Of a stretch of 64,000 nt of DNA, positions 1-64,000 are shown in pieces; positions within the stretch are counted from its first letter, which is position 1; each line of letters opens with the position of its first letter. The notes beneath the pieces are model-generated. The model searched no databases, had not been told where the DNA came from, and saw nothing but the letters and a program-made list of their open reading frames with translations. This DNA comes from Qipengyuania sp. SS22 (GTDB lineage Bacteria; Pseudomonadota; Alphaproteobacteria; Sphingomonadales; Sphingomonadaceae), in the NCBI RefSeq assembly GCF_025736935.1, contig NZ_CP107048.1, positions 1,749,501-1,813,500 of the forward strand. Reading direction: 5' to 3'. The position numbers and the translations under genes were made by a program.

Positions 1-1124
1 ATACGGCCGATATCGTGGCCAAGGCCGGACCCGTAGCCGCGGTGGCAGTCACCATCCTTGCAGCGATTGCATTCGATCTCGGTGATCGCGGCGTGAACCT
101 GGTCGGGGCGATCCCGCAGGGCCTGCCTCCCTTCGCCCTGCCCTCCACCGATCTCGACCTGATCGCGCAGCTATGGGTGCCCGCATTGCTGATCTCGATC
201 ATCGGCTTCGTCGAAAGCGTTTCGGTTGCGCAGACGCTGGCCGCCAAGCGCCGCCAGCGGATCGCGCCGAACCAGGAACTGATCGGCCTCGGCGCGTCGA
301 ATATCGCCAGCGCCGTTTCGGGCGGCTATCCGGTAACCGGCGGTTTCGCCCGCTCGGTGGTGAATTTCGATGCCGGTGCGGAAACGCCTGCGGCGGGCGC
401 CTATACCGCGGTGGGTATCGCGCTGGCGGGGCTGTTCTTGACACCCCTGCTGTTCAGCCTGCCGATCGCGACCTTGGCCGCAACGATCATCGTCGCCGTG
501 CTCAGCCTGGTCGATCTGAAAACACCGGGCCAGCTATGGCGCTATTCCAAGGCCGATTTCGCCGCGCATGTGGTGACCATCGGCATCACCCTGCTGGCGG
601 GCGTCGAATTGGGGGTAATCTCCGGCGTTGCGGTCGGCCTGCTGCTGTATCTGTGGCGCGCCAGCCGCCCGCACGCCGCCATAGTCGGCCGCGTTCCCGA
701 GACCGAGCACTTCCGCAATATCGATCGGCACCACGTCTTCACCGTCCCCTATATCCTCTCGATCCGCATCGACGAGAGCCTGACCTATCTCAACGCGCGC
801 TGGCTCGAGGAATATGTGCTCGAAGAAGTCGCCGACCGGCCAGAGGTCCGCCATGTCATCCTGATGTGCAGCGCGGTGAACGAAATCGATGCTTCGGGGC
901 TCGAGAGTCTGGAAGCGATCAATCACCGCATGGTCGATGCCGGGATCGGGCTCCATCTGTCCGAAGTCAAAGGACCCGTCATGGACCGCCTCAAGCGCAC
1001 CCATTTCGTCGCCGATCTGCACGGCAAGGTATTCCTGTCGCAGAACCGCGCCTTTCGCGAGCTCGCGGCCAATGGCGGCCCTCCCGACACGCCCACTCCG
1101 GACATGGCACGGGGGATGATCTGA
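1..1124 (+). CDS. SulP-family anion transporter with STAS domain, C-terminal part
   Basis: The reading frame is open from position 3 at the window edge, so the N-terminal half is missing. About 373 residues remain. They hold the last hydrophobic segments of a SulP (SLC26-like) permease, up to about residue 220. The conserved stretch SVSVAQTLAAKRRQRIAPNQ is visible, with GASNIASAVSGGYPVTGGFARS following it. A C-terminal STAS domain follows (from about residue 240), containing the typical LMCSAVNEIDASGLESLEAI core. SulP proteins exchange or symport sulfate, bicarbonate or other anions across the inner membrane; the substrate cannot be told from sequence. The stop codon overlaps the start of a 53-residue gene. 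Confidence 0.9.
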   Translation, partial: TADIVAKAGPVAAVAVTILAAIAFDLGDRGVNLVGAIPQGLPPFALPSTDLDLIAQLWVPALLISIIGFVESVSVAQTLAAKRRQRIAPNQELIGLGASNIASAVSGGYPVTGGFARSVVNFDAGAETPAAGAYTAVGIALAGLFLTPLLFSLPIATLAATIIVAVLSLVDLKTPGQLWRYSKADFAAHVVTIGITLLAGVELGVISGVAVGLLLYLWRASRPHAAIVGRVPETEHFRNIDRHHVFTVPYILSIRIDESLTYLNARWLEEYVLEEVADRPEVRHVILMCSAVNEIDASGLESLEAINHRMVDAGIGLHLSEVKGPVMDRLKRTHFVADLHGKVFLSQNRAFRELAANGGPPDTPTPDMARGMI

Positions 1125-1285
1125 TGGCGGTGATACCGGACAAGGATGCCCGCTGCCGCCGGATCGAGACGCTGATTGCCGCGGGCAAGGGCGTGTGCGA
1201 AAGCTGCCGCGAAGCCGGCATCTCGGAGAAAACCTTCTACCGCTGGCGCGCCGCACGCCAATCCGATGCAACACCCATTGCGTAA
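1124..1285 (+). CDS. Small helix-turn-helix protein (53 aa)
   Basis: Starts at an ATG that overlaps the SulP stop codon (ATGA), so translation is probably coupled. The product is a single helix-turn-helix unit: an acidic and basic N-terminus, then two cysteines (GVCESCREAG) and the recognition-helix-like stretch ISEKTFYRWRAAR. This resembles the N-terminal HTH of IS3/IS911-type OrfA transposases, but no second transposase frame, inverted repeats or transposon remains are visible nearby. I read it as a free-standing small DNA-binding protein, not an insertion-sequence fragment. Function is unknown; the overlap suggests it may regulate or be co-expressed with the transporter. Confidence 0.55.
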   Translation: MAVIPDKDARCRRIETLIAAGKGVCESCREAGISEKTFYRWRAARQSDATPIA

Positions 1286-1343
1286 TTCGGGCGGGCCTGT
1301 TGGCGTTCGCTCCGCTACACGAGCCGTGAGATAGGGGAAAGCC

Positions 1344-2798
1344 ATGTTCGAAGGCGTCGACGCGCTTCTACTCGCCCGGATCCAGTTCGCCTTTACGGTG
1401 AGCTTCCATTTCATCTTCCCGGCCTTCTCGATCGGCCTGGCGAGCTTCCTCGCGGTGCTCGAAGGGCTGTGGCTCAAGACCGGCAAGTCGATCTATCTCG
1501 ACCTGTTCAAATACTGGCTCAAGATCTTCGCCATCGCCTTTGCCATGGGCGTCGTGTCGGGCATCGTGATGAGCTACCAGTTCGGCACCAATTGGTCGGT
1601 CTTCTCCGACATTGCCGGCCCGGTGATCGGCCCGCTGATGGCCTATGAAGTCCTGACCGCCTTTTTCCTCGAGGCAGGCTTTCTCGGCGTCATGCTGTTC
1701 GGGATGAACAAGGTGGGCAAGAAGCTCCACTTCGCCGCCACGCTGATGGTCGCGGTAGGTACCTTTGTGTCGGCCTTCTGGATCCTGTCGGTGAACAGCT
1801 GGATGCAGACACCAGTCGGCTTCGAACTGGGCGCAAACGGGCAATATCTGCCGGGCGACAGCTGGGTCGAAATCATCTTCAATCCCAGCTTCCCTTACCG
1901 CCTCGTGCACACGGTTATCGCCGCCTATCTCACTACCGCCTTCGTCGTCGGCGGTGTGGGTGCATGGCACCTGCTGCGCGACCGCACCAACCTCCATGCG
2001 CGCAAGATGTTCTCGATGGCGATGTGGATGGCGGCGATCGTCGCGCCGATCCAGATTTTTGCCGGCGACATGCACGGGCTCAACACGCTCGAACACCAGC
2101 CGCAGAAGGTCATGGCGATGGAAGGGCATTACCAGAGCCATCCCGATGGCGCCCCCCTGATCCTGTTCGGCATTCCCGACAGCGAGGAGAAGCGGGTCAA
2201 ATATGCCGTGGAAATTCCCAAGGCCTCCTCGCTGATCCTCAAGCACGATCTCGATGCGCCCATGGCGGGCCTAGATACGATTCCCGATGACGAGGAGCCG
2301 CCCGTGGGTATCGTGTTCTGGTCGTTCCGCATCATGGTCGGCATCGGCTTCGCCATGCTCGGGCTGGGGCTGTGGAGCCTGCTCGCGCGGGTCCGCAAGA
2401 AGCTCTACGACTGGCCGCTGCTCCACCGCGCCGCCCTGGTCATGGCGCCGAGTGGTTTCGTCGCGGTCATCGCCGGGTGGATCACCACCGAGGTCGGCCG
2501 CCAGCCCTACGTGATCTACAACCTGCTGCGTACGGCGGATGCCGCCAGCCCGCTCGACGCGCCCGCAGTGGGTGCCTCGCTGCTGGCTTTCGTGGTTGTC
2601 TATTTCGCCGTTTTCGGCGCGGGCGTGTGGTACATCCTCCACCTGATGCACAGTCCCCCGCATGTCGGCGAGAAGGGCGTCAAGCGCGGCGACACGGGCC
2701 CCATCCGGACCGCGGGCATCACCCCCGGCCCGTCGCAGAACCCTAGGCATTCCGACACCCTGCCACGCGATCACGAGGAGGCGACCGATGGCCGTTAA
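1344..2798 (+). CDS. cydA: Cytochrome bd-type (cyanide-insensitive) ubiquinol oxidase subunit I
   Basis: Inner-membrane quinol oxidase subunit that carries the heme groups and the quinol site; with subunit II it reduces O2 to water. The 484-residue product has about nine hydrophobic segments. Visible signatures are the N-terminal FAFTVSFHFIFPAFSIG (H22, heme ligand position), YRLVHT (H189, second heme ligand position), the quinol-loop motif GHYQS, and GRQPYVIY. The periplasmic Q-loop is short, as in CIO/short-loop oxidases. A ribosome site (GGGGAAAG) precedes the ATG. It overlaps cydB by 11 bp, and a DUF2474 miniprotein follows, which is the standard CIO gene order. The soluble tail after residue 440 is poorly conserved. 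Confidence 0.95.
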   Translation: MFEGVDALLLARIQFAFTVSFHFIFPAFSIGLASFLAVLEGLWLKTGKSIYLDLFKYWLKIFAIAFAMGVVSGIVMSYQFGTNWSVFSDIAGPVIGPLMAYEVLTAFFLEAGFLGVMLFGMNKVGKKLHFAATLMVAVGTFVSAFWILSVNSWMQTPVGFELGANGQYLPGDSWVEIIFNPSFPYRLVHTVIAAYLTTAFVVGGVGAWHLLRDRTNLHARKMFSMAMWMAAIVAPIQIFAGDMHGLNTLEHQPQKVMAMEGHYQSHPDGAPLILFGIPDSEEKRVKYAVEIPKASSLILKHDLDAPMAGLDTIPDDEEPPVGIVFWSFRIMVGIGFAMLGLGLWSLLARVRKKLYDWPLLHRAALVMAPSGFVAVIAGWITTEVGRQPYVIYNLLRTADAASPLDAPAVGASLLAFVVVYFAVFGAGVWYILHLMHSPPHVGEKGVKRGDTGPIRTAGITPGPSQNPRHSDTLPRDHEEATDGR

Positions 2799-3795
2799 TT
2801 TCGACCTTACCGTCATCTGGGCGTTCATCATCGCCTTTGCCGTATTCGCCTATGTCGTGATGGACGGCTTCGATCTCGGCATCGGGATACTCTTTCCGAC
2901 CTTCGAAGTGGGGCCCGAACGCGACCGGGCGATGAATTCTATCGCCCCCGTCTGGGACGGTAACGAGACCTGGCTGGTGCTGGGCGGCGGCGGATTGCTC
3001 GCCGCCTTTCCGCTGGCTTATGCGGTGGTGCTGCCGGCGACCTATCCGCTGATCATCGCCATGCTGCTCGGCCTCGTGTTCCGTGGGGTGGCGTTCGAGT
3101 ATCGCTGGCGCGATCCGGGGCACCGGCGGCTGTGGGACGCGGCATTCACCGGCGGCAGCTTCGTCGCGGCGATGGCGCAGGGCATGACGCTGGGTGCACT
3201 ATTGCAGGGCATCGAGGTCGTCGACCGTGCCTATGCGGGCAGCTGGTTCGACTGGCTGACGCCCTATACGCTCCTTACCGGGCTCGGCACCGTGGCGGGT
3301 TATGCCCTGCTCGGCGCGACCTGGCTGGTGTGGAAGCTCGATGGCGACAGCCAGCATCACGCGCGCCAACTGGCCAAGCGCGCCGCTTGGGCCACGCTGG
3401 TGCTGATGGGCGGGGTCAGCCTCTACAACGTATTCCTCAATACCGATTATGCCCAACGCTGGCTCACCGCGCCCGAGATTTTCTTCGCCGCGCCGGTGCC
3501 GATCCTGACCGGGATCGTCGCCATCGCCCTGCTGCGCTCGCTGTCGGTCGAGCGGCACAGCAAGCCGTTCTGGCTCAGCCTGGGGCTGTTCTTCTTCGGC
3601 ATGGCCGGACTCGGGTTCACCATGTGGCCCTATGTCGTGCCGCCGGGCCTGACCATCTGGGACGCTGCCGCGCCCGAGCGCAGCCAGATCTTCATGCTGG
3701 TCGGGGTTGCCATCACCATGCCGCTAATCATCGCCTATACCGCCTGGGCCTATTGGGTCTTCCGCGGCAAGGTGGGCGACGAGGGCTATCATTGA
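2788..3795 (+). CDS. cydB: Cytochrome bd-type ubiquinol oxidase subunit II
   Basis: 335-residue polytopic inner-membrane partner of CydA. The start at 2788 (MAVNFDLTVIW) is chosen because a GAGGAG ribosome site sits just upstream and the family motif VMDGFDLGIGIL follows within the first transmembrane helix. The conserved WDGNETWLVLGGGGLLAAFPLAYA stretch is present just downstream of it. The gene begins inside the end of cydA (11 bp overlap) and its TGA overlaps the start of the next small gene, so the three are almost certainly translated from one message. Confidence 0.94.
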   Translation: MAVNFDLTVIWAFIIAFAVFAYVVMDGFDLGIGILFPTFEVGPERDRAMNSIAPVWDGNETWLVLGGGGLLAAFPLAYAVVLPATYPLIIAMLLGLVFRGVAFEYRWRDPGHRRLWDAAFTGGSFVAAMAQGMTLGALLQGIEVVDRAYAGSWFDWLTPYTLLTGLGTVAGYALLGATWLVWKLDGDSQHHARQLAKRAAWATLVLMGGVSLYNVFLNTDYAQRWLTAPEIFFAAPVPILTGIVAIALLRSLSVERHSKPFWLSLGLFFFGMAGLGFTMWPYVVPPGLTIWDAAAPERSQIFMLVGVAITMPLIIAYTAWAYWVFRGKVGDEGYH

Positions 3796-3917
3796 TGGCC
3801 GGACCGGACGAGCGCCCGCTGTGGCAGCGGCTTGGCTGGATGGCGGTGATCTGGGCGGCAAGCATCGCCGTGCTCGGCACCGTCGCCTACATCATCCGGT
3901 TCTGGCTCAAGACCTGA
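3795..3917 (+). CDS. DUF2474 miniprotein of the bd oxidase (CydX-like)
   Basis: A 40-residue gene that overlaps the cydB stop by one base (TGATG). The protein has a short charged N-terminus (DERPLWQRLGW) and a single transmembrane helix, roughly residues 16-34, ending in RFWLKT. Length, position after cydB and the W-x-x-R-L-G-W pattern match the DUF2474 family found with CIO-type oxidases. By analogy with CydX it probably stabilises the oxidase complex in the membrane; that role is inferred from family and context. Confidence 0.8.
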   Translation: MAGPDERPLWQRLGWMAVIWAASIAVLGTVAYIIRFWLKT

Positions 3918-4033
3918 CGCGGCGGTGAGCCAACAGGCACTTAGTTATAGTTCCATGATAATTGATCCACGCGTATCGAACCAATTTACGCCTTCGATGC
4001 TTCAACCGAAGTGAATTCGATTACTCGATTAAT

Positions 4034-4062
4034 GCAATCGTAAATTCGAATTGGACGATTGC
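4034..4062. promoter_or_regulatory. Nested inverted repeat, candidate operator of the peroxiredoxin gene
   Basis: Perfect 8-bp arms GCAATCGT (4034-4041) and ACGATTGC (4055-4062) enclose a second palindrome AATTCGAATT (4043-4052). The spacing is that of a LysR- or OxyR-like site. It overlaps a possible -35 (TTGGAC, 4051-4056); an ATAAAA at 4074-4079 is 17 bp further. The surrounding 3918-4112 stretch is visibly A/T-richer than the genes. The regulator's identity is a guess. Confidence 0.45.
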
Positions 4063-4112
4063 CAAAGACGCGCATAAAAGGTGCACATCCACTCGAAACG
4101 AAGGATTTGCAC

Positions 4113-4742
4113 ATGAGCCTCCATATCGGCGACACTGCTCCCGACTTCACCGTCGATACCCAGAACGGCGAGATCAGCCTGCATGAATGGGCGGGCGACA
4201 GCTGGGTGTTCTTCTTCAGCCACCCGGCCGATTTTACCCCCGTCTGCACCACCGAGATGGGCCGCACCGCGCAGCTCGCGGATGAGTTCGAGAAGCGCAA
4301 TGTGAAGCCGCTGGGCCTGTCTACCGACACCGCCGCCGAACATGCCCGGTGGATCGAGGACGTCAACGACACGCAGAACACCAATCTGGTTTTCCCGATC
4401 GTCGCCGACGCCGATCTCAAGATCGCGAAGCTCTACGACATGATCCATCCCGACGAGAGCGAGACTGCGGCAGTCCGTTCGGTCTTCCTCATCGACCCCG
4501 ACAAGAAGGTTCGCCTGACGATGACCTATCCGATGAGCGTCGGCCGCAATTTCGACGAGATACTGCGCGCTATCGATGCGCTGCAGTTCAGCGACAAGCA
4601 CGGGGTCGCGACCCCGGCGGACTGGCACCACGGCAAGGCGGCGATCATCCCGCCCTCTGTATCCGACGAGGATGCCAAGGCCCGCTTCCCGCAGGGCTTC
4701 ACCACGCTGCGGCCCTATCTGCGCACGGTCGCGATCGACTAA
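4113..4742 (+). CDS. 1-Cys peroxiredoxin (Prx6/AhpC-TSA family)
   Basis: 209-residue thiol peroxidase that reduces H2O2 and organic hydroperoxides in the cytoplasm. The peroxidatic cysteine is C45 in the motif HPADFTPVCTTEMG, and the family motif RSVFLIDPDKKVRLTMTYP is present further on. Length and the long C-terminal part (PADWHHGKAAIIPP, then YLRTV) fit the 1-Cys Prx6 subfamily rather than the shorter AhpC type. The start is set by GAAGGA upstream of ATG at 4113. It is a single-gene unit behind an A/T-rich region with a palindromic operator candidate, which fits control by an oxidant sensor. Confidence 0.92.
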   Translation: MSLHIGDTAPDFTVDTQNGEISLHEWAGDSWVFFFSHPADFTPVCTTEMGRTAQLADEFEKRNVKPLGLSTDTAAEHARWIEDVNDTQNTNLVFPIVADADLKIAKLYDMIHPDESETAAVRSVFLIDPDKKVRLTMTYPMSVGRNFDEILRAIDALQFSDKHGVATPADWHHGKAAIIPPSVSDEDAKARFPQGFTTLRPYLRTVAID

Positions 4743-4818
4743 GCTTGGTCCGACCCGATCGATGATACGGGCGGGATCGGTTTGCGCCGGTTCCGCCCGC
4801 CCGTGCTAGGAGAACGAA

Positions 4819-6180
4819 ATGCTGCTCGAAAAAATCAAGACGCCCGGCCTGTCGCACCTGTCCTACCTGGTCGGATCCGGCGGCAAGGCGGCGGTGATCG
4901 ATCCTCGCCGCGACTGCGAATGCTACGTCGAAATGGCGCGCGCCGCAGGGCTCGAGATCACCCATATCTTCGAAACGCATAGGAACGAGGACCTGGTATC
5001 GGGCGCACCGATCCTCGCAGCGCTTACCGGCGCGCGGGTATTGCACGGCCCCAACGCCGCAGCCGATGTCGTCTATGCCGAAACCGCGCGCGAAGGCGAC
5101 GCGTTCGAAATCGGCCAGCTGACCATTCGCGTGCTTGAAACGCCTGGCCATACCGATGATCACCTCGCTTTCGTCCTGCATGACACCGCGTATCCCAACG
5201 GCCCGGTCGGCGTGTTCACCGGCGATGCGCTGTTCGTCGGCGATGTCGGCCGCACCGATTTCTATCCCGATCGCCAACGCGAAGTCGCCGGGCTGCTGTA
5301 CGATTCGCTGCACAAGGTGCTGGCACTGGGCGACCAGGTCATTCTCTATCCCGCCCATGGCGCCGGTTCGGTTTGCGGATCGGGCATGGCGGAACGCGAA
5401 TTTTCGACTGTCGGTCACGAACGCGCCAACAATCCGCGGCTGCAATTCGCCGACCGCGAGGCGTTCATCGATTTCAAGGTCGGCGAGAACCACTACCAGC
5501 CACCCTATTTCCGACTGATGGAACGGCTCAACCTCAGCGGCGGCGATCCGGCCCCGCGGGTCATGCGCCCGCGCCGCCTGCCACTGGCTGAACTGTCCGC
5601 GATCGAGGTCGATCACCTCGTCGATATCCGCGAGCCGCTGGCCTATGCGGCGGGGCATCTGCCCGGCGCGATGAACCTGCCGGTCGGGATGATCTCCGCC
5701 TTCGCCGGATGGTTTATCCGCGAGGGCGAGAGCATCGCGCTGATAGGCTCCGACGAAGATCAGCTTGCCGCCGCCATGACCCATCTCGTGCGCATCGCAC
5801 TGGACAATGTTATCGGCGGCTATGTCGGTGTCGTTCCTGCTGCGGCACAGGGCCGCGATATGGCAACGATACCGATGATCGGAACTGCCGAAGTGGCGCG
5901 CCGTCTCGACAGCCCACCCGCGGGCTGGACGCTGCTCGATGTGCGCGACGCCGACGAACGCTCGGCAAGCGCGATCGAGGGTTCGCAGCATATCTATGTC
6001 GGCCAGTTGAACGAACGCTATCGCGAACTCGATCCGGCCGCGCACTACACGCTGATGTGCGCCAGCGGGATGCGGGCGACCGTCGCCGCGGGCTGGCTCG
6101 CCAGTCGCGGGTTCGCGAAACTCGACGTCTATCTCGGCTCGATGGGGGCTTGGAATGCTACCAAGGCCAAACCCACGTAA
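4819..6180 (+). CDS. Persulfide dioxygenase-like MBL-fold protein with two rhodanese domains
   Basis: 453 residues: a metallo-beta-lactamase domain (about 1-245) and two rhodanese-like domains (about 265-350 and 360-450). The MBL part has ETPGHTDDH, FTGDALFVGDVGR and YPAHGAGS as in ETHE1-type persulfide dioxygenases, which oxidise glutathione persulfide in sulfide detoxification. The first metal motif reads ETHRNEDL (H54, N56, D58) instead of THxHxDH, a variant clade. The first rhodanese domain has no catalytic cysteine (IALIGSDED); the second keeps it (C414 in MCASGMRA). AGGAG precedes the ATG. The variant metal site means activity on persulfide is inferred, not certain. Confidence 0.8.
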   Translation: MLLEKIKTPGLSHLSYLVGSGGKAAVIDPRRDCECYVEMARAAGLEITHIFETHRNEDLVSGAPILAALTGARVLHGPNAAADVVYAETAREGDAFEIGQLTIRVLETPGHTDDHLAFVLHDTAYPNGPVGVFTGDALFVGDVGRTDFYPDRQREVAGLLYDSLHKVLALGDQVILYPAHGAGSVCGSGMAEREFSTVGHERANNPRLQFADREAFIDFKVGENHYQPPYFRLMERLNLSGGDPAPRVMRPRRLPLAELSAIEVDHLVDIREPLAYAAGHLPGAMNLPVGMISAFAGWFIREGESIALIGSDEDQLAAAMTHLVRIALDNVIGGYVGVVPAAAQGRDMATIPMIGTAEVARRLDSPPAGWTLLDVRDADERSASAIEGSQHIYVGQLNERYRELDPAAHYTLMCASGMRATVAAGWLASRGFAKLDVYLGSMGAWNATKAKPT

Positions 6181-6204
6181 GCCGCGGGCCTGGCCGCTCC
6201 GCCC

Positions 6205-9200
6205 CTAGGCGGTTGCCTGCTGGTCAGCGTCGTGGGCGCGCCCTTCGAGCCATTCAAGCTGCTCGAGAATGACCGGCGTCACATCGCGGTGCGCGTTATG
6301 GCCGATGAACAGGTCCATATGGCCGTAATTCGGCACGATCCGCTGCTGGTATAGCTCGGGCTTGTTATTCCCCTGCAACCAGACGCGCGTGCGCTGGCCG
6401 CTTTCGGGATAGAACAGCTTGTTCGTCGCACCCGACAGGAAGCTGATCGGCAACGCCAGGCGGCGCGCTGCGTCGTCGCTCGTATAAACGGCTTGGCCCG
6501 CGGCATCGACTGCCAGCCCCTTGCGCATGACCTCCTGCAAGTGCTCGAACGGCTTGAGCGATACGCGGCTGAACATGCTGCCCAGCGCCAGATGCGTATC
6601 GTGACCCAGCTGGCTGTGGTCCCAGCTCGGACCGAACACGCCGAACACGCGGCGGCAGGTCGGGTTCTTGCACGCCTGCCCCTCGGGTACGGGAATCTGG
6701 TAAGCGATCGCGTCGATCTCGTAATCGGCCTCGGTGCCCTGGCTGACGAAGTCGAGATGCCCGTCGAGCAGCGAGATCTGTCCGAGCGTCCCCGCCACAC
6801 CAAGATCGGCCTTCATGTAATTGAGCCAATCGGTCACCGGATGCAGCGTAAGCTGCGAGGAAATGAGCGAGCGCACGCCCGAGACCCAGCCTGCGCCAAT
6901 CCCCATCAGTAAGCTCATCGAGCCCACACAATGAGCGATCGCCTGCACGCTGTCGGCACCGCTGACCTTGCGGATCCTCGCAATCGCAGCCGGCCAATCG
7001 TACTGCGCGATATCGTCGATCGTGAATTCGGGCGGATGTTCGGTATCATTGCCCGCATCTGCGCTGGCACGGTAATCGAACAGCCACACATCGTAACCCT
7101 GCGCCACGAGGCTTTCGGCGAGATTTTCCTCGACCGTCGGCGTGGCGAAGCTGGACGCGCGCACCGAAAAGCCGGGCGCCAGAACCAGCGGTCCGCGCGC
7201 GCCGCCGCGATAGCGGGTCAGGCCGATGCTCGCCCCGTCTTCGGTGGGCACGAAATGCTTTTCCGGCGGTGGCAGCCGCAGTTTGCGGTCCACCAGCTTG
7301 GCCGCATCCTTGGCGGCGAAATCGTTGAGCGTGGCCAGCATCCCGCCATAGGAGCGGAATACGGTCATCGCGAAGAAGCCCGCGTATTTGGCGACGAAAT
7401 AGGTATCGATCGCCTTCTTGGCGCGCGGAATCTGCTTCACGACATGCGCAACCAGCGTCCCCGTATCGTGCACCTCGATCGTCGTCAGCTGGCGCATGAA
7501 TTCGTCGATCCCCAGCTTAAGCACGCCGCGACCGATCAACTCGCCGCTGGCATCCTCCCCATGACGCAGCGTGACGAACAGCGTGGTGAGATCGGTCCAG
7601 GGATCGGACTTGCCGCGCTGCTCGAGCGTCTTGAAGCCGTGGAAATGGACCGGCCCCGCGGGACCGTCGAGCACCATATCATAGAGCATGGTCCAGCTTT
7701 CGGCGCGCGTCGGATCGGCGACCAGCAGGCGGAAGGTACCTTCGCGCACCGGCAGCGGATCGGGTGACAGCGCGGCGACCGTGACGGTGCCGGTAATGCG
7801 CGAACGGTGCTCCTTCTCCTCGATCATGCGATGGAGGTTCTCGGTCGTCACGGTCAGCCTGAAGTGGCAGTCGCCGCCATGCGTGCGGCCCCACGCCTCG
7901 CCATTGGCGTAATCGTCGCGGATACGTTCGACATGGCCGCAGGGACGGTGGTGGCACCCGACGTCGCTGATATGACCGGCCATCGTTTCGGTAAAGGACA
8001 GCCCGGGGGCCATCGCTTCGGGATGGTTCATCACCAGCTGGCGGATCGCCGCCTTGCCTTCGTTGATCGCGCCGCTCTCGAAATGCTCGGCGGCCTTCTC
8101 GATCCACTGGGCCACCGGTTCGATCGCATGGCCCGCTACCCATTTCGCAATTGCCAGCCGCAGGCCATCGCCGCGCGGGGCAAGTATCGGGTCTGGTGAG
8201 GCTTCCTCGACCGGCGCCGGTTGGGGCAGCGGCCCTTCCTCGCCAAGTGTGAAGTCGATGGTCCAGCCCTGCCGCTGCGCCAGCTTCTCGATAGCGCGTT
8301 CGGCCACCGCGGTGATCGTCAGCAGCGGATTGACGCCGACCGAGCCGGGCAGCGCGGCACCGTCGCAGACATAGAGACCTTCGTGAACATCGGTCCCCGC
8401 AGTGCCTGCAAAGACACGGCAGGTGTCATCGACCACGCCGGTGGCCGCATCGTCGCCCATGCCGCAGCCGCCGATCGGGTGAACCGTGATCAGCTTCTTG
8501 CCGAACGGGTCGCTCCACAGCGGATCGGAGAAATATTGCGCGTCGATCGCACGCGCCGCTTCGGCCATTTTGTCATCGTCGCGGCGGAAGGTGCGCTGTT
8601 CGCCTGCGCCCGGCCAGTGGATCGTCAACCGGTCGTCATCGAGCGCCAGCTGGCCGCCCGAATCGTCGACGCTCATCACCAGATAGGTCTGCATGCGCGA
8701 CATCGGGCCCTTATAGGCCCATTCGGCGATACTGCCGGGGTCGGTCTGTACCGCTTCGCCCATCGCCTTGGCATCCATCAGGCGCGGCTTGACCTGGTCC
8801 ATTCCGAAGCGGGTGAAGCCATCGGCCAGTGCCTCGCCGAAGAAGAACGCCGGGGCGAGCGCAGTGGCGATGATGCCGGGGGCAACGCCCTCCTCGATCA
8901 CCAGCCCCTCGGTCACGTCCCTCGTCCCGCGCATGTCGATCACGCCGGTGATGCAGGGGCCAGGATAGGCTTCCTTCGCGACATCCGAAGCCCCCACGCC
9001 GATCGCATAAAGCGGCTGTGCGGTGAGCGTATCGTCCTCGTCCTTTTCGGCCTTGAGATAGCTGTCGTAAGCGAAGCCCAACGCATCGCCATTGCCCGAG
9101 AAATTGGCACCCAGCCGGTCGGAAAGCGCGAGACCCTTCTCGCGCGAGCGCAGCAGGATCTCTGTCGACCCGAGCGTGCCCGCGCCCAGAATGACATGGT

Positions 9201-10002
9201 CGGCAGTGATGCTGGTCGGGCCCTGCGGCGCATCGACGCCATTGGGCTCCAGATGGACACGCCACCGCTCGCCCTCGCGCTCGACCCACTGCACTTTCGC
9301 CTGCGTGAAGATTTCCGCACCGTGATTGGCGGCATCGGGCAGGTAGTTCATCAGCGTGGTATTCTTCGCGCCGACATTGCAGCCCGATACGCAGTCCCCG
9401 CAATTGGTGCAGGCCGGCTGCGGCACCCCGAACTTGTTGGTCTTGTCTTCGAAGGTGACGTTGATCGGCGTCTTGTAGAAGCGCTTGCCCATCTTCTCGG
9501 CCGAGTGTTCTAGCGCGTCGAGTTTGCCCAACGTCGGATAGCTGTCGGGATAAGGGTTGGGTGCGAGCATTTCGCGGGCGCGCTCGTAATAGGTGTCGAT
9601 CTCGTGCTCGTGCTCTCGGAGCGCCGCGGGCCAATGCGCCTGGTCGAGCAGCCGCTTGTCGAGTTCGAGTGCGACATTGGCGTTGATGAGCGAGGTCCCG
9701 CCAAGCCCGCAGCCGACCAGCGCATATTGATCGTCGTTTACATGCACTTCGAACAAGGCATCGGCCGCACCGATCCGGCCGCCCTTGGCATTGATCTGCA
9801 TCGCGTCCTGCGCGTCGGCAAGCTTGTTGGGATATTCGCCGGGGAGCCGTTCCTTGCCGCGTTCGAGGACAGCGACGTCCTGCCCCGCGCGTGCCAGCCG
9901 CGACGCGGCAACGCCTGCGCCATAGCCAGACCCGATCACCAGGACGGTGTAATGCTGTTTTGCCTGATCCAGGCTCTTCGCGATGCGTTTCTGCATGGTC
10001 AT
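6205..10002 (-). CDS. GMC oxidoreductase fused to an alpha/beta hydrolase with Cys nucleophile
   Basis: 1265-residue multidomain protein. Residues 1 to about 580 form a GMC flavoprotein of the cholesterol-oxidase type: FAD motif VIGSGYGAG (about 22-30), a ferredoxin-like CTNCGDCVSGCNVG cluster near residue 200, HPIGGCGMG and GVNPLLTITAVAERA near the end. A middle region (about 600-890) is unassigned; it contains a short H/C-rich patch (DVGCHHRPCGHVER). From about 920 to 1250 there is an alpha/beta hydrolase with the nucleophile elbow AHCVGS (C1025) and a late histidine in NYGHMD, resembling PHA synthase/lipase folds. Its ATG overlaps the upstream phosphoesterase stop by 4 bp. Substrate is unknown; a sterol, hydroxy-acid or lipid alcohol is plausible. 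Confidence 0.82.
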   Translation of the reverse strand: MTMQKRIAKSLDQAKQHYTVLVIGSGYGAGVAASRLARAGQDVAVLERGKERLPGEYPNKLADAQDAMQINAKGGRIGAADALFEVHVNDDQYALVGCGLGGTSLINANVALELDKRLLDQAHWPAALREHEHEIDTYYERAREMLAPNPYPDSYPTLGKLDALEHSAEKMGKRFYKTPINVTFEDKTNKFGVPQPACTNCGDCVSGCNVGAKNTTLMNYLPDAANHGAEIFTQAKVQWVEREGERWRVHLEPNGVDAPQGPTSITADHVILGAGTLGSTEILLRSREKGLALSDRLGANFSGNGDALGFAYDSYLKAEKDEDDTLTAQPLYAIGVGASDVAKEAYPGPCITGVIDMRGTRDVTEGLVIEEGVAPGIIATALAPAFFFGEALADGFTRFGMDQVKPRLMDAKAMGEAVQTDPGSIAEWAYKGPMSRMQTYLVMSVDDSGGQLALDDDRLTIHWPGAGEQRTFRRDDDKMAEAARAIDAQYFSDPLWSDPFGKKLITVHPIGGCGMGDDAATGVVDDTCRVFAGTAGTDVHEGLYVCDGAALPGSVGVNPLLTITAVAERAIEKLAQRQGWTIDFTLGEEGPLPQPAPVEEASPDPILAPRGDGLRLAIAKWVAGHAIEPVAQWIEKAAEHFESGAINEGKAAIRQLVMNHPEAMAPGLSFTETMAGHISDVGCHHRPCGHVERIRDDYANGEAWGRTHGGDCHFRLTVTTENLHRMIEEKEHRSRITGTVTVAALSPDPLPVREGTFRLLVADPTRAESWTMLYDMVLDGPAGPVHFHGFKTLEQRGKSDPWTDLTTLFVTLRHGEDASGELIGRGVLKLGIDEFMRQLTTIEVHDTGTLVAHVVKQIPRAKKAIDTYFVAKYAGFFAMTVFRSYGGMLATLNDFAAKDAAKLVDRKLRLPPPEKHFVPTEDGASIGLTRYRGGARGPLVLAPGFSVRASSFATPTVEENLAESLVAQGYDVWLFDYRASADAGNDTEHPPEFTIDDIAQYDWPAAIARIRKVSGADSVQAIAHCVGSMSLLMGIGAGWVSGVRSLISSQLTLHPVTDWLNYMKADLGVAGTLGQISLLDGHLDFVSQGTEADYEIDAIAYQIPVPEGQACKNPTCRRVFGVFGPSWDHSQLGHDTHLALGSMFSRVSLKPFEHLQEVMRKGLAVDAAGQAVYTSDDAARRLALPISFLSGATNKLFYPESGQRTRVWLQGNNKPELYQQRIVPNYGHMDLFIGHNAHRDVTPVILEQLEWLEGRAHDADQQATA

Positions 10003-11435
10003 TCTGCCGCCTCCCGCAGGGATTCATCGGATGTTTCGAGCAGGTGGCGCACCCGCGCATCTGCTTCTTCAACGATGCGCGCATGAACCACGCGCGAAAA
10101 ATCGGACCAGTGGCTCGCAGCCCGCTCGACGGCGTTGCCCGTCTCTTCCACCAGCCGCGAAACGCGCCCGCTGCCTTCGACCCGCACCGGCGCCATCGTG
10201 CCGTCGGTGGGATCGTTGAACAGCCGCAGCGAGGCGACTTCGAGATCGTCGGACACCAGCATCGCCGCGCAACCCTGCACAGGCATCAGCGTCGGTTCGT
10301 CGAGGACCCAGCCACCGGTGTTGAACACGCCAACCGGGCGCTGGTACCCTTCCACCATCAGTTCGTCCTGGAAGGGCTTGTGCGTATGACCGAACACGAA
10401 CTGCAGTTCGGTCGGCAGTTCGCCCAGCTCGTCGCGCAATTGCGCCGCCATGGGCGTACCGAGATACCAGCCGATATCGTCGATCTCCGCTTCGCCGAGC
10501 ACATGGCCATAGCCTTCGCGCTGGCGTTCTGCCGCGCGGCCTGCAGTCAAATCGACGCCGGCGCGCAGGAGATTGTCGAGCGTGATGCCGTATTTGAGCT
10601 GCATCGAGGGATCGATGCCGAGTTTCGAATTCAGCCCGCCGGTGATCCGCCGGGCAACGCTTTCGGCAAAGTCATGGCTCGCGCCGGCGCTGAGCATGGT
10701 CTCGTAAAGCGACCCGGCAGCCCCGCCAATATCGCCCGCGCTGCCGAGGTCTGACCACAGGAAATCGATCCACGGCCCGTTCTCCGCCTCGAGCTGGTGC
10801 ATGGTCGCAGGCCGCGCCTCGCCATTGTCGAGGAACCCGCGCAGGTTGGACAGCGCGCGATACATGCCATCGAGATAATGCCCGTGGTGCATCACGACTG
10901 CGCGGCCGGTATCGCGATCGGCAAGGCCCCAATTGGGATAGGCGATGCGCACAGAAGCTCCCGCCAGATGCGGGCGGCGCGCGATCAGCGATTCCATCAG
11001 GCGGCAGCTGTGCATCGGCTGGCCGATGATCGGCGTGATGGGTTCCAGATCGCCCGGCATCTCGCTCGCCTGCAAGGCGGTAATGAATCGGTGATCCTGC
11101 GCCATGCGCCACAGATGATGGTCATGATTGCCCGCAACATAAACGATATCGCGGCGGAATATCTCGCGCCCGTCCTTGGGAAAAAAGGCATCGATCAGCT
11201 GGAGGAAGCTTTTCGACACATCGCCAAAGGGCGACAGCCCGAGGTCGAGCGCATCGCCGAGCAGGACGAGCTGCGGCTTTTCGCCATCGACCAGCGTTTT
11301 CCGCAGCCCATCGGCGAAAGACAGCAGCACCTCACTTGGCACATCGGCAACCTCGCCGCCGCCATGGAAATGCGTCAGCAGGCTGTCGCGCGCGCCGAGG
11401 TGGAGGTCCGACAGGACGATCTGGGCAATGCTCAT
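9999..11435 (-). CDS. Calcineurin-like metallophosphoesterase
   Basis: 478 residues, start at 11435 (MSIAQIVLSDLHLG), overlapping the upstream serine-hydrolase stop by 4 bp. All metal-binding blocks of the family are visible in order: DLHLG, GDALDLG, GNHDHH, MHHGHY and FGHTHKP. The middle segment (about 230-330) is helical and family-specific. Such enzymes hydrolyse phosphomonoesters or phosphodiesters using two metals; the length is greater than the LpxH lipid A enzyme (about 240 residues), so a different lipid or nucleotide substrate is likely. It is the second gene of the operon 12682 to 6205. Confidence 0.8.
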   Translation of the reverse strand: MSIAQIVLSDLHLGARDSLLTHFHGGGEVADVPSEVLLSFADGLRKTLVDGEKPQLVLLGDALDLGLSPFGDVSKSFLQLIDAFFPKDGREIFRRDIVYVAGNHDHHLWRMAQDHRFITALQASEMPGDLEPITPIIGQPMHSCRLMESLIARRPHLAGASVRIAYPNWGLADRDTGRAVVMHHGHYLDGMYRALSNLRGFLDNGEARPATMHQLEAENGPWIDFLWSDLGSAGDIGGAAGSLYETMLSAGASHDFAESVARRITGGLNSKLGIDPSMQLKYGITLDNLLRAGVDLTAGRAAERQREGYGHVLGEAEIDDIGWYLGTPMAAQLRDELGELPTELQFVFGHTHKPFQDELMVEGYQRPVGVFNTGGWVLDEPTLMPVQGCAAMLVSDDLEVASLRLFNDPTDGTMAPVRVEGSGRVSRLVEETGNAVERAASHWSDFSRVVHARIVEEADARVRHLLETSDESLREAAE

Positions 11436-12682
11436 GCGGTATTCTCCAGGCAGGTATAGAATGCGTCGCGCACGATCTTCTCGCGCGGGTCGTCCCATTT
11501 GCCGGTGCCGAGCTGGTTGGTGATCCAGGCATAGGCGACCCCGTCGTCCGGGTCGGCATAGGCAAGCGAGCCTCCCACCGCGAAACTGCCGAAGGCGCTG
11601 TGGGTGCGGGCATATTCCCAACTGTCGAAGGGTTTTTCGAAGCCGTGGGAATAATACATGTCGGCGGTCAGGACCTGGTCCTTCAGACCCTTGCGTGGGT
11701 GCGCGTGGCCGGCGCACAGCGTCTGCATTACCGCGGGGGTCACTCCCAGTTTCGCGCCGCCCTCGGCGAAGGCTTGATAGAGCATCGCCAGCCCGCGAGC
11801 GGAAGCGATGCCGCCCGCCGCGCCCTGGCCCACACGCCAGAAGTCCTCGCAATCCAGCGCCCCCGGTCCGGAAAGCAGCAGCGGATTGTTGAGCGTGCGG
11901 AAAGCCAGCGTGCCCGGCAGGCACATCTTGAAGGTCAGCGGCCAGGGCATGGTGGAATGATGGATAAACAGGTCCTGCATCCCGAACCCCTCGATCCGGG
12001 CAATGCGGCTGCGATCGAAATCCTCGGGCAGGCCGAGAAACACGTCGGCGTTCAGCGGTGCGATGAGTTCGTCCGCAACGAAGTGACCGAGATTGCGATG
12101 CTGCGGGTCGCGGCGGCGGATCAATTCACTGGCGATCCAGCCCAGCGTATAGGCGTGGTTCCCGGCGTAATCGCCCGGGGTCCAGTGGGGCTTCTGCCGC
12201 GCAATGGCAGCGCAGATGGCGTCCTCGTCACCCAGATTGTCGAGCGTGAGCGAAAAGTCGATTGCCGAAAGGCCGGCCTGTTCGGACAGTGCCTCGCCCA
12301 CCGTGACCGCGCCTTTGCCATGCGCTGCGAATTCGGGCCAGATATCGGCCACCGGCTCGTCATAGGCGAACAGTCCGCGCGATACCGCGACCGCGCCCGC
12401 CATGCCGGTGATACCCTTGGTCAGCGAATAGATAAGCGCAACATCGTCGCGCTGCCATTCCTGTGTGCGCGCCTTGTCCTGCCACCCGCCCTGCAGGTCG
12501 ACCACGGTCTCGCCATGATGGATGATCGTGCAGGCCGCGCCCAGCGCCGTGCGCGCCTGGATCGCGGCAGCGAAGGCATGCGCAACCGGTTCGAACCCGG
12601 GCGCGACGTAACCCCGCGTCCAATCGGCTGGATTGCTATTCGTCTCTTTGGTTTGAACGCTCATGCGGCGTAGCTGTTGCAT
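11432..12682 (-). CDS. Beta-lactamase-related serine hydrolase (class C fold)
   Basis: 416-residue penicillin-binding-protein/class C beta-lactamase fold protein, of the esterase-like kind. The catalytic SxxK is YSLTKGITG; the second motif is NHAYTLGW (Y-x-L rather than Y-x-N). No signal peptide is seen, so it is probably cytoplasmic and may act as an esterase or acyltransferase. The start at 12682 is favoured over the ATG at 12664 because a GGGGGG purine run lies 6-7 bases upstream of it. First gene of a three-gene operon with the phosphoesterase and the GMC/hydrolase fusion; together these suggest catabolism or modification of an ester-linked lipid-like compound. Confidence 0.8.
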   Translation of the reverse strand: MQQLRRMSVQTKETNSNPADWTRGYVAPGFEPVAHAFAAAIQARTALGAACTIIHHGETVVDLQGGWQDKARTQEWQRDDVALIYSLTKGITGMAGAVAVSRGLFAYDEPVADIWPEFAAHGKGAVTVGEALSEQAGLSAIDFSLTLDNLGDEDAICAAIARQKPHWTPGDYAGNHAYTLGWIASELIRRRDPQHRNLGHFVADELIAPLNADVFLGLPEDFDRSRIARIEGFGMQDLFIHHSTMPWPLTFKMCLPGTLAFRTLNNPLLLSGPGALDCEDFWRVGQGAAGGIASARGLAMLYQAFAEGGAKLGVTPAVMQTLCAGHAHPRKGLKDQVLTADMYYSHGFEKPFDSWEYARTHSAFGSFAVGGSLAYADPDDGVAYAWITNQLGTGKWDDPREKIVRDAFYTCLENTA

Positions 12683-12862
12683 CGACGACCCCCCGGCTCG
12701 ATATCGGCGAGATCGCGCTCGCCCTCGTCAGGGCAAATAGCGATAATTGGTTAACGGCGCGTATGGGTTTGCCGCAGGAAGGGCGCTCGGCCCGCTCGCC
12801 ACGCGCCAATCCAACGTGCGAAGCGTTTGAAATGGTTCGTCGGGCGTGCGAAACCAGGGGCC

Positions 12863-15800
12863 ATGAGCGGAGAAGCGAAAACCGGCGCATGGCGCTTCGC
12901 AGTCGATCGCGGCGGGACCTTTACCGATGTCGTCGCAGTGACCCCCGCAGGGGCGCTGGTGACTGACAAGCTGTTGTCCGAGAACCCCGATCACTATCCC
13001 GATGCCGCGAGCGAGGCGGTCCGCCGGCTGATGGAACAGCATGGCACTGCGCCGATTGCCGAATTGCGGATCGGCACCACGGTCGCGACCAATGCCCTGC
13101 TCGAACGCAAGGGCGAACGCTTGGCGCTGGCGATCACGCGCGGCTTTGGCGATGCGCTGCGGATCGGCAACCAGGCGCGGCCCGACATCTTCGCGCGCCA
13201 TATCGTGCTGCCCGAACAATTGCCCGCCCGGGTCATCGAGATCGCAGAACGTGTGGGCGCCGACGGCACGGTACTGACACCGCTCGACGAGGGGGCGGCA
13301 CGGGCCGATTTCGCCGCGCTGCGCGCCGAAGGTTTCGATGCGCTCGCCATCGTCCTGATGCATGGCTGGAAATATCGCGGGCACGAGGAGCGGTTGGCCC
13401 GGATCGCCCGCGAACTCGGCTTCGCACAAGTGAGCATCAGCCATGAAGTCGCCCCGCTTATCCGCCTGATCCCGCGCGGCGATACGACGGTGGTGGACGC
13501 CTATCTCTCGCCCGTGCTGCGGCGCTATACCGACACGCTGCAGGCGGGGCTGCCCGACACGAAAAGCCTGCGGTTCATGCAATCGAATGGCGGGCTGGCC
13601 GAAGTCGGCGCATTTCGCGGCAAGGATGCCATCCTGTCGGGACCCGCGGGCGGAGTGGTCGGCATGGTCGCCGCAAGCACCCCGCTCGGGCACGACCGGC
13701 TGATCGGTTTCGACATGGGCGGGACCAGCACCGATGTGGCGCATTATGCGGGCGAGTACGAACTGACCGGTGACAGCGTGGTCGCGGGCGTCCGGGTCGC
13801 GGCCCCGATGATGCAGATTCATACCGTCGCTGCCGGGGGCGGCTCGATCTGCCAGTTCGACGGCGGACGGTTCCGCGTCGGGCCCGACAGCGCGGGCGCC
13901 GATCCCGGCCCCGCCTGCTACCGGAAGGGCGGACCGCTGACAGTTACCGACTGCAACCTGTTTCTTGGTCGGATCGACCCGGCGTTCTTCCCCCACGTGT
14001 TCGGTCCGGGCGGCGACCAGCCGCTCGATCCCGATGCAGCCCGAGAACGGCTCGAGGCAGTGGCAGCGGCGCTGCCCGAATCGCAGGACCTCGCCGCGAT
14101 TGCCGAGGGCTTTCTCGCCATCGCGGTCGACAATATGGCCAATGCCATTCGCAAGATTAGTGTGGCGCGCGGGCACGACGTAACCGCTTATGCGCTCGCC
14201 TGCTTCGGGGGTGCCGGGGGCCAACACGCCTGCCGGGTCGCCGACGAGCTGGGCATGGAGACCGTGCTGGTCCACCCGCTCGCGGGGATACTCTCGGCCT
14301 ATGGCATCGGCCTGGCGCCGGTAAAGGCGATCCACGAAGTTAGCATCGTGCGCGGTCTGGAGGAGGATTTCTCCAACGACCTGCGCGCTCTCGAACAGGA
14401 TGCACGCGCGGCGCTGGCCGAACAAGGCATCGCGACGGACGCGGTGACGGTGGAATGCCATGCGCGGCTGCGGTTTGCGGGCAGCGACAGCCTGCTCCCC
14501 ATCCCCTGCGAGAAACCTGGAGCGATGGACCACGCCTTTCGCGCGCTCCACCGCCAACGGTTCGGCTATTCCGACGCCGAAGCCCCGATTATCGTCGAGG
14601 CATTGAGCGTGGAAGCCAGCGGACGGAGCGGCGGCCTTGGTCACGTCCAGCCGTCACCGGTTGCCACATCGGGCACCGCGTCGGGCAGTTGGCACACGGT
14701 CGCGCGCGCTACGATGGCTCAGGGTGACCGCGTCGACGGCCTCGCGCTGGTGATCGACCCGGGTTCGACCACTGTGGTCGAAGCGGGCTGGCAGGCGCAG
14801 ATTGCCGAGGAGGGAAGCCTCGTACTGACGCGCACGCAAGCGCTGCACCGCGACCGCGCATTGGGCACCGAAGCCGACCCGGTCCGGCTCGAGATCTTCA
14901 ACAATCTGTTCATGGCCATCGCCGAGGAAATGGGCGTCTTGCTGCAATCGTCCGCGACCTCGGTCAACATCAAGGAACGGCTCGATTTCTCCTGCGCGCT
15001 GTTCGATGCGGAAGGCGCGTTGATCGCCAATGCACCGCATATCCCGGTGCATCTCGGCAGCATGGGTGACAGCATTGCGCGGGTGATCGAGGCACGCGGG
15101 GCGCGGGCCGACGGGCGCGGGTTCCGGCGCGGCGATGCCTATGTGCTCAACGATCCCTATCGCGGGGGGACCCATTTGCCCGACATCACGCTGATCGTGC
15201 CGGTGTTCTATGGCGAGAAGGGCGATGCGCCCGATGCCTTCGTCGCCGCACGCGGGCATCATTCGGACATTGGCGGGATCGCGCCCGGATCGATGCCGCC
15301 CACCAGCCGCACGATCGAGGAGGAAGGCGTCCTGATCGACAATTTCCTGCTGGTCGATGCAGGCGCGTTTCGCGAACAGGCCATGCGCGATCAGCTGGCG
15401 TCGGGCCGCTACCCCGCGCGCAATCCCGATCGCAACTTGTCCGACTTGCGCGCGCAGCTTGCCGCCTGCTCGAGAGGGGCGGAACTGCTCTGCCTTGCCG
15501 CGCGCGACAATGGCCCTGCGGTGGTTGCGGCCTATATGGGCCATGTCCTCGCCAATGCCGAAGAAAGCGTACGGCGATTGCTCGACCGGCTGCAGGACGG
15601 CGATTTCGCCTATCCGATGGACAATGGCGCGGTGGTCAAGGTTGCGATCCGCATCGACCATGCGAACCGTTCGGCGGTGTTCGACTTCACCGGCACCAGC
15701 GATCAGCTACCCGACAATTTCAACGCGCCGCGATCGATTACCCGCGCCGCGGCGCTGTACGTCGTGCGCACCCTGATCGACGATGCCATCCCGATGAACG

Positions 15801-16429
15801 ATGGGTGCCTGCGTCCGATCGAACTGGTCGTGCCGCCCGGCTCGATGCTCGACCCGCAACCGGGAGCGGCGGTGGTGGCGGGCAATGTCGAGACCAGCCA
15901 GGCGGTCACCGACACGCTGTTTGCGGCGACCGGCCGCCTGGCACCCAGCCAGGGGACGATGAACAACTTCACTTTCGGCGACGGGACCGACCAATATTAC
16001 GAGACGATCTGCGGCGGTTCGGGCGCAGGGGCCGGCCACGACGGCACCAACGCGGTACAGACGCATATGACCAATTCGCGGCTGACCGATCCCGAAATTC
16101 TCGAAACCCGCCTGCCCGTAAGGTTGGAGACGTTCGCGATCCGCCACGGCTCGGGCGGGCGCGGCACATTCTGCGGCGGCGACGGGGTGGAGCGGCGGAT
16201 CACCTTCCTCCAACCGATGCACGCCAACATGCTCGCCAACCGGCGGAGGATCGCGCCGCGCGGCATTTGCGGCGGGCATGATGCCGCGCCGGGCCGCAAC
16301 TGGGTCGAGCGCGCGGACGGCTCGCGCGAGGATCTGGGCGCGACCGCCTCTGCCGAGATGCAGCCCGGCGATACATTCGGGATCCTGACCCCGGGCGGAG
16401 GTGGCTTCGGCCCTCCCCGCCCGGACTAG
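12863..16429 (+). CDS. 5-oxoprolinase/hydantoinase family protein, fused A and B subunits
   Basis: 1188-residue ATP-dependent amidohydrolase in which the HyuA-like half (to about residue 660) and the HyuB-like half (about 690-1180) are one chain, as in eukaryotic-type 5-oxoprolinase. Motifs include [52 protein letters not shown] and [14 protein letters not shown]; in the second half [18 protein letters not shown] ([14 protein letters not shown]), [16 protein letters not shown] and NNFTFGDG. It probably opens a cyclic amide such as 5-oxoproline with ATP. The start at 12863 (MSGEAKTG) follows AGGGG; an in-frame ATG at 12827 is possible. It is divergent from the serine-hydrolase operon. Confidence 0.88.
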
Positions 16430-16438
16430 GTCGGACGG

Positions 16439-17860
16439 TCAGACGGCGGCGTCGCGCTTGACCGTGATCACCTGCGGGTAGGTGAATTCCTTCAGCCCAT
16501 CGATGCCGTATTCGGCGCCGAAGCCCGATTGCTTGTGCCCGCCAAACGGCGCGAAGGGCGAAAGCTGCATGAATTCGTTGATCCAGACGGTCCCGGTCTC
16601 GAGCTGTTCGGCGATCTCGACGCCCTTGTCGGTGTCCTTGGTCCAGACAGCGCCGGCCAGGCCGTATTCCGAATTGTTCGCCCGCTCGATCACTTCGTCG
16701 ACCGTATCGAACTTCATCAGCGGCATGACCGGGCCGAACTGTTCCTCGGCCACGATCCGCGCATCTTCGGGCGGATTGTCGAGGATCGTGATCGGCACGT
16801 AATAGCCGGTGCCCGACGGGTCTTTCTCACCGCCGGTGAGGAACTTGTAACCGTTGTCGCGCGCATCCTGAATGAGGTCGAGCACGCGTTCGTACTGCTT
16901 CTTGTTCTGGATCGGACCGACGCCGGTGCCCTGCTGCGAACCATCGCCCACCACCACGGTCTTTGCGTAAGCGGCAATCGCCTGCGACAGATCGTCGTAG
17001 ATGTCCTTGTGGATGTAGATCCGCTTGGCCGCGATGCAGACCTGGCCCGCATTGGAGAAGCTCGACCAGAACAGCTGCTCGGCGACCTTTTCGACATCGG
17101 CGTCGGGCAGCACGATCGACGCGTCATTGCCCCCCAGTTCGAGCGTGATGCGCTTGAGATCGCCCGATGCGCCTTCCATGATCTTCTTCCCCGTCGCGGT
17201 CGAGCCGGTGAAGGTGATCTTGTCGATGTCGGGGTGCTCGGTGATGAGCGGGCCGAGCGTGTCTTCGCCAGTGATGATATTCACCGTGCCCGCCGGGACC
17301 ACATCCTTGATCAGTTCGGCGATCCGCAGCGTGGTCAGCGGCGTGAACGGCGACGGCTTGAGCACGATGGTGCAGCCTGCAACCAGCGCAGGGACGATCT
17401 TCTGGATCGCCATCATGATCGGGAAGTTCCACGGTACGATCCCGCCGACCACGCCCACCGGTACGCGCCGCGTGCGCGAGAGGCGGGTATCGTCATCCTG
17501 GTTGATGACATCGTCGAGCGTGAGCGTCGACTGCGCGGCGGCGAGGCCTGCCGCGCCGTAAATCTCCTGCTGCGCCTGCGTGTGCGGCTTGCCCTGTTCG
17601 GAAGTCAGCAAGCGGTAGAGCTCGTCCGCGTTTTCCTTGATTGCGGCGGCAATCCCCTGAACGACCTTCTGCCGTTCCTCGGGCGTGGTTTTCTTCCACT
17701 GCGTGAACGCGCGGCGCGCGGCAGCGACCGCGCTGTCGAGTTCTTCCTTGCCGCAGGACGGCACACGGCCGACGACCTGCTCGGTGGCGGGGTTGAGCAC
17801 CTCGAGCCATTGGCCGTTATCGACCATCTTGCCGTCGATCAGGTTCTTGTAGTCGGTCAT
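16439..17860 (-). CDS. Aldehyde dehydrogenase
   Basis: 473-residue NAD(P)-dependent aldehyde dehydrogenase. Seen: PWNFPIMMAIQKIVPALVAG, FTGSTATGKKIM, the general-base LELGGNDASIVL, and the nucleophile NAGQVCIAAKR. The end has FGGHKQSGFGAEYG. The start at 17860 is fixed by an AGGAGAG ribosome site. It is convergent with the oxoprolinase gene (9 bp between stops) and divergent from an acyl-CoA dehydrogenase pair. The physiological aldehyde cannot be read from the sequence. Confidence 0.9.
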   Translation of the reverse strand: MTDYKNLIDGKMVDNGQWLEVLNPATEQVVGRVPSCGKEELDSAVAAARRAFTQWKKTTPEERQKVVQGIAAAIKENADELYRLLTSEQGKPHTQAQQEIYGAAGLAAAQSTLTLDDVINQDDDTRLSRTRRVPVGVVGGIVPWNFPIMMAIQKIVPALVAGCTIVLKPSPFTPLTTLRIAELIKDVVPAGTVNIITGEDTLGPLITEHPDIDKITFTGSTATGKKIMEGASGDLKRITLELGGNDASIVLPDADVEKVAEQLFWSSFSNAGQVCIAAKRIYIHKDIYDDLSQAIAAYAKTVVVGDGSQQGTGVGPIQNKKQYERVLDLIQDARDNGYKFLTGGEKDPSGTGYYVPITILDNPPEDARIVAEEQFGPVMPLMKFDTVDEVIERANNSEYGLAGAVWTKDTDKGVEIAEQLETGTVWINEFMQLSPFAPFGGHKQSGFGAEYGIDGLKEFTYPQVITVKRDAAV

Positions 17861-17985
17861 GTCTCTCTCCTCGCGCAAATCTGGGATTCGTCCCTTGGCA
17901 TCACACTGTCGAAATTCGTTGCTCGATGCAACGGGTCTTGCGGTGCGGCGCCAAATTGGAGAGAGAGGCGCCGAAGAGGAGAGCA

Positions 17986-19122
17986 ATGCAGACCTTCGTT
18001 ACCGAAGCCGTCGATTGGCCCGAGACCGCGCCGGACCTGCGCGAACAGGTGCGCGCGCTGGTGGCCGCGCATGGCGAGCGCGACCCGGTCCGCCGTGCGA
18101 ATTGCTGGACCAAGGCCGACGCCGGTTTCAGCAAGCGATTGGGCGATGCGGGCCTGCTGGGGATGACCTGGCCGACCGAATACGGCGGGCACGAGCGCAG
18201 CCAGCTCGAACGCTATGTGGTGATCGAGGAACTGCTCGCCGCGGGCGCACCGGTGGGCGCGCACTGGATCGCGGACCGGCAAAGCGGGCCACTGCTGCTG
18301 CGGCTGGGCAATGAAGACTTGAAGCGCCGCTGGGTGCCCGCAATCGCGCGGGGCGAGGCTTTCGCCTGCATCGGGTTGAGCGAACCGAATTCGGGTTCGG
18401 ACCTCGCATCGGTGCGCACCGCGGCGCGGCGCGATGGCGACGGTTGGGTGCTCAACGGCCAGAAGGTCTGGACCACCGGCGCGCATGTCAGCCATTTCAT
18501 GATCGCGCTGGTGCGGACCGAAGCGGGGAGCGAGCGGCAGCAGGGGCTGTCGCAATTCGTCATCCCGATGGATGCGCCCGGGGTCACCGTGAAACCGATC
18601 ATCGACCTCACCGGCGCGCATGAATTCAACGAGGTGTTCTTCGAGGATGTGCGCCTGCCCGAAACCGCGCTGCTCGGGACCGAAGGCGACGGGTGGAAGC
18701 AGGCCACCGCCGAGCTCTCGCTCGAACGCGCCGGGCCCGAACGCTACCTGTCCTCGATGGTGCTATTCCTCGAACTGGTCCGCTACGCCGGTGCGAGGCA
18801 GGACATGGCGTTGCAGCAGCTGATCGGTCGGCTGACGGCAGATGCCTGGACGCTCCGGCTGATGAGCGCGTCGGTCGCGGCCAAGCTGGCACGGGGCGAG
18901 GACCCCGCGCTCGAGGCCACCATGGTCAAGGACCTTGGCAATTCCTACGAACAGGCGATCCCGCAACTGGTTCAGGCGGCGGCGGATTTTGCCGATGCAG
19001 ATGCCGCCACCCTGCGCGATGTCTGTTTCTACCTTTTGCAGGTCAGCCCCAGCTTTTCGCTGCGAGGCGGCACGCGCGAGATCATCAAGGGCATCATCGC
19101 CCGGGGGCTGGGGCTGCGATGA
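17986..19122 (+). CDS. Acyl-CoA dehydrogenase, full-length subunit
   Basis: 378-residue flavoprotein of the acyl-CoA dehydrogenase superfamily, which introduces an alpha,beta double bond into acyl-CoAs. The N-terminal helical domain (GLLGMTWPTEYGG), the middle beta domain (CIGLSEPNSGSDLASVRTAA, NGQKVWTTGAHVSHFMIALVRT) and the C-terminal helical domain ending in SPSFSLRGGTREIIKGIIARGLGL are all present. GAGGAGA precedes the ATG at 17986. The next gene starts inside its stop (ATGA) and is a second, shorter ACAD, so the pair may form a heteromeric enzyme like the actinobacterial steroid side-chain FadE pairs. Confidence 0.9.
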   Translation: MQTFVTEAVDWPETAPDLREQVRALVAAHGERDPVRRANCWTKADAGFSKRLGDAGLLGMTWPTEYGGHERSQLERYVVIEELLAAGAPVGAHWIADRQSGPLLLRLGNEDLKRRWVPAIARGEAFACIGLSEPNSGSDLASVRTAARRDGDGWVLNGQKVWTTGAHVSHFMIALVRTEAGSERQQGLSQFVIPMDAPGVTVKPIIDLTGAHEFNEVFFEDVRLPETALLGTEGDGWKQATAELSLERAGPERYLSSMVLFLELVRYAGARQDMALQQLIGRLTADAWTLRLMSASVAAKLARGEDPALEATMVKDLGNSYEQAIPQLVQAAADFADADAATLRDVCFYLLQVSPSFSLRGGTREIIKGIIARGLGLR

Positions 19123-19850
19123 GCGATACCAGACGCATGCTGGCAGAAATGACCGATCCGCTGTTCGCCGAACTGGGTCCTGACGCAACCATGGCGCGCG
19201 ACGGCGACCGGCTCGACGAACTCGGCCTGCACGCACTGCTGGTGCCCGAAGACGATGGCGGTTTCGGCGGCAGCTGGATGGATGCGCTGATCGTCTTCCG
19301 GCTGGCGGGCTATCACGCGCTGGGGATCGACCTGCCGGACGTGACTATCGCGCGCGTTGTTGAACAGGATAGCGACCAGTGGTTCGGCCTGATGGCCTTC
19401 GCCCGCACCGCGCAGATCGCCGGGGCGCTCGACGCCGCGCTGGCGCTGTCGGTCGCCTATGCCAACGAGCGGGTGCAGTTCGGCAAGCCGCTGGGCAAGT
19501 TCCAGGCGGTCCAGCAGTCGCTGGCGAGCTTTGCCTGCGAAGCGGCGGCGGCCAATTGCGCGGCGATGGGAGCGGCGCAGGCGCTCGATCGCGGGGATGC
19601 GGAATTCGAGATCGCCGCCGCCAAGCTGCGCGCCAATCGCGCGGTCGAAGTGGGCACGACAGTCGCGCATCAGGTCCACGGCGCGATCGGCTTCACGCAG
19701 GAATACGGGCTGCACCCACTGACGCGGCGGTTGTGGCAATGGCGGTCCGAATTCGGCAATGACGCGCATTGGAGCGGCAAGCTCGGGGAGAGTGTCATGA
19801 CGCGCGGCGCCGATGCCTTCTGGTCCGACCTGTCCGCACGCACCGATTAG
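19119..19850 (+). CDS. Short acyl-CoA dehydrogenase-like subunit lacking the middle domain
   Basis: 243 residues, starting at an ATG overlapping the previous stop by 4 bp. The N-terminal part matches an ACAD helical domain (ELGLHALLVPEDDGGFGGSWMDA, up to about residue 72) and then passes almost directly into the C-terminal domain (AQIAGALDAALALSVAYANERVQFGKPLGKFQAVQQ, ending with VHGAIGFTQEYGLHPLTRRLW). The roughly 100-residue beta-barrel middle domain usual in partner subunits (normally about 330-380 residues) is missing. The reading frame is intact, so this is either an in-frame deletion that left a structural subunit or a decayed one. Confidence 0.75.
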   Translation: MSDTRRMLAEMTDPLFAELGPDATMARDGDRLDELGLHALLVPEDDGGFGGSWMDALIVFRLAGYHALGIDLPDVTIARVVEQDSDQWFGLMAFARTAQIAGALDAALALSVAYANERVQFGKPLGKFQAVQQSLASFACEAAAANCAAMGAAQALDRGDAEFEIAAAKLRANRAVEVGTTVAHQVHGAIGFTQEYGLHPLTRRLWQWRSEFGNDAHWSGKLGESVMTRGADAFWSDLSARTD

Positions 19851-20845
19851 GCCAGCGCCAGCACCCCGGTCAGGATATTGCGCACCAGATCGACCTGTCC
19901 GCGCGCGCCGGTCTTGGCGTAGATCTTCTTCGAATAATAGCGCGCGGTCTCGACCGTCAGACCGTGCGCCTGCGCGGCCTCGGTGATCGAGAGCCCTTGC
20001 GCCAGCGACCATGCCAACCGCGCTTCGGCGGGGGTGAGATCGAACAGGTCGACCAATTGTTCGTGCCGGTCGGCGCTCGAGGACCGGTCGCCGCGCAGAT
20101 AGACCACCGCGACCGCCTTGCCCTCGCCCGCCAGCGCATCGACCCGCATCGGCGCGACGAGGATATCGATCCACGGGTCCTGGCTGAGATTGATCGCACG
20201 CGGACGGTGACGCCGGTCGGTCGCCATCGCCCGGACCAGTGCCGTCAGCTGGCGATCGACCGCCGGAGAGCCGGGAACCAGCCGATCGTAGGGGCCGCGC
20301 CGCAGCGCACCCGAGCGTTCGAGCAGCCGGCCCGCCTGGGCATCCAGATCGACGATCCGGCAGCGCCGGTCCACCGCGATCCAGCCGAAATTCATCCGGC
20401 GAAAGGCTTCCGCGCCGACCGAAGCCCGGCCGCGTTCGCGTTCGAGCGCGGAGACCACCTGCAGCGCCACCCGCAGATGCGGCACCAGCGCCGATAGCAG
20501 GCTGGCGATCTCGGCACCGGGCGCTTGTGGCGCGGCGGCACACAGCACGAGGCTCAGATCGCCGCTTCCCACACGCACCGCACGCAAGGCGCCATCGGGA
20601 TTGCCCAGTTCTTCCCCCGCATAGACCCGCGCCTCGCGCATATCGCTATCGGCGAACGCACCAACAACACCATCGGCCAGGGCGACAAGACCCTCCTCGC
20701 CCGCGCTACGCAACCGGATCGCCACGCCATCCGCCGCGCATACCCGACGCAATTGGCGCAGGAAGGTCTGCCACATGGGCTGTTCGAACACGCCCGAATG
20801 GAGCGGTACGAGGAGCTCCGTCTCGCCGAGATTGGGGATGCGCAT
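19847..20845 (-). CDS. LuxR-type transcriptional regulator
   Basis: 332 residues with a C-terminal LuxR/GerE helix-turn-helix (about 268-325; [44 protein letters not shown]). The N-terminal 260 residues resemble a PAS-like sensing region with a segment [23 protein letters not shown]; there is no receiver aspartate or acyl-homoserine-lactone pocket that I can identify. Its stop overlaps the end of the short ACAD gene. It is divergent from cysD, and a perfect 18-bp palindrome lies in the shared upstream region. It could regulate the acyl-CoA dehydrogenase/aldehyde dehydrogenase group or itself. Confidence 0.8.
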
Positions 20846-20859
20846 GCAATCGCCTTACT

Positions 20860-20877
20860 ACCTCCCAAATGGGAGGT
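20860..20877. promoter_or_regulatory. 18-bp palindrome between the LuxR-type gene and cysD
   Basis: ACCTCCCAAATGGGAGGT: 7-bp arms around a central AAAT. It begins 15 bp upstream of the LuxR-type start and 53 bp upstream of the cysD start, so it could act on either gene. Size and symmetry fit a LuxR-family or other dimeric regulator. Confidence 0.5.
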
Positions 20878-20929
20878 CCATCCTTTGTGTGGAGCGGTAA
20901 GCGAGGGGCAAGACTTGAGGAACCCCTTC

Positions 20930-21850
20930 ATGACCGATCCCAAAACCCTGACCCATCTCCAGCGGCTCGAAGCCGAGAGCATCCACATCATGCGCGAAGT
21001 CGCCGCCGAGGCGGACAAGCCGGTGATGCTCTATTCGATCGGCAAGGACAGCGCCGTGATGCTGCATCTCGCCAAGAAAGCCTTTTACCCTTCGCCCCCG
21101 CCCTTCCCGCTGATGCATGTCGATACGACCTGGAAATTCCAGGACATGTACAAGCTGCGTGAAAAGGCCGCGCGCGACGCCGGGATGGACCTGATCGTCT
21201 ATCAGAACCCCGAGGCCGAGGAGCGCGGGATCAACCCCTTCGACCACGGCCCGCTGCACACCGACATGTGGAAGACCGAGGGGCTCAAGCAGGCGCTCGA
21301 CAAGCATGGGTTTGATGCCGCCTTCGGCGGCGCGCGCCGCGACGAGGAAAAGAGCCGCGCGAAAGAGCGCATCTTCTCCTTCCGCACCGCGACGCATGGC
21401 TGGGATCCGAAAAACCAGCGGCCCGAGCTGTGGAACATCTACAATGCGCGCAAGAAAAAAGGCGAGAGCATTCGCGTCTTCCCGCTGTCCAACTGGACCG
21501 AGCTCGACATCTGGCAATATATCATGGCCGAGAATATCGAGATCGTGCCGCTCTATTTCAGCGCCAAGCGCCCGACCTACGAGTATGAAGGCGGGCTGTT
21601 CATGGCCGACGACCTCGAGCGGCTCGAGGCCGTGATGGGGTACCGGCCCGAGATCACCGAACGTTCGATCCGTTTCCGCACGCTGGGCTGCTTCCCGCTG
21701 ACCGGTGCGGTCGAGAGCGAGGCAGCCACCTTGCAGGAAGTGGTGCAGGAAATGCTGCTGACCACCACCAGCGAGCGGCAGGGCCGCGTGATCGACAAGG
21801 ACGCGGGCGACGCGTCGATGGAGAAGAAGAAGCAGGAGGGTTATTTCTGA
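20930..21850 (+). CDS. cysD: Sulfate adenylyltransferase subunit 2
   Basis: 306-residue catalytic subunit of ATP sulfurylase, which makes adenosine 5'-phosphosulfate in the cytoplasm. The PP-loop motif is [37 protein letters not shown] and the C-terminal [14 protein letters not shown] are typical of CysD. TGAGGA precedes the ATG at 20930. Its TGA overlaps the cysNC ATG by one base, so the two subunits are made together in balance. Confidence 0.96.
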
Positions 21851-23757
21851 TGACCGATCCCATTTACCAGACCGACGCGCTGATCGCCGACGATATCGAG
21901 GCCTATCTCGAGCAGCACCAGAACAAGTCGATGCTGCGCTTCATCACCTGCGGCAGCGTGGATGACGGCAAATCGACGCTGATCGGCCGGCTGCTCTACG
22001 ATTCGAAGATGATCTTCGAAGACCAGCTTGCCGCGCTCGAGAACGACAGCAAGAAAGTCGGCACGCAGGGGCAGGAGATCGACTTCGCCCTGCTCGTCGA
22101 CGGGCTTGCCGCCGAGCGCGAGCAAGGCATCACGATCGACGTGGCCTATCGCTTTTTCGCGACCGAGAAACGCAAGTTCATCGTCGCCGACTGCCCGGGA
22201 CACGAGCAATATACCCGCAATATGGTGACCGGGGCCTCGACCGCCGATTGCGCCGCCATCCTGATCGATGCGCGCAAGGGCGTGCTGGTCCAGACCAAGC
22301 GCCACAGCTTCCTGTGCCACCAGCTCGGCATCAAGAACCTGGTGCTCGCGGTGAACAAGATGGACCTCATCGATTACGATCAGGCCAGGTTCGACGCGAT
22401 CGTCGCCGATTACGCGGCCTTCGCCAAGAGCATCGGGATCGAAAGCTTTACCGCCATCCCGATGTCGGGCCTCGCGGGCGACAACATCACCACGCGCTCG
22501 GACAACACCGCTTGGTATGATGGCCCGGTGCTGATCGACCACCTCGAGACCATCGAGGTCAACAATACCGCCAATCAGGCCAAACCGTTCCGCATGCCGG
22601 TGCAGTGGGTCAATCGGCCCAATCTCGACTTCCGCGGCTTTTCGGGCCAGATCGCCACCGGCACCGTCAAGCCGGGTGACGAGCTGCGTTCGCTGCCCTC
22701 GGGCAAGACGAGCACGGTCAAGTCGATCGTGACCATGGATGGCGAACTCGACGAAGCAGTTGCCGGCCAGTCGGTGACGATCACGCTTGCGGACGAGATC
22801 GACTGTTCGCGCGGCGACGTGCTCGCGACCGCCGACAGCCCGCCCGAAGTCGCCGACCAGTTCGAAACGACGATCGTGTGGATGGATGACGAACCGCTGG
22901 TGGTCGGACGCGCCTACTGGCTCAAGCTTGGCTCGCAAATGGTCAGCGTGACCGTGGCCGAGCCCAAGTTCGAGATCGACGTCAACACGATGGAACATCT
23001 CGCTTCGCAAACACTGCATCTCAACCAGATCGGCGTGTGCGAAATCACCACCGACAAGCGGATCGTGTTCGATCCCTATACCGAAAATCGCGCGCTGGGC
23101 GGGTTCATCCTGATCGACAAGATCACCCACCATACGGTCGGGGCGGGGATGATCCACTTCAGCCTGCGCCGCAGCCAGAACGTCCACTGGCAGGCGACCG
23201 ACATCACGCGCGACCATCACGCCGCGATGAAGAACCAGACGCCGCGTGTGCTGTGGTTCACCGGCCTGTCGGGCTCGGGCAAGTCGACCATTGCCAACGA
23301 AGTCGAGAAGAAGCTGGCGATCATGAACCGCCACACCTTCCTGCTCGATGGCGACAATGTCCGCCACGGTCTCAACAAGGACCTCGGCTTCACCGAAAGC
23401 GACCGGATCGAGAACATCCGTCGGATCGGCGAGGTAGCACGGTTGATGACCGATGCAGGGCTTATCGTCCTCACCGCTTTCATCAGCCCCTTCCGGGCCG
23501 ATCGCCAGCTGGTGCGCGACATGATCGATAGCGGCGAGTTCATCGAAATCCATGTCGACACGCCGCTGGAAGTGGCCGAGGCGCGCGATGTGAAGGGGCT
23601 CTACAAGAAGGCTCGTGAAGGCAAGCTCAAGAACTTCACCGGGATCGACAGTCCCTATGAAGCCCCCGAGAGCCCCGAGATCCGCGTCAACACGGTCGAA
23701 ATGACCCCCGAGGAAGCCGCCGATTACATCATCGGCGAGATCCTCCCGCTGAAGTAG
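21850..23757 (+). CDS. cysNC: Bifunctional sulfate adenylyltransferase subunit 1/adenylylsulfate kinase
   Basis: 635 residues. The first about 440 form the GTPase subunit of ATP sulfurylase, with P-loop GSVDDGKST (35-43), [32 protein letters not shown] and NKMDL. The last about 190 form APS kinase with P-loop GLSGSGKST (from about 472), [16 protein letters not shown] and FISPFRADR. Together with CysD it turns sulfate into 3'-phosphoadenosine 5'-phosphosulfate. A strong hairpin terminator begins 23 bp after the stop. No sulfite-producing genes are nearby, so the operon here only covers activation. Confidence 0.96.
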
Positions 23758-23779
23758 GACCCTCCCGCTGAGATAAGAC

Positions 23780-23805
23780 AAAGGGGCGCCACACGGCGCC
23801 CCTTT
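23780..23805 (+). terminator. Rho-independent terminator after cysDNC
   Basis: Perfect 11-bp stem AAAGGGGCGCC / GGCGCCCCTTT around ACAC, followed by TTCGTTT. The A-run on the left arm also lets it serve the convergent CHAT operon from the other strand. Confidence 0.85.
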
Positions 23806-23853
23806 TCGTTTCAGCGTCGGCTGTCCGGGAGCGTCCCGGGCTGTCGGACGGAC

Positions 23854-26800
23854 TCAGTTGCGCAATTGCGCCCCGCCATCGCCGACAATCGCGAATGCCG
23901 ACCAATAGAACGGATGCGAGGTCTCGCTCTGGTCCATCAGCCGGCGCTGCGACTGGCGCATGGCTTCGGCCAGCGAGGTTCCCGGTGTCACCGCAAAGAA
24001 GCCGTCGATCAGCCGGTTCGTCGCATCGTAATCGTCCGGCACCGGCCAATGGCTGGCGACGACGGTCCTGCCGCCCGCACCGACGAAAGCGCGGACCAAT
24101 CCATCGAGGGCAAACCCGCCGCCGCTGACGCCCGCTTCGCGCGTAGCGCCGAGCGTTGCCTCTCCGGCCGTGTCGCAGGCCGAGAGAATGACCAGATCGG
24201 CATCGATCTTGAGATCGAAGATTTCCGCGAAGGACAGCAGCCCATCGGACTGCTCGTCCCCGAACGAGGTCAGCAGCGCCGGACGCGGCGGGCATTCGGG
24301 CTGCGGGGCGGTTACGAGGCCGTGCGTGGCGAAATGGAGGATGCGATACTGATCGAGGTCTTCCATCCCCAGAACCGCGGTATCGGTAAAGGTGTCGCCG
24401 GTGACGATCCGCTCTTGTGCGGTGCCCGCACCCAGGCTGCGCGAGGCAGCGTAAAGCTCGTCGGCCTTGATCGGATAGTCCCAGATCGACGGCGCCCACA
24501 GGCAGTCGGCCCCGCCAGCCAGCGCCGCACGCGTGCCGAGCGTCCCGCGCCCCTGGGTCAGCGGCGTGTTCTCGCCGAACCCGATATATTCGCGGACCGC
24601 GGAGGACCCGGGGGCCCGGCGGACATCGCGGAAGGCCGACGGGGACACGGTGGTCGTGATCCTGACCGCACGCCCCAGCCAGTTGGTCCCGGTGAAGTCG
24701 TAGTCGTCGCCGCCCTGCGCGATCCGCTCGACATAGCGATCGACGCTGGCGTCATCGGCGACCAGCAGGTTCGCAGGCAGCCGCAACATCGCGCCATCGG
24801 GTTCGAATACGAGATGGTCGAGCGCTTTCACCTCACCATCGACCGGTTCGAGCAGCGCCTTGTACAGCGCGCGCGATTTTTCGATGTCGAAGGGGAAGGT
24901 CAGCGTCTGCCCGTTCTCGACATAGGCGATAGTGGCCCGCAAATCGTCCACCTCGGCCTCGAGCGCCTCGGGATCGACACCTGCGCGATAGGCGCGCGCC
25001 ATCTCCGACGTGGCAAAGATGGCGAAGGTCGCGCCGTCCAGCGTCGCCAGCTTGAGATAGCCTTCGCCTGGCCGCAGCGTCCCCTGCAATTCCTCCAACG
25101 TAACCCGGCCATCAGATACCGCGCGGAAACGGGGATATTCGCCCAGCCTGTCCTGTATCGCCAATTGCTGCGTCTCGAGCTGGGCGAGCGCTGTGCGCTG
25201 CGCGGTCAGCCGTTCGGCAACCAGCGGATCGGCAACCGCCTGCCCTTCGAGCAGCGCCACACGATTGCGCAATTGTTCGACCGAACGCCCGACATTGACC
25301 GCCTTGCGGAAGAGTTGCGAGGCTTCGTCGCTCCCGCCCGACAACTCACGTGCAAGCACCGCCTGGGTTTGCGCCAGGCCCGGGCGTTGCAGCAGCTGGC
25401 TGGCAAGAAACATGTCCGCCGCAGCCTCCGCGTCTGCATCCCCGTCCCGGGTCAGCAGATCGAAGAACGGCACCAGCAAACGGCGCAGGGCTGGCGTCGG
25501 CTTGCCCTGCGCATCGCCCACCAGATCGCGATAGGCAGCGAGCGCTTCGTCGCTCCGCCCGCTGCGCGCCAGATAGCCCGCATATTGCGCCTTGCTGCTC
25601 AGCAGTGCGGGGGAATTGGGGTAATTGGTCTCAAGCAGCGCGATCGCTCGGCCATGATAGCCCTCGGCAGCACCCGCATCGTTCTTGTCCTCGGCCAGGT
25701 CGGCCAGTTCGCCCAGCACCTGCGCACGCAGCCACAGGATCGAACGGACCGAACCATTACGGACACTCGCCAGGCCGCTGTCGGCATCGGCCAAGCGCTG
25801 CTCGGCTTCACCCTTGCGCCCCAGAAGACGCAGCGCGGTCGCGCCGAGATAGTCGGTCTGCCCGTCGAGCAGATCGGCGCGTTCGAGCGCGGAGAGCCCG
25901 CCGACTTCGTCCAGCGCACTCGTCTGTTCGGCCGACAGCCGTGCGGCCAGCGCATCGGTGATTTCCTGGCCCGCCAGCGCATCCTGCGACGTCGCGCCGG
26001 TTGCGAGCGGGCGCTCGATGATGTCGAGCGCCACCTGCGGCGCCCCCGCATTCAATGCATCGATCGCCTCATAATTGCGCAGCAGCCGCGCCAGCACCGG
26101 ATCGCCGCCGACTTGCCCGCGCACGCTCGCGAAACCTCTGGAGGCTTCGGCATAATTGCCGAGGTTCGATTGTAGGAGCGCGGCATTGAGGCGCGCTTCG
26201 AGGGCATTGTCGCCTTCTGCAGTGGCGGCAGTCGCGGCGAAGAATTCGGCGGCTTCGGCGAAATCGCCGCTATTGCTGCGGCGGTAGGCTTCGGCGATCA
26301 CCGCATCCGAGGCGAGCGCGCGCGCCTGTGCGCGGGCAAAGGCGACCGCGTCCCCGGTTTCGGTAAGCGGGATCTCGACGTTCCCCTGGACAGGACGATC
26401 GTTGACCAGCGTGGCAATCCCGAGCCGCACGGCATCGGAATAGGCGGTAATGGCCTCACCGGCATAGAGCTTCCCGCCGTGCTTGCCCGCCACGAGGACG
26501 CGCCGCGTCCCCAGATCGCTATCGCTGCAGGAATAGCTTTGGCTGTCCCCCAGCGCGTCGGGTACGGCGGTTCCGTCACCTTCGCGGCATTCGGCCGAGG
26601 GGAGGAACCGCGCCTGCGCATTCGCGCCTTGCGCATCGCGAAGAACCCAGAGCGTGCCTACAGGGGCTGCGGCATCGCGGCAGACGATCGTATATCCGCG
26701 ATCGAACAATCCGGCCCCTGGCTGCGGCGGCATGATCTGCGCTTCGCACAGGCCATTGGCCCCGATCGGGAAGGTGTCGCTATAGCTGACCGGACGCTCG

Positions 26801-26892
26801 CCATTCTGTGCAGCAACGGGCTGAAGCGGAGCCGACAGCGTCACTGCTGCGGCGCTGCAGGCCGCCAATACGGTCCAGGTTTTACTGCTCAT
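23854..26892 (-). CDS. Secreted CHAT-domain protein with TPR-like repeats
   Basis: 1012 residues; start at 26892 (MSSKTWTVLAAC), with GGAGGA 5 bases upstream. The first about 28 residues are a signal peptide ending PVAA|Q, so the protein is exported. The middle (about 190-570) is helical with tetratricopeptide-like units (SGDFAEAAEFFAATAATAEG; SGRSDEALAAYRDLVG). The last about 400 residues are a CHAT caspase-like domain: H857 in ILHFATHGLV and C906 in VILSACDTAGEA form the catalytic pair, and HPFYWSAFAIVGDGG closes it. It overlaps the TpsA stop by 11 bp, so it is the third gene of the secretion operon. It may process TpsA or act outside the inner membrane; the target is unknown. Confidence 0.85.
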   Translation of the reverse strand: MSSKTWTVLAACSAAAVTLSAPLQPVAAQNGERPVSYSDTFPIGANGLCEAQIMPPQPGAGLFDRGYTIVCRDAAAPVGTLWVLRDAQGANAQARFLPSAECREGDGTAVPDALGDSQSYSCSDSDLGTRRVLVAGKHGGKLYAGEAITAYSDAVRLGIATLVNDRPVQGNVEIPLTETGDAVAFARAQARALASDAVIAEAYRRSNSGDFAEAAEFFAATAATAEGDNALEARLNAALLQSNLGNYAEASRGFASVRGQVGGDPVLARLLRNYEAIDALNAGAPQVALDIIERPLATGATSQDALAGQEITDALAARLSAEQTSALDEVGGLSALERADLLDGQTDYLGATALRLLGRKGEAEQRLADADSGLASVRNGSVRSILWLRAQVLGELADLAEDKNDAGAAEGYHGRAIALLETNYPNSPALLSSKAQYAGYLARSGRSDEALAAYRDLVGDAQGKPTPALRRLLVPFFDLLTRDGDADAEAAADMFLASQLLQRPGLAQTQAVLARELSGGSDEASQLFRKAVNVGRSVEQLRNRVALLEGQAVADPLVAERLTAQRTALAQLETQQLAIQDRLGEYPRFRAVSDGRVTLEELQGTLRPGEGYLKLATLDGATFAIFATSEMARAYRAGVDPEALEAEVDDLRATIAYVENGQTLTFPFDIEKSRALYKALLEPVDGEVKALDHLVFEPDGAMLRLPANLLVADDASVDRYVERIAQGGDDYDFTGTNWLGRAVRITTTVSPSAFRDVRRAPGSSAVREYIGFGENTPLTQGRGTLGTRAALAGGADCLWAPSIWDYPIKADELYAASRSLGAGTAQERIVTGDTFTDTAVLGMEDLDQYRILHFATHGLVTAPQPECPPRPALLTSFGDEQSDGLLSFAEIFDLKIDADLVILSACDTAGEATLGATREAGVSGGGFALDGLVRAFVGAGGRTVVASHWPVPDDYDATNRLIDGFFAVTPGTSLAEAMRQSQRRLMDQSETSHPFYWSAFAIVGDGGAQLRN

Positions 26893-29800
26893 CGGAATCC
26901 TCCGCGGTCTCATCATCCTGCTCGGGGGCTTCTTCGCCCGCGCCATAGAGCGCGATATCTCCGCCACTGGCGACCGGATCGTCGATCGCGCCCTGCTTGC
27001 CGATCAGCGAGGCGCTGAGCAGCCCTGGGAAATCGGCTCCGAACTCGACATTGCTGTCCTGTTCGCTCTGCTCGACCGGTGCGGTTGCGATCGCTGCGGT
27101 GGTCGTCACCGCAGCCGCCGGCGCTTTCTGGTCGATCTCCTCAAGCACCTCCTCGCGCGTATCGGGCGGCGGCGGTTCGACCCCGGCGCATTGCGCGGTG
27201 TTGATCGTGCAATCGTTGAATTGCGACGCGTCGGTGTAGGTCGTGAACAGTCCGTCGAGGTCCTCATCGGTACTGAACTCGACCAGAGCGAAGAAATCCT
27301 CTCCGGTCACGAAACTGCCATCGCCGTTCAACTGGCGGCCGTAGGCGAAGACATCAAGCGCTCCGCCCGAGGGGGTTTGCTGGTCGTCATTTTCGAAGCT
27401 GGCGATCGACAAACCTCCGGTGACGGTAATGCCCGCCGGAGCCTGGCTCGTTCCCGTATTGCGAACCAGCAGGCTGCTGCCGACCGCGAGCAGGACATCG
27501 CCGGCGCGCAAATATCCAAGCGGATCGGAACTGCCCGCGGCGGCGGCTGCCAGCAGCGCGTCGCGGCCGGCAAAGCCGACGTCGTCGCGAAGCTGCGCGA
27601 TGGTGTCCGCATCGGCCATCCAGAAGTCGTTGCCGAAGAAGCTGAACCGCCCGGTTGGATTGTCCTGCGAATCGACAATGCCGATCCCTCCCGGGGTCAC
27701 GATTTCGAGCCGTTGTGCCAGGATGGACAGTTCATCGGTCGGAGCCGCATCGACATAGGCAAGGATGCCTTCGACGCGGGCCACTCCGCCTGCGCCGATA
27801 AACACACTGGCCACGCCATCGTCCAGCGACCCGAAGATGGTCGTGTCACGGATCAGCAGATCGTCCGACGCCATGCCTTCGAAAGAGGCGCCGAAATAGG
27901 CGGCGCTCGCGTCGATGCGTTCAAGCTCGGCCTGGGTAAGCGTGTAACCCCCGGTATCGCCGGTTCCGCCAAGCACGGTCGTCGCGTCGTTGCCGAACAC
28001 GACGAGATTGAGAAACTCGGCGCCGATCCTTGCCCCCGCGAGAATGTCGAGTTCGCTGGAAAGGATGAACACATCCTGCCCGCCGAAGCCGATCTGGTCG
28101 TCATTGTCGCCATCGATCGTCACGGTACCACCGGTATCGATGGAGATGGCGGCAGTGGGATCGCCGATGCTTGGTCCGCCGATCAGCCCGCCGTTCGCCG
28201 TGACGATGTCGAGATCGCCGGTGAGCTCGAACTGCGCCAATCCCGTTATCGGGATCGCGCCGCCCGCAGCACGAATCAGCGACGCATCCCCAGCGCTGGC
28301 GCCGGTCGCCCGCGCGACAAGCTGATCGAGTCCGATCGTCCCGCCATTGGCGATGATCTCGAACGCCCCGGCCGTATCCGCGCCAAGCGCTTCCAGCCGC
28401 AGGAAATCCGCCTCGATAGCAGCCTCGGCGCTCGCCAGAACCTGGACCAGGCCGCCAATTGCACCGCCTGATTGCACGCCTGTCGCGTCGAAGCCGCCGA
28501 ACCCATTGGCAGTGAGGGTTGCATCCCCGAAGGACAGGCTGCCACCGGTCCGGCTGTGCACATAGGCCAGACCGCCGGTCCCACTCCCGCCATCGCCGTC
28601 ACTCGACCCGCCTCCGAAGGCGCTCGCATCGAGAGTGGTTGTGCCCGAGATGGTCGTGGTGCCCGCCAATACGTCGAGGAAGGCTGTTCCGCCTGTAGCA
28701 TTCCCGCCGACAGCCCCGCCCCCACCATTCGCAAGCGAATTGAGGATAACATCGCCGCCGACCGTGAGGATCGCGGTGTCCGAAGTGGTTATGCTAGCGA
28801 CCCCGCCTTCAGCCAGACCGCCATCGCCCGTTTCCGAAGCCCCGCCGTTGCCGATCGCGGAATATTGGATGTCGCCAGTCACATTGAGGATTGAATCGCT
28901 GTCGATCGAGACGTCACCCGCGCGCCCGGCGCCGCCATTGCCGGTCGTCCCGCTGCCGCCGGTGCCTTGCGCGCTGCCGATGACGGATAGCGCGTTGAGC
29001 GTGCCACCGACGATCCCCATCCCGGCATTGCCGCCAAAGCCGTCCCCGCCGGTCGAACCGGCCCCGCCGGTGCCATCGGCGCGAGTCGAAATGTTCCCCG
29101 CGTCGACCTGCGAACCATTGGCGAACACGCCCGCGAAGCCGCCCGCGGCAATTCCGCCCGCACCAAGCGCGACAGCGCCCGATCCGCCATCGCCGCCATT
29201 GCCGCTTGCTTCGAGCGTCAGCATATCGAACTGCGCCCGGCCATTGCCGAGCGATCCGTCGCCGCCGCCGCTGAATGTGCCGGCCTGCGTGGTACCGCCC
29301 ACGCCCGCGCCACCGGCTCCGCCGACCTGTCCGGTACCGCCGGTGCCGCCCGTGCCGCCGAAACCGCTCGCCGAAAGCGCGGTGCTGCCCCCGACCGTCA
29401 GCGTGGCATTGTCGCGGCCGGCGAGTGCGAAGGCGCCGCCCGTACCGGGTGTTCCCTGGAATGTGCCTCCCGTACCGTTGCCGCCGGCGCCCGCGCCGAT
29501 CGTGCTGCCATCACCTTCGCCGCCGTCGCCGCCGACACCCGAGGCATTCATCGATGCATCGCCGGCGATCGTAAGACTGGCGGAGAGGGTTTGCGAACCA
29601 TCGGCCTGGATATAGGCGGTGCCGCCCAGCGCATTGCCGCCGGTGCCACCGAAGCCAATCGACGCATCTCCGGCCGAGGCATTGGCAGAAAGCGCGGCCG
29701 ATCCATCGACGCTGATACTACCGTAGGTGGCGTAGATCCCGGCTATACCCCCCGTCGCATCTCCGCCCGCCTGTCCATCCCCGCCAGATGCGGTGGCTTG

Positions 29801-31933
29801 GAAATCCACATCTCCCCCGACATTTACGTCGCCGGTGCCTTCGGTCAGGATGATCACGCGACCGGCGCTGCCATCGCCCCCGGCTGCAATGGACCCAGCG
29901 GCGCCGGTGCCAATCGCAAAGCCGACAACATCGGCCGTCGTAATCGCCCCTGTACCAGTGGCGTATATTTGCCCGACACCACCAATGCCTGCGCCGCCCG
30001 CACCACCGATGCCCCCCGAACCCGGAACCTGCAGCGTCGTGGTCCCAGCGATGTCGATGGTCCCGTCAAGGGCATTGATCAACGCCTCGCCGCCCTGACC
30101 CAGCCCCCCGGTATCACCAGGACCGCCGCCGAACACGCTCGCGCCACGTCCTCCAGTACCCGACGCATTGAGTGTCAGCGTGCCGCCGAAAGTGATTGCC
30201 CCGCCATCGGCTTCGACATTCGCCAATCCGCCGGTCCCTGCACCGCCGTCGATGATGCCCACCGCTCCGTCCGCATCGCCGCCACTACCGATCGCTGTCA
30301 GTGTCGCGTTCCCGACGACATCGATGATCCCGCCGCTCTGCGCGACGATCTCACTGCTGCCGCCGGTGGCACTGTAACCGACGCGCCCGTTGCCGAAGGC
30401 GGACGTATCGACGGACAAGGTGGCGCCAAGTTCGATGACACCGGCGTTCTGTGCAGCCAAGATAGCGCTGCCACCGTTTCCATTGCCAAGCCCGCCCGAG
30501 GTCGTTTGGTCGAGCGCTCGGGCGCGTAGGATCACGTCGCCATCGATCGACAGCGAGCCCCCGTTCGCGCTCAGTTCGATCTCGCCTCCGGTCGCCGCGC
30601 CATTATCCTGCACCGGCGTGGCGTCGGCAGTCAGCGCACCCGCGATCTTCAGTGTCGCATCTTGGCGTGCAATAAGGTCGATCGTTCCGCCGATCACGTC
30701 GCCCGAGGTGGCGATGGTTCCGCGGGCCAGCAAATCGGCATCCCCGGTGATCGTAAGATCGTTGCCATTGGTCGCGGTGAGCGAGATCGCACGTGCCGCC
30801 TCGACCGTGAGGCCATCCTCGAAATCAATCGCGCCGGCATTGGACGTGACGCTGAAATTGCCCGTCGCCCCGGCGAAGACACTTGATGTCAGGTTGGCGG
30901 CACCGGTGACCGAAATCGATTCTGCCACCGCTCCGTCATCGACCCCACCGGTCTCCACATCGCGCCCGAAGACATCATAACCGGCGGACAGGATGATATC
31001 GCCATTATCGACTCCGGCGCTAACCGCGGTGTCGAACCCCAGATTGCCGCGCAGGAGCATGGTGATCGGATCGTTCACCGCGCGCGCGACCATGTAAATC
31101 ACATGGTTGTCGCCCGCGCCCAGACTCGACGGGCCGCCGGTGACGCCGCGATGGTCGATTGGCGTGGCCACGCTCGTCCCAACCGGGATTTCGATATCGA
31201 ACAGTCCGCTATTGTAGGTCAGGTTGACCTGCTCGCCTGCAATGTAGGCGGTCGAGCCATTGATATTGGCGTTGCCCTGCATCGAAATTTGCGGTGCGGC
31301 AGTGACGAAATAACTGCCTTCGCCCGCCGCGGTGATTTGAGCCCCCGGCGTGATCGATATGCCCGCGGTCGATCCTTGCGTTCCAGTCAGCTCAAGCGCT
31401 CCACCCGCAGCATAGCTCTCGAAACTGTCGAGATCGGCATCGAGAGTCGTCAGTAGAAGCTGGCCGACATCGAACACCGCTGTGCCGCCAACTAGGATCC
31501 CGGTGGGCGAATAGAAGGCGACCGTCCCGCCAGTGGAGAATCCTCCGTTGGCGTCTTGGAGACGCGAGATGACCGACCCCTGGAACACCACCACATCGCC
31601 ATTGGTCGAAGGCAGAATGCGGTTGAGGACTGCAAACCCGCCCTGCCCCGGTCCGTCCTGGAAATAGGCTGTCGCACCATTGGGAAGAAAGGTCAGCGCA
31701 TTGCCCTGGTCATCCTCGAAGGGGAACCAGTCGAGCACCGCGGTTGCAGAAGTGATCGTGAATGTGTCGACATCCGTGACCGAGCGATCGATATCGACGG
31801 TACCCCGCACGATTGTGGGAGCTCCATTGAAAGCATCTGCCCGCGCCTGCGAAGGGATCGCCAATACTGCGGCCATGGCGAGTCCGGCGCCGCCAAGCAG
31901 CAGGGGCAGACGATGATTGATCGAGCGGGCCAT
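26882..31933 (-). CDS. TpsA-type exoprotein, filamentous haemagglutinin-like, Gly-rich
   Basis: 1683 residues. Signal peptide to about A32 (IPSQARA|DA). Residues about 33-260 are a TPS secretion domain, with VLNRILPSTNGDVVVFQGSV-like and GGTVAFYSPTGILVGG motifs. A long stretch of degenerate glycine-rich repeats follows (about 440-1130), of the form GGxGGxGxGG with hydrophobic strands between, consistent with a beta-helix. Near the end a cysteine pair, C1575 and C1582, sits where HMW1-type adhesins use a disulfide loop for surface anchoring; about 100 residues follow, ending in an acidic tail. The gene starts 1 bp after the tpsB stop with GGAGG upstream. Its role is likely adhesion, matrix formation or contact; not testable here. 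Confidence 0.85.
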   Translation of the reverse strand: MARSINHRLPLLLGGAGLAMAAVLAIPSQARADAFNGAPTIVRGTVDIDRSVTDVDTFTITSATAVLDWFPFEDDQGNALTFLPNGATAYFQDGPGQGGFAVLNRILPSTNGDVVVFQGSVISRLQDANGGFSTGGTVAFYSPTGILVGGTAVFDVGQLLLTTLDADLDSFESYAAGGALELTGTQGSTAGISITPGAQITAAGEGSYFVTAAPQISMQGNANINGSTAYIAGEQVNLTYNSGLFDIEIPVGTSVATPIDHRGVTGGPSSLGAGDNHVIYMVARAVNDPITMLLRGNLGFDTAVSAGVDNGDIILSAGYDVFGRDVETGGVDDGAVAESISVTGAANLTSSVFAGATGNFSVTSNAGAIDFEDGLTVEAARAISLTATNGNDLTITGDADLLARGTIATSGDVIGGTIDLIARQDATLKIAGALTADATPVQDNGAATGGEIELSANGGSLSIDGDVILRARALDQTTSGGLGNGNGGSAILAAQNAGVIELGATLSVDTSAFGNGRVGYSATGGSSEIVAQSGGIIDVVGNATLTAIGSGGDADGAVGIIDGGAGTGGLANVEADGGAITFGGTLTLNASGTGGRGASVFGGGPGDTGGLGQGGEALINALDGTIDIAGTTTLQVPGSGGIGGAGGAGIGGVGQIYATGTGAITTADVVGFAIGTGAAGSIAAGGDGSAGRVIILTEGTGDVNVGGDVDFQATASGGDGQAGGDATGGIAGIYATYGSISVDGSAALSANASAGDASIGFGGTGGNALGGTAYIQADGSQTLSASLTIAGDASMNASGVGGDGGEGDGSTIGAGAGGNGTGGTFQGTPGTGGAFALAGRDNATLTVGGSTALSASGFGGTGGTGGTGQVGGAGGAGVGGTTQAGTFSGGGDGSLGNGRAQFDMLTLEASGNGGDGGSGAVALGAGGIAAGGFAGVFANGSQVDAGNISTRADGTGGAGSTGGDGFGGNAGMGIVGGTLNALSVIGSAQGTGGSGTTGNGGAGRAGDVSIDSDSILNVTGDIQYSAIGNGGASETGDGGLAEGGVASITTSDTAILTVGGDVILNSLANGGGGAVGGNATGGTAFLDVLAGTTTISGTTTLDASAFGGGSSDGDGGSGTGGLAYVHSRTGGSLSFGDATLTANGFGGFDATGVQSGGAIGGLVQVLASAEAAIEADFLRLEALGADTAGAFEIIANGGTIGLDQLVARATGASAGDASLIRAAGGAIPITGLAQFELTGDLDIVTANGGLIGGPSIGDPTAAISIDTGGTVTIDGDNDDQIGFGGQDVFILSSELDILAGARIGAEFLNLVVFGNDATTVLGGTGDTGGYTLTQAELERIDASAAYFGASFEGMASDDLLIRDTTIFGSLDDGVASVFIGAGGVARVEGILAYVDAAPTDELSILAQRLEIVTPGGIGIVDSQDNPTGRFSFFGNDFWMADADTIAQLRDDVGFAGRDALLAAAAAGSSDPLGYLRAGDVLLAVGSSLLVRNTGTSQAPAGITVTGGLSIASFENDDQQTPSGGALDVFAYGRQLNGDGSFVTGEDFFALVEFSTDEDLDGLFTTYTDASQFNDCTINTAQCAGVEPPPPDTREEVLEEIDQKAPAAAVTTTAAIATAPVEQSEQDSNVEFGADFPGLLSASLIGKQGAIDDPVASGGDIALYGAGEEAPEQDDETAEDSDEQ
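28540..30600 (-). repeat. Glycine-rich degenerate repeat region within tpsA
   Basis: Coding DNA dense in GGC/GGN codons encodes imperfect tandem units rich in GG, GT and GN, separated by short strand-forming segments. Limits are approximate. The repeats diverge in DNA and protein, so this is an old repetitive fold and not a fresh tandem duplication. Confidence 0.55.
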
Positions 31934-31934
31934 A

Positions 31935-33761
31935 TCAGAACCTCCAGGGAAGCAGGCGGGTGGTGAGCGAAACGAGCACGCGCACGTCTCCGCGATCGGC
32001 AGCGAAATCGGGTTTCTCGAGCGGCACTGCGACAGCCACATCGGCCTGCAGCGCGCTGCCATAAGCAAAGCGGATACCGCCGCCCGCCGACCACAGGCGA
32101 TCGGGATTGAGCGGGGAACGGCTCGGGTCCTCGTTCCAGGCCCAGGCCATGTCGGTGAAGAGATAGCCTTCCCACGCCAGTTCGGCGAGGCCATCGGGCG
32201 CCAGCGAACCGTAGCCCATTTCCAGCGACAACGCGTAGCCGCTATCCCCGAGAATGCTGCCCGGGTCATAGCCGCGGCCAAGCGAATAATTGCCCGCAGA
32301 GAATTCCTCGAAGGCGGGCAGCGGATCGCGGGAGAATTGTGCATTCATGCCGAGCGAGAAACGCACATCGGGTATGGGCCGGTAATCGGCCTCGCCTTCG
32401 ATCCGTACCAGCAAGGGCGTGGGATCGGCCTCGATCCGGTTGGGGGCTACACCCGCCACAATGCAGGTGCGCGGATCGGTGCGGCAATCGGGGGTGGCAT
32501 CGAATATGTCGATCCCCTGGCGCAGCTCGATCGCGCCGCGCGCGCCAAGCCGGGGTTCGAAGGCGCTGAAGCCATTGGTGCCCGCGATGCTGGCGGGATC
32601 GGCGTAGAGCGAATCCACCCGCAGGAAGACCGTCCGCACCCGGTCGCGCGTCAGGCGCAGATCGTTCACCGTCAGGTCCTGGTCGACGTAATCGAATCCG
32701 CTGCTCAGGATATGCGAGGTGCTGCGGCTGCGCTGGATCGGGTAGGACAGCCCCGCTGAGGCGAACAGCGTTTCGGATTCGACATCGAGCCCGGGCAGGT
32801 CGAGATCGGGGTCGGTCCAGCTATAGGTGAACTGGCCGAACATCCGCAGACCATCGCCGCCGATCGCGAAATCATGCCGGAGCTGGACGGTTTGCTGCTC
32901 CTCGAACTCGGCGGTGGAGAACAGCGCGACGCTGGTCCGGTCGCCGAGCCCGGTCAGATCATAGACCTCGCCGCGCAGCAGCCCGCCGAACCGGCCAAGC
33001 GCCTTGGATCCGAAGTTCTGGACATTGAGATCGAGCGTTCCGCGCCGCCGTATCACCGCGATATCGCCGACCAGATCCCCCGGCGCTCCGCCTGCGGCAG
33101 GGCGCAGCGAGAGACGAACATCGACCCCCGGCAGGTCGTCGGCGAGCAGCAGATAGCGCTCGGCCCGCGTGGTGTTGAAGACCGCATCCTGCGTCAGCGG
33201 TTCGAGATAGGTCGCCACCAATTGCTCGGAAGGCCCCGCATCGCCGCGCACCCGCAATGCCGTGACCCGGCCGAACACAACGCGCATTTCCGCGTCGCCA
33301 TTGGACAGCCGCTGCGCAGGGATTTCGACCGTCGCGAGATAGCCCGCCTGCTGAAGCCGCTGGTTGGCCGCCGCGCGGACATCGCACAGCACCGATACGG
33401 GCAGTTCGCGACCCACATAGCTCTCGTAGGCTCCGGTCAGGTCGACTTCGGGCGCTTTGTCCGCACCGATGAAGCGCACCGCATTGAGCGTTACCGTGAT
33501 GTCGGCCAGATCGGGCGCGTCGAGCGCGCAGGGCGAGCGCTCCATTCCCCCGTCGATCGTCAGCGTGGTGGGCGGCGCAACCGGCTCGCGTGCTTGCGGC
33601 GGGGTCAGCTCGCTGCGGCTTGGCACCGCTTGTGCTTGCGCCATCGCGGGATTGGCAAGCGCGAACGCCCCCACCCCGGCCAGCAAGACCGTGCGTGCGC
33701 GGTGTAACGCGGGCCCATCGCCGCTATTCAAATTCGTGTAGATACGCTGGCCAAAGCCCAT
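31935..33761 (-). CDS. TpsB-type outer-membrane transporter (FhaC/ShlB family)
   Basis: 608 residues; start at 33761 (MGFGQRIYT), preceded by a GGGGGG run 8 bases upstream; an in-frame ATG at 33794 is a less likely alternative. A signal peptide ends about NPAMAQA. POTRA-like modules follow (residues about 80-230; YVGRELPVSVLCDVRAAANQRLQQAGYLATVEIP), then a 16-strand-type barrel with the family signature YSLGRGYDPGSILGDSG and a terminal aromatic residue (LLPWRF). It exports the TpsA encoded one base downstream through the outer membrane. Heads the operon tpsB-tpsA-CHAT. Confidence 0.9.
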   Translation of the reverse strand: MGFGQRIYTNLNSGDGPALHRARTVLLAGVGAFALANPAMAQAQAVPSRSELTPPQAREPVAPPTTLTIDGGMERSPCALDAPDLADITVTLNAVRFIGADKAPEVDLTGAYESYVGRELPVSVLCDVRAAANQRLQQAGYLATVEIPAQRLSNGDAEMRVVFGRVTALRVRGDAGPSEQLVATYLEPLTQDAVFNTTRAERYLLLADDLPGVDVRLSLRPAAGGAPGDLVGDIAVIRRRGTLDLNVQNFGSKALGRFGGLLRGEVYDLTGLGDRTSVALFSTAEFEEQQTVQLRHDFAIGGDGLRMFGQFTYSWTDPDLDLPGLDVESETLFASAGLSYPIQRSRSTSHILSSGFDYVDQDLTVNDLRLTRDRVRTVFLRVDSLYADPASIAGTNGFSAFEPRLGARGAIELRQGIDIFDATPDCRTDPRTCIVAGVAPNRIEADPTPLLVRIEGEADYRPIPDVRFSLGMNAQFSRDPLPAFEEFSAGNYSLGRGYDPGSILGDSGYALSLEMGYGSLAPDGLAELAWEGYLFTDMAWAWNEDPSRSPLNPDRLWSAGGGIRFAYGSALQADVAVAVPLEKPDFAADRGDVRVLVSLTTRLLPWRF

Positions 33762-33794
33762 TCGGATCGCCCCCCAACAGCACAGTACATGCAC

Positions 33795-33964
33795 TCGTCG
33801 ATTTAATCAGCGATCCGCCGGGCCCGTTATCCGGGCCTCTTCCTTGTGATAAGCAAGGCCTTAACATCCTCCCACGCGAATTGTCATGCTGAATCTTGCA
33901 CGCCCCACCGAGGGACGGTCACGGCTTGAGGAAATCGCGCGGGCATGGGGTGAGGCGGAAGTCG
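33795..33964 (-). promoter_or_regulatory. Leader and promoter region of the TPS-CHAT operon
   Basis: This stretch between tpsB and the tRNA-Thr gene must hold the operon promoter. It contains two small inverted repeats, GGCCCG-TTAT-CCGGGCC (33821-33837) and CCTTG/CAAGG (about 33843-33859), which could form leader hairpins. I do not see a convincing -35/-10 pair. Confidence 0.35.
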
Positions 33965-34040
33965 TGGTGCCGCTTACAGGACTCGAACCTGTGACCCCAT
34001 CATTACGAATGATGTGCTCTACCAACTGAGCTAAAGCGGC
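33965..34040 (-). tRNA. tRNA-Thr (CGT anticodon)
   Basis: 76 nt with encoded CCA. Acceptor arms GCCGCTT/AAGCGGC pair fully, the D-arm reads TAGCTCAGTTGGTAGAGCA, the anticodon loop is TTCGTAA (anticodon CGT) on a CATCA/TGATG stem, and the T-arm has GGTTCGAGTCC. Confidence 0.95.
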
Positions 34041-34063
34041 ACTTTCGCGGTGTGCGCGGGAAG

Positions 34064-34137
34064 TGGAGGCCCGAGCCGGAATCGAACCGGCGTGCAAGGA
34101 TTTGCAGTCCTCTGCGTAACCACTCCGCCATCGGGCC
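34064..34137 (-). tRNA. tRNA-Cys (GCA anticodon)
   Basis: 74 nt with encoded CCA. Acceptor GGCCCGA/TCGGGCC, anticodon loop CTGCAAA (anticodon GCA) on AGGA/TCCT, T-arm GGTTCGATTCC. Lies 23 bp upstream of tRNA-Thr in the same direction, so probably co-transcribed. Confidence 0.95.
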
Positions 34138-34249
34138 TCGCCCGGCCTCTCGGTCGGGAAGCGGCGCACTAGCGATTCTCGCGGGCAAAGGCAATCGCCT
34201 CGTCGCGCCTTACGTAACGTCAGTCTGGACGCGTGGCGGGATAGGCGCA

Positions 34250-35041
34250 ATGACCCTGCGCATGAGCATTGCCAACCTCCTCGATCCGATCACCGCAGCA
34301 GGCGGCGAAACGCGCTTTTCCGGGCTCGACCACTGGATGCAGGGGCGCACGCTGTATGGCGGTGCGTCGGCGCTGATCGCCTATACCGCGGTCGCCCGGG
34401 CCTTTCCCGACCTGCCACCCTTGCGCGGGGCGCAGGTCGCCTTCGTTGCGCCCACCGGCCCCGAGGTCGAGCTGCGCCGCGAGATCGTGCGGCAGGGCCG
34501 CAATGTCGCGCAGGTGCGTAGCGAGATCTGGTGCGAGGGCAAATGCACGCTCACCGCCTTCTGGCTGTTCGGCACCGAGCGCGAGGCCAATGCGCTGCAC
34601 GATGCCGCACCGGTCGCCGACTGGCCCGGTCCGCCCGAGGAAGCCGAGAGCGCGATGCACGGCAAGGGCCCCGCCTTCATCCAGAACAATTTCGAGATCC
34701 TCCGCGCGCAGGAGCAGCAGGGCCCCGGCGACCCGGTGGTGCGGCGCTGGGCGCGGCTGACCGACCGCGAGGGGCTCGACCCGGTAAGCGAGTTGATCCT
34801 GCTGGGCGATGTGCTGCCGCCGGGCGCGATGCGCGCGATGAAGCGGCAGGGACCGATCAGTTCGGTCAACTGGTCGTTCAACCTGCTCGAACCCGCGCCG
34901 ACGACCCGTGACGGGTGGTGGATGAGCGAGAACGCCAGCCAGCACGCGGCGCATGGCTATTCATCCGAACGGCTGCGGCTGTGGAACGCCGAGGGCAAGC
35001 AGGTGCTCGACGGGATGCAATGCGTGGCGGTGTTCGGCTGA
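34250..35041 (+). CDS. Acyl-CoA thioesterase family protein (double hotdog)
   Basis: 263 residues resembling TesB-like/4HBT_3 thioesterases. The N-terminal hotdog half includes MQGRTLYGGASALIAYTAV (the substrate-groove loop) and the C-terminal half ends GWWMSENASQHAAHGYSSE then LRLWNAEGKQVLDGMQ, the typical last strands. It likely hydrolyses acyl-CoAs in the cytoplasm. ATG at 34250 is preceded by a weak GGATAGG; the ATG at 34262 is an alternative. A recognisable remnant of a paralogous 3' end lies 2.6 kb downstream. Confidence 0.82.
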   Translation: MTLRMSIANLLDPITAAGGETRFSGLDHWMQGRTLYGGASALIAYTAVARAFPDLPPLRGAQVAFVAPTGPEVELRREIVRQGRNVAQVRSEIWCEGKCTLTAFWLFGTEREANALHDAAPVADWPGPPEEAESAMHGKGPAFIQNNFEILRAQEQQGPGDPVVRRWARLTDREGLDPVSELILLGDVLPPGAMRAMKRQGPISSVNWSFNLLEPAPTTRDGWWMSENASQHAAHGYSSERLRLWNAEGKQVLDGMQCVAVFG

Positions 35042-35116
35042 ACCCGATCGGGCGACAAGCAGGCGACAAGGGCGACACCCTGTCGCCCGCCGGAACGCCA
35101 TCACATGCCGCTGTAA

Positions 35117-35782
35117 TTACTCGGTAATACCGCCTCCATCGGTGGGCGACACTTCGGCGGGCACCCCCGCCCCCGCTCCCTCGTCCGGATCGGCGGCTTC
35201 CTCCTGTTCGGGCCGGTCCCCGTCGGCCTCGACCTCGGAGCGCGCCTCGCGCTCTTCCTCGGCATCGCCCCGCCAGTGCGGCGGCCCGCGTTCGACCCGA
35301 TCCGCGAGCGCGGCCAGATCGCCGGTGCCGAAGGCCGCTTCGGGCAGGAAATCGTATCTGGGCTTGCGCACGAGGCCCTGGCGCATGGCGAGCAATGCCA
35401 GCGTCAGCCGCTCGTCATAGCGGCGCGAGGTGCCGACCAGTTCGCCATTGTAGTAATGCGGCACTTCGACTCCGTTGAGCGCGCGGTCGAGCGCCGCCTC
35501 GGCAAGCACGTCGAAGCGCGCGGCGAAGGCGGCTTCCCAGGCCCTGTCGAAGGGCGTCCCGCGCAGCCGCGCGCGCAGCTTATAGGCCGATTGCCGCCCC
35601 ATCCCCACCGCGCGCGCCGCGGCGGAGACATTATGCGTCGCGGCGAGTTCGCGCAGGAAGGCGGCCTGCCGCGCGGGCGTCCAGCCGCCATGGCGCGGGT
35701 CGGCGGGAGGTGTGGGGAGCGATGCAGGTGCGATGTCGTCACCGGCCTGCACGAAGGAGGAAGGGTGCGGTTGGTCTGTCAT
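35117..35782 (-). CDS. Helix-turn-helix protein, terminase-small-subunit-like
   Basis: 221 residues. The N-terminal third contains RQAAFLRELAATHNVSAAARAVGMGRQSAYKLRARLRG, a clear HTH of the kind found in phage small terminases and in many sphingomonad hypothetical proteins. The middle (DRALNGVEVPHYYNGELVGTSRRYDERLTLALLAM) is also conserved-looking, and the C-terminus is a low-complexity acidic tail (EEEREARSEVEADGDRPEQEE). No other phage genes are near. Start at 35782. DNA binding is likely; the role is not known. Confidence 0.7.
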   Translation of the reverse strand: MTDQPHPSSFVQAGDDIAPASLPTPPADPRHGGWTPARQAAFLRELAATHNVSAAARAVGMGRQSAYKLRARLRGTPFDRAWEAAFAARFDVLAEAALDRALNGVEVPHYYNGELVGTSRRYDERLTLALLAMRQGLVRKPRYDFLPEAAFGTGDLAALADRVERGPPHWRGDAEEEREARSEVEADGDRPEQEEAADPDEGAGAGVPAEVSPTDGGGITE

Positions 35783-35904
35783 CCGCCAGGTTAAGACAAA
35801 TTCGGCGCGTGTAGGAAAGGGGTTTTGGGTAAGGCCGGGGCTTTGTCGATCATTGCCTGGGGGGATGCGGTACCGGGCCGCCTTGCGCGCGGCGCAAACG
35901 CTTT

Positions 35905-35929
35905 GCTTGCGGGGCAGCGCCCCACAAGC
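35905..35929. repeat. GC-rich hairpin in the gap 35783-36040
   Basis: GCTTGCGGGGC and GCCCCACAAGC pair with one mismatch around AGC. No T-run follows, so it is not an ordinary terminator. The rest of the 258-bp gap shows no gene. It separates the HTH gene from the pore-forming-protein gene. Confidence 0.35.
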
Positions 35930-36040
35930 CAAGCCCGAGATAAACAGCCGGCACCCTTAATGGTAGCGGATGACGCGAACGGCTTACTATGCCGGCCCGG
36001 CAACCGTCTGCTGCGCGGCCCCACCATCGCGAGCCGTAAT

Positions 36041-37207
36041 CTACGCGGTCTGCAGTTGGTTGAAATAGGTCACGAGATCGGTCGTCTGGCCAATGGCCAT
36101 CGCGGCCTGCACGTCTTGCTGCGACATGCCCGGTTCGAGCTGCGCATTGTTGACGTTGATGTCGATGATCAGGCTGCCTGCCTGATTATAGGCATCTGTC
36201 CAGGCGGCGACGGCTTCGTTCAGATCGTCGGCGACCGACTGATAGTTGCACGCCTGTTCATCGGCGATGGCGGCCTGAATGTCGTTCACGGCGTTCGTCA
36301 CCTCGTTGTCGAGCGTCTGCCATTCCGCCTCGACATTCTTGAGGTTCGACTGCACGTCGGCCGTCTGCGCCGCGAAATCCCCATATTGCTTCGCCATGCC
36401 CTGGAGCACGGCGACGTCCTGGGTGATCCCGGTGATCTGGGCCTGCTTCGCTTCGATCTCCGCCTTGTCCGCCTTGATCTTGATCGCATCGAGGGCGATG
36501 TACGTAGTGGCCACCGCAACGACAGGTCCGAGCACGATCCAGGCGAGCGCCCCGACAGGCCACGCGGCAATCGTGGCGACCACACCCAGGGTAAGCGCAA
36601 TGCCGTCGGCGATAGCGAGGCCAACGATGGCTGCGGTCAGGGACTTGATTTCCGCCTTGAGCCGCTCGATCGCGGCGTTCAGCTCGTCGATCTTTTGCTG
36701 ATCCGCCCCCGCGTCGGCCGACGACTTGTTCGCGATCGTCTGCAGTTGTTGCGCCATATCCGGCACCTTGTTCTGGTAATCCTGCACGGCCGAGAGCGTG
36801 CCCGACACGAAGGCAAGCACCAGCGAGACCTGCGACTTGACGAGGTTCAGGTCCGCGGTCAGCGCTGACTTGGCGCCGGCGTTTCCCGGGTTCTGGACCA
36901 GCGCTTGGGCCTGGTTTCTCGCGTCCTGCAGGGCGGCGGAAATGGTGGCGTTATAGCCCTGGACGCTGGCCGGGACGGTGAGCAGGCGCGCCATCACATT
37001 GTTGATCCAGTCGAGCGCGTCCGCCTGGGCGGCCTGGTGCGCGTTGACGAAATCCTGCCAGTCGGGAGGCAGCGTGTTCAGGACACCGAGCTGCGAACTG
37101 TAAACGCCGGTCGCTTCGTTGTTAACGAAGATGACGCTTTGCTTATATGCGCTGTGAACATCGGCGATATTCCGAGCGCTAGTGCGGAATGCGTGGTGAA
37201 GAGCCAT
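36041..37207 (-). CDS. ClyA/HBL-like alpha-helical pore-forming protein
   Basis: 388 residues, almost wholly helical, with no signal peptide. Long amphipathic helices flank a hydrophobic stretch at about 188-238 that looks like a hairpin (two apolar segments broken by AAWPVGALAW). This is the layout of the ClyA/HBL/NheA family, in which a hydrophobic head inserts into membranes and the long helices form the pore wall. Helical heptad segments such as KIDELNAAIERLKAEIKSL and KADKAEIEAKQAQI surround it. AGGAGG lies before ATG 37207. It is a lone component (HBL and Nhe toxins have three), in an island with A/T-rich flanks. Function as toxin or otherwise is inferred from fold only. Confidence 0.6.
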   Translation of the reverse strand: MALHHAFRTSARNIADVHSAYKQSVIFVNNEATGVYSSQLGVLNTLPPDWQDFVNAHQAAQADALDWINNVMARLLTVPASVQGYNATISAALQDARNQAQALVQNPGNAGAKSALTADLNLVKSQVSLVLAFVSGTLSAVQDYQNKVPDMAQQLQTIANKSSADAGADQQKIDELNAAIERLKAEIKSLTAAIVGLAIADGIALTLGVVATIAAWPVGALAWIVLGPVVAVATTYIALDAIKIKADKAEIEAKQAQITGITQDVAVLQGMAKQYGDFAAQTADVQSNLKNVEAEWQTLDNEVTNAVNDIQAAIADEQACNYQSVADDLNEAVAAWTDAYNQAGSLIIDINVNNAQLEPGMSQQDVQAAMAIGQTTDLVTYFNQLQTA

Positions 37208-37616
37208 TGCAACATCCTCCTGTTGGCCAGGCCGACAAGATGTATCCAAGTTATCAAGCGCGCAGACGAGCTTAAAACGCGAAAACCCGGTGCGAATGCG
37301 ATCTTCGAGTCGGCGTAGTTTTTCCTTTATACACTCGAATATTTACAGCGTCCATGGACACCCACTCTTCGAAGGGAGTAAAATTATGCCCAAAACGGTC
37401 CCATCTATTCGATGATATACTTCCCGGCTCGTCGAGCGAATGTCGATATACCGGATGAATGCGCGAACTGACCCGGCTCAACCCATCAGCTTCGGGCTAG
37501 CCACTTGGTCCATTCCGGTCCCATCGCGGAATTCATCCTGCCCGGTCAGCGCTCCGGCAACAGGCTTCGACGGCTGCTCGGCGGAATTGCCCAGCGCCGG
37601 GATGGTCTTCGAGCGG
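37208..37616. other. A/T-richer intergenic stretch upstream of the pore-forming-protein gene
   Basis: Roughly 400 bp without a supported gene. The part near 37310-37450 is clearly richer in A and T than the genes around it and probably contains the promoter of the minus-strand gene. A short stretch near 37476-37520 encodes PIS-FGLATWSI in one frame, similar to the PISSVNWSF strand of the 34-kb thioesterase, and may be a decayed part of the remnant described next. Confidence 0.5.
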
Positions 37617-37664
37617 CCGGTGGATGAGCGAGAACGCGACCCGGCACGCGGCGCATAGCTATTC
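37617..37664 (+). pseudogene. Remnant of a thioesterase gene 3' end
   Basis: The DNA matches the end of the intact thioesterase gene around 34918-34965 closely: both contain GTGGATGAGCGAGAACGC, then GGCGCAT and GCTATTC with only a few differences. Translated, it reads RWMSENATRHAAHSYSSE against WWMSENASQHAAHGYSSE. No start, upstream domain or continuous frame is present. It is probably what is left of a paralog broken by deletion or insertion. Confidence 0.65.
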
Positions 37665-37724
37665 CAGCGAGGGGGTGTCCGAATTCGGGTGCAAAACGCG
37701 CGCCGCCAGCGCTATCAGCCGCGA

Positions 37725-38129
37725 ATGATAAAAACGTCCTGCCTGTGCGGCCAGATCGGTCTCGAGCTGACAAAGCGGCCCGAATTCATCCATGAATGCA
37801 ACTGCACATTGTGCAGCAAGACGGGTGCACGATGGGCCTATTTCCACCCCTCCGAGGTCACCGTTCACGGCCAGGCGCAAGGATACCGCCGGGCCGACAA
37901 GGCAGAGCCCAATGCCGAAGTGCAATTCTGCCCGACATGCGGCGCAACGAGCCATTTCGTCCTGACCGAAAGAGCCATCGCCGCGCACGGCAACACCATG
38001 ATGGGCGTGAATATGTGGTTGGCCGATGCAGAAGACCTTGCGGGGATCGAACTGCGGCACCCCGATGGCCGCGACTGGTCGGGTGAAGGCGACTTCACCT
38101 ATGTGCGCGAGGCCCGATCGCTGGGCTAA
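37725..38129 (+). CDS. GFA-family zinc-binding protein (glutathione-dependent formaldehyde-activating-like)
   Basis: 134 residues with the GFA-family cysteines: C6 and C8 (SCLCGQIG), the CNCTLCSKTG pair set and the CPTCGATSHF set. The family binds zinc; some members act on S-hydroxymethylglutathione, most are uncharacterised. The start at 37725 (MIKTS) is taken because the CLCG motif normally begins within the first ten residues; a GTG at 37689 is possible. It is directly downstream of the thioesterase remnant and convergent with the Rrf2 gene. Confidence 0.8.
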   Translation: MIKTSCLCGQIGLELTKRPEFIHECNCTLCSKTGARWAYFHPSEVTVHGQAQGYRRADKAEPNAEVQFCPTCGATSHFVLTERAIAAHGNTMMGVNMWLADAEDLAGIELRHPDGRDWSGEGDFTYVREARSLG

Positions 38130-38193
38130 GCTCAAGCGCCCGCGATCCGCGCCGGCCCCTTACCCCCTTACCACTGCCCCCAACCCCTGCGGG

Positions 38194-38691
38194 TCAGCCG
38201 CGCGTCCGCACATTGCCGGAAATCCATGCGCCTGCCCGGGCGGTTTTCTCCGGGCCCAGCTGCGCGGCCACCGCGCCCGCCAGTGTGGCGAGATCGACTT
38301 GCGCCAGGCTGGCGCGATAGGCTTCCTCCGCGCGCCAGAACCCCCCGGCGATATTGCACGGCACTTTGCAATCGGCGGGCTTGCTGGCGCAAGGACCGTT
38401 CTGGCGGATCTCGCTGCAGCGGAACATCGGCTCGTCGCCATCGACCGCCAGCAATATGTCGAGCAGCGTGATATCGCCGGGCGCGCGGGCGAGCGTGTAG
38501 AACCCGCTCCTCCCGCGCCCACCGGTGACGATCCCGGCACGCGCCAGCGCCTGCATCTGCTTGGCCATATAGGGCTCGGGCAGCGCGTGGAATTCGGCCA
38601 GCGCGGAGAGCGGCAAGCCCTTGTCGGGCCACAGCGGCACCAGCAGCGCGCAGGCATGGCCTGCCCATTCGACGCCCTTGTTGATCCGCAT
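38194..38691 (-). CDS. Rrf2-family transcriptional regulator, probable Fe-S sensor
   Basis: 165 residues, start at 38691 (MRINKGVEWAGHACALL), 9 bases after AGAGGA; an ATG at 38700 is less likely because it abuts the ribosome site. The winged helix spans about 1-75 (LPEPYMAKQMQALARAGIVTGGRG). Cysteines C92, C101, C108 and C112 lie in the cluster-binding loop region (IscR and NsrR use C92-like, C98 and C104), with wider spacing than in those proteins. This suggests an Fe-S or nitric-oxide/redox sensor. It is divergent from a membrane/AhpD-like gene with palindromes in between. Confidence 0.82.
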   Translation of the reverse strand: MRINKGVEWAGHACALLVPLWPDKGLPLSALAEFHALPEPYMAKQMQALARAGIVTGGRGRSGFYTLARAPGDITLLDILLAVDGDEPMFRCSEIRQNGPCASKPADCKVPCNIAGGFWRAEEAYRASLAQVDLATLAGAVAAQLGPEKTARAGAWISGNVRTRG

Positions 38692-38725
38692 GCCCGACAT
38701 TCCTCTTGCGCGGCCTCCTTTAAAT

Positions 38726-38746
38726 GGATATTCAATATCCGGATAT
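38726..38746. promoter_or_regulatory. Overlapping palindromes between the Rrf2 gene and its divergent neighbour
   Basis: GGATATTCAATATCC (38726-38740) is a perfect inverted repeat with one central base. ATATCCGGATAT (38735-38746) is a second perfect palindrome sharing its right half. They lie 35 bp upstream of one start and 14 bp upstream of the other, as expected for an Rrf2 autorepressor site. Confidence 0.6.
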
Positions 38747-38759
38747 AGGGAGTCCGATA

Positions 38760-39686
38760 ATGTATGGCAAACCTGACGCGCTCGATCGGCTGGTGCAAGT
38801 CCTGCTGGCGCTTGTGGCGCTGTTCGCACTGGTCTTCGGCCTGTTCATGCTCACCGACCCGTTCGGCTGGTACCAGTTCGTGGACACGGTCAAAGCAAGC
38901 GGTCCGGCCAATGCGCATTTCATCCGGGATATCGGGATCGCCTATCTCGTCTCGGGCGCGCTGATCGCTTTCGCAGCGGCCAATCCGGGGCTGCGCTGGG
39001 GCAGCGCGCTGGTCGGCGCGGCGTGGCTGGGCGCGCATGGCGTGCTGCATATTTACGAAGTACTCACCGGGATCTGCGGCCCCGGCATCTTCTGGCGCGA
39101 TGCGCCCGGCGTGCTCGGCCCGCCGCTGGTGGTGCTGGTCGCTATCGGCATCCAGTTCGGCCGCCAGCGCGTCTCGCCCGTGCCCCTGCCCAAGGGGGTC
39201 TTCGTAAACGGGATGAAGCGGATGGTCGGCAATGCCGAGCCCTATTACGACGATCTGTCCGATGCGGGCGGCTTTGCGGTCGAGAAATTCCAGCACGCGA
39301 TGGTGCTGGCGGGGCATTATTACCATGCGCCCAGCGATATGATCCACATGGCGCGGCTCGGCTCGACCCGCGCGGAAGATTGCGGGCCCTGCGTCGAGAT
39401 CGTCCGCAATTTCGCGCTAGCCGACGGCATGGACAAGGACCGGTTGCAAAACGCGTTGATGGGCCAGCCCGAATGCGAGTCCGATGCGCTCGCCTTCGGC
39501 TTTGGCGAGGCCATCGCCAGCGGCGACATCCTGCGCGCGGCCGAATTGGGCGAGGCAATCGAGGCGCAGCATTCGCGCCCCGTCCGCACCGAAATGACGC
39601 TCGCCGCCGCCAGCGGCAGACTGTTCCCCGCGATCAAGCGCGGGCTGGGCTATGCCTCGGCCTGCGCTATCCCGAGGGCGGGGTGA
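38760..39686 (+). CDS. Membrane protein fused to an AhpD-like/carboxymuconolactone decarboxylase-like domain
   Basis: 308 residues. The first about 130 hold four hydrophobic segments, resembling a DoxX-like or small inner-membrane domain. From about 145 the protein is soluble and contains AEDCGPCVEIVRNFAL (C208 and C211, the CxxC of AhpD/CMD-like proteins); the histidine usually found four residues after the second cysteine is replaced by valine. AhpD domains act as peroxidase-linked thiol reductants. The divergent Rrf2 regulator and the shared palindromes suggest redox or nitrosative control. The combined architecture is unusual; function is inferred. Confidence 0.65.
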   Translation: MYGKPDALDRLVQVLLALVALFALVFGLFMLTDPFGWYQFVDTVKASGPANAHFIRDIGIAYLVSGALIAFAAANPGLRWGSALVGAAWLGAHGVLHIYEVLTGICGPGIFWRDAPGVLGPPLVVLVAIGIQFGRQRVSPVPLPKGVFVNGMKRMVGNAEPYYDDLSDAGGFAVEKFQHAMVLAGHYYHAPSDMIHMARLGSTRAEDCGPCVEIVRNFALADGMDKDRLQNALMGQPECESDALAFGFGEAIASGDILRAAELGEAIEAQHSRPVRTEMTLAAASGRLFPAIKRGLGYASACAIPRAG

Positions 39687-39758
39687 TTGGGCACGGCGGT
39701 AAGATATGGGTCGCGAACGAACGCTGGGATTGGAGCGGCAAGAGGAAAACATAGCGCT

Positions 39759-40502
39759 TCATTGACCATCACTTCGCACAAATGAGATTTTGCCAACCTG
39801 ATATTCGATCGGGAGTTGACCGATCGGCGTATCTCTTGGCCTCGATAAAAGGGTGGCCTTTGTTCGATTCAGCCACCCCAGACGCTGCCCAATCCCGCTC
39901 GTAACCGGATCGTCCGTAATCTGCACAGTGATGCGCTTGAGGCGGACCCCTTCGCCAAAGGTAGCGGCCAGATCGTCGGGGTCGACTCGTTCAACGCTGG
40001 TAGGATCGTCGAGGTCGCCGAAGGTTACCAGCATCGGATAGGCCGAGCGTTGGTCCATCCGGTCGATGCGGGAAAAATGGCGCGGTACGGTCCTTTCCGG
40101 CCGATGCCGGAGCATGTTCCGATATCCGTCCCGAAGAGCATTCTCGCCGGTGTACTGGGGAGACAGGCGATACATCACCCGTCCCGCCCAATCAATGTCG
40201 GCTTCCGAACGCAGCAGTGCGAACAGCACCTGATCCTCGCCGAGATCGACCGACACCGCTTCGCCGCGCAGGCGGTTGGTGACCCGCCCGGGGGTCGGGA
40301 TTGAATATCCGCCCGCTACCTGGGTATCCACCTCGATCACGCTCGACCCGGTCTTCACCCCATCAGGGGTATCGACCTCCACCGTCAGGCGATAGCGATA
40401 GGCTGGCGTATCGTCGGTGAGCGAACACCCCGAGACTGCCAGTGCAAAACAGAGCACGACCCATCCGGACATGTGGCGAATGATTTGCGGAAATTGCTGC
40501 AT
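39759..40502 (-). CDS. Putative lipoprotein, function unknown
   Basis: 247 residues. The N-terminus has a hydrophobic segment WVVLCFALAVSGC with a lipobox (VSG|C, C26), so it is predicted to be lipid-anchored. The rest (RYRLTVEVDTPDGVKTGSSVIEVDT; RVTNRLRGEAVSVDLG; VQITDDPVTSGIGQRLGW) is mostly beta-rich and not assigned to a family by me. Start at 40502; an ATG at 40472 would give a shorter signal. It ends convergent to the AhpD-like gene and is followed upstream by the enoyl-CoA hydratase gene in the same direction, 63 bp away. Confidence 0.65.
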   Translation of the reverse strand: MQQFPQIIRHMSGWVVLCFALAVSGCSLTDDTPAYRYRLTVEVDTPDGVKTGSSVIEVDTQVAGGYSIPTPGRVTNRLRGEAVSVDLGEDQVLFALLRSEADIDWAGRVMYRLSPQYTGENALRDGYRNMLRHRPERTVPRHFSRIDRMDQRSAYPMLVTFGDLDDPTSVERVDPDDLAATFGEGVRLKRITVQITDDPVTSGIGQRLGWLNRTKATLLSRPRDTPIGQLPIEYQVGKISFVRSDGQ

Positions 40503-40565
40503 ACCGGCGTGCTTAGACGCAGATCGTCATAGCTATGTTAACGCGCGCAGCCGGAGCGCCGCCAC

Positions 40566-41363
40566 TCACACGTCCTTGAACACCGGCGCGCGTTTCTGCA
40601 TTTCGGCCATCACCGCCTCGATCTGGTTGGGCTGGCGGATGATGCCGTCCTGTTCTTCGCTCTCGGCCATCAGGATCGCGTCCTCGCCTTCTTCGTGCAT
40701 CACGCGGAACAGCCGCTTGGCGCCGCGGATGGCCTGCGGGTTCTTGTTGGCGATGGTTTCGGCGAGCGCATTGGCCTTGGCCAGCGGGTCCTCGTCGAGC
40801 ATGGTGGCGAAGCCGAGCTGGAGCGCCTCTTCGCCGACAAATTCGCGATTGGTGTAGGTCAGTTCGCGCAAGGTGTCGTCGCGCACCAGCCCGCGCCACA
40901 GCGCATAGCCGCCCATGTCGGGCACGAGGCCCCATTTCATTTCCATTACCGCCATGCGCGTCTGCGGGTGGACCACGCGGATATCGGCGCCGCTGGCGAT
41001 CTGCAGCCCGCCGCCGAAGCATACGCCGTGGACCGCGGCGATCACGGGCACGGGGCATTTGCGCCAGGTCATCGCGGCTTCCTGCGCGCGGTTGGCATTG
41101 CCATGCGTCCGCTCGACCAGCGCGGCCGAGCCCGCCGGTTCGCCGCCGAAGCTCGCGGTATCCAGACCCGCGCAGAAGGCACGGCCTTCGCCCGACAGCA
41201 CCGCCACGCGCAGGCCTGGCATGTCGCGCAGCGCCTCGCCCGCAGCCAGCACAGCCTCGAACTGGGCCGGGTCCAGCGCGTTCATCTTGTCGCCGCGGGT
41301 GAAGCGCACCTGCGCCACGCCATTGTCGGCCAGATCGATGGAAACGCGGTCGTTGAAATTCAT
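40566..41363 (-). CDS. Enoyl-CoA hydratase/isomerase (crotonase family)
   Basis: 265 residues. Oxyanion-hole residues lie in GRAFCAGLDTASF and in the motif HGVCFGGGLQIASGADIRV; the C-terminal PNQIEAVMAEMQKRAPVF ends the trimer helix. Hydrates or isomerises enoyl-CoAs in fatty acid degradation or a related path. GAGAGG precedes ATG at 41363. The glutamate pair typical of hydratases is not obvious (MEMKWGLVPDMGG instead), so the exact reaction is uncertain. Located downstream of the winged-helix regulator, same strand. Confidence 0.86.
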   Translation of the reverse strand: MNFNDRVSIDLADNGVAQVRFTRGDKMNALDPAQFEAVLAAGEALRDMPGLRVAVLSGEGRAFCAGLDTASFGGEPAGSAALVERTHGNANRAQEAAMTWRKCPVPVIAAVHGVCFGGGLQIASGADIRVVHPQTRMAVMEMKWGLVPDMGGYALWRGLVRDDTLRELTYTNREFVGEEALQLGFATMLDEDPLAKANALAETIANKNPQAIRGAKRLFRVMHEEGEDAILMAESEEQDGIIRQPNQIEAVMAEMQKRAPVFKDV

Positions 41364-41443
41364 GGCAGTGCCTCTCTTCCGAAAATATCCCTTGGCACCT
41401 TGGTAGCCATCGGGCGGGACAAGTCCAGTTGCGCCGCGGGCGA

Positions 41444-42097
41444 TCAGGCAGAATAGGCAAGCGGCGGGGCGACGCTGTCGGCCGCCAGCCGGTAGCCCCC
41501 CTGCGGGTGGGTTTCGACCAGCCAGCCGCAGCGCGAAACGTGGAGCTTGGCGCGCAGCCGCGAGACATGCACTTCGAGCGAATTGGTTTCGGGCACGTGG
41601 TCGAGCCGCCAGACATCGCGCAGCAATTGCGCGCGCGTCACCTGCTGACCGGGGGTTTCCGCCAGCCGCCAGAGCAGCGCGAATTCGCGCGGGTGCAGGC
41701 CGAGCCAGCGACCGTCCAGCCGCCCGTCGCGGTGGAACAGGTCGAGCAGGACGGGGCCGGCCTGGATGCGCCGCGGGAGCTCGGCGGCCTGCGCGTCGAT
41801 CCGCGACAGCCGCGCATCGAGTTCGACATGCGCGACCTGACTGTCGAGCGCATCGCCCAGCCCGTGATCGAGCAGCCGCGCACGTTCCCACGCATTATCG
41901 ACGCCGACCGCGACGATCCGCCCGCGCGCTGCCAGTTCGCGCCAGTCGCGCAGCCTGCTGGCCGCGCGCCAATCGAGCATGCCGGGCAAGCCTCCGGTTT
42001 CGCGCGCGTGGGTCATCGACCAGTCCGCCAACCGCAAATCCCACCGGATCGGAACAATCGGGCTGGTCGACAGCCATACGAATGTCGGCCCCCTCAC
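41444..42097 (-). CDS. OmpR-type winged-helix regulator with a degenerate N-terminal domain
   Basis: 217 residues, GTG start at 42097 with GAGAGGGG 7 bases upstream. The C-terminal about 95 residues are an OmpR/PhoB DNA-binding domain (LLDLFHRDGRLDGRWLGLHPREFALLWRLAETPGQQVTRAQLLRDVWR; SLEVHVSRLRAKL; GGYRLA). The N-terminal 110 residues are about the size of a receiver but I cannot find the phospho-acceptor aspartate or the lysine, so it is unlikely to be a standard phospho-response regulator. No kinase gene is nearby. Confidence 0.75.
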   Translation of the reverse strand: MRGPTFVWLSTSPIVPIRWDLRLADWSMTHARETGGLPGMLDWRAASRLRDWRELAARGRIVAVGVDNAWERARLLDHGLGDALDSQVAHVELDARLSRIDAQAAELPRRIQAGPVLLDLFHRDGRLDGRWLGLHPREFALLWRLAETPGQQVTRAQLLRDVWRLDHVPETNSLEVHVSRLRAKLHVSRCGWLVETHPQGGYRLAADSVAPPLAYSA

Positions 42098-42204
42098 GAA
42101 TCGCCCCTCTCGGTTCTCCGATACGATTCAGAGACTAAGTAGGGGAATTCATTTGCAAACCGGGATAGCGGGCAGATGCACCCGATCCGGATGTATCTTG
42201 GGCG

Positions 42205-43395
42205 CTAGCGGCGCGCGTGTTCGGCGAGGAAGCGCTTGATATTGCGCGCGGCCTGGCGGATGCGCTGCTCGTTCTCGACCATGGCGATGCGGACATGGCC
42301 TTCGCCTTCCTCGCCATAGCCGACGCCTGCCGCCACCGCGACATCGGCATGCTCGAGCAATTGCTTGGAAAATTCGAGACTGCCCATTTCCTCGAACCCC
42401 GGCGGCAGCTTGGCCCAGGCGAACATGCTGGCGGGCGGCGAGGGAATATCCCAGCCTGCGCGGGCGAAGCTTTCGACCATCACGTCGCGGCGGTGCTGGT
42501 AGCGCGCACGGTTGTCCTCGACCACGTCCTGCGGCCCGTTGAGCGCGGCGCAGGCGGCCGCCTGGATCGGGGTGAAGGCGCCGTAGTCGAGATAGCTCTT
42601 CACCCGCGTCAGCGCCGAAATCAGCGTCGGGTTGCCGACCGCAAAGCCCATCCGCCAGCCGGCCATCGAATAGGTTTTCGACATCGAGGTAAACTCGACC
42701 GCGACATCCTTCGCGCCGGGCACTTCGAGGATCGAGCGGGTCGGCTTGCCGTCGTAATAGAGCTCCGAATAGGCCAGGTCGGACAGGACCCAGACCTTGT
42801 TCTCGCGCGCCCAGGCGACCAGCCGCTCGTAAAACGCGAGATCGACCGTCTCGGCGGTGGGATTGCTGGGATAATTGACCACCAGTACCGTCGGCCGCGG
42901 CACGGTGTAGGCCATCGCGTTGTCGAGCGCCTTCCAGTAATATTCGTCGGGCGTGGTCGGCACGCTGCGGATGGTCGCCCCGGCAATGATGAAGCCGAAG
43001 GTGTGGATCGGATAGGACGGGCTGGGCGCCAGCACGACATCGCCCGGCGCGGTGATCGCGGTGGCCATGGACGACAGGCCTTCCTTCGATCCCATCGTCA
43101 CCACCACCTCGCTTTCGGGATCGAGTTCGACCTCGAACCGGCGGGCGTAGTAATTGGCCTGGGCCTTGCGCAGGCCCGGGATCCCCTTCGATTGCGAATA
43201 GCCATGCGCGCTGGGCTTGCCGGCGACTTCGCACAATTTGTCGATCACATGCTGCGGCGGCGGATGGTCGGGATTGCCCATACCGAGATCGATGATGTCG
43301 CGCCCCGCCTGCCGCGCCGCATGCCGCATCGCGTTGACTTCGGCGATGACATAGGGCGGCAGGCGCTTGATACGGTAGAATTCGTCGGACATCAT
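42205..43395 (-). CDS. alaC: Class I aminotransferase, probable alanine transaminase
   Basis: 396 residues of the PLP-dependent class I/II aminotransferase fold. The PLP lysine lies in SMSKTYSMAGWRMGFAVG; other marks are DLGMGNPDHPPP near the start, YPSNPTAETV and the C-terminal HVRIAMVENEQRIRQAARNIK. The overall sequence pattern, particularly the RIKRLPPYVIAEVNAMRHAAR opening, is that of AlaC-type glutamate-pyruvate transaminases. Start at 43395 (MMSDEF) is chosen over GTG at 43422. Divergent from phaC. Confidence 0.82.
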   Translation of the reverse strand: MMSDEFYRIKRLPPYVIAEVNAMRHAARQAGRDIIDLGMGNPDHPPPQHVIDKLCEVAGKPSAHGYSQSKGIPGLRKAQANYYARRFEVELDPESEVVVTMGSKEGLSSMATAITAPGDVVLAPSPSYPIHTFGFIIAGATIRSVPTTPDEYYWKALDNAMAYTVPRPTVLVVNYPSNPTAETVDLAFYERLVAWARENKVWVLSDLAYSELYYDGKPTRSILEVPGAKDVAVEFTSMSKTYSMAGWRMGFAVGNPTLISALTRVKSYLDYGAFTPIQAAACAALNGPQDVVEDNRARYQHRRDVMVESFARAGWDIPSPPASMFAWAKLPPGFEEMGSLEFSKQLLEHADVAVAAGVGYGEEGEGHVRIAMVENEQRIRQAARNIKRFLAEHARR

Positions 43396-43527
43396 GGCTC
43401 TTTCGGGCTGTGGGCGAGTCACACTGATTACCTATTCATCATGCAGGTGCAATCGGCACGCGTGCATGCGGCGGCGGAATATCCTATTGTCCCCCCAACA
43501 GACGCTTGGCAGCAAGCAGGAGCGATG

Positions 43528-45393
43528 ATGACCGACGACGGCCCCGATCCTTTCACCAACATGTTCGAAGCCCCGGCCAAACTTGCGCGGGCGCTGTTCG
43601 CGCCGCTGACCGAAGCGACCACCGGCACGGCGCTGAAACCCGAAGACATGCAGCACTGGGCCGAAGTCGGGACGAAGCTGCAGGGCATGTGGCTCGAATA
43701 CCAGACCGAGCAGCTGGGCGATCCGCAGACCTTCGCCGCCTATTTCGATCCGGCGCGCTGGATGCGCATGGCCGATGACTGGTACCGCCAGATGCCGCTC
43801 GCCGATCCGGCGCGGCAGCAGGCGCTGATGCAGGAAGGCATGGCGCTGTGGCAGCAAGTGCTCGGGCAATACGGGATGAGCCCCGAGGGGCAGCCGGTCG
43901 CCGAGGGCGAACCCGACTTGCCGCGTTCGGACCGCCGCTTCGCCGATCCGCGCTGGCGCGCGCATCCGGCCTATGCGCTGATCCACCAGACCTATCTGTT
44001 CCTTGCCGAACGGGTCGCCGAGATGGTCGACCGGATGGAAGGCCTGTCGGACGAGAAGCGCGAACAGCTGCGCTTCACCACCCGGACCATCACCGAGGCG
44101 GCGAGCCCGTCCAATTTCCCGCTGCTCAATCCCGTAGTGATGGAGCGGACGCTGGAGACGCGCGGCGACAATCTGGTGCGCGGCATGGAGCACCTGCTCG
44201 CCGACCTGCGGCGCGGGCAATTGAGCCATACCGATGACAGCGCCTTCACGCTGGGCGAGAACATCGCCGTGACGCCGGGCAAGGTCGTCCACGAAACCCC
44301 GCTCTACCAGCTGATCCAGTATTCGCCGGCCACCGACACGGTGATGGAAACGCCGCTGGTGATCTTCCCGCCGTGGATCAACCGCTTCTACATCCTCGAC
44401 CTCAACCCCAAGAAGAGCTTCGTGCGCTGGGCAGTCGAACAGGGCGTGACCGTGTTCATGGTCAGCTGGAAATCGGCCGATGCCAGCATGCGCGACGTGG
44501 TGTGGGACGATTACGTCCGCGCGCAGATCGACGCGATCGACCATATCCGCACGCGGCTGGGCACCCCGGCGGTAAACGCCATCGGCTATTGCGTGGCGGG
44601 GACCACGCTGGCGGCCACGCTCGCGCTGCTCCACCGCCGCGGCGAGCAGGACAAGGTCGCCAGCGCCACCTTCTTCACCGCGCAGGTCGATTTCGAGAAG
44701 GCGGGCGAGCTGCTCAATTTCGTCGACGATCCGCAACTGGGTGTGGTCAAGGCGATGACCGCCGATGGCTATCTCGACGGGCGCTACATGGCGGCGACCT
44801 TCAACCTGCTGCGCGGCACCGATCTAATCTGGAACTACGTGGTCAACAATTACCTGCTGGGCGAGAACTACCCGGCCTTCGACCTGCTCCACTGGAACGG
44901 CGATGTGACCAACCTGCCCGCCAAGTGGCACGAGCAGTATCTGCGCGACCTCTATCGCGACAACCGGCTGGTCGAGGCGGATGCGCTGAGCGTCGACGGC
45001 ACGCCGATCGATCTCGGGCTGGTTGCGACCCCGACCTATATCCAGGCAGGGAAGGAAGACCATATCGCCCCTGCCGAGAGCGTCTGGCGGATCACCGAGC
45101 ATTTCACCGGCCCGCTCAAATTCGTGCTGGCCGGCTCGGGCCACATTGCCGGCGTGGTGAACCCGCCCGAAGCGCAGAAATACCAGTACTGGACCAATGA
45201 CGGGACCCCGCGCAGCCTGGCCGAGTTTCGCGAAGGCGCCACCGAACACAAGGGCAGCTGGTGGCCCGACTGGATCGACTGGCTGCGCGAACAGGACGGC
45301 GCGACGGTGCCTGCCAAGGGTAAGCGCAAGCCGGGTGGCCGCGGGGACACCGCGATCGAAGACGCGCCCGGACGCTACGTCGCGACGCGCTGA
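43528..45393 (+). CDS. phaC: Poly(3-hydroxyalkanoate) synthase, class I
   Basis: 621 residues. The lipase-like box with catalytic cysteine is GYCVAGT (C355); the catalytic aspartate and histidine are expected in YIQAGKEDHIAP and GSGHIAG. PPWINRFYILDLNPKKSFVRW and the TYHLxN-like segments are typical for PhaC. The N-terminal about 100 residues are the less conserved domain of class I synthases. AGGAG lies 5 bases before ATG 43528; the ATG at 43525 is only 2 bases from it. Polymerises hydroxyacyl-CoA into storage granules; the following phasin gene coats them. No phaA or phaB is in the window. Confidence 0.95.
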   Translation: MTDDGPDPFTNMFEAPAKLARALFAPLTEATTGTALKPEDMQHWAEVGTKLQGMWLEYQTEQLGDPQTFAAYFDPARWMRMADDWYRQMPLADPARQQALMQEGMALWQQVLGQYGMSPEGQPVAEGEPDLPRSDRRFADPRWRAHPAYALIHQTYLFLAERVAEMVDRMEGLSDEKREQLRFTTRTITEAASPSNFPLLNPVVMERTLETRGDNLVRGMEHLLADLRRGQLSHTDDSAFTLGENIAVTPGKVVHETPLYQLIQYSPATDTVMETPLVIFPPWINRFYILDLNPKKSFVRWAVEQGVTVFMVSWKSADASMRDVVWDDYVRAQIDAIDHIRTRLGTPAVNAIGYCVAGTTLAATLALLHRRGEQDKVASATFFTAQVDFEKAGELLNFVDDPQLGVVKAMTADGYLDGRYMAATFNLLRGTDLIWNYVVNNYLLGENYPAFDLLHWNGDVTNLPAKWHEQYLRDLYRDNRLVEADALSVDGTPIDLGLVATPTYIQAGKEDHIAPAESVWRITEHFTGPLKFVLAGSGHIAGVVNPPEAQKYQYWTNDGTPRSLAEFREGATEHKGSWWPDWIDWLREQDGATVPAKGKRKPGGRGDTAIEDAPGRYVATR

Positions 45394-45422
45394 CAGCGGC
45401 ACGAACGCGCCACTGCGCTTTA

Positions 45423-45437
45423 TTGTGCACTGCACAA
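45423..45437. promoter_or_regulatory. Upstream PhaR-like operator of the phasin promoter
   Basis: TTGTGCACTGCACAA, a perfect palindrome with one central base, 7 bp upstream of the -35 candidate. TGC-rich inverted repeats of this kind are the sites of PHA-responsive PhaR repressors in other alphaproteobacteria; the identification is by resemblance. Confidence 0.55.
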
Positions 45438-45444
45438 AATCTGC

Positions 45445-45472
45445 TTGACTTCGCGGTTGCAATGCCTATTTT
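45445..45472 (+). promoter_or_regulatory. Phasin promoter
   Basis: TTGACT (45445-45450) and TATTTT (45467-45472) are separated by 16 bp. The predicted transcription start (about 45479) lies inside the second operator. The flanking operators make this a plausible repressor-controlled promoter. Confidence 0.55.
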
Positions 45473-45485
45473 GTGCAGTGCAACA
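45471..45485. promoter_or_regulatory. Downstream PhaR-like operator of the phasin promoter
   Basis: TTGTGCAGTGCAACA repeats the upstream site with a 2-base difference in the right arm. It covers the predicted start of transcription, so a bound repressor would block RNA polymerase. Confidence 0.5.
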
Positions 45486-45500
45486 AAAGTGAGGTTTCCC

Positions 45501-46250
45501 ATGGCCGAGAGTCCGAGCAAGATCGATGCCGCCGCCACGGTGAGCACCACGAAGGTCGCGCAGGCCGTCGATGGGGACAAGGCGGCCCCGGTGAATACCG
45601 CAAAGGTCGCCAAGGCGGTCGCGAAGCCCGCCAAAGCGGCGCCGAAGAAGGCCGCGGTGAAGAAAGCCGCACCGAAAAAGGCCGTCGCCAAGAAGGCCGC
45701 ACCGGTGAAGAAGCCGGTCGCTGCCCCGACGTCCAAGGCTGCCCCCGAGAAGGCCGCTGCTGCCCCGACCACCCCGATCCCCCAGTTGAAGGAAACCATC
45801 ATGGCCACCGCCAAGAACGACACCACCACCGAATACACCGCCAAAGCCCAGGAACTGGCTGCGGACATGCAGGCCCGCGTCAAGTCGGCCTATGACAAGG
45901 GCACCGAGATGACCAAGGAAGCTGTCGCGTTCCAGAAGGGCAATCTCGAAGCGCTCGTGGAATCGGGCAAAATCCTTGCCGGCGGCATGCAGGACATGGG
46001 CCGTACCTGTGTCGAGGAAGCCAAGTCGGCTGCCGAAACCACGCAGGACGATGTCAAGAAGTTCGCCGCGATCAAGTCGCCGACCGAAATGTTCCAGCTG
46101 CAGGGCGAGATTGCCCGCCGCAATTTCGACGCCATGGTCTCGACCACGTCGAAGAACACCGAGACCATGCTCAAGCTCGTCAACGAGGCGTTTGCCCCGA
46201 TGTCGAACCGCATGAGCCTTGCTGCCGAAAAGGTCGGCAAGGCCGCCTGA
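45501..46250 (+). CDS. phaP: Phasin with Lys/Ala-rich N-terminal extension
   Basis: 249 residues. From residue 101 the protein is a typical amphipathic phasin ([72 protein letters not shown]), which coats PHA granules. Residues about 35-80 are a lysine/alanine repeat ([18 protein letters not shown]), like histone H1 or the PAKKA tail of PhaM. The first start, ATG 45501, follows AGTGAGG; a second start at ATG 45801 (MATAKNDT) has its own AAGGA and would give a 149-residue classical phasin. A two-operator promoter and a strong terminator bracket the gene. Confidence 0.88.
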
Positions 46251-46320
46251 ACGGCGCCAACCAGCTTCAATTCCGCCGGGCTCTCTCCTCTCTCCCTCGC
46301 TCGGTGAAATTGGATACCGT

Positions 46321-46353
46321 GGGCCGGATGGCATTTGCCATCCGGCCCTTTTT
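46321..46353 (+). terminator. Rho-independent terminator after the phasin gene
   Basis: A 12-bp perfect stem GGGCCGGATGGC / GCCATCCGGCCC around ATTT, followed by five T residues. Confidence 0.9.
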
Positions 46354-46458
46354 CTATCCTTCCCTGCCGTCGCCGCGCGCGGTTCCCGCCGCGCAATCGG
46401 CAGCGCGCGCCGCTCGCGGCTTGCGATTTGGCGATGCGATACGATATTGGGCTCCGCA

Positions 46459-46821
46459 ATGACCGAGATTCTGCCACCCTTCCCGATCTGCGCTGCCGAC
46501 GAGAATGACGACACGCGCGAACGCGATGGTCAGGTCGGCATTGCCACCAAGACCCGCGCCAAGCCCAAGAAGCCGAGCCAGTACAAGGTGCTGCTGCTCA
46601 ACGACGATTACACGCCGATGGAATTCGTGGTGATCGTGCTCAAGCGCTTCTTCAAGATGGACATGGAAGAAGCGACCCGCGTGATGCTGCATGTCCATCA
46701 GAAGGGCGTCGGCATCTGCGGCATCTTCCCCTATGAGGTCGCCGAAACCAAGGTGCACCAAGTGATGGATTTCGCGCGCCAGAACCAGCATCCGCTGCAG
46801 TGCACGCTCGAGAAAGCCTGA
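46459..46821 (+). CDS. clpS: ATP-dependent Clp protease adaptor ClpS
   Basis: 120 residues. ClpS presents N-degron substrates to the ClpAP protease. The core from about residue 40 ([26 protein letters not shown], then [30 protein letters not shown]) is highly typical; the first 35 residues are a flexible extension. ATG at 46459 is separated from the upstream terminator by about 100 bp that hold its promoter. ClpA is not in the window. Confidence 0.95.
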
Positions 46822-46904
46822 GCCCTGCGGCGCGGCACAAGGGGCATGACCTGCGCACAAAAGCGCGCTAGGGCGTCCGGCGAAAATAACTGACCGGCGA
46901 AACC

Positions 46905-48125
46905 TTGCTCAGATTCCTGCCCAGCATAGATCGGTATATCTTCCGGCTCGTGATCGTGCCGATGCTTTCGGTGTTCGCCATCGCCGCCTCGCTGCTCGTG
47001 CTCGACAAGATGCTGCGGCTGTTCGATTTCGTTGCGATCGAGGGCGGCCCCGTCGGGGTCGTGTTCAAGATGCTGGTCGCGCTGGTGCCCGAATATGCCA
47101 GCCTCGCCATCCCGCTCGGCTTGCTGCTCGGCATCCTGCTCGCCTTTCGCAAGCTGGCGACATCGAGCGAGCTCGATGTGCTGCGCGCGGTGGGCTTGGG
47201 CTACGGGCGGCTGCTAAGAGTGCCCTACGCGATCACCGCGGTGCTGATGATCGTCAATGTCGCGCTGGTGTTCTTCATCCAGCCGGTCAGCCGCTATTAT
47301 TACGAGCAGATGGAATACGAGCTGCGCTCGGGGGCGCTGGGCGCGTCGATCAAGGTCGGCGAGTTCACCACGCTGGCCGATCGCATGGCGCTGCGGATCG
47401 AGGAAAGCGAAGACGACGGGCGGCGGCTGAAGGGCATCTTCGCGCGCGTGGCGAACGATCAGGACCAGGTGCTGTCGATCTCCGCCAAGGAAGGCGCCTT
47501 CCTCGCCACCACCGATAGCCCCGACACGATCATCCTGCGCCTGACCGATGGCACGATCGTGCAGGACACGGGCAGCCAGACGCCGCGCGTACTGACCTTC
47601 ACCCGCCATGATCTGCCGATCGACCTGCCCGCGATCGAACAGTTCCGCGAACGCGGCGATGCCGAGCGCGAATATATCCTTCCCGAACTGCTTCGCGTCG
47701 GGTGGAGCGACGAGCAACCCGACGACAAACGCGATGCCAGTCAGGCGAGCTTCAACTTCCGGCTGGTCGAAGTGGTGATGATGGCGTTGTTGCCGCTGCT
47801 GGCGGTGGCGCTGGGCGTGCCGCCCAAACGATCGACCAGCGCGCTGGGCGTGTTCCTGTCGATCATCATGGTGGTCGCCTATCACAAGGTGAACCAGTAC
47901 GGCGAGGATATCGCCGCGCTCGGCCGGCTCGACCCGTTCCTCGCGCTGTGGGGGCCGTTCCTGCTGTTTGCCGCGCTGATCGGGTGGATGTACTGGCGCG
48001 TCGCCCATGTCCCCGGCGGACAGGCAATCGGCGCGCTGGAAATCTGGTTCGACAAGATCGCCAAGCGTGTCGGACGGCTGTTCAAACGGCGGCGGCTCAA
48101 GATCGACCTCGCGGCCGCCGAATAG
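46905..48125 (+). CDS. lptF: LPS export ABC transporter permease LptF
   Basis: 406 residues, with an apparent TTG start (MLRFLPSIDRYIFRL). The usual LptF layout is seen: transmembrane helices near the N-terminus (VPMLSVFAIAASLLVL; YASLAIPLGLLLGILLAFRKL), a periplasmic beta-jellyroll (about 135-260), and three C-terminal helices. With LptG it extracts lipopolysaccharide from the inner membrane toward the outer leaflet. The gap to lptG is 9 bp, so the two are co-expressed. No SD is obvious before the TTG. Confidence 0.9.
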   Translation: MLRFLPSIDRYIFRLVIVPMLSVFAIAASLLVLDKMLRLFDFVAIEGGPVGVVFKMLVALVPEYASLAIPLGLLLGILLAFRKLATSSELDVLRAVGLGYGRLLRVPYAITAVLMIVNVALVFFIQPVSRYYYEQMEYELRSGALGASIKVGEFTTLADRMALRIEESEDDGRRLKGIFARVANDQDQVLSISAKEGAFLATTDSPDTIILRLTDGTIVQDTGSQTPRVLTFTRHDLPIDLPAIEQFRERGDAEREYILPELLRVGWSDEQPDDKRDASQASFNFRLVEVVMMALLPLLAVALGVPPKRSTSALGVFLSIIMVVAYHKVNQYGEDIAALGRLDPFLALWGPFLLFAALIGWMYWRVAHVPGGQAIGALEIWFDKIAKRVGRLFKRRRLKIDLAAAE

Positions 48126-48134
48126 CAGGATCCC

Positions 48135-49232
48135 ATGCAGCTCGACTTCTTTCCCTCGCGCACGCTGACGCTGTACCTGGCGAAGCTCTTTGCCGTGCGC
48201 ATCGCGGCCATGCTGTTCGTCCTGGTGCTGGTGTTGATGATGCTCGACCTGCTTTCGAGCAGCGGCGAAATCCTCGCCGTGCCGGGTAATGGCCAGGGCG
48301 AACTGCTCACCTATGCGGGGCTGCGGATACCGCAGTTGATCTCGCGCTTCCTGCCCTATTCGGTGCTGTTGGCGACGCTGATCACGCTGGTGACACTCAA
48401 CCAGAACAGCGAGGTCATCGCGATGAAGGCGGCGGGGCTGTCGGCGCACCAGGTGCTGGCGCCGCTATTGCTGACCGCAGGCATCGTGTCGCTGGTCACC
48501 TTCGGCTTCAACGAGCGCGTGGTCACCCGTTCGACCGAAACGCTCAAGGCGTGGGAAGCGGTCGATTTCGGCCCCATCCCGACCGACAGCAGGGTGCGGA
48601 CCAATGTCTATCTGACCGATAATGGCAATATCCTCACTGCCGCCTATCTCGCGGGTTCGGGCGATGCGATCGCCATGCGCAAGGTCACCTGGTACCAGCG
48701 CAATGACGAAGGGATGATCGTCGAACAGGTGCAGGCCGATAGCGCGCGCTATGCCAGCCCCGGCTGGCGGCTCGAGGGGATTACCCGGTTCAGCGTGCAG
48801 AATGCGGTGACCGAACAGCCTGCCACCATGGTGGTGGGCGAAGGGCTGACCCCCGACCAGATCGACTTGGCCAAGATCGACCCCGACGCCGAACCCTTCT
48901 GGACGCTGACCAATTCGATTGCCGAATTCGAACGCGCGGGGCGGCGGACCTCCGAATTGCGCGCCAAGTGGTGGCACAAGATATCGGGGCCGCTGTCGGC
49001 TTTCCTGATGCCGCTGCTGGGCGCGGTCGCCGCCTTCGGGCTGGCGCGGTCAGGGCAGCTGTTCGTGCGCGCGGTGATCGGCATGGCGCTGGGGTTTGCC
49101 TATTTCGTGATCGACAATGCCGCGCTGGCGATGGGCAGTTTCGGCGGCTACCCGCCCTCGCTGGCGGCCTGGGCGCCGTTCTTCCTGTTCCTGCTGATCG
49201 GCGAGACGGTGCTCATCCGCACCGAGGAATGA
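48135..49232 (+). CDS. lptG: LPS export ABC transporter permease LptG
   Basis: 365 residues, partner of LptF. TM helices flank a periplasmic domain (about 120-270, including SRVRTNVYLTDNGNILTA). SGEILAVPG follows TM1, the usual LptF/LptG split, and the late helices include LIGETVLIRTEE at the end. It overlaps the following GNAT gene by 4 bp. Confidence 0.93.
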   Translation: MQLDFFPSRTLTLYLAKLFAVRIAAMLFVLVLVLMMLDLLSSSGEILAVPGNGQGELLTYAGLRIPQLISRFLPYSVLLATLITLVTLNQNSEVIAMKAAGLSAHQVLAPLLLTAGIVSLVTFGFNERVVTRSTETLKAWEAVDFGPIPTDSRVRTNVYLTDNGNILTAAYLAGSGDAIAMRKVTWYQRNDEGMIVEQVQADSARYASPGWRLEGITRFSVQNAVTEQPATMVVGEGLTPDQIDLAKIDPDAEPFWTLTNSIAEFERAGRRTSELRAKWWHKISGPLSAFLMPLLGAVAAFGLARSGQLFVRAVIGMALGFAYFVIDNAALAMGSFGGYPPSLAAWAPFFLFLLIGETVLIRTEE

Positions 49233-49747
49233 GCGATTTCTCGATCCGGCTGGCGCGCGCCGCGGATGCCGAAGCCCTACCCGCTGTCGAACGCGCCGCC
49301 GCGGTGCTGTTCGCGGGCGATCCCGATTGCGCGAATATCGATTTCGATGCGGTTCGTTCTGCCGGGGAATACCGCCGGTTAATCGCGCGCGGCCATTGCC
49401 TCGTCGCCGAAATGGGCGAGCGGATCGTCGGCTTCCTCGCCGCCCAGCCTTGCGGCCGCGAACTGCATATTTGCGAAATGGACGTGCATCCCGACTGCCA
49501 GGGCGAGGGGATCGGCGCGGTGATGCTGCGCGCCTGCCTGATCGATGCGGGCAATGCGGGTTTCCGCGCGGTGACGCTGACGACCTTCCGCGACCTGCCG
49601 TGGAACGGACCGTTCTACACGCGGATCGGCTTTGTCGAAGTGGCGGACCTAGCCGCGCACCCCCGGCTGGCGGAAGAAATCGCGGCCGAGATCGAGGCCG
49701 GACTGCCCGCCGAGCGGCGCATCGCGATGATCCACTTTCTCGGCTGA
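49229..49747 (+). CDS. GNAT-family N-acetyltransferase
   Basis: 172 residues. The acetyl-CoA site is visible as VHPDCQGEGIGAVMLRACL (Q/RxxGxG/A), with EMDVH just before it and FYTRIGFVEV near the end. Starts at ATG within the LptG stop (ATGA), so it is in the lptFG transcript. The substrate is unknown. Confidence 0.82.
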   Translation: MSDFSIRLARAADAEALPAVERAAAVLFAGDPDCANIDFDAVRSAGEYRRLIARGHCLVAEMGERIVGFLAAQPCGRELHICEMDVHPDCQGEGIGAVMLRACLIDAGNAGFRAVTLTTFRDLPWNGPFYTRIGFVEVADLAAHPRLAEEIAAEIEAGLPAERRIAMIHFLG

Positions 49748-49784
49748 CAGCCTCGCTACCGGATGAAGCTGGTGCAGCGCGCGA

Positions 49785-50882
49785 TCAGCCGCGCGGGCGC
49801 ATGGTGTTACGCGCGATGCGGGCGACCAGCACCCCCATCCCCGCATGGTTGGCCCCGTGATAGCTCGAATCGGTCGCCAGCTCGCCCACCAGGCGGCGAT
49901 GCGCCTCGGGCAGCGAGTGATAGGGCATCGAGGGCATCAGGTGATGCAGCGCATGATAGCGCAGGCCCACCGGCGCCCAGATTTCGGCGATCCGGCCCGG
50001 CGGCGGGACATTGACGCTGTCGAGGAATTGCGCGGTGACGGTCATCGCCTCGCCCTCGTTCTCCCAAAGGTGGGCGACCAGCGTACGCAGTTGGTTGAGC
50101 AGCGCGACCACCGAAGCCACCGCCAGCGCGACCAGCAGGGGTTTCCAGCCAAAGGCGAAGACGCTGCCGATCAGCGCCCAGCTCCACACCATGCCGCCCG
50201 CTTCCTGCAGCATCACCCGGCGGCGCAGGTCGCCTTCGGGGTTCTTGCGGCGGAAATCGGGATTGATCGCAAGCGCGCTGAGCCGCTGCCACGTCAGCCG
50301 GCGGATCGGCGGGATGATCGCTCCCAGTGGAACGAGCACTGCGAAACGCAGCAGCAGCGCGACCGGCGCGAGTAGCGCGATCAGCACGAATGCGGGCAGG
50401 CTCCACGGCTTCATCAGCGCCAGCGGAAGGTATTCGGGATCCTCGATCGTGCCATATTGCGTACGCTTGTGATGCAGCGTGTGGACGCCTTCATACATGA
50501 AGGACGGCGTCAGCATGGGCACGCCGACCAGCGCGTTCCACGCGGTCCGGAAGCCCGGCAGCGCTCCGTTACGGAAATGCGAGATTTCGTGGATGAACAG
50601 CAAGGCGCGATACAGCGCGAGCACCGACACCACGCCCAGCACGATTGCCAGCGGCAGGCTGCCGGTCAGGATCGCGCCCGCCAGCGCACCATATCCGACC
50701 AGCGCCGAGCCGACCATGTCGGTCCAATAGATGTCGGCGCGATGCGCGGCGATATCCTTGGTCAGGTCGCGCGCGGCGCGCAGCATCGTCTTGTCGTCGG
50801 GAATCTGGGCATGCCAGCCCGATCCCGCGTCGCGACGCGAAAGCAGGTCGGCACCCGGAATGCTGGTTTGTTGCACGGTCAT
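49785..50882 (-). CDS. Membrane fatty acid desaturase
   Basis: 365 residues. The three histidine boxes of membrane desaturases are seen: HEISHFRN, HTLHHKRT, and HALHHLMP; with four hydrophobic segments. It likely inserts a double bond into membrane lipid acyl chains, with electrons from a ferredoxin-type donor. Start at 50882 (MTVQQTS) is favoured by AGGA upstream and the length of the family. It is divergent from a GNAT-like gene; the 147-bp gap between them holds both promoters. Confidence 0.86.
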   Translation of the reverse strand: MTVQQTSIPGADLLSRRDAGSGWHAQIPDDKTMLRAARDLTKDIAAHRADIYWTDMVGSALVGYGALAGAILTGSLPLAIVLGVVSVLALYRALLFIHEISHFRNGALPGFRTAWNALVGVPMLTPSFMYEGVHTLHHKRTQYGTIEDPEYLPLALMKPWSLPAFVLIALLAPVALLLRFAVLVPLGAIIPPIRRLTWQRLSALAINPDFRRKNPEGDLRRRVMLQEAGGMVWSWALIGSVFAFGWKPLLVALAVASVVALLNQLRTLVAHLWENEGEAMTVTAQFLDSVNVPPPGRIAEIWAPVGLRYHALHHLMPSMPYHSLPEAHRRLVGELATDSSYHGANHAGMGVLVARIARNTMRPRG

Positions 50883-51029
50883 AATCGAATTTCCTGGGAG
50901 GCCCCTAGCCGAAAACACGCGCGCAATACAGCGCGCGCTGTCGATCATAGTGATCGCTACCTTGGCTTCCTTGACAAAGAACAGCTAGCGCACACAGGGC
51001 TAATCCAAGCTGAACGAGAGTGTGCGTGA

Positions 51030-52193
51030 ATGTCTGACGGGAATGTGGTGGTCGAACCGGTCGAGGGCAAGACGGGACGAGCCGAATTCGTCGATATCGG
51101 CCGCGCCTTTGCCGCGCGCGAGCCGCATTCCGTCCCGCAATTGCGGTCCGAACAGCTCGAACTGGTCGACCCTGCCAAGAACCCGTTCTTCGGCCACGCC
51201 TCGCATCAGCTGTTCGTCGCGCGCCGCGGTGGCACGGCGGTGGGGCGGATCTCGGCGCATATCGACCATCTTGCGCTCGAACTGCCGCGCGAACAGGGAT
51301 TCGGGCCCGGTGCGGGCATGTTCGGCTATTTCGATGCCGCGGACGAGGCGGTTGCGCATGCGCTGCTGCGCACGGCCGAGGAATGGCTGCGCGGACAGGG
51401 TATGGACCGCGCGATCGGCCCGATCTCGATGTCGATCTGGGAAGAACCGGGCCTGCTGGTGAAGGGGCAGGATCACGATCCGATGATCATGATGGGCCAT
51501 CATCCGGCGGTCTATCAGCATTGGATCGAAAGCGCCGGCTATGTCCGCGAGAAGACGCTGCTGACCTACCACCTCGACGTGACGCATGGTTTCCCGCCGC
51601 TGATCCAGCGGATCGTGCAGTCGGGCCAGCGCAACGACCGCATCACCGTGCGCCCGGTCGACATTTCGCGCTGGGACGAGGAAGTCGAAACAATCCTGAC
51701 TATCCTCAACGACGCATGGTCGAACAATTGGGGGTTCGTGCCCTTCACTAATGCCGAGATCGCCTATGCCGGCAAGAAGCTGAAACCGATCATCCATCCC
51801 GAACTCAACATGATCGCCGAACTCGATGGCAAGCCGGTGGCTTTCATGCTGACCTTCCCCGATGTGAACGGCGTGCTGCGCCGAGTGAAGGGTCGGCTGC
51901 TGCCGTTCGGCTGGTTCCATCTGCTGCGCTGGATGCGCAAGCCGATGAACGCGGGCATGCGCGTGCCGTTGATGGGAGTGCGCCGGGAACTGCACAATTC
52001 GCGGTTGGCGAGCCAGCTGGCTTTCATGATGATCAGCCAGATCCGCGAAACCGCGACCGCGAAATACGCCACCACGCGCGCGGAGATCGGCTGGATCCTC
52101 GACGACAACCAGGGAATGAAGGCGATCGCCGATGCGATCCAGAGCAGCGTCAACCGCGAATATGCGATCTACCGCAAGGCGCTGGCGACCTGA
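51030..52193 (+). CDS. GNAT-like N-acetyltransferase (YghO-like)
   Basis: 387 residues. The overall organisation with ARRGGTAVGRISAHIDHL, GFFDAADEA-like (GMFGYFDAADEAVAHALLRTAEEWL), GPISMSIWEEPGLLV and WSNNWGFVPFTNAEI matches the large YghO-like acetyltransferase group. Substrate and role are unknown. ATG at 51030 is preceded by GAGAG. Confidence 0.7.
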   Translation: MSDGNVVVEPVEGKTGRAEFVDIGRAFAAREPHSVPQLRSEQLELVDPAKNPFFGHASHQLFVARRGGTAVGRISAHIDHLALELPREQGFGPGAGMFGYFDAADEAVAHALLRTAEEWLRGQGMDRAIGPISMSIWEEPGLLVKGQDHDPMIMMGHHPAVYQHWIESAGYVREKTLLTYHLDVTHGFPPLIQRIVQSGQRNDRITVRPVDISRWDEEVETILTILNDAWSNNWGFVPFTNAEIAYAGKKLKPIIHPELNMIAELDGKPVAFMLTFPDVNGVLRRVKGRLLPFGWFHLLRWMRKPMNAGMRVPLMGVRRELHNSRLASQLAFMMISQIRETATAKYATTRAEIGWILDDNQGMKAIADAIQSSVNREYAIYRKALAT

Positions 52194-52319
52194 ATCCGGG
52201 CGGCTGTCGCAATTGCGCCACGGTCCACGCCTGAACGCCATACGCCGGGAACTGTGCAAGGCCTTGTCCCGTTGGCAGAATAGACGCGGCATCCTTGTCG
52301 CGAAGCCTTGCGAGAACCG

Positions 52320-52751
52320 ATGACGCAGCATTCCCAGACAGTCTCAGCCGAGACACTGCCGGACCACGTGCTCGTGGTGGAGGATGACGCTGTCCTCGGC
52401 ATGGTTCTGGAACAGGCGCTGCTCGATGCGGGCGTGGCGCAGGTCGCGTTATCATCCTCGACCGAACAGGCGATGCAGCACTTGCGGCAGGAGCGCCCCG
52501 GGGCGATCGTGCTCGACGTCCATCTCGCGGATCGCGACGATGGCTGGGCGATTGCCGAGCTGGTCCGCACGCTTGGACCCAACAGCCCGCGGATCATTTT
52601 CTCGACCGGCGCGCCGCAGGACATCCCCGAGGATATCGCGGCGCTCGGCTGCACGCTGGAAAAGCCCTATGATGCCGCAGTGCTCATCGACGTGCTGCGG
52701 GAGCCGAAGCGGCGCGGGATCATCTCCCGCCTGCGCGGCGCACTGCGCTAA
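52320..52751 (+). CDS. Single-domain response regulator
   Basis: 143 residues consisting of one receiver domain: acidic pocket EDDAVLG, phospho-acceptor D66 (IVLDVHL), T/S at FSTGAP, and lysine in LEKPYDAA. The output domain is absent, so it probably acts through protein contacts. The kinase partner is not in the neighbourhood except for the HWE kinase at 54.7-56.4 kb, which is not an obvious pair. Start at 52320 (MTQHSQ), weak SD. Confidence 0.85.
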   Translation: MTQHSQTVSAETLPDHVLVVEDDAVLGMVLEQALLDAGVAQVALSSSTEQAMQHLRQERPGAIVLDVHLADRDDGWAIAELVRTLGPNSPRIIFSTGAPQDIPEDIAALGCTLEKPYDAAVLIDVLREPKRRGIISRLRGALR

Positions 52752-52825
52752 ACCCTACCCGTTTCCCGATACTTTTCCGCACGCGGATTGCCGTGTTGGC
52801 GCCGAATAATGTCGCCAGACAGAAA

Positions 52826-52858
52826 AAAGGCCTCCGTTGCCGTGCAACGGAGGCCTTT
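52826..52858 (-). terminator. Terminator of the Fnr-like gene (minus strand)
   Basis: A 15-bp stem AAAGGCCTCCGTTGC / GCAACGGAGGCCTTT around CGT. On the minus strand it is followed by a T-run (AAAAAA on the plus strand at 52823-52828), so it mainly serves the gene at 52983-53729; it could stop the response-regulator transcript too. Confidence 0.75.
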
Positions 52859-52982
52859 CGGGATCGTATCACCAGCCGCTTGGACGGGAGGGGGGGTCTC
52901 GGCGGTGACATAGAGAATACGCGCCGCCAAAAAGAGGGTTCCCACACCGGTCCATTTTTTTTGGGACCCGCGAAAAAACGCT

Positions 52983-53729
52983 TTAAATGAAGGGCCTGCA
53001 CGTCTCGCTATCGCGGTCGAACTGGGCGAAGTCGGCGGCCCTGGCGAGGTCGGGCACACGGATTGCGCGCGATTTCCAGTCGACCAGCCCCTCGCGGTGG
53101 AGTTGGCGGACCGTGCGATTGGTATGCACCAGCGACAGCCCGAGCATGTCGGCGATCTGGGCCTGCGTGATCGGGAGCGCGACGATATTCTCGTCGCCGG
53201 CGAGGCAGGTCGCCTGCGCGCGGTCGAGCAACCATACTGCCAGATAGGTTACCCGCTCGCGGGCGCTGCGCTGGCCGAGGGAGACGATATGGCCCTCGAG
53301 CGCCGCCTCCTCTTGCGCGGCGAGCCAGGTGATATCGTAGCCCAGCCGCGGGTGCGCCGAGATCAGGTCCACGAAATCGCCGCGCTTGAACCGGCACAGC
53401 CGCGCATCGATTAGCGCTTCGATCGCATGGCTCGACGGCGCATCGAACGCGCCCTGCAAGCCGACGAGGTCGCCGGGGAACATGAAGTTGAGGATCTGCC
53501 GCCGCCCATCGGCAAGCGTGCGCGAGCGGATCAGCACACCGTCGAGCACGGTATAGAGCCGGTCGTGCGCAATACCTTCCTCGATCAGCGTATCGCCCCG
53601 CAGGAGGCCAACTTCGCCATCCTTGAACCGCTGCATATAGGCAAGCTGGTGTTCTTCGAGCGTTCTGAGGCCCGGACAGGACTGGAGCGGGCAATCGCGA
53701 CAGGCGATCGGATCGGCAATCTCGTGCAA
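52983..53729 (-). CDS. Crp/Fnr-family transcriptional regulator, probable Fe-S O2 sensor
   Basis: 248 residues. N-terminal cysteines C10, C13 and C18 (CRDCPLQSC) and the internal cysteine in ARLCRFKRGDF match the four ligand positions of FNR, with one residue less between the second and third. A cyclic-nucleotide-like sensor domain (about 25-150) and a Crp-type HTH (ITQAQIADMLGLSLVHTNRTVRQLHREGLV) follow. It probably responds to oxygen. No clear TTGAT-N4-ATCAA box was found at the bd oxidase genes. The 143-bp region to phyR is divergent. Confidence 0.83.
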   Translation of the reverse strand: MHEIADPIACRDCPLQSCPGLRTLEEHQLAYMQRFKDGEVGLLRGDTLIEEGIAHDRLYTVLDGVLIRSRTLADGRRQILNFMFPGDLVGLQGAFDAPSSHAIEALIDARLCRFKRGDFVDLISAHPRLGYDITWLAAQEEAALEGHIVSLGQRSARERVTYLAVWLLDRAQATCLAGDENIVALPITQAQIADMLGLSLVHTNRTVRQLHREGLVDWKSRAIRVPDLARAADFAQFDRDSETCRPFI

Positions 53730-53818
53730 CGCACTGATCTCCTTGGGACAGCGAATTGCGCGCGGGATGCGCTCGGAAAGCCGGGTTTGTCAAACCGCAG
53801 CTTGCGGGCCGCCGACTT

Positions 53819-53843
53819 GGAACCTACTGCCATACGGGACGTT
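53819..53843 (+). promoter_or_regulatory. EcfG-type promoter of phyR
   Basis: GGAAC (53819-53823), a 17-bp spacer, then GTT (53841-53843). This is the consensus of alphaproteobacterial general-stress sigma factor promoters. The predicted start lies about 20-25 bp before the phyR ATG. Confidence 0.75.
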
Positions 53844-53873
53844 AGAAGCGCGCACCTTAAGGAAGGGGTCTAA

Positions 53874-54665
53874 ATGTCACTTGGTGATCAGATTGCTCGT
53901 AACTTGCCGTACCTCCGCCGCTATGCGCGCGCGCTGACGGGTTCGCAGGCTACGGGAGACGCATTTGTCCGTGCCACGCTCGAAGCCGCTCTGGCCGATA
54001 GCGAACTCAAACAATCGCTCGAAGGCGGCCGTGTGCCGCTTTACCGGGCCTTCAACAAAGTCTGGTCGAGCGCCTATCTGGATGTTCCGGAAAACGTCGG
54101 CGACGACCGCCATGAAGGCGCTGCGCAGGACCGGCTCAAATCGGTTACGCCGCTCAACCGCCAGGCGCTGCTGCTGACCACGCTGGAGGACTTCTCGTCC
54201 GACCAGGCGGGTGAAATCATGGATATGGCAGCCGACGACATCGAACGTCTGGCGCAGGAAGCCATTTCCGAGATCGACCGTGAATCGTCGACCAGCGTGC
54301 TCATCATCGAAGACGAGCCGCTGATCTCGATGCAGCTCGAAGACCTCGTGTCCTCGCTTGGCCACGAAGTCTGCGGGACGGCTGCCACGCGTACGCAGGC
54401 GCAGGAAGTGGTCGCGGAGAAAACTCCCGGTCTCGTGCTTGCCGATATCCAGCTGGCCGATGGTTCGTCGGGCCTCGATGCGGTGGACGATATTCTCGCC
54501 ATCAGCAGCGTCCCGGTGATCTTCATTACCGCCTACCCCGAACGCCTGCTGACCGGTGACCGGCCCGAGCCGACCTACCTCGTAACCAAGCCGTTCCAGG
54601 AGCAGACGGTCCGCGCCGCGATCAGCCAGGCGCTGTTCTTCGGATCGAGCCGTCCGCTGGGCTGA
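53874..54665 (+). CDS. phyR: General stress response regulator PhyR
   Basis: 263 residues. The first about 130 form a sigma-factor-like domain (IARNLPYLRRYARALTGSQATGDAFV; LTTLEDFSSDQAGEIMDMAADDIERL) that mimics EcfG and binds NepR. The C-terminal receiver carries IEDEPLI, phospho-acceptor D191 (LVLADIQL), ITAY and KPFQEQ. When phosphorylated it titrates NepR and frees EcfG. It has its own EcfG-type promoter, so the response reinforces itself. A terminator follows. The kinase gene is convergent. Confidence 0.95.
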   Translation: MSLGDQIARNLPYLRRYARALTGSQATGDAFVRATLEAALADSELKQSLEGGRVPLYRAFNKVWSSAYLDVPENVGDDRHEGAAQDRLKSVTPLNRQALLLTTLEDFSSDQAGEIMDMAADDIERLAQEAISEIDRESSTSVLIIEDEPLISMQLEDLVSSLGHEVCGTAATRTQAQEVVAEKTPGLVLADIQLADGSSGLDAVDDILAISSVPVIFITAYPERLLTGDRPEPTYLVTKPFQEQTVRAAISQALFFGSSRPLG

Positions 54666-54690
54666 GCGCCAGCCGACAATCGAACAGGGG

Positions 54691-54720
54691 AAAGCCCGGG
54701 CCGCAAGGTCCGGGTTTTTC
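54691..54720 (+). terminator. Rho-independent terminator after phyR
   Basis: Stem CCCGGGCC/GGTCCGGG with GCAA loop, one G-U pair, A-T extension, followed by TTTTT. Confidence 0.75.
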
Positions 54721-54752
54721 GTTTGGGGGTCTGTCGTTGGAGACGGCGGCAG

Positions 54753-56357
54753 TCAGTTCCTGCGGCCACCGGGGCCTTTGCGGCGCAGTTCGAACTCGCT
54801 CGGTTCGCGAACGGGCACCATCAGCGTGCAACGCACACCCTCGGGATGGAATTTGAGCTCGACCGGGTGGCGCAATTCATGCGCGACGATCTTCTCGATC
54901 AAATCGGTGCCGAACCCGCGTCGCTGCGGCTTCGTTACCGGCGGCCCGCCGCTTTCGATCCATTCGATCTTCGCCAGCGTATCGTTGAGCTGGCTCCAGC
55001 AGACCGACACGCTGCCCCCGGCAATGCTGAGCGAACCGTATTTGGCGGCATTGGTCGCCAGTTCGTGGATCGCCAGCCCCAGCGACAGCGCATCATTGGG
55101 CGCGAGTTCGGTGTGCGGGCCGATCAGCTCGAGCTTGTGATCCTCGTCGCGCGCATAGGGCGCCAGTTCGACCTCGATCACCGAGCGGATTGGCGTGGTC
55201 CCCCATTCCGACTGCGTCAGCAAATCATGCGTGGCCGATAGCGCGCGGATGCGCCCGTCGAGCCCTTCGGCAAATTCGTCGAGATCGTCCGACCGGCGCC
55301 GGGTCAGCGAGACGATCGACAGCACATTGGCGAGCGTGTTCTTGACCCGGTGGTTGAGCTCGCGGGTCAGCGAATTGCGGATCGAGTTCTGCTCCTCGAA
55401 CCAGCTGATCGCGCGCCGGTCTTCTAGCGTCTGCTGGGTGAGCAGGCGCGACACGAGCATCAGCAGGCTGGCAACGGCCAGACCGAACAGCAAGGTGATC
55501 ATCGACATCGAGGAAAGACCCTCGGCGCGTGCCGACTGCACTTCGAGCACCATCGCGCGGTTGGCCAGACTGACCTCGCGGGTTTCGGTCGAGCGGCCCT
55601 CGACCCACCCTTCACTCTGCGCCATCGACATGCGCGCGGGCGTCTCGCCATCGAGCAACCGTGCACCGACCGCGTCGTAACTCACCAGTTCGCCTGCCGA
55701 ATCGAGAAACTGGGTGGCGTTGAACGGGCTGTAGATGAAGCCCTTGAGCCCGCGCGTACTGCTGAGCCCGTCGTAGACCGGCATGTATATGAGGAAGCCT
55801 GCCTCCCTGCCGCCGCCTTCCTGCACCAGCACGATCGGCCCGCTTGCGGTCGGCCGGTCGTTGGCCGCCGCCAGATCCATCGCCGCGCGGCGGATCGGAT
55901 CGGCATACATGTCGAAGCCCAGCGCCCGGCGATTGCGGACGGTGTCGGGCTGGAGATAGAGGATCGGCGTGAGCATATCGCGCGGCTGGTCCTCGATCGT
56001 CGGCGAAACGCGCTTTTCCTCGACCCGGCTGACGCCGAGCCGGTTCTCGAACGCCTCGACCTCGCCCGCTTCGATCACCGGGGCCCAGCCGATGCCCTCG
56101 GCACCGCGATAATTCGCATCGAGCCGCAATTCGGAAACGAACCGCCGGAACAGTTCGGGGGTCACCTCGTCCTGCGTCGACAGCAACGCTGCACCCGCGC
56201 GCAGATAGGCGGAGCTGGTATAAGCACGGCGTTCGATCGCCGAGGTCATGGCCTGCGCCTTGCGCGCCACATCGGCGGCATCGCGCTGCTTTTCGCCGCG
56301 CTCGATCGCGAACACGCTGAGCACGGTGATGCCGGTCACAAGGACGAAAATCAGCAC
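54753..56357 (-). CDS. CHASE-domain HWE/HisKA_2 sensor histidine kinase
   Basis: From the GTG at 56357 the product is 534 residues: a first TM (LIFVLVTGITVLSVFAI), an extracellular CHASE domain (about 40-260, with GAEGIGWAPVIEAGE and LGFDMYADPIRRAA), a second TM near 290, and an HWE/HisKA_2 kinase core with phospho-histidine H336 (RELNHRVKNTLANVLSIVSLTRR) and HATPase (LGLAIHELATNAAKYGSLS; GGPPVTKPQRRGFGTDLI). Between phyR and nepR-ecfG, it is the likely input of the general stress response. Upstream in the same frame a basic segment KGRRRRWLIDYPRG lacks a standard start; see the finding on an AUC start at 56447. Confidence 0.88.
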   Translation of the reverse strand: MLIFVLVTGITVLSVFAIERGEKQRDAADVARKAQAMTSAIERRAYTSSAYLRAGAALLSTQDEVTPELFRRFVSELRLDANYRGAEGIGWAPVIEAGEVEAFENRLGVSRVEEKRVSPTIEDQPRDMLTPILYLQPDTVRNRRALGFDMYADPIRRAAMDLAAANDRPTASGPIVLVQEGGGREAGFLIYMPVYDGLSSTRGLKGFIYSPFNATQFLDSAGELVSYDAVGARLLDGETPARMSMAQSEGWVEGRSTETREVSLANRAMVLEVQSARAEGLSSMSMITLLFGLAVASLLMLVSRLLTQQTLEDRRAISWFEEQNSIRNSLTRELNHRVKNTLANVLSIVSLTRRRSDDLDEFAEGLDGRIRALSATHDLLTQSEWGTTPIRSVIEVELAPYARDEDHKLELIGPHTELAPNDALSLGLAIHELATNAAKYGSLSIAGGSVSVCWSQLNDTLAKIEWIESGGPPVTKPQRRGFGTDLIEKIVAHELRHPVELKFHPEGVRCTLMVPVREPSEFELRRKGPGGRRN

Positions 56358-56503
56358 GGGAATTCCGCGCGGATAATCGATCAGCCAACGCCGGCGGCGT
56401 CCCTTGCGTTGGAGTTCTTCGCTGACCAGCTTCTTGTCCCTGTCGATTTACCCGGCCTTCTAGTATGCCGCGTGGCGGGTTTGGTTCCACTTTGCAACTT
56501 GCG

Positions 56504-56528
56504 GGAACCCGCGTTTGATCCGCGCGTT
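56504..56528 (+). promoter_or_regulatory. EcfG-type promoter of nepR-ecfG
   Basis: GGAAC (56504-56508), a 16-bp spacer, then CGTT (56525-56528), followed by nepR 85 bp downstream. Matches EcfG consensus and indicates autoregulation of the sigma factor. Confidence 0.72.
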
Positions 56529-56612
56529 GTGCGAAGCACATCCGGGATCGTCGCTCTCGCCAACGGGAACACCCCCTAGCGAGAACCAGAAGAGGGTACT
56601 ACCTTTCACGTC

Positions 56613-56804
56613 ATGAACTCCGACACACCAAAAAAACCGCAGCGGTCGCCCGCCGGCGGACCGCCCCCGAGTTCCCGCGCAGGCGGCCGCGGCAAGGACC
56701 CCGATTGGGCCAACGGCCTCAGGCAGCTGTATGATTCGGTAGTCGAGGAACCGCTGCCCGACAGCTTCCAGAACCTGCTCGACCAGCTGGACGCCAAGAA
56801 CTGA
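56613..56804 (+). CDS. nepR: Anti-sigma factor NepR
   Basis: 63 residues; the C-terminal half LRQLYDSVVEEPLPDSFQNLLDQL is the NepR helix pair that binds EcfG or PhyR. The N-terminal half is a proline/glycine-rich disordered tail. Its TGA overlaps the ecfG ATG by one base (TGATG), so both proteins are made at a set ratio. Confidence 0.94.
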   Translation: MNSDTPKKPQRSPAGGPPPSSRAGGRGKDPDWANGLRQLYDSVVEEPLPDSFQNLLDQLDAKN

Positions 56805-57409
56805 TGGCCGCCGAGGAACGGACGGCCGCCGATGCAGCCGATTTCAAGCGCGAGCTGACCGAGGTGGTGCCCCACTTGCGCGCGTTTGCGCGCGGGTTGT
56901 GCGGACGCGCCGACATGGCCGACGACCTGGTGCAGGAAACGCTGCTCAAGGCGTGGGCGGCGCAGGAGCGGTTCCAGCCGGGCACCAGCATGCGCGCCTG
57001 GACCTTCGTGATCCTGCGCAACGCTTATCTTACCGACATGCGTCGCAACCGCTTTCGCGGCGAATATGACGAGACGGTCGCCGAACGCGTACTGACCGCG
57101 CCGGCGGGCCAGGAAGAACCGATCCACCTGTCCGACATGCACCGCGCGCTGCTGACGCTACCGCCCGAGCGGCGCGAAGCGCTGTTGCTGGTCGGCGCGG
57201 GCGGTTTTTCCTACGAGGAAGCCGCGACGATCTGCGATTGTGCCGTGGGTACGATCAAGAGCCGCGTCGGACGCGCCCGTGCGGCGCTCAATTCGATGCT
57301 CGCCGAAGGCAACATCCCCAAGCGCTCGATCGATGACCACGCCGCGCACCGCGCGATCCTCGAGGAGCTCGACGATGTCGCCGCAGGCCAGGGTGGCAGC
57401 CGCAGATAG
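56804..57409 (+). CDS. ecfG: General stress ECF sigma factor EcfG
   Basis: 201 residues, ECF15-type. Region 2 (VVPHLRAFARGLCGRADMADDLVQETLLKAWAAQERF), and region 4 (LPPERREALLLVGAGGFSYEEAATICDCAVGTIKSRVGRARAAL) are intact. Directs RNA polymerase to GGAAC-N16/17-GTT promoters, two of which lie in this locus. Located directly after nepR. Confidence 0.95.
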   Translation: MAAEERTAADAADFKRELTEVVPHLRAFARGLCGRADMADDLVQETLLKAWAAQERFQPGTSMRAWTFVILRNAYLTDMRRNRFRGEYDETVAERVLTAPAGQEEPIHLSDMHRALLTLPPERREALLLVGAGGFSYEEAATICDCAVGTIKSRVGRARAALNSMLAEGNIPKRSIDDHAAHRAILEELDDVAAGQGGSRR

Positions 57410-57467
57410 AATAACTTCGTCGCTGCGCCGCTTGTCACGATTTGCCGCGCAAGGCAGATAGATAGCG

Positions 57468-58646
57468 ATGAGCGACACCCAGCCTCCCGAGCAGAGCGCC
57501 CCGCCCGCCCCCGCCCGCCGGTCGCGCAGGCTCGCCTTTGCCGAACAGGAACTGCGGCTGATTTCGTCGCTGGTCCTGCTGATCGGCCTGGGCCTGTTTC
57601 TGGCGCTGCCCTTCGTGCTGTCGATCGGTTCGGTGGTGTTCCTGCCGGTGGTCACCGCACTGGTGCTGACGGTGATCCTGTCGCCGCTGGCCGACAAGCT
57701 TAACGGCTGGGGCCTGCCCAATGCCCTTGCCTCGCTCACCGCGCTGCTGTTCTTCTTCGCGATCCTGTTGCTCGCGCTGGCGCTGATCCTGCAGCCAGCG
57801 GTCGCCCTGTTCGACGATGTTCCCGCGATGGCGCAGGGCGTGATGGCGCGCTTCGGCGAATTGCGCGAGCGCTTCGCCTGGGTCGCCGCGCTCAACGAAC
57901 AGCTCGGTGCGCTGATGAATACCGACGGCACGCGCGAAGTGGTGCTGGCAGCGCCGAGCCTGCTCGAACAGGTCGCTTTCGCCACGCCTAGCCTGATTAT
58001 CGAAACCATCCTGACGCTGCTGATGGCCTATTTCATGATCGAGGCGCGCGTCCGCCTGCGCCAGCGGCTGCTGTTCGGCCGCGCCAGCTTCGGCACCAGC
58101 ATCAAGGCCGCGCGCGTGATCCGCGAAGTGCAGGACCGGGTTGCCGCCTATATTCTCACGGTGGGCTGGATCAATGCGATGGTCGGCCTGGTGGTCGCAC
58201 TGGGCGCCTGGGCGCTGGGGGTCGATGCGCCGATCATGTGGGGCGGGCTGGCCGCGCTGCTCAATTTCCTGCCCTATGTCGGCCCGATCGTGATGGTCGG
58301 ACTGCTCAGCCTGTTCGGGATCGGAACAACCGAAACGATCGTGCTCGGCCTGGTTCCGGCGGCCGCCTATCTTGCGCTGCATACGGTCGAGGCGAATTTC
58401 ATCACCCCGTCGATCCTCGGCGCGCGGTTCACGATGAACCCGGTGCTGATCCTGATCGCGCTGTCCTATTTCACCTGGATCTGGGGCGTGTTCGGTGCGT
58501 TGCTGTCGGTCCCGATCCTGCTGATGCTGACCGCGCTGTTCGACCATATAGGCCGCCCCAACCTCGTCGGTTTCATCTTCGGCGAACCCCTGTTCGCGAC
58601 CAGCCTGCTCGACGAAGCGGACAAGGCCGACGCGCCCGCCCCATAG
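57468..58646 (+). CDS. AI-2E family transporter (PerM-like)
   Basis: 392 residues with about eight transmembrane helices. Family marks are the N-terminal LVLLIGLGLFLALPFVLSIG pair, a helical loop (about 120-180), VLTVGWINAMVG-like (ILTVGWINAMVGLVVALGAW) and the C-terminal ALLNFLPYVGPIVMVGLL and LHTVEANFITPSILGARFTMNP. Family members export autoinducer-2 or act as antiporters; substrate is not known. The gene starts 58 bp after ecfG and may be read from it. Confidence 0.85.
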   Translation: MSDTQPPEQSAPPAPARRSRRLAFAEQELRLISSLVLLIGLGLFLALPFVLSIGSVVFLPVVTALVLTVILSPLADKLNGWGLPNALASLTALLFFFAILLLALALILQPAVALFDDVPAMAQGVMARFGELRERFAWVAALNEQLGALMNTDGTREVVLAAPSLLEQVAFATPSLIIETILTLLMAYFMIEARVRLRQRLLFGRASFGTSIKAARVIREVQDRVAAYILTVGWINAMVGLVVALGAWALGVDAPIMWGGLAALLNFLPYVGPIVMVGLLSLFGIGTTETIVLGLVPAAAYLALHTVEANFITPSILGARFTMNPVLILIALSYFTWIWGVFGALLSVPILLMLTALFDHIGRPNLVGFIFGEPLFATSLLDEADKADAPAP

Positions 58647-58647
58647 C

Positions 58648-58678
58648 AAAAGCCCGCCGCCATTGCTGGCGACGGGCT
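58648..58678 (-). terminator. Terminator after sodB (minus strand)
   Basis: AGCCCG-C-CGCCA and TGGCG-A-CGGGCT form a stem with one mismatch around TTGC. On the minus strand it is followed by TTTT. Lies 25 bp beyond the sodB stop. Confidence 0.6.
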
Positions 58679-58703
58679 CGGTATTCGTCAGATGCCGTGC
58701 GGC

Positions 58704-59315
58704 TTAGCCGGGATACTTCCAGGTCGTACCGCGCGCGAGGTTTTCGCTCGCGAAGCTCCAGTTGAGCTTGCCGTTGACCGCATCGAGATAGGCGGGGCGG
58801 GCATTCTGGTGATCGAGGTAGTAGGCGTGTTCCCACACATCGATCACGAGCAGCGGGTTCACCCCGTCGAGGTCGGCCAGCGTGTCGCCGTCATGCGTTT
58901 CCTCGATGGTCAGCTTGCCGTCCTTGACCGCAAGCCAGACCCAACCGCTGGCGAAGTGGCCGGCGCCGCGTTCGGCGAGCTTTTCCTTCACGCCGTCGAC
59001 CGAGCCGAAGACTTCGTCGATCATGCTCTTGAGCTCGTCCGACGGGCTGGTTTCGTCAGGCGCCATCGAGTGCCAGTAGAAGCCGTGGTTCCAGCTCTGC
59101 GCCGAATTGTTGAACAGGCCCTGGTCGCTGTCGCGCGCCGAGGCAATCACCGCTTCGAGGTCCTTGCCTTCGAGGTCGGTGCCCTCGATCGCCTTGTTGG
59201 TCTTGTCGAGATAGGCCTTGTGGTGCTTGCCGTGGTGAAACGACAGCGTCTTGGCCGAAACCGCCGGTTCCAGCGCGGTGTCGTCGTAAGGCAGGTCGAT
59301 CAGCTCAAAAGCCAT
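58704..59315 (-). CDS. sodB: Superoxide dismutase, Fe type
   Basis: 203 residues. Metal ligands: H27 in TLSFHHGKHH, the second in AQSWNHGFYW, then D and H in VIDVWEHAYYLDHQ. The AQ before SWNH is characteristic of the iron enzyme. GAGGGG lies before the ATG at 59315. Cytoplasmic. The gene is divergent from glmM. Confidence 0.95.
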   Translation of the reverse strand: MAFELIDLPYDDTALEPAVSAKTLSFHHGKHHKAYLDKTNKAIEGTDLEGKDLEAVIASARDSDQGLFNNSAQSWNHGFYWHSMAPDETSPSDELKSMIDEVFGSVDGVKEKLAERGAGHFASGWVWLAVKDGKLTIEETHDGDTLADLDGVNPLLVIDVWEHAYYLDHQNARPAYLDAVNGKLNWSFASENLARGTTWKYPG

Positions 59316-59490
59316 GGATTGTCCCCTCTTGGGTTGGTGTGAACAAATTTCGTACTTGCGTCCCTAACGCCCCTACAAGCGCGTGGTTGCACATAACCGC
59401 GATATTGCGCGCGAAAAGGGGGGCGAACGGTCTTTTATTGTGCGCACATTCGCGCCATTGGGGCCGCGACACAAGGGAGTTCATCGATCT

Positions 59491-60828
59491 ATGGCGCGCA
59501 AGTTCTTCGGGACGGACGGAATTCGCGGACGCACCAACAGTGGTGTGATGACCGCGGCCACCGCGATGCGGGTCGGCCAGGCGGCGGGGACGCATTTCCT
59601 GCGCGGCGAGCACCGCCACCGCGTGGTGATCGGCAAGGACACGCGCCTGTCGGGTTATATGATGGAAAGCGCCCTGGTGGCGGGCTTCACCAGTGTCGGC
59701 ATGGACGTGATCATGACCGGGCCGCTGCCCACCCCGGCCATCGCGCTGCTGACACGCGAGATGCGCGCCGACTTGGGCGTGATGATTTCCGCCAGCCACA
59801 ACCCGTTCGAGGATAATGGCATCAAGCTGTTTGGCCCCGACGGGTTCAAGCTGTCGGACGAGACCGAAGCCTCGATCGAACGCCTGCTCGAACAGGAACC
59901 GCTGCTGGTCGAGCCCGACCGGATCGGGCGCGCGCGCCGGATCGAGGATGCGCGTGGCCGCTATATCCACGCGGTGAAACAGTCGGTCGCAAGCGACATC
60001 CGCTTCGACGGGCTGAAGGTGGTGGTCGATTGCGCGCATGGCGCGGCCTATCAGGTCGCCCCAAGCGCAATCTGGGAATTGGGTGCGGAGGTCATCGCCA
60101 TGGGCGTCGCGCCCGATGGCATCAATATCAACGACGGCGTCGGGTCGACCGCGCTCGATGCGATCAAGGCCCGCGTGGTCGAAGAAGGCGCCGACATCGG
60201 CATCGCGCTCGATGGCGATGCCGACCGGCTGATCGTGATCGACGAGCAGGGCGAGGCGGTCGATGGCGACCAGCTGATGGGCCTGATCGCCAGCCGCCTG
60301 CACGCACGCGGCGACCTGACCGGCGGCGGCGTGGTTGCCACGGTGATGTCGAACCTGGGGCTCGAACGCTACCTGGCTAGCCTCGGCCTGACGCTCGAGC
60401 GAACGAAAGTCGGCGATCGTTACGTTCTCGAGCGGATGCGCGAAGGCGGCTTCAATGTCGGCGGCGAGCAATCGGGTCATATGATCCTGACCGATCACGG
60501 CACCACCGGCGATGGCACGGTTGCCGCGCTGCGCGTGCTCGCGAGCCTGGTCCGGTCGGGCAAGCCCGCCAGCGAATTGCTGCATGTCTTCGACCCGGTC
60601 CCGCAAGTGCTCAAGAATGTGCGCTATGCCGGCGGCACCCCGCTCGAGAGCGACACGGTCAAGCAGGTCATTGCCGAGGCCGAGCAGGAGCTTGCGGGCA
60701 AGGGCCGCCTCGTTATTCGCCCCTCGGGGACCGAGCCGGTCATCCGGGTCATGGCCGAGGGTGACGATGCAGGCCAGGTCGAGGCCGTGGTTGACCGGAT
60801 TTGTGCCGCTGTGAAAGACGCCGCCTGA
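59491..60828 (+). CDS. glmM: Phosphoglucosamine mutase
   Basis: 445 residues. Converts glucosamine 6-phosphate to glucosamine 1-phosphate for peptidoglycan and lipopolysaccharide. Active serine in [18 protein letters not shown]; metal-binding DGDADR in [11 protein letters not shown]; sugar-binding [19 protein letters not shown]; phosphate-binding [12 protein letters not shown]. The start at 59491 ([13 protein letters not shown]) follows AGGGAG 12 bases upstream. Its TGA overlaps the next ATG by one base. Confidence 0.97.
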
Positions 60829-61052
60829 TGCTCGAAATGCGCCCCGATTGCGAACGCTGCGGGACCGACCTTCCGGCCGAAAACGCCGGTGCGTTCATCT
60901 GCAGCTTCGAATGCACCTTCTGCACCGAATGCGCCGAAGCGCTCGACGATGTCTGCCCCAATTGCGGCGGCGAGTTGATGGACCGCCCGACCCGCGCGAA
61001 GCAATTGCACGAGAAATTCCCGCCGGGCACGAAACGGAAGTTCGCCGGGTGA
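60828..61052 (+). CDS. DUF1272 zinc-ribbon-like small protein
   Basis: 74 residues with cysteine pairs CERCGTDL, CSFECTFC, TECAEAL and CPNCGGELM, matching DUF1272 (often near glmM or thiD in proteobacteria). Likely binds zinc; function unknown. Start overlaps glmM stop (TGATG); its TGA overlaps the GTG of thiD. Confidence 0.85.
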   Translation: MLEMRPDCERCGTDLPAENAGAFICSFECTFCTECAEALDDVCPNCGGELMDRPTRAKQLHEKFPPGTKRKFAG

Positions 61053-61879
61053 GCGACGCCATGACCCCGCGTATCCTCTCGATCGCCGGCTCCGACAGTT
61101 CGGGCGGCGCGGGCATCCAGGCGGATATCAAGACGATCACCATGCTGGGCGGGTATGCGATGACCGCGATCACCGCGGTGACGGCGCAGAACACCCTCGG
61201 CGTACAAGGGGTGGAGGCGCTGTCGCCGCAATTCGTGCTTGAGCAGGTCGAAAGCTGCCTGTCCGATATCGGTGCCGACGCGATCAAGATCGGCATGCTG
61301 GGATCGCCCGAGACCGCGCGGCTGCTGGCCCAGCGGCTCGACACATTTGCCGGCCCCATCGTCTTCGATCCGGTCATGGTCGCAACCAGCGGCTCGGTGC
61401 TGGCGGACGAGGCGACGATCGCCGGTTTCGCCGCGCTGATGGAAATCGCGACCATCGTCACTCCCAACCTGCCCGAGCTCGAGGTCCTGACCGGCCGCAC
61501 GGCCATCGCGGACGAGGACATGTTCGAGGCGGCGAAGGAGCTTGCCGACCGGCACGGGATCCAGGTGCTGGCCAAGGGCGGGCATGCAGGCGACGAAACG
61601 CAGGTGGTCGACCGGATCGCCTCACCCAGCGGCAAATACGCCAGCTTCGCGCATTCGCGGATCGAAACGCGGCACACGCATGGCACGGGGTGTACGTTGT
61701 CCGCCGCGCTGGCGACCATGCTCGGCTATCGCCAGCCGCTCACCCATGCAATCCGTATCGCGCGCGCCTTTACCCATGCCGCGATCGAGCAGGCGCCGGG
61801 CTTTGGCGAGGGCTCAGGCCCGCTGGGCCATCACGCGGTGCGCAACCGCAGCGAGCGCGATCAGCAGCCCAAATCGTAG
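61049..61879 (+). CDS. thiD: Hydroxymethylpyrimidine/phosphomethylpyrimidine kinase
   Basis: 276 residues; phosphorylates HMP twice in thiamine synthesis. Motifs: ILSIAGSDSSGGAGIQADIKT, DPVMVATSGSVLADE, HTHGTGCTLSAALA. GTG at 61049 has GGAAG 8 bases upstream and overlaps the DUF1272 stop (GTGA); an ATG at 61061 is a less favoured option. The last 19 bp overlap the convergent LOG-family gene. Confidence 0.93.
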   Translation: MSDAMTPRILSIAGSDSSGGAGIQADIKTITMLGGYAMTAITAVTAQNTLGVQGVEALSPQFVLEQVESCLSDIGADAIKIGMLGSPETARLLAQRLDTFAGPIVFDPVMVATSGSVLADEATIAGFAALMEIATIVTPNLPELEVLTGRTAIADEDMFEAAKELADRHGIQVLAKGGHAGDETQVVDRIASPSGKYASFAHSRIETRHTHGTGCTLSAALATMLGYRQPLTHAIRIARAFTHAAIEQAPGFGEGSGPLGHHAVRNRSERDQQPKS

Positions 61880-62751
61880 AAGTCGCACAGATATTCCCAT
61901 GCGTCTTCGGCGGTTTCGCACCAGCGGAACAGATCGAGGTCCTTCTTCGAGATCGTGCCTTCTTCGGCGATCGCTTCGAAATTGACCACGCGCGACCAGA
62001 ATTCCTTGCCGAACAGCAGGATCGGGATGGGTTTCATCTTGCCGGTCTGAATCAGGGTCAACAGTTCGAAGAATTCGTCGAACGTGCCGAAGCCGCCGGG
62101 GAACACTGCGACCGCACGGGCGCGCAGCAGGAAGTGCATTTTGCGCAGCGCGAAATAATGGAAGTTGAGCGACAGGTACGGCGTCACATACTGGTTGGGC
62201 GCCTGTTCGTGCGGCAGGATGATGTTGAGGCCGATCGACTCGCCCCCCGCCTCGCTGGCCCCGCGATTGGCGGCTTCCATGATCGACGGGCCCCCACCCG
62301 AGCAGACGACGAACTGGCGCTTGCCGTTTTCGATGATCGATTTCTCGGTCGCCATCTTGGCCAGCTTGCGCGCTTCGCCGTAATATTTCGACTTGGCCAC
62401 CAGCCGCTCGACGATTGCGCGTTCTTCATCGGGCAGGTCCTTCGCGCCTTCGAGCGCCGTATCGGCAGCTTCGGGAGGCGGGATCCGCGCACTGCCATAC
62501 ATCACCAGCGTCGAGCCGACGCCGGCCTCGTCGAGGACCATTTCGGGCTTGAGCAGTTCGAGCTGGAAGCGCACCGGGCGCAATTCCTCGCGCAGCAGGA
62601 AATCCTTGTCCTGGAACGCGAGCTTGTAGCTGGGGTGCTCGGTCTGCGGGGTCTGCGATTCGAGGCCCTGCTTTTCGAACCGGGCTTCCTGTTTGGCGGC
62701 ATAGAACTTGCGATCTTCGATACCGCGCCGGCGCTTTTCGTCTTCTGTCAT
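61861..62751 (-). CDS. LOG family protein (cytokinin riboside 5'-monophosphate phosphoribohydrolase-like)
   Basis: 296 residues. The LOG signature is VVCSGGGPSIMEAANRGASEAGG with PGGFGTFDEFFELLTLIQTG. This is the long type (TIGR00730 relatives) with about 90 extra N-terminal residues. Family members hydrolyse nucleoside 5'-monophosphates at the N-glycosidic bond. Start is ATG 62751; a TTG at 62787 is possible. It overlaps thiD tail to tail. Confidence 0.85.
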   Translation of the reverse strand: MTEDEKRRRGIEDRKFYAAKQEARFEKQGLESQTPQTEHPSYKLAFQDKDFLLREELRPVRFQLELLKPEMVLDEAGVGSTLVMYGSARIPPPEAADTALEGAKDLPDEERAIVERLVAKSKYYGEARKLAKMATEKSIIENGKRQFVVCSGGGPSIMEAANRGASEAGGESIGLNIILPHEQAPNQYVTPYLSLNFHYFALRKMHFLLRARAVAVFPGGFGTFDEFFELLTLIQTGKMKPIPILLFGKEFWSRVVNFEAIAEEGTISKKDLDLFRWCETAEDAWEYLCDFYDLGC

Positions 62752-62803
62752 CTGCCGCGCGATAGGCCGCGCTTGCGGCAACGACAAGTCATCGAAGAAG
62801 AAA

Positions 62804-62879
62804 TGGCAGGGGTGACAGGATTCGAACCCGTGGCCCTCGGTTTTGGAGACCGATGCTCTACCAGCTGAGCTACACCCCT
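62804..62879 (-). tRNA. tRNA-Trp (CCA anticodon)
   Basis: 76 nt, CCA encoded. Acceptor AGGGGTG/CACCCCT, D-arm TAGCTCAGCTGGTAGAGCA, anticodon loop CTCCAAA (anticodon CCA) on TCGGT/ACCGA, T-arm GGGTTCGAATCC. Confidence 0.96.
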
Positions 62880-62964
62880 GCAGGAAGGGGGCGCATTAGT
62901 AGGGCCGACCGCACTTGGCAAGGTGCATATCGCCCGACGCGCGGAAGTGATAACAGGGACCGCA

Positions 62965-63648
62965 ATGCATGCCCCCGCCACATCCCGGATCCCGGTCGAA
63001 TTGCTGCTGCGTGCCTATCGCGGCGGAATCTTCCCGATGGCCGACCATCGCAGCGATCCCGAAGTCTATTGGGTCGAGCCGCGCGAACGCGCGATTATCC
63101 CGCTCGATGGCTTCCGCGTGTCGAAGAGCCTGAAGAAGACGCTGCGGCAGGATCGCTTCCGCGTGACCTGCAATGCCGATTTTGCCGGTGTCATCGCCGA
63201 ATGCGCGGCTCCGCGCGAAGAGCACGCCGAAAGCTGGATCAGCCACCGGATAGAAGCCAGCTACAACGCGCTGAATGTGGCGGGCCATGCGCATTCGATC
63301 GAATGCTGGCAGGGCGGCGCGCTGGTCGGCGGGCTATATGGCGTCGGTTTCGACCGGGTGTTCTGCGGCGAAAGCATGTTCAGCCGCACGCCCGATGCCA
63401 GCAAGGTGGCGCTGGCGTGGCTGGTCGCGGCGATGCGCGAGGCGGGCTATGCGCTGCTCGACTGCCAGTTCATGACCGACCACCTGGCCACGATGGGCGC
63501 AGTGGCGGTCAGCCAAGCGCAATATATGCAGATGATGGCCCGGCTGGACGGTTATCCGGCGGACGAACTGCCCGATGTCGTCGCGCGATTCGGCGCGTCT
63601 TCCTCACCCGGAAAATCCATCACGCAGTCCTTGATCCACACATCGTAG
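62965..63648 (+). CDS. aat: Leucyl/phenylalanyl-tRNA-protein transferase
   Basis: 227 residues. Attaches Leu or Phe to N-terminal basic residues, creating N-degrons that ClpS (46.5 kb) recognises. Motifs: LLLRAYRGGIFPMADH, VYWVEPRERAIIPLDGFRVSKSL, AHSIECWQGGALVGGLYGV, GESMFSRTPDASKVALAWL, LLDCQFMTDHLATMGA. The start at 62965 has AGGGA 6 bases upstream. The last 97 bp overlap the convergent DUF2155 gene. Confidence 0.95.
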   Translation: MHAPATSRIPVELLLRAYRGGIFPMADHRSDPEVYWVEPRERAIIPLDGFRVSKSLKKTLRQDRFRVTCNADFAGVIAECAAPREEHAESWISHRIEASYNALNVAGHAHSIECWQGGALVGGLYGVGFDRVFCGESMFSRTPDASKVALAWLVAAMREAGYALLDCQFMTDHLATMGAVAVSQAQYMQMMARLDGYPADELPDVVARFGASSSPGKSITQSLIHTS

Positions 63649-64000
63649 ATCGGGTGTTCGACCACGTTGAGGCTGGGCGAGTTCTTGAACAGCCAGCCCG
63701 AAAAGACCTTGCGGAAATTGTCCTCTGTCCCGCGTTCCTTGACCAGCACCTGCACGAAACCGCCCGTTTCCTTGGGCATTTCCCACGGCGCGGTGCGCTC
63801 GCAGGCCTGCAGGCGGACGATCACATCGCCGACCCGCTGCTGCTCGCCGGGGCGCAGTTCGAGGTCCTGGCTGACATTGTTGCGCTTGTTGAGCAGGCCG
63901 AGTGTGGCGACCCGTTCTGCCATCGGCGTGCCCAGCCCCGCTTCGGCGGCGGGGCGAGCGGGCAGCTCGCCTTGCTGCAAGTCCTCGGGAATCGCGGTCG
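63552..64000 (-). CDS. DUF2155 domain protein, N-terminus beyond the window
   Basis: The frame is open to the window edge, so the signal peptide and start are not seen. The visible part contains LNKRNNVSQDLELRPGEQQRVGDVIVRLQACERTAPWEM, FVQVLVKERG and FRKVFSGWLFKNSPSLNVVEHPIYDVWIKDC, the typical DUF2155 core (periplasmic, cysteine pair). Function unknown, with members in many alphaproteobacteria. It overlaps aat by 97 bp, tail to tail. Confidence 0.85.
   Translation of the reverse strand, partial: TAIPEDLQQGELPARPAAEAGLGTPMAERVATLGLLNKRNNVSQDLELRPGEQQRVGDVIVRLQACERTAPWEMPKETGGFVQVLVKERGTEDNFRKVFSGWLFKNSPSLNVVEHPIYDVWIKDCVMDFPGEEDAPNRATTSGSSSAG

Follow-up and report, generated by a model that had tools for sequence, protein, structure and literature searches.

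The window (the whole 64,000-nucleotide stretch analyzed, from Qipengyuania sp. SS22) contains three minus-strand genes that encode a two-partner secretion (TPS) transporter, an exoprotein, and a TPR-CHAT protein (Table 1). The original prediction that these genes form one tight unit was borne out: all three open reading frames (ORFs) are present, 1 bp separates the tpsB stop from tpsA, and the CHAT ATG sits 11 bp within the tpsA 3′ end. The arrangement is more than chance, because it is seen again in dozens of genomes, among them that of Qipengyuania flava DSM 16421 (locus L133). The hairpin 3′ of CHAT is not above expectation (5 terminator-like sites in the region versus 5.9 expected from shuffles), and no sigma-70-like promoter was found in the searched region of the window.

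Table 1. Features of the tpsB-tpsA-CHAT locus, in window positions.
Feature	Position	Strand	Description
tpsB	31935..33761	-	608 aa; two-partner secretion transporter, POTRA_2 plus ShlB/Omp85 barrel
tpsA	26882..31933	-	1683 aa; exoprotein with signal-peptide-like start, N-terminal TPS domain, Gly-rich repeats, C-terminal module
CHAT	23854..26892	-	1012 aa; TPR-CHAT protein, H857/C906, probably exported
TpsA cysteine pair	27188..27217	-	C1575/C1582 (NDCTINTAQC, residues 1573-1582)
TpsA C-terminal motif	26942..26986	-	IDDPVASGGDIALYG, residues 1650-1664; the acidic tail (19 residues) comes next
Terminator-like hairpin	23780..23805	-	T-rich tail, directly 3′ of CHAT stop; consensus match only

Domains and conserved ends of the three proteins

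TpsB matches ShlB (PF03865, E = 6.2e-14), POTRA_2 (PF08479, 1.9e-7), and Omp85 (2e-6), all above the Pfam cut-offs. By this combination of POTRA domain and ShlB/FhaC barrel, which marks type Vb secretion, it is a two-partner transporter. Full-length TpsA had no match in Pfam. Its assignment follows from its first 330 residues, which match PF05860 below Pfam's cut-off (E = 2.9e-4), and from its relatives: PF05860 is matched at 0.01 by 19 of 29 aligned members, and the TpsA profile matches EtpA (3.5e-11) and HxuA (6.7e-8) in the PDB. On these matches TpsA is a two-partner exoprotein with an N-terminal TPS secretion domain, presumably exported via TpsB.

TpsA proteins vary widely in their repeats, and two elements near the C terminus are conserved against this background. 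From 116 N-terminal matches, 67 had a complete C terminus and at least 1000 aa, and these gave 61 distinct ends. The cysteine pair and acidic tail that had been predicted were both found. The two cysteines of the pair are the only ones in the window protein, N-x-C-x(4-9)-C recurs in 52 of the 61 ends (shuffled mean, 0.28; maximum, 2), and D/E make up 10 of the final 19 residues. The second conserved element, the C-terminal motif, is present in 52 of the 61 ends (shuffled mean, 0.73; maximum, 3) and in 12 of 1110 internal windows; the sole genome match to a degenerate DNA pattern of its core is at 26957-26980. The motif was absent from the original prediction. Nine ends miss the motif expression, seven of them variant-like by eye and two out of frame. 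Tails in loci L221, L249, and L251 (QQFPNLGRVW) fit it poorly. Tails akin to the motif, such as GATNEALW and GNEALWQ, lie beside divergent CHATs. A toxin domain was also sought, and the TpsA C terminus had no match in Pfam, NCBIfam, or PADLOC, searches that an undescribed toxin would escape.

The CHAT domain spans residues 672-1005 (PF12770, E = 5.3e-53), with H857 in HFATHG and C906 in SACDT. Relatives are called "core" here above bit scores of 420 (CHAT), 390 (TpsB), and 500 (CHASE2), cut-offs that were chosen after the hits had been obtained, at score gaps. The dyad said to be retained in the window protein is indeed there, and its motif recurs in 121 of the 123 distinct core CHAT ORFs. By domain and dyad the protein is a member of the CHAT peptidases, with putative proteolytic activity. 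The TPR-like middle that had been proposed was recovered as a long TPR region, but the Pfam TPR matches in the window protein itself fall below the cut-off. The fold resembles Csx29 and separase in structure matches that scarcely reach residues 1-180, an extra N-terminal region that carries conserved cysteines. The TPR portion of the CHAT profile also matched kinesin light chain TPRs (E = 2e-7). One of the matched structures, 6f9i, was solved with a tryptophan-acidic peptide, according to its title, and this complex is a possible model, by analogy, for docking of the TpsA motif on CHAT.

CHAT proteases are known chiefly from the cytoplasm. Export of this one, as originally predicted, agrees with its relatives, in which signal-peptide-like starts were found by a crude rule in 98 of 106 ORFs (those of the 130 core CHAT ORFs in which the anchor was found) versus 6 of 130 controls; the window N terminus, however, has no 19-residue stretch above Kyte-Doolittle 1.6. 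We conclude that CHAT is probably exported. A lipoprotein start (LAAC) was considered and rejected, as it is not retained in aligned relatives.

Co-occurrence with a CHASE2-cyclase and protein Y

The three genes are coupled as predicted, but they are not the complete unit, since a CHASE2-cyclase and a protein designated Y are also present in every genome with a core CHAT. The system is common in the host's family, with core CHAT in 47 of 149 sampled genomes. The CHASE2-cyclase (>500 bits) was found in 47 of these 47 versus 1 of the other 102, and Y in 47 versus 5. Core TpsB (>390 bits) was found in 46 of the 47 and in none of the 102; in the 47th genome (G117), TpsB is cut by a contig end and scores 172 bits. 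Fisher P values for these co-occurrences ignore shared descent; contrasts within genera exist (g1, g35, and g79), with no tree-based count. At a loose cut of E = 0.001, some CHAT was found in 68 genomes, 50 of which have Y.

CHASE2 and Y lie at most 5 kb apart in all 47 core-CHAT genomes. They are linked to CHAT in 25 and located elsewhere in 22, including the window's genome, where they are about 0.88 Mb from the operon. The order tpsB-tpsA-CHAT-CHASE2-Y occurs in a row in at least eight loci, and in each of the four gene arrangements counted all genes are on the same strand. In the window's genome, cytA, HbpS, and P3 (by eye, cytB too at its start) come after the distant CHASE2-Y pair, as they do after four of the eight five-gene loci. 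The independent RefSeq annotation of plasmid pMSHV lists CHAT, CHASE2, a hypothetical protein, ShlB, and a large protein. A single Y match was found in five of the seven genomes that carry two core CHATs.

The cyclase protein of the window's own genome (L215:7312-9444) matches PF05226 (3e-22) and PF00211 (1.1e-12). Its CHASE2 domain (residues 82-362) lies between transmembrane-like stretches at 32-57 and 345-424 and is followed by the cyclase domain; by this combination of CHASE2 and class III cyclase it is a CHASE2 receptor cyclase. Y has a signal-peptide-like start and looks periplasmic; its structure model (pLDDT 85) had no match in the PDB at E = 0.001.

CHAT was found to be tied to TPS genes rather than mostly free of them: among the best 80 of at least 565 confirmed loci, 53 have a core CHAT, and tpsB lies in the sequence fetched around it in 51 of these. 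A further 27 of these first 80 (L085 to L111) carry distant CHATs and were not included in the core counts; tpsB was not seen in 16 of them (L096 to L111). CHAT is not a general TPS accessory. Among the 102 genomes that lack core CHAT, 40 have a weaker TpsB match of some kind. Some of these carry distant CHATs, but the CHAT search gave no match in G028, G030, or G053, where TpsB scores 316, 200, and 314 bits, respectively. A search for further conserved neighbors within 10 kb in the same best 80 loci gave top clusters in only 10 of 80.

Outside the family, CHASE2-Y is more widespread than CHAT. Y was found in 37 other alphaproteobacterial genomes, 29 with a CHAT-profile match, confined to the TPR part in G471 and G511, and 8 with none. 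CHAT was present in 7 of 20 regions fetched around Y, out of 41 such places. Alphaproteobacteria of other families also include cases of CHAT-Y-CHASE2 accompanied by a giant exoprotein-like ORF. Homologs were listed as the best 120 of 909 and the best 120 of 434.

A possible trans-envelope relay and its alternatives

The conserved association of the five genes suggests that the operon, the CHASE2-cyclase, and Y form an undescribed route that reports surface events to the cell interior, a trans-envelope system with five components, the outer half of which lies in the window. TpsB would thread TpsA outward, N terminus leading, while the TpsA Cys loop and C-terminal motif would remain in the periplasm, where the motif could dock in the CHAT TPR groove. 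A surface change in TpsA (contact, ligand, or completed export) would alter docking and trigger CHAT, which would probably cut TpsA near its tail, leading to its release or maturation. The state of CHAT and TpsA would be relayed via Y to the CHASE2 domain and change cAMP in the cell, and a single CHASE2-Y hub could act in trans for two or more TPS-CHAT units. We judge this reading as a whole to be evenly poised between right and wrong. A narrower claim, that TpsA is a surface filament whose tail peptide both binds to and is cut by a periplasmic protease of caspase fold, and that this proteolytic switch drives the CHASE2 receptor adenylate cyclase via a new periplasmic adaptor family, Y, is tentative, and we lean somewhat against it. 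The partner of the motif could also be TpsB, Y, or another protein. TpsA maturation or release and a surface trigger, the two roles first put forward for CHAT, both fit the new evidence.

CHAT could instead act solely as a maturation or shedding protease for TpsA (compare DegP and SphB1 on Bordetella FhaB), with the CHASE2-cyclase and Y timing operon expression via cAMP. This agrees with the conserved TpsA tail motif and with the 4-bp overlap of the tpsA stop and the CHAT ATG at 15 of 31 loci with an upstream tpsA (first-ATG rule). Distant (clade-2) TPS-CHAT loci have no CHASE2 or Y alongside, and therefore a TPS-CHAT pairing is possible in the cyclase's absence. However, Y has a periplasmic look, unlike a regulator, and is as strict a companion of core CHAT as the cyclase. 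A Crp/Fnr gene was considered as the cAMP receptor of the module: it lies directly upstream of CHAT on two Sphingobium plasmids, pMSHV and pTomTYG46a. It is absent on pTomTYG65a and had no phmmer match at 1e-5 in the ORFs of 181 loci; therefore, it does not belong to the module, which also speaks against cAMP timing of the operon. We regard this explanation as unlikely.

It is less likely still that the genes form a surface redox or haem apparatus, in which multihaem cytochromes and an HbpS-like protein encoded after the module would serve TpsA, itself a scaffold or a haem-binding exoprotein. Cytochrome genes downstream emerged only with wider fetched regions. The run cytA-HbpS-P3-cytB, whole or in part, lies 3′ of the module in 17 loci, in both gene orders. 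The gene cytA is present in 44 of 47 core-CHAT genomes versus 9 of 102 others, but this association is weaker than that of the five genes: three core-CHAT genomes (G011, G084, and G145) lack it, and nine genomes with it lack core CHAT. HxuA is a haem/hemopexin-binding protein, but its match to the TpsA profile is to the general TPS domain.

CHAT might also escort TpsA in the periplasm or retain it there, with proteolysis carrying little weight. Its long TPR region and the resemblance of the TpsA tail motif to a binding peptide would suit such a role, which the retention of the dyad motif nevertheless makes very doubtful. A surface-triggered defense or self-killing system, in which phage or contact, signaled at TpsA, would switch on a caspase-like executioner, is highly improbable: CHAT is named among the effector domains of bacterial defense (PMC10907252), but none of the three window proteins had a convincing match in PADLOC (the best was Cyclase, at E = 0.093), and CHAT looks exported, far from cytoplasmic targets.

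If the relay from TpsA to cAMP is correct, bacteria would have a new means of reading their own surface, built on a CHAT protein outside the cytoplasm that is linked to a surface exoprotein and a receptor of the cAMP type. CHASE2 domains would gain a testable input (TpsA/CHAT/Y), and TPS exoproteins would gain a candidate signal for docking or cleavage at the C terminus.

Comparison with known systems

Like the Bordetella FhaB system (DegP, SphB1), the window has a TpsB/TpsA pair and a very large repeat exoprotein with a special C-terminal part. It differs in having a CHAT-class (caspase-like) protein in the operon and an associated CHASE2-cyclase and Y, and in a TpsA C terminus in which no Pfam domain was found. 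In contrast to Csx29, the TPR-CHAT protein of Craspase, and to separase, the window CHAT is probably exported, has the extra N-terminal region (about residues 1-180), and is partnered by TPS and CHASE2 proteins. As for a Craspase partner, no cas gene was seen in the annotated neighborhoods inspected, and the three window proteins had no PADLOC match under E = 0.09. DdvA, a transmembrane anti-sigma factor (8rw5 and 8rot, compared by PDB title only), differs in being one membrane-anchored anti-sigma protein.

The Sinorhizobium meliloti TPR protein SMb20495 was considered as a CHAT and rejected: pSymB, on which by its name it presumably lies, has no PF12770 match, and therefore SMb20495 is not a CHAT. 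The S. meliloti CHASE2 cyclases CyaD1, CyaD2, and CyaK are described as sensing an outside protein signal via the outer-membrane barrel NsrA (PMC13001267), and the proposed system resembles them in combining a CHASE2 cyclase with an outer-membrane barrel as input route. The FecR-domain protein SMc02177 is encoded beside smc02178, itself near cyaD1 (PMC5498481). In contrast, FecR is absent among the Pfam matches of Y (0 of 27; 17 Y proteins at E = 1 and 10 further), and Y was rejected as a FecR protein. A simple analogy is weakened because SMc02177, SMc02178, and SMb20495 are reported to be dispensable for signal perception (PMC5498481), and the excerpts of the S. meliloti CHASE2 accounts used here mention no TPS pair. 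A literature search found no paper that joins the CHAT domain with two-partner secretion or CHASE2. A Trichodesmium metacaspase is described as bearing a CHASE2 domain (PMC2853523).

Linkage of CHAT to the two-partner secretion pair

The original prediction that tpsB, tpsA and CHAT form one tightly coupled unit is borne out: the three minus-strand genes are separated by a 1-bp gap (tpsB/tpsA) and an 11-bp overlap (tpsA/CHAT). Their GC content (0.65 to 0.67) is near that of the window (0.65). The genome (2.68 Mb, one contig) contains a single CHAT gene and a single ShlB gene by Pfam search, both in the window. Full-length TpsA had no Pfam match, and its first 330 residues gave a sub-threshold TPS-domain match (2.9e-4). 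The domain was matched at ≤0.01 by 19 of 29 aligned TpsA members, and a profile of these 29 matched EtpA (3.5e-11) and HxuA (6.7e-8) in the PDB.

Genes of the operon in window coordinates
Gene	Position	Strand	Evidence
tpsB	33761-31935	-	ShlB, POTRA_2 and Omp85 matches, all above cut-offs
tpsA	31933-26882	-	sub-threshold TPS-domain match in first 330 residues
CHAT	26892-23854	-	PF12770 match, 5.3e-53

We sampled 80 loci around CHAT matches in 149 genomes of the family, plus 20 extensions, and 80 named loci from the genome collection (the best 80 of 565 confirmed). Titles of 78 of the latter name what we take to be taxa of Sphingomonadales; the remaining two are MAGs with broader titles. A same-family tpsB lies within the fetched stretch of 51 of 53 core family CHAT loci (≥420 bits). 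The exceptions are L033, where the contig begins within a giant ORF that precedes CHAT, and L049, which has its TpsB elsewhere in the genome. Among these best 80 named loci, 69 contain tpsB; in the other 11 the available sequence starts either inside TpsA or no more than ~4.3 kb ahead of CHAT. Homologues of the window CHAT are therefore not mostly found without TPS genes, and the proposed tie of CHAT to TPS holds. More distant CHATs, in contrast, do occur without TPS genes: no tpsB was seen at 16 weak-match loci (L096-L111).

A CHASE2-cyclase and protein Y accompany the unit

The three-gene unit is real but incomplete, as a membrane cyclase with a CHASE2 domain and Y, a ~250-aa protein with a signal-peptide-like start, co-occur with it. 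Core CHAT is present in 47 of the 149 genomes. The bit cut-offs for CHAT, CHASE2 and TpsB were chosen at score gaps after the matches were viewed. The CHASE2-cyclase (>500 bits) was found in 47/47 of these versus 1/102 others (G018, 85% complete), and TpsB (>390 bits) in 46/47 versus 0/102, the 47th being cut at a contig end. Y was found in 47/47 versus 5/102, the five being G018, one genome with a marginal match (G053) and three in which Y adjoins a distant CHAT (G012, G050, G106). At a looser E value of 0.001, some CHAT was found in 68 genomes and Y in 50 of these. G078, of the same genus, had no match to CHAT, Y, TpsB or CHASE2. Co-occurrence P values are inflated by shared descent; the co-retention of the parts in genomes where they are not linked is independent of these values. 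CHAT is linked to Y (within 25 kb) in 25 genomes and lies apart from it in 22; CHASE2 and Y lie within 5 kb of each other in 47/47. Because 5 of 7 genomes with two core CHATs carry a single Y match, one hub may be shared by two units.

Many loci encode the CHASE2-cyclase and then Y directly after CHAT. Where a single stretch contains both CHAT and tpsB (family and named sets, which partly overlap), tpsB was downstream with CHASE2 in 54 loci and without it in 15, and upstream with CHASE2 in 8 and without it in 38; in all of these arrangements the genes share one strand. The order tpsB-tpsA-CHAT-CHASE2-Y is consecutive in eight loci (L135, L136, L144, L145, L202, L205, L210, L211). The annotation of Sphingobium pMSHV reads CHAT, CHASE2, hypothetical, ShlB, large protein, with the same spacing on two further Sphingobium plasmids.

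In the window's own genome, the CHASE2-cyclase (945 bits) adjoins Y (227 bits) at ~2.66 Mb, ~0.88 Mb from the operon, followed by cytA, HbpS, P3 and, by eye, a cytB start. Since these genes also come after four of the eight five-gene loci, gene order points to a second half that was rearranged, not lost.

The trailing genes encode a Cytochrome_C554 multihaem protein, an HbpS-like protein, uncharacterised P3 and a multihaem cytochrome, the last with sub-threshold MtrC-like and C7 matches. They lie at 10157-16001 of the own-genome stretch L215 (~2.662-2.668 Mb) and, in whole or in part, at L134-L137, L205, L206, L210, L113, L117, L119, L122, L125 and L130; cytA is present in 44/47 core-CHAT genomes versus 9/102 others. 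A tandem pair of Y matches stands behind the CHASE2 gene in L143, L188, L190, L192, L047 and L070.

Conserved features of CHAT and the TpsA C terminus

The predicted His857/Cys906 pair of CHAT is invariant in a 66-row alignment, and the dyad motif is kept in 121 of 123 distinct core ORFs, including the window's. C102, C122, C797 and C867 are also invariant, and C49 and C71 almost so, a pattern that appears compatible with an exported protein. A crude signal-peptide rule was satisfied by 98/106 core CHAT ORFs versus 6/130 internal segments; the window CHAT N terminus has no strongly hydrophobic 19-residue stretch. The AlphaFold model (pLDDT 81.5) matched Csx29/TPR-CHAT, separase and the anti-sigma factor DdvA, which we read as likeness of predicted fold only.

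TpsA ORFs range from ~1250 to 5000 aa and share two C-terminal features. The cysteine pair noted at the end of the window TpsA proved to be conserved, as N-x-C-x(4-9)-C occurs in 52 of 61 distinct TpsA (shuffled mean 0.28, maximum 2), a median of 111 residues before the end. A tail motif, [DE]-x-P-V-[TSA]-[SG]-x-G-[ND]-x-x-L-[WYL], lies a median of 27 residues before the end; its relaxed expression matched 52/61 (shuffled mean 0.73, maximum 3) and 12/1110 internal TpsA windows. By eye, seven of the nine misses resemble variants (L035, L140, L157, L210, L138 and L179, with L202 a looser case); the other two seem out of frame (L208, L060). The window TpsA carries IDDPVASGGDIALYG, and a degenerate DNA pattern of the motif matched its genome once, at this gene. 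Giant ORFs beside distant CHATs (~25-33% CHAT identity where measured) end in related strings (ELITGATNEALW, DLFTGSSNESLW, NPLIGRGNEGLI, AFSGSGNPSQW), as do others for which CHAT identity was not measured (SSWGNEALWQ, IPGWGNTALWQ); some ends fit poorly, e.g., QQFPNLGRVW. We infer that the tail motif is the best candidate for a CHAT ligand or cleavage signal, since it survives divergence on a variable exoprotein and adjoins a TPR protease. In L116 and L117, several more QVTGTRNENLD-like units follow it.

A putative relay and its reach beyond the family

TpsB-type transporters export TpsA N terminus first, and C-terminal parts of TpsA-like proteins can remain periplasmic, open to proteases (FhaB). 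Here, TpsB would likewise send TpsA out N terminus first, and the TpsA C-terminal part would stay in the periplasm. The CHASE2 domain is flanked by TM-like stretches with the cyclase domain behind, so that CHASE2, Y and CHAT would all share this compartment. The simplest relay would run from the TpsA tail to CHAT, Y, CHASE2 and cAMP, each step being putative. The five-part set is assembled from known parts; the relay, if true, would be a new kind of system. The nearest worked example is Sinorhizobium meliloti, whose CHASE2 cyclases sense an outside protein via the barrel NsrA (PMC13001267), but its FecR and TPR proteins are described as dispensable for signal perception (PMC5498481).

A search of 385 genomes of the class detected Y in 39, of which 37 lie outside the family. 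Of 41 places around Y outside the family, 20 were fetched; CHASE2 was present in 17 and CHAT in 7 (L249-L252, L254, L260, L261). A CHAT-profile match was found anywhere in 29 of the 37 genomes (two to the TPR part only) and was absent from 8. CHASE2-Y is accordingly the wider pair, with TPS-CHAT gained or lost.

The Y family (e.g., L215:9386-10156) has 434 homologues at E 0.001. The 120 of these listed all lack a precomputed Pfam domain, and the names given are hypothetical or uncharacterized, making this an unnamed protein family. A distant TPS-CHAT clade is embedded in, or adjacent to, type VI secretion genes in two loci: in L219 (Sphingomonas parapaucimobilis plasmid), tssH, tssK, tssL and tssM surround TpsA-CHAT-CPBP protease, with tpsB found by HMM, and in L085 an ImpA_N gene lies 3' of CHAT. 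On a Calothrix plasmid (L226), CHAT adjoins DUF928, CHASE2 and TIR genes, a CHAT-CHASE2 neighbourhood in a cyanobacterium. A Pseudosulfitobacter plasmid (L220) carries genes for a caspase family protein, a serine protease, two hypothetical proteins and CHAT in a row; there are 46 matching records for this genus.
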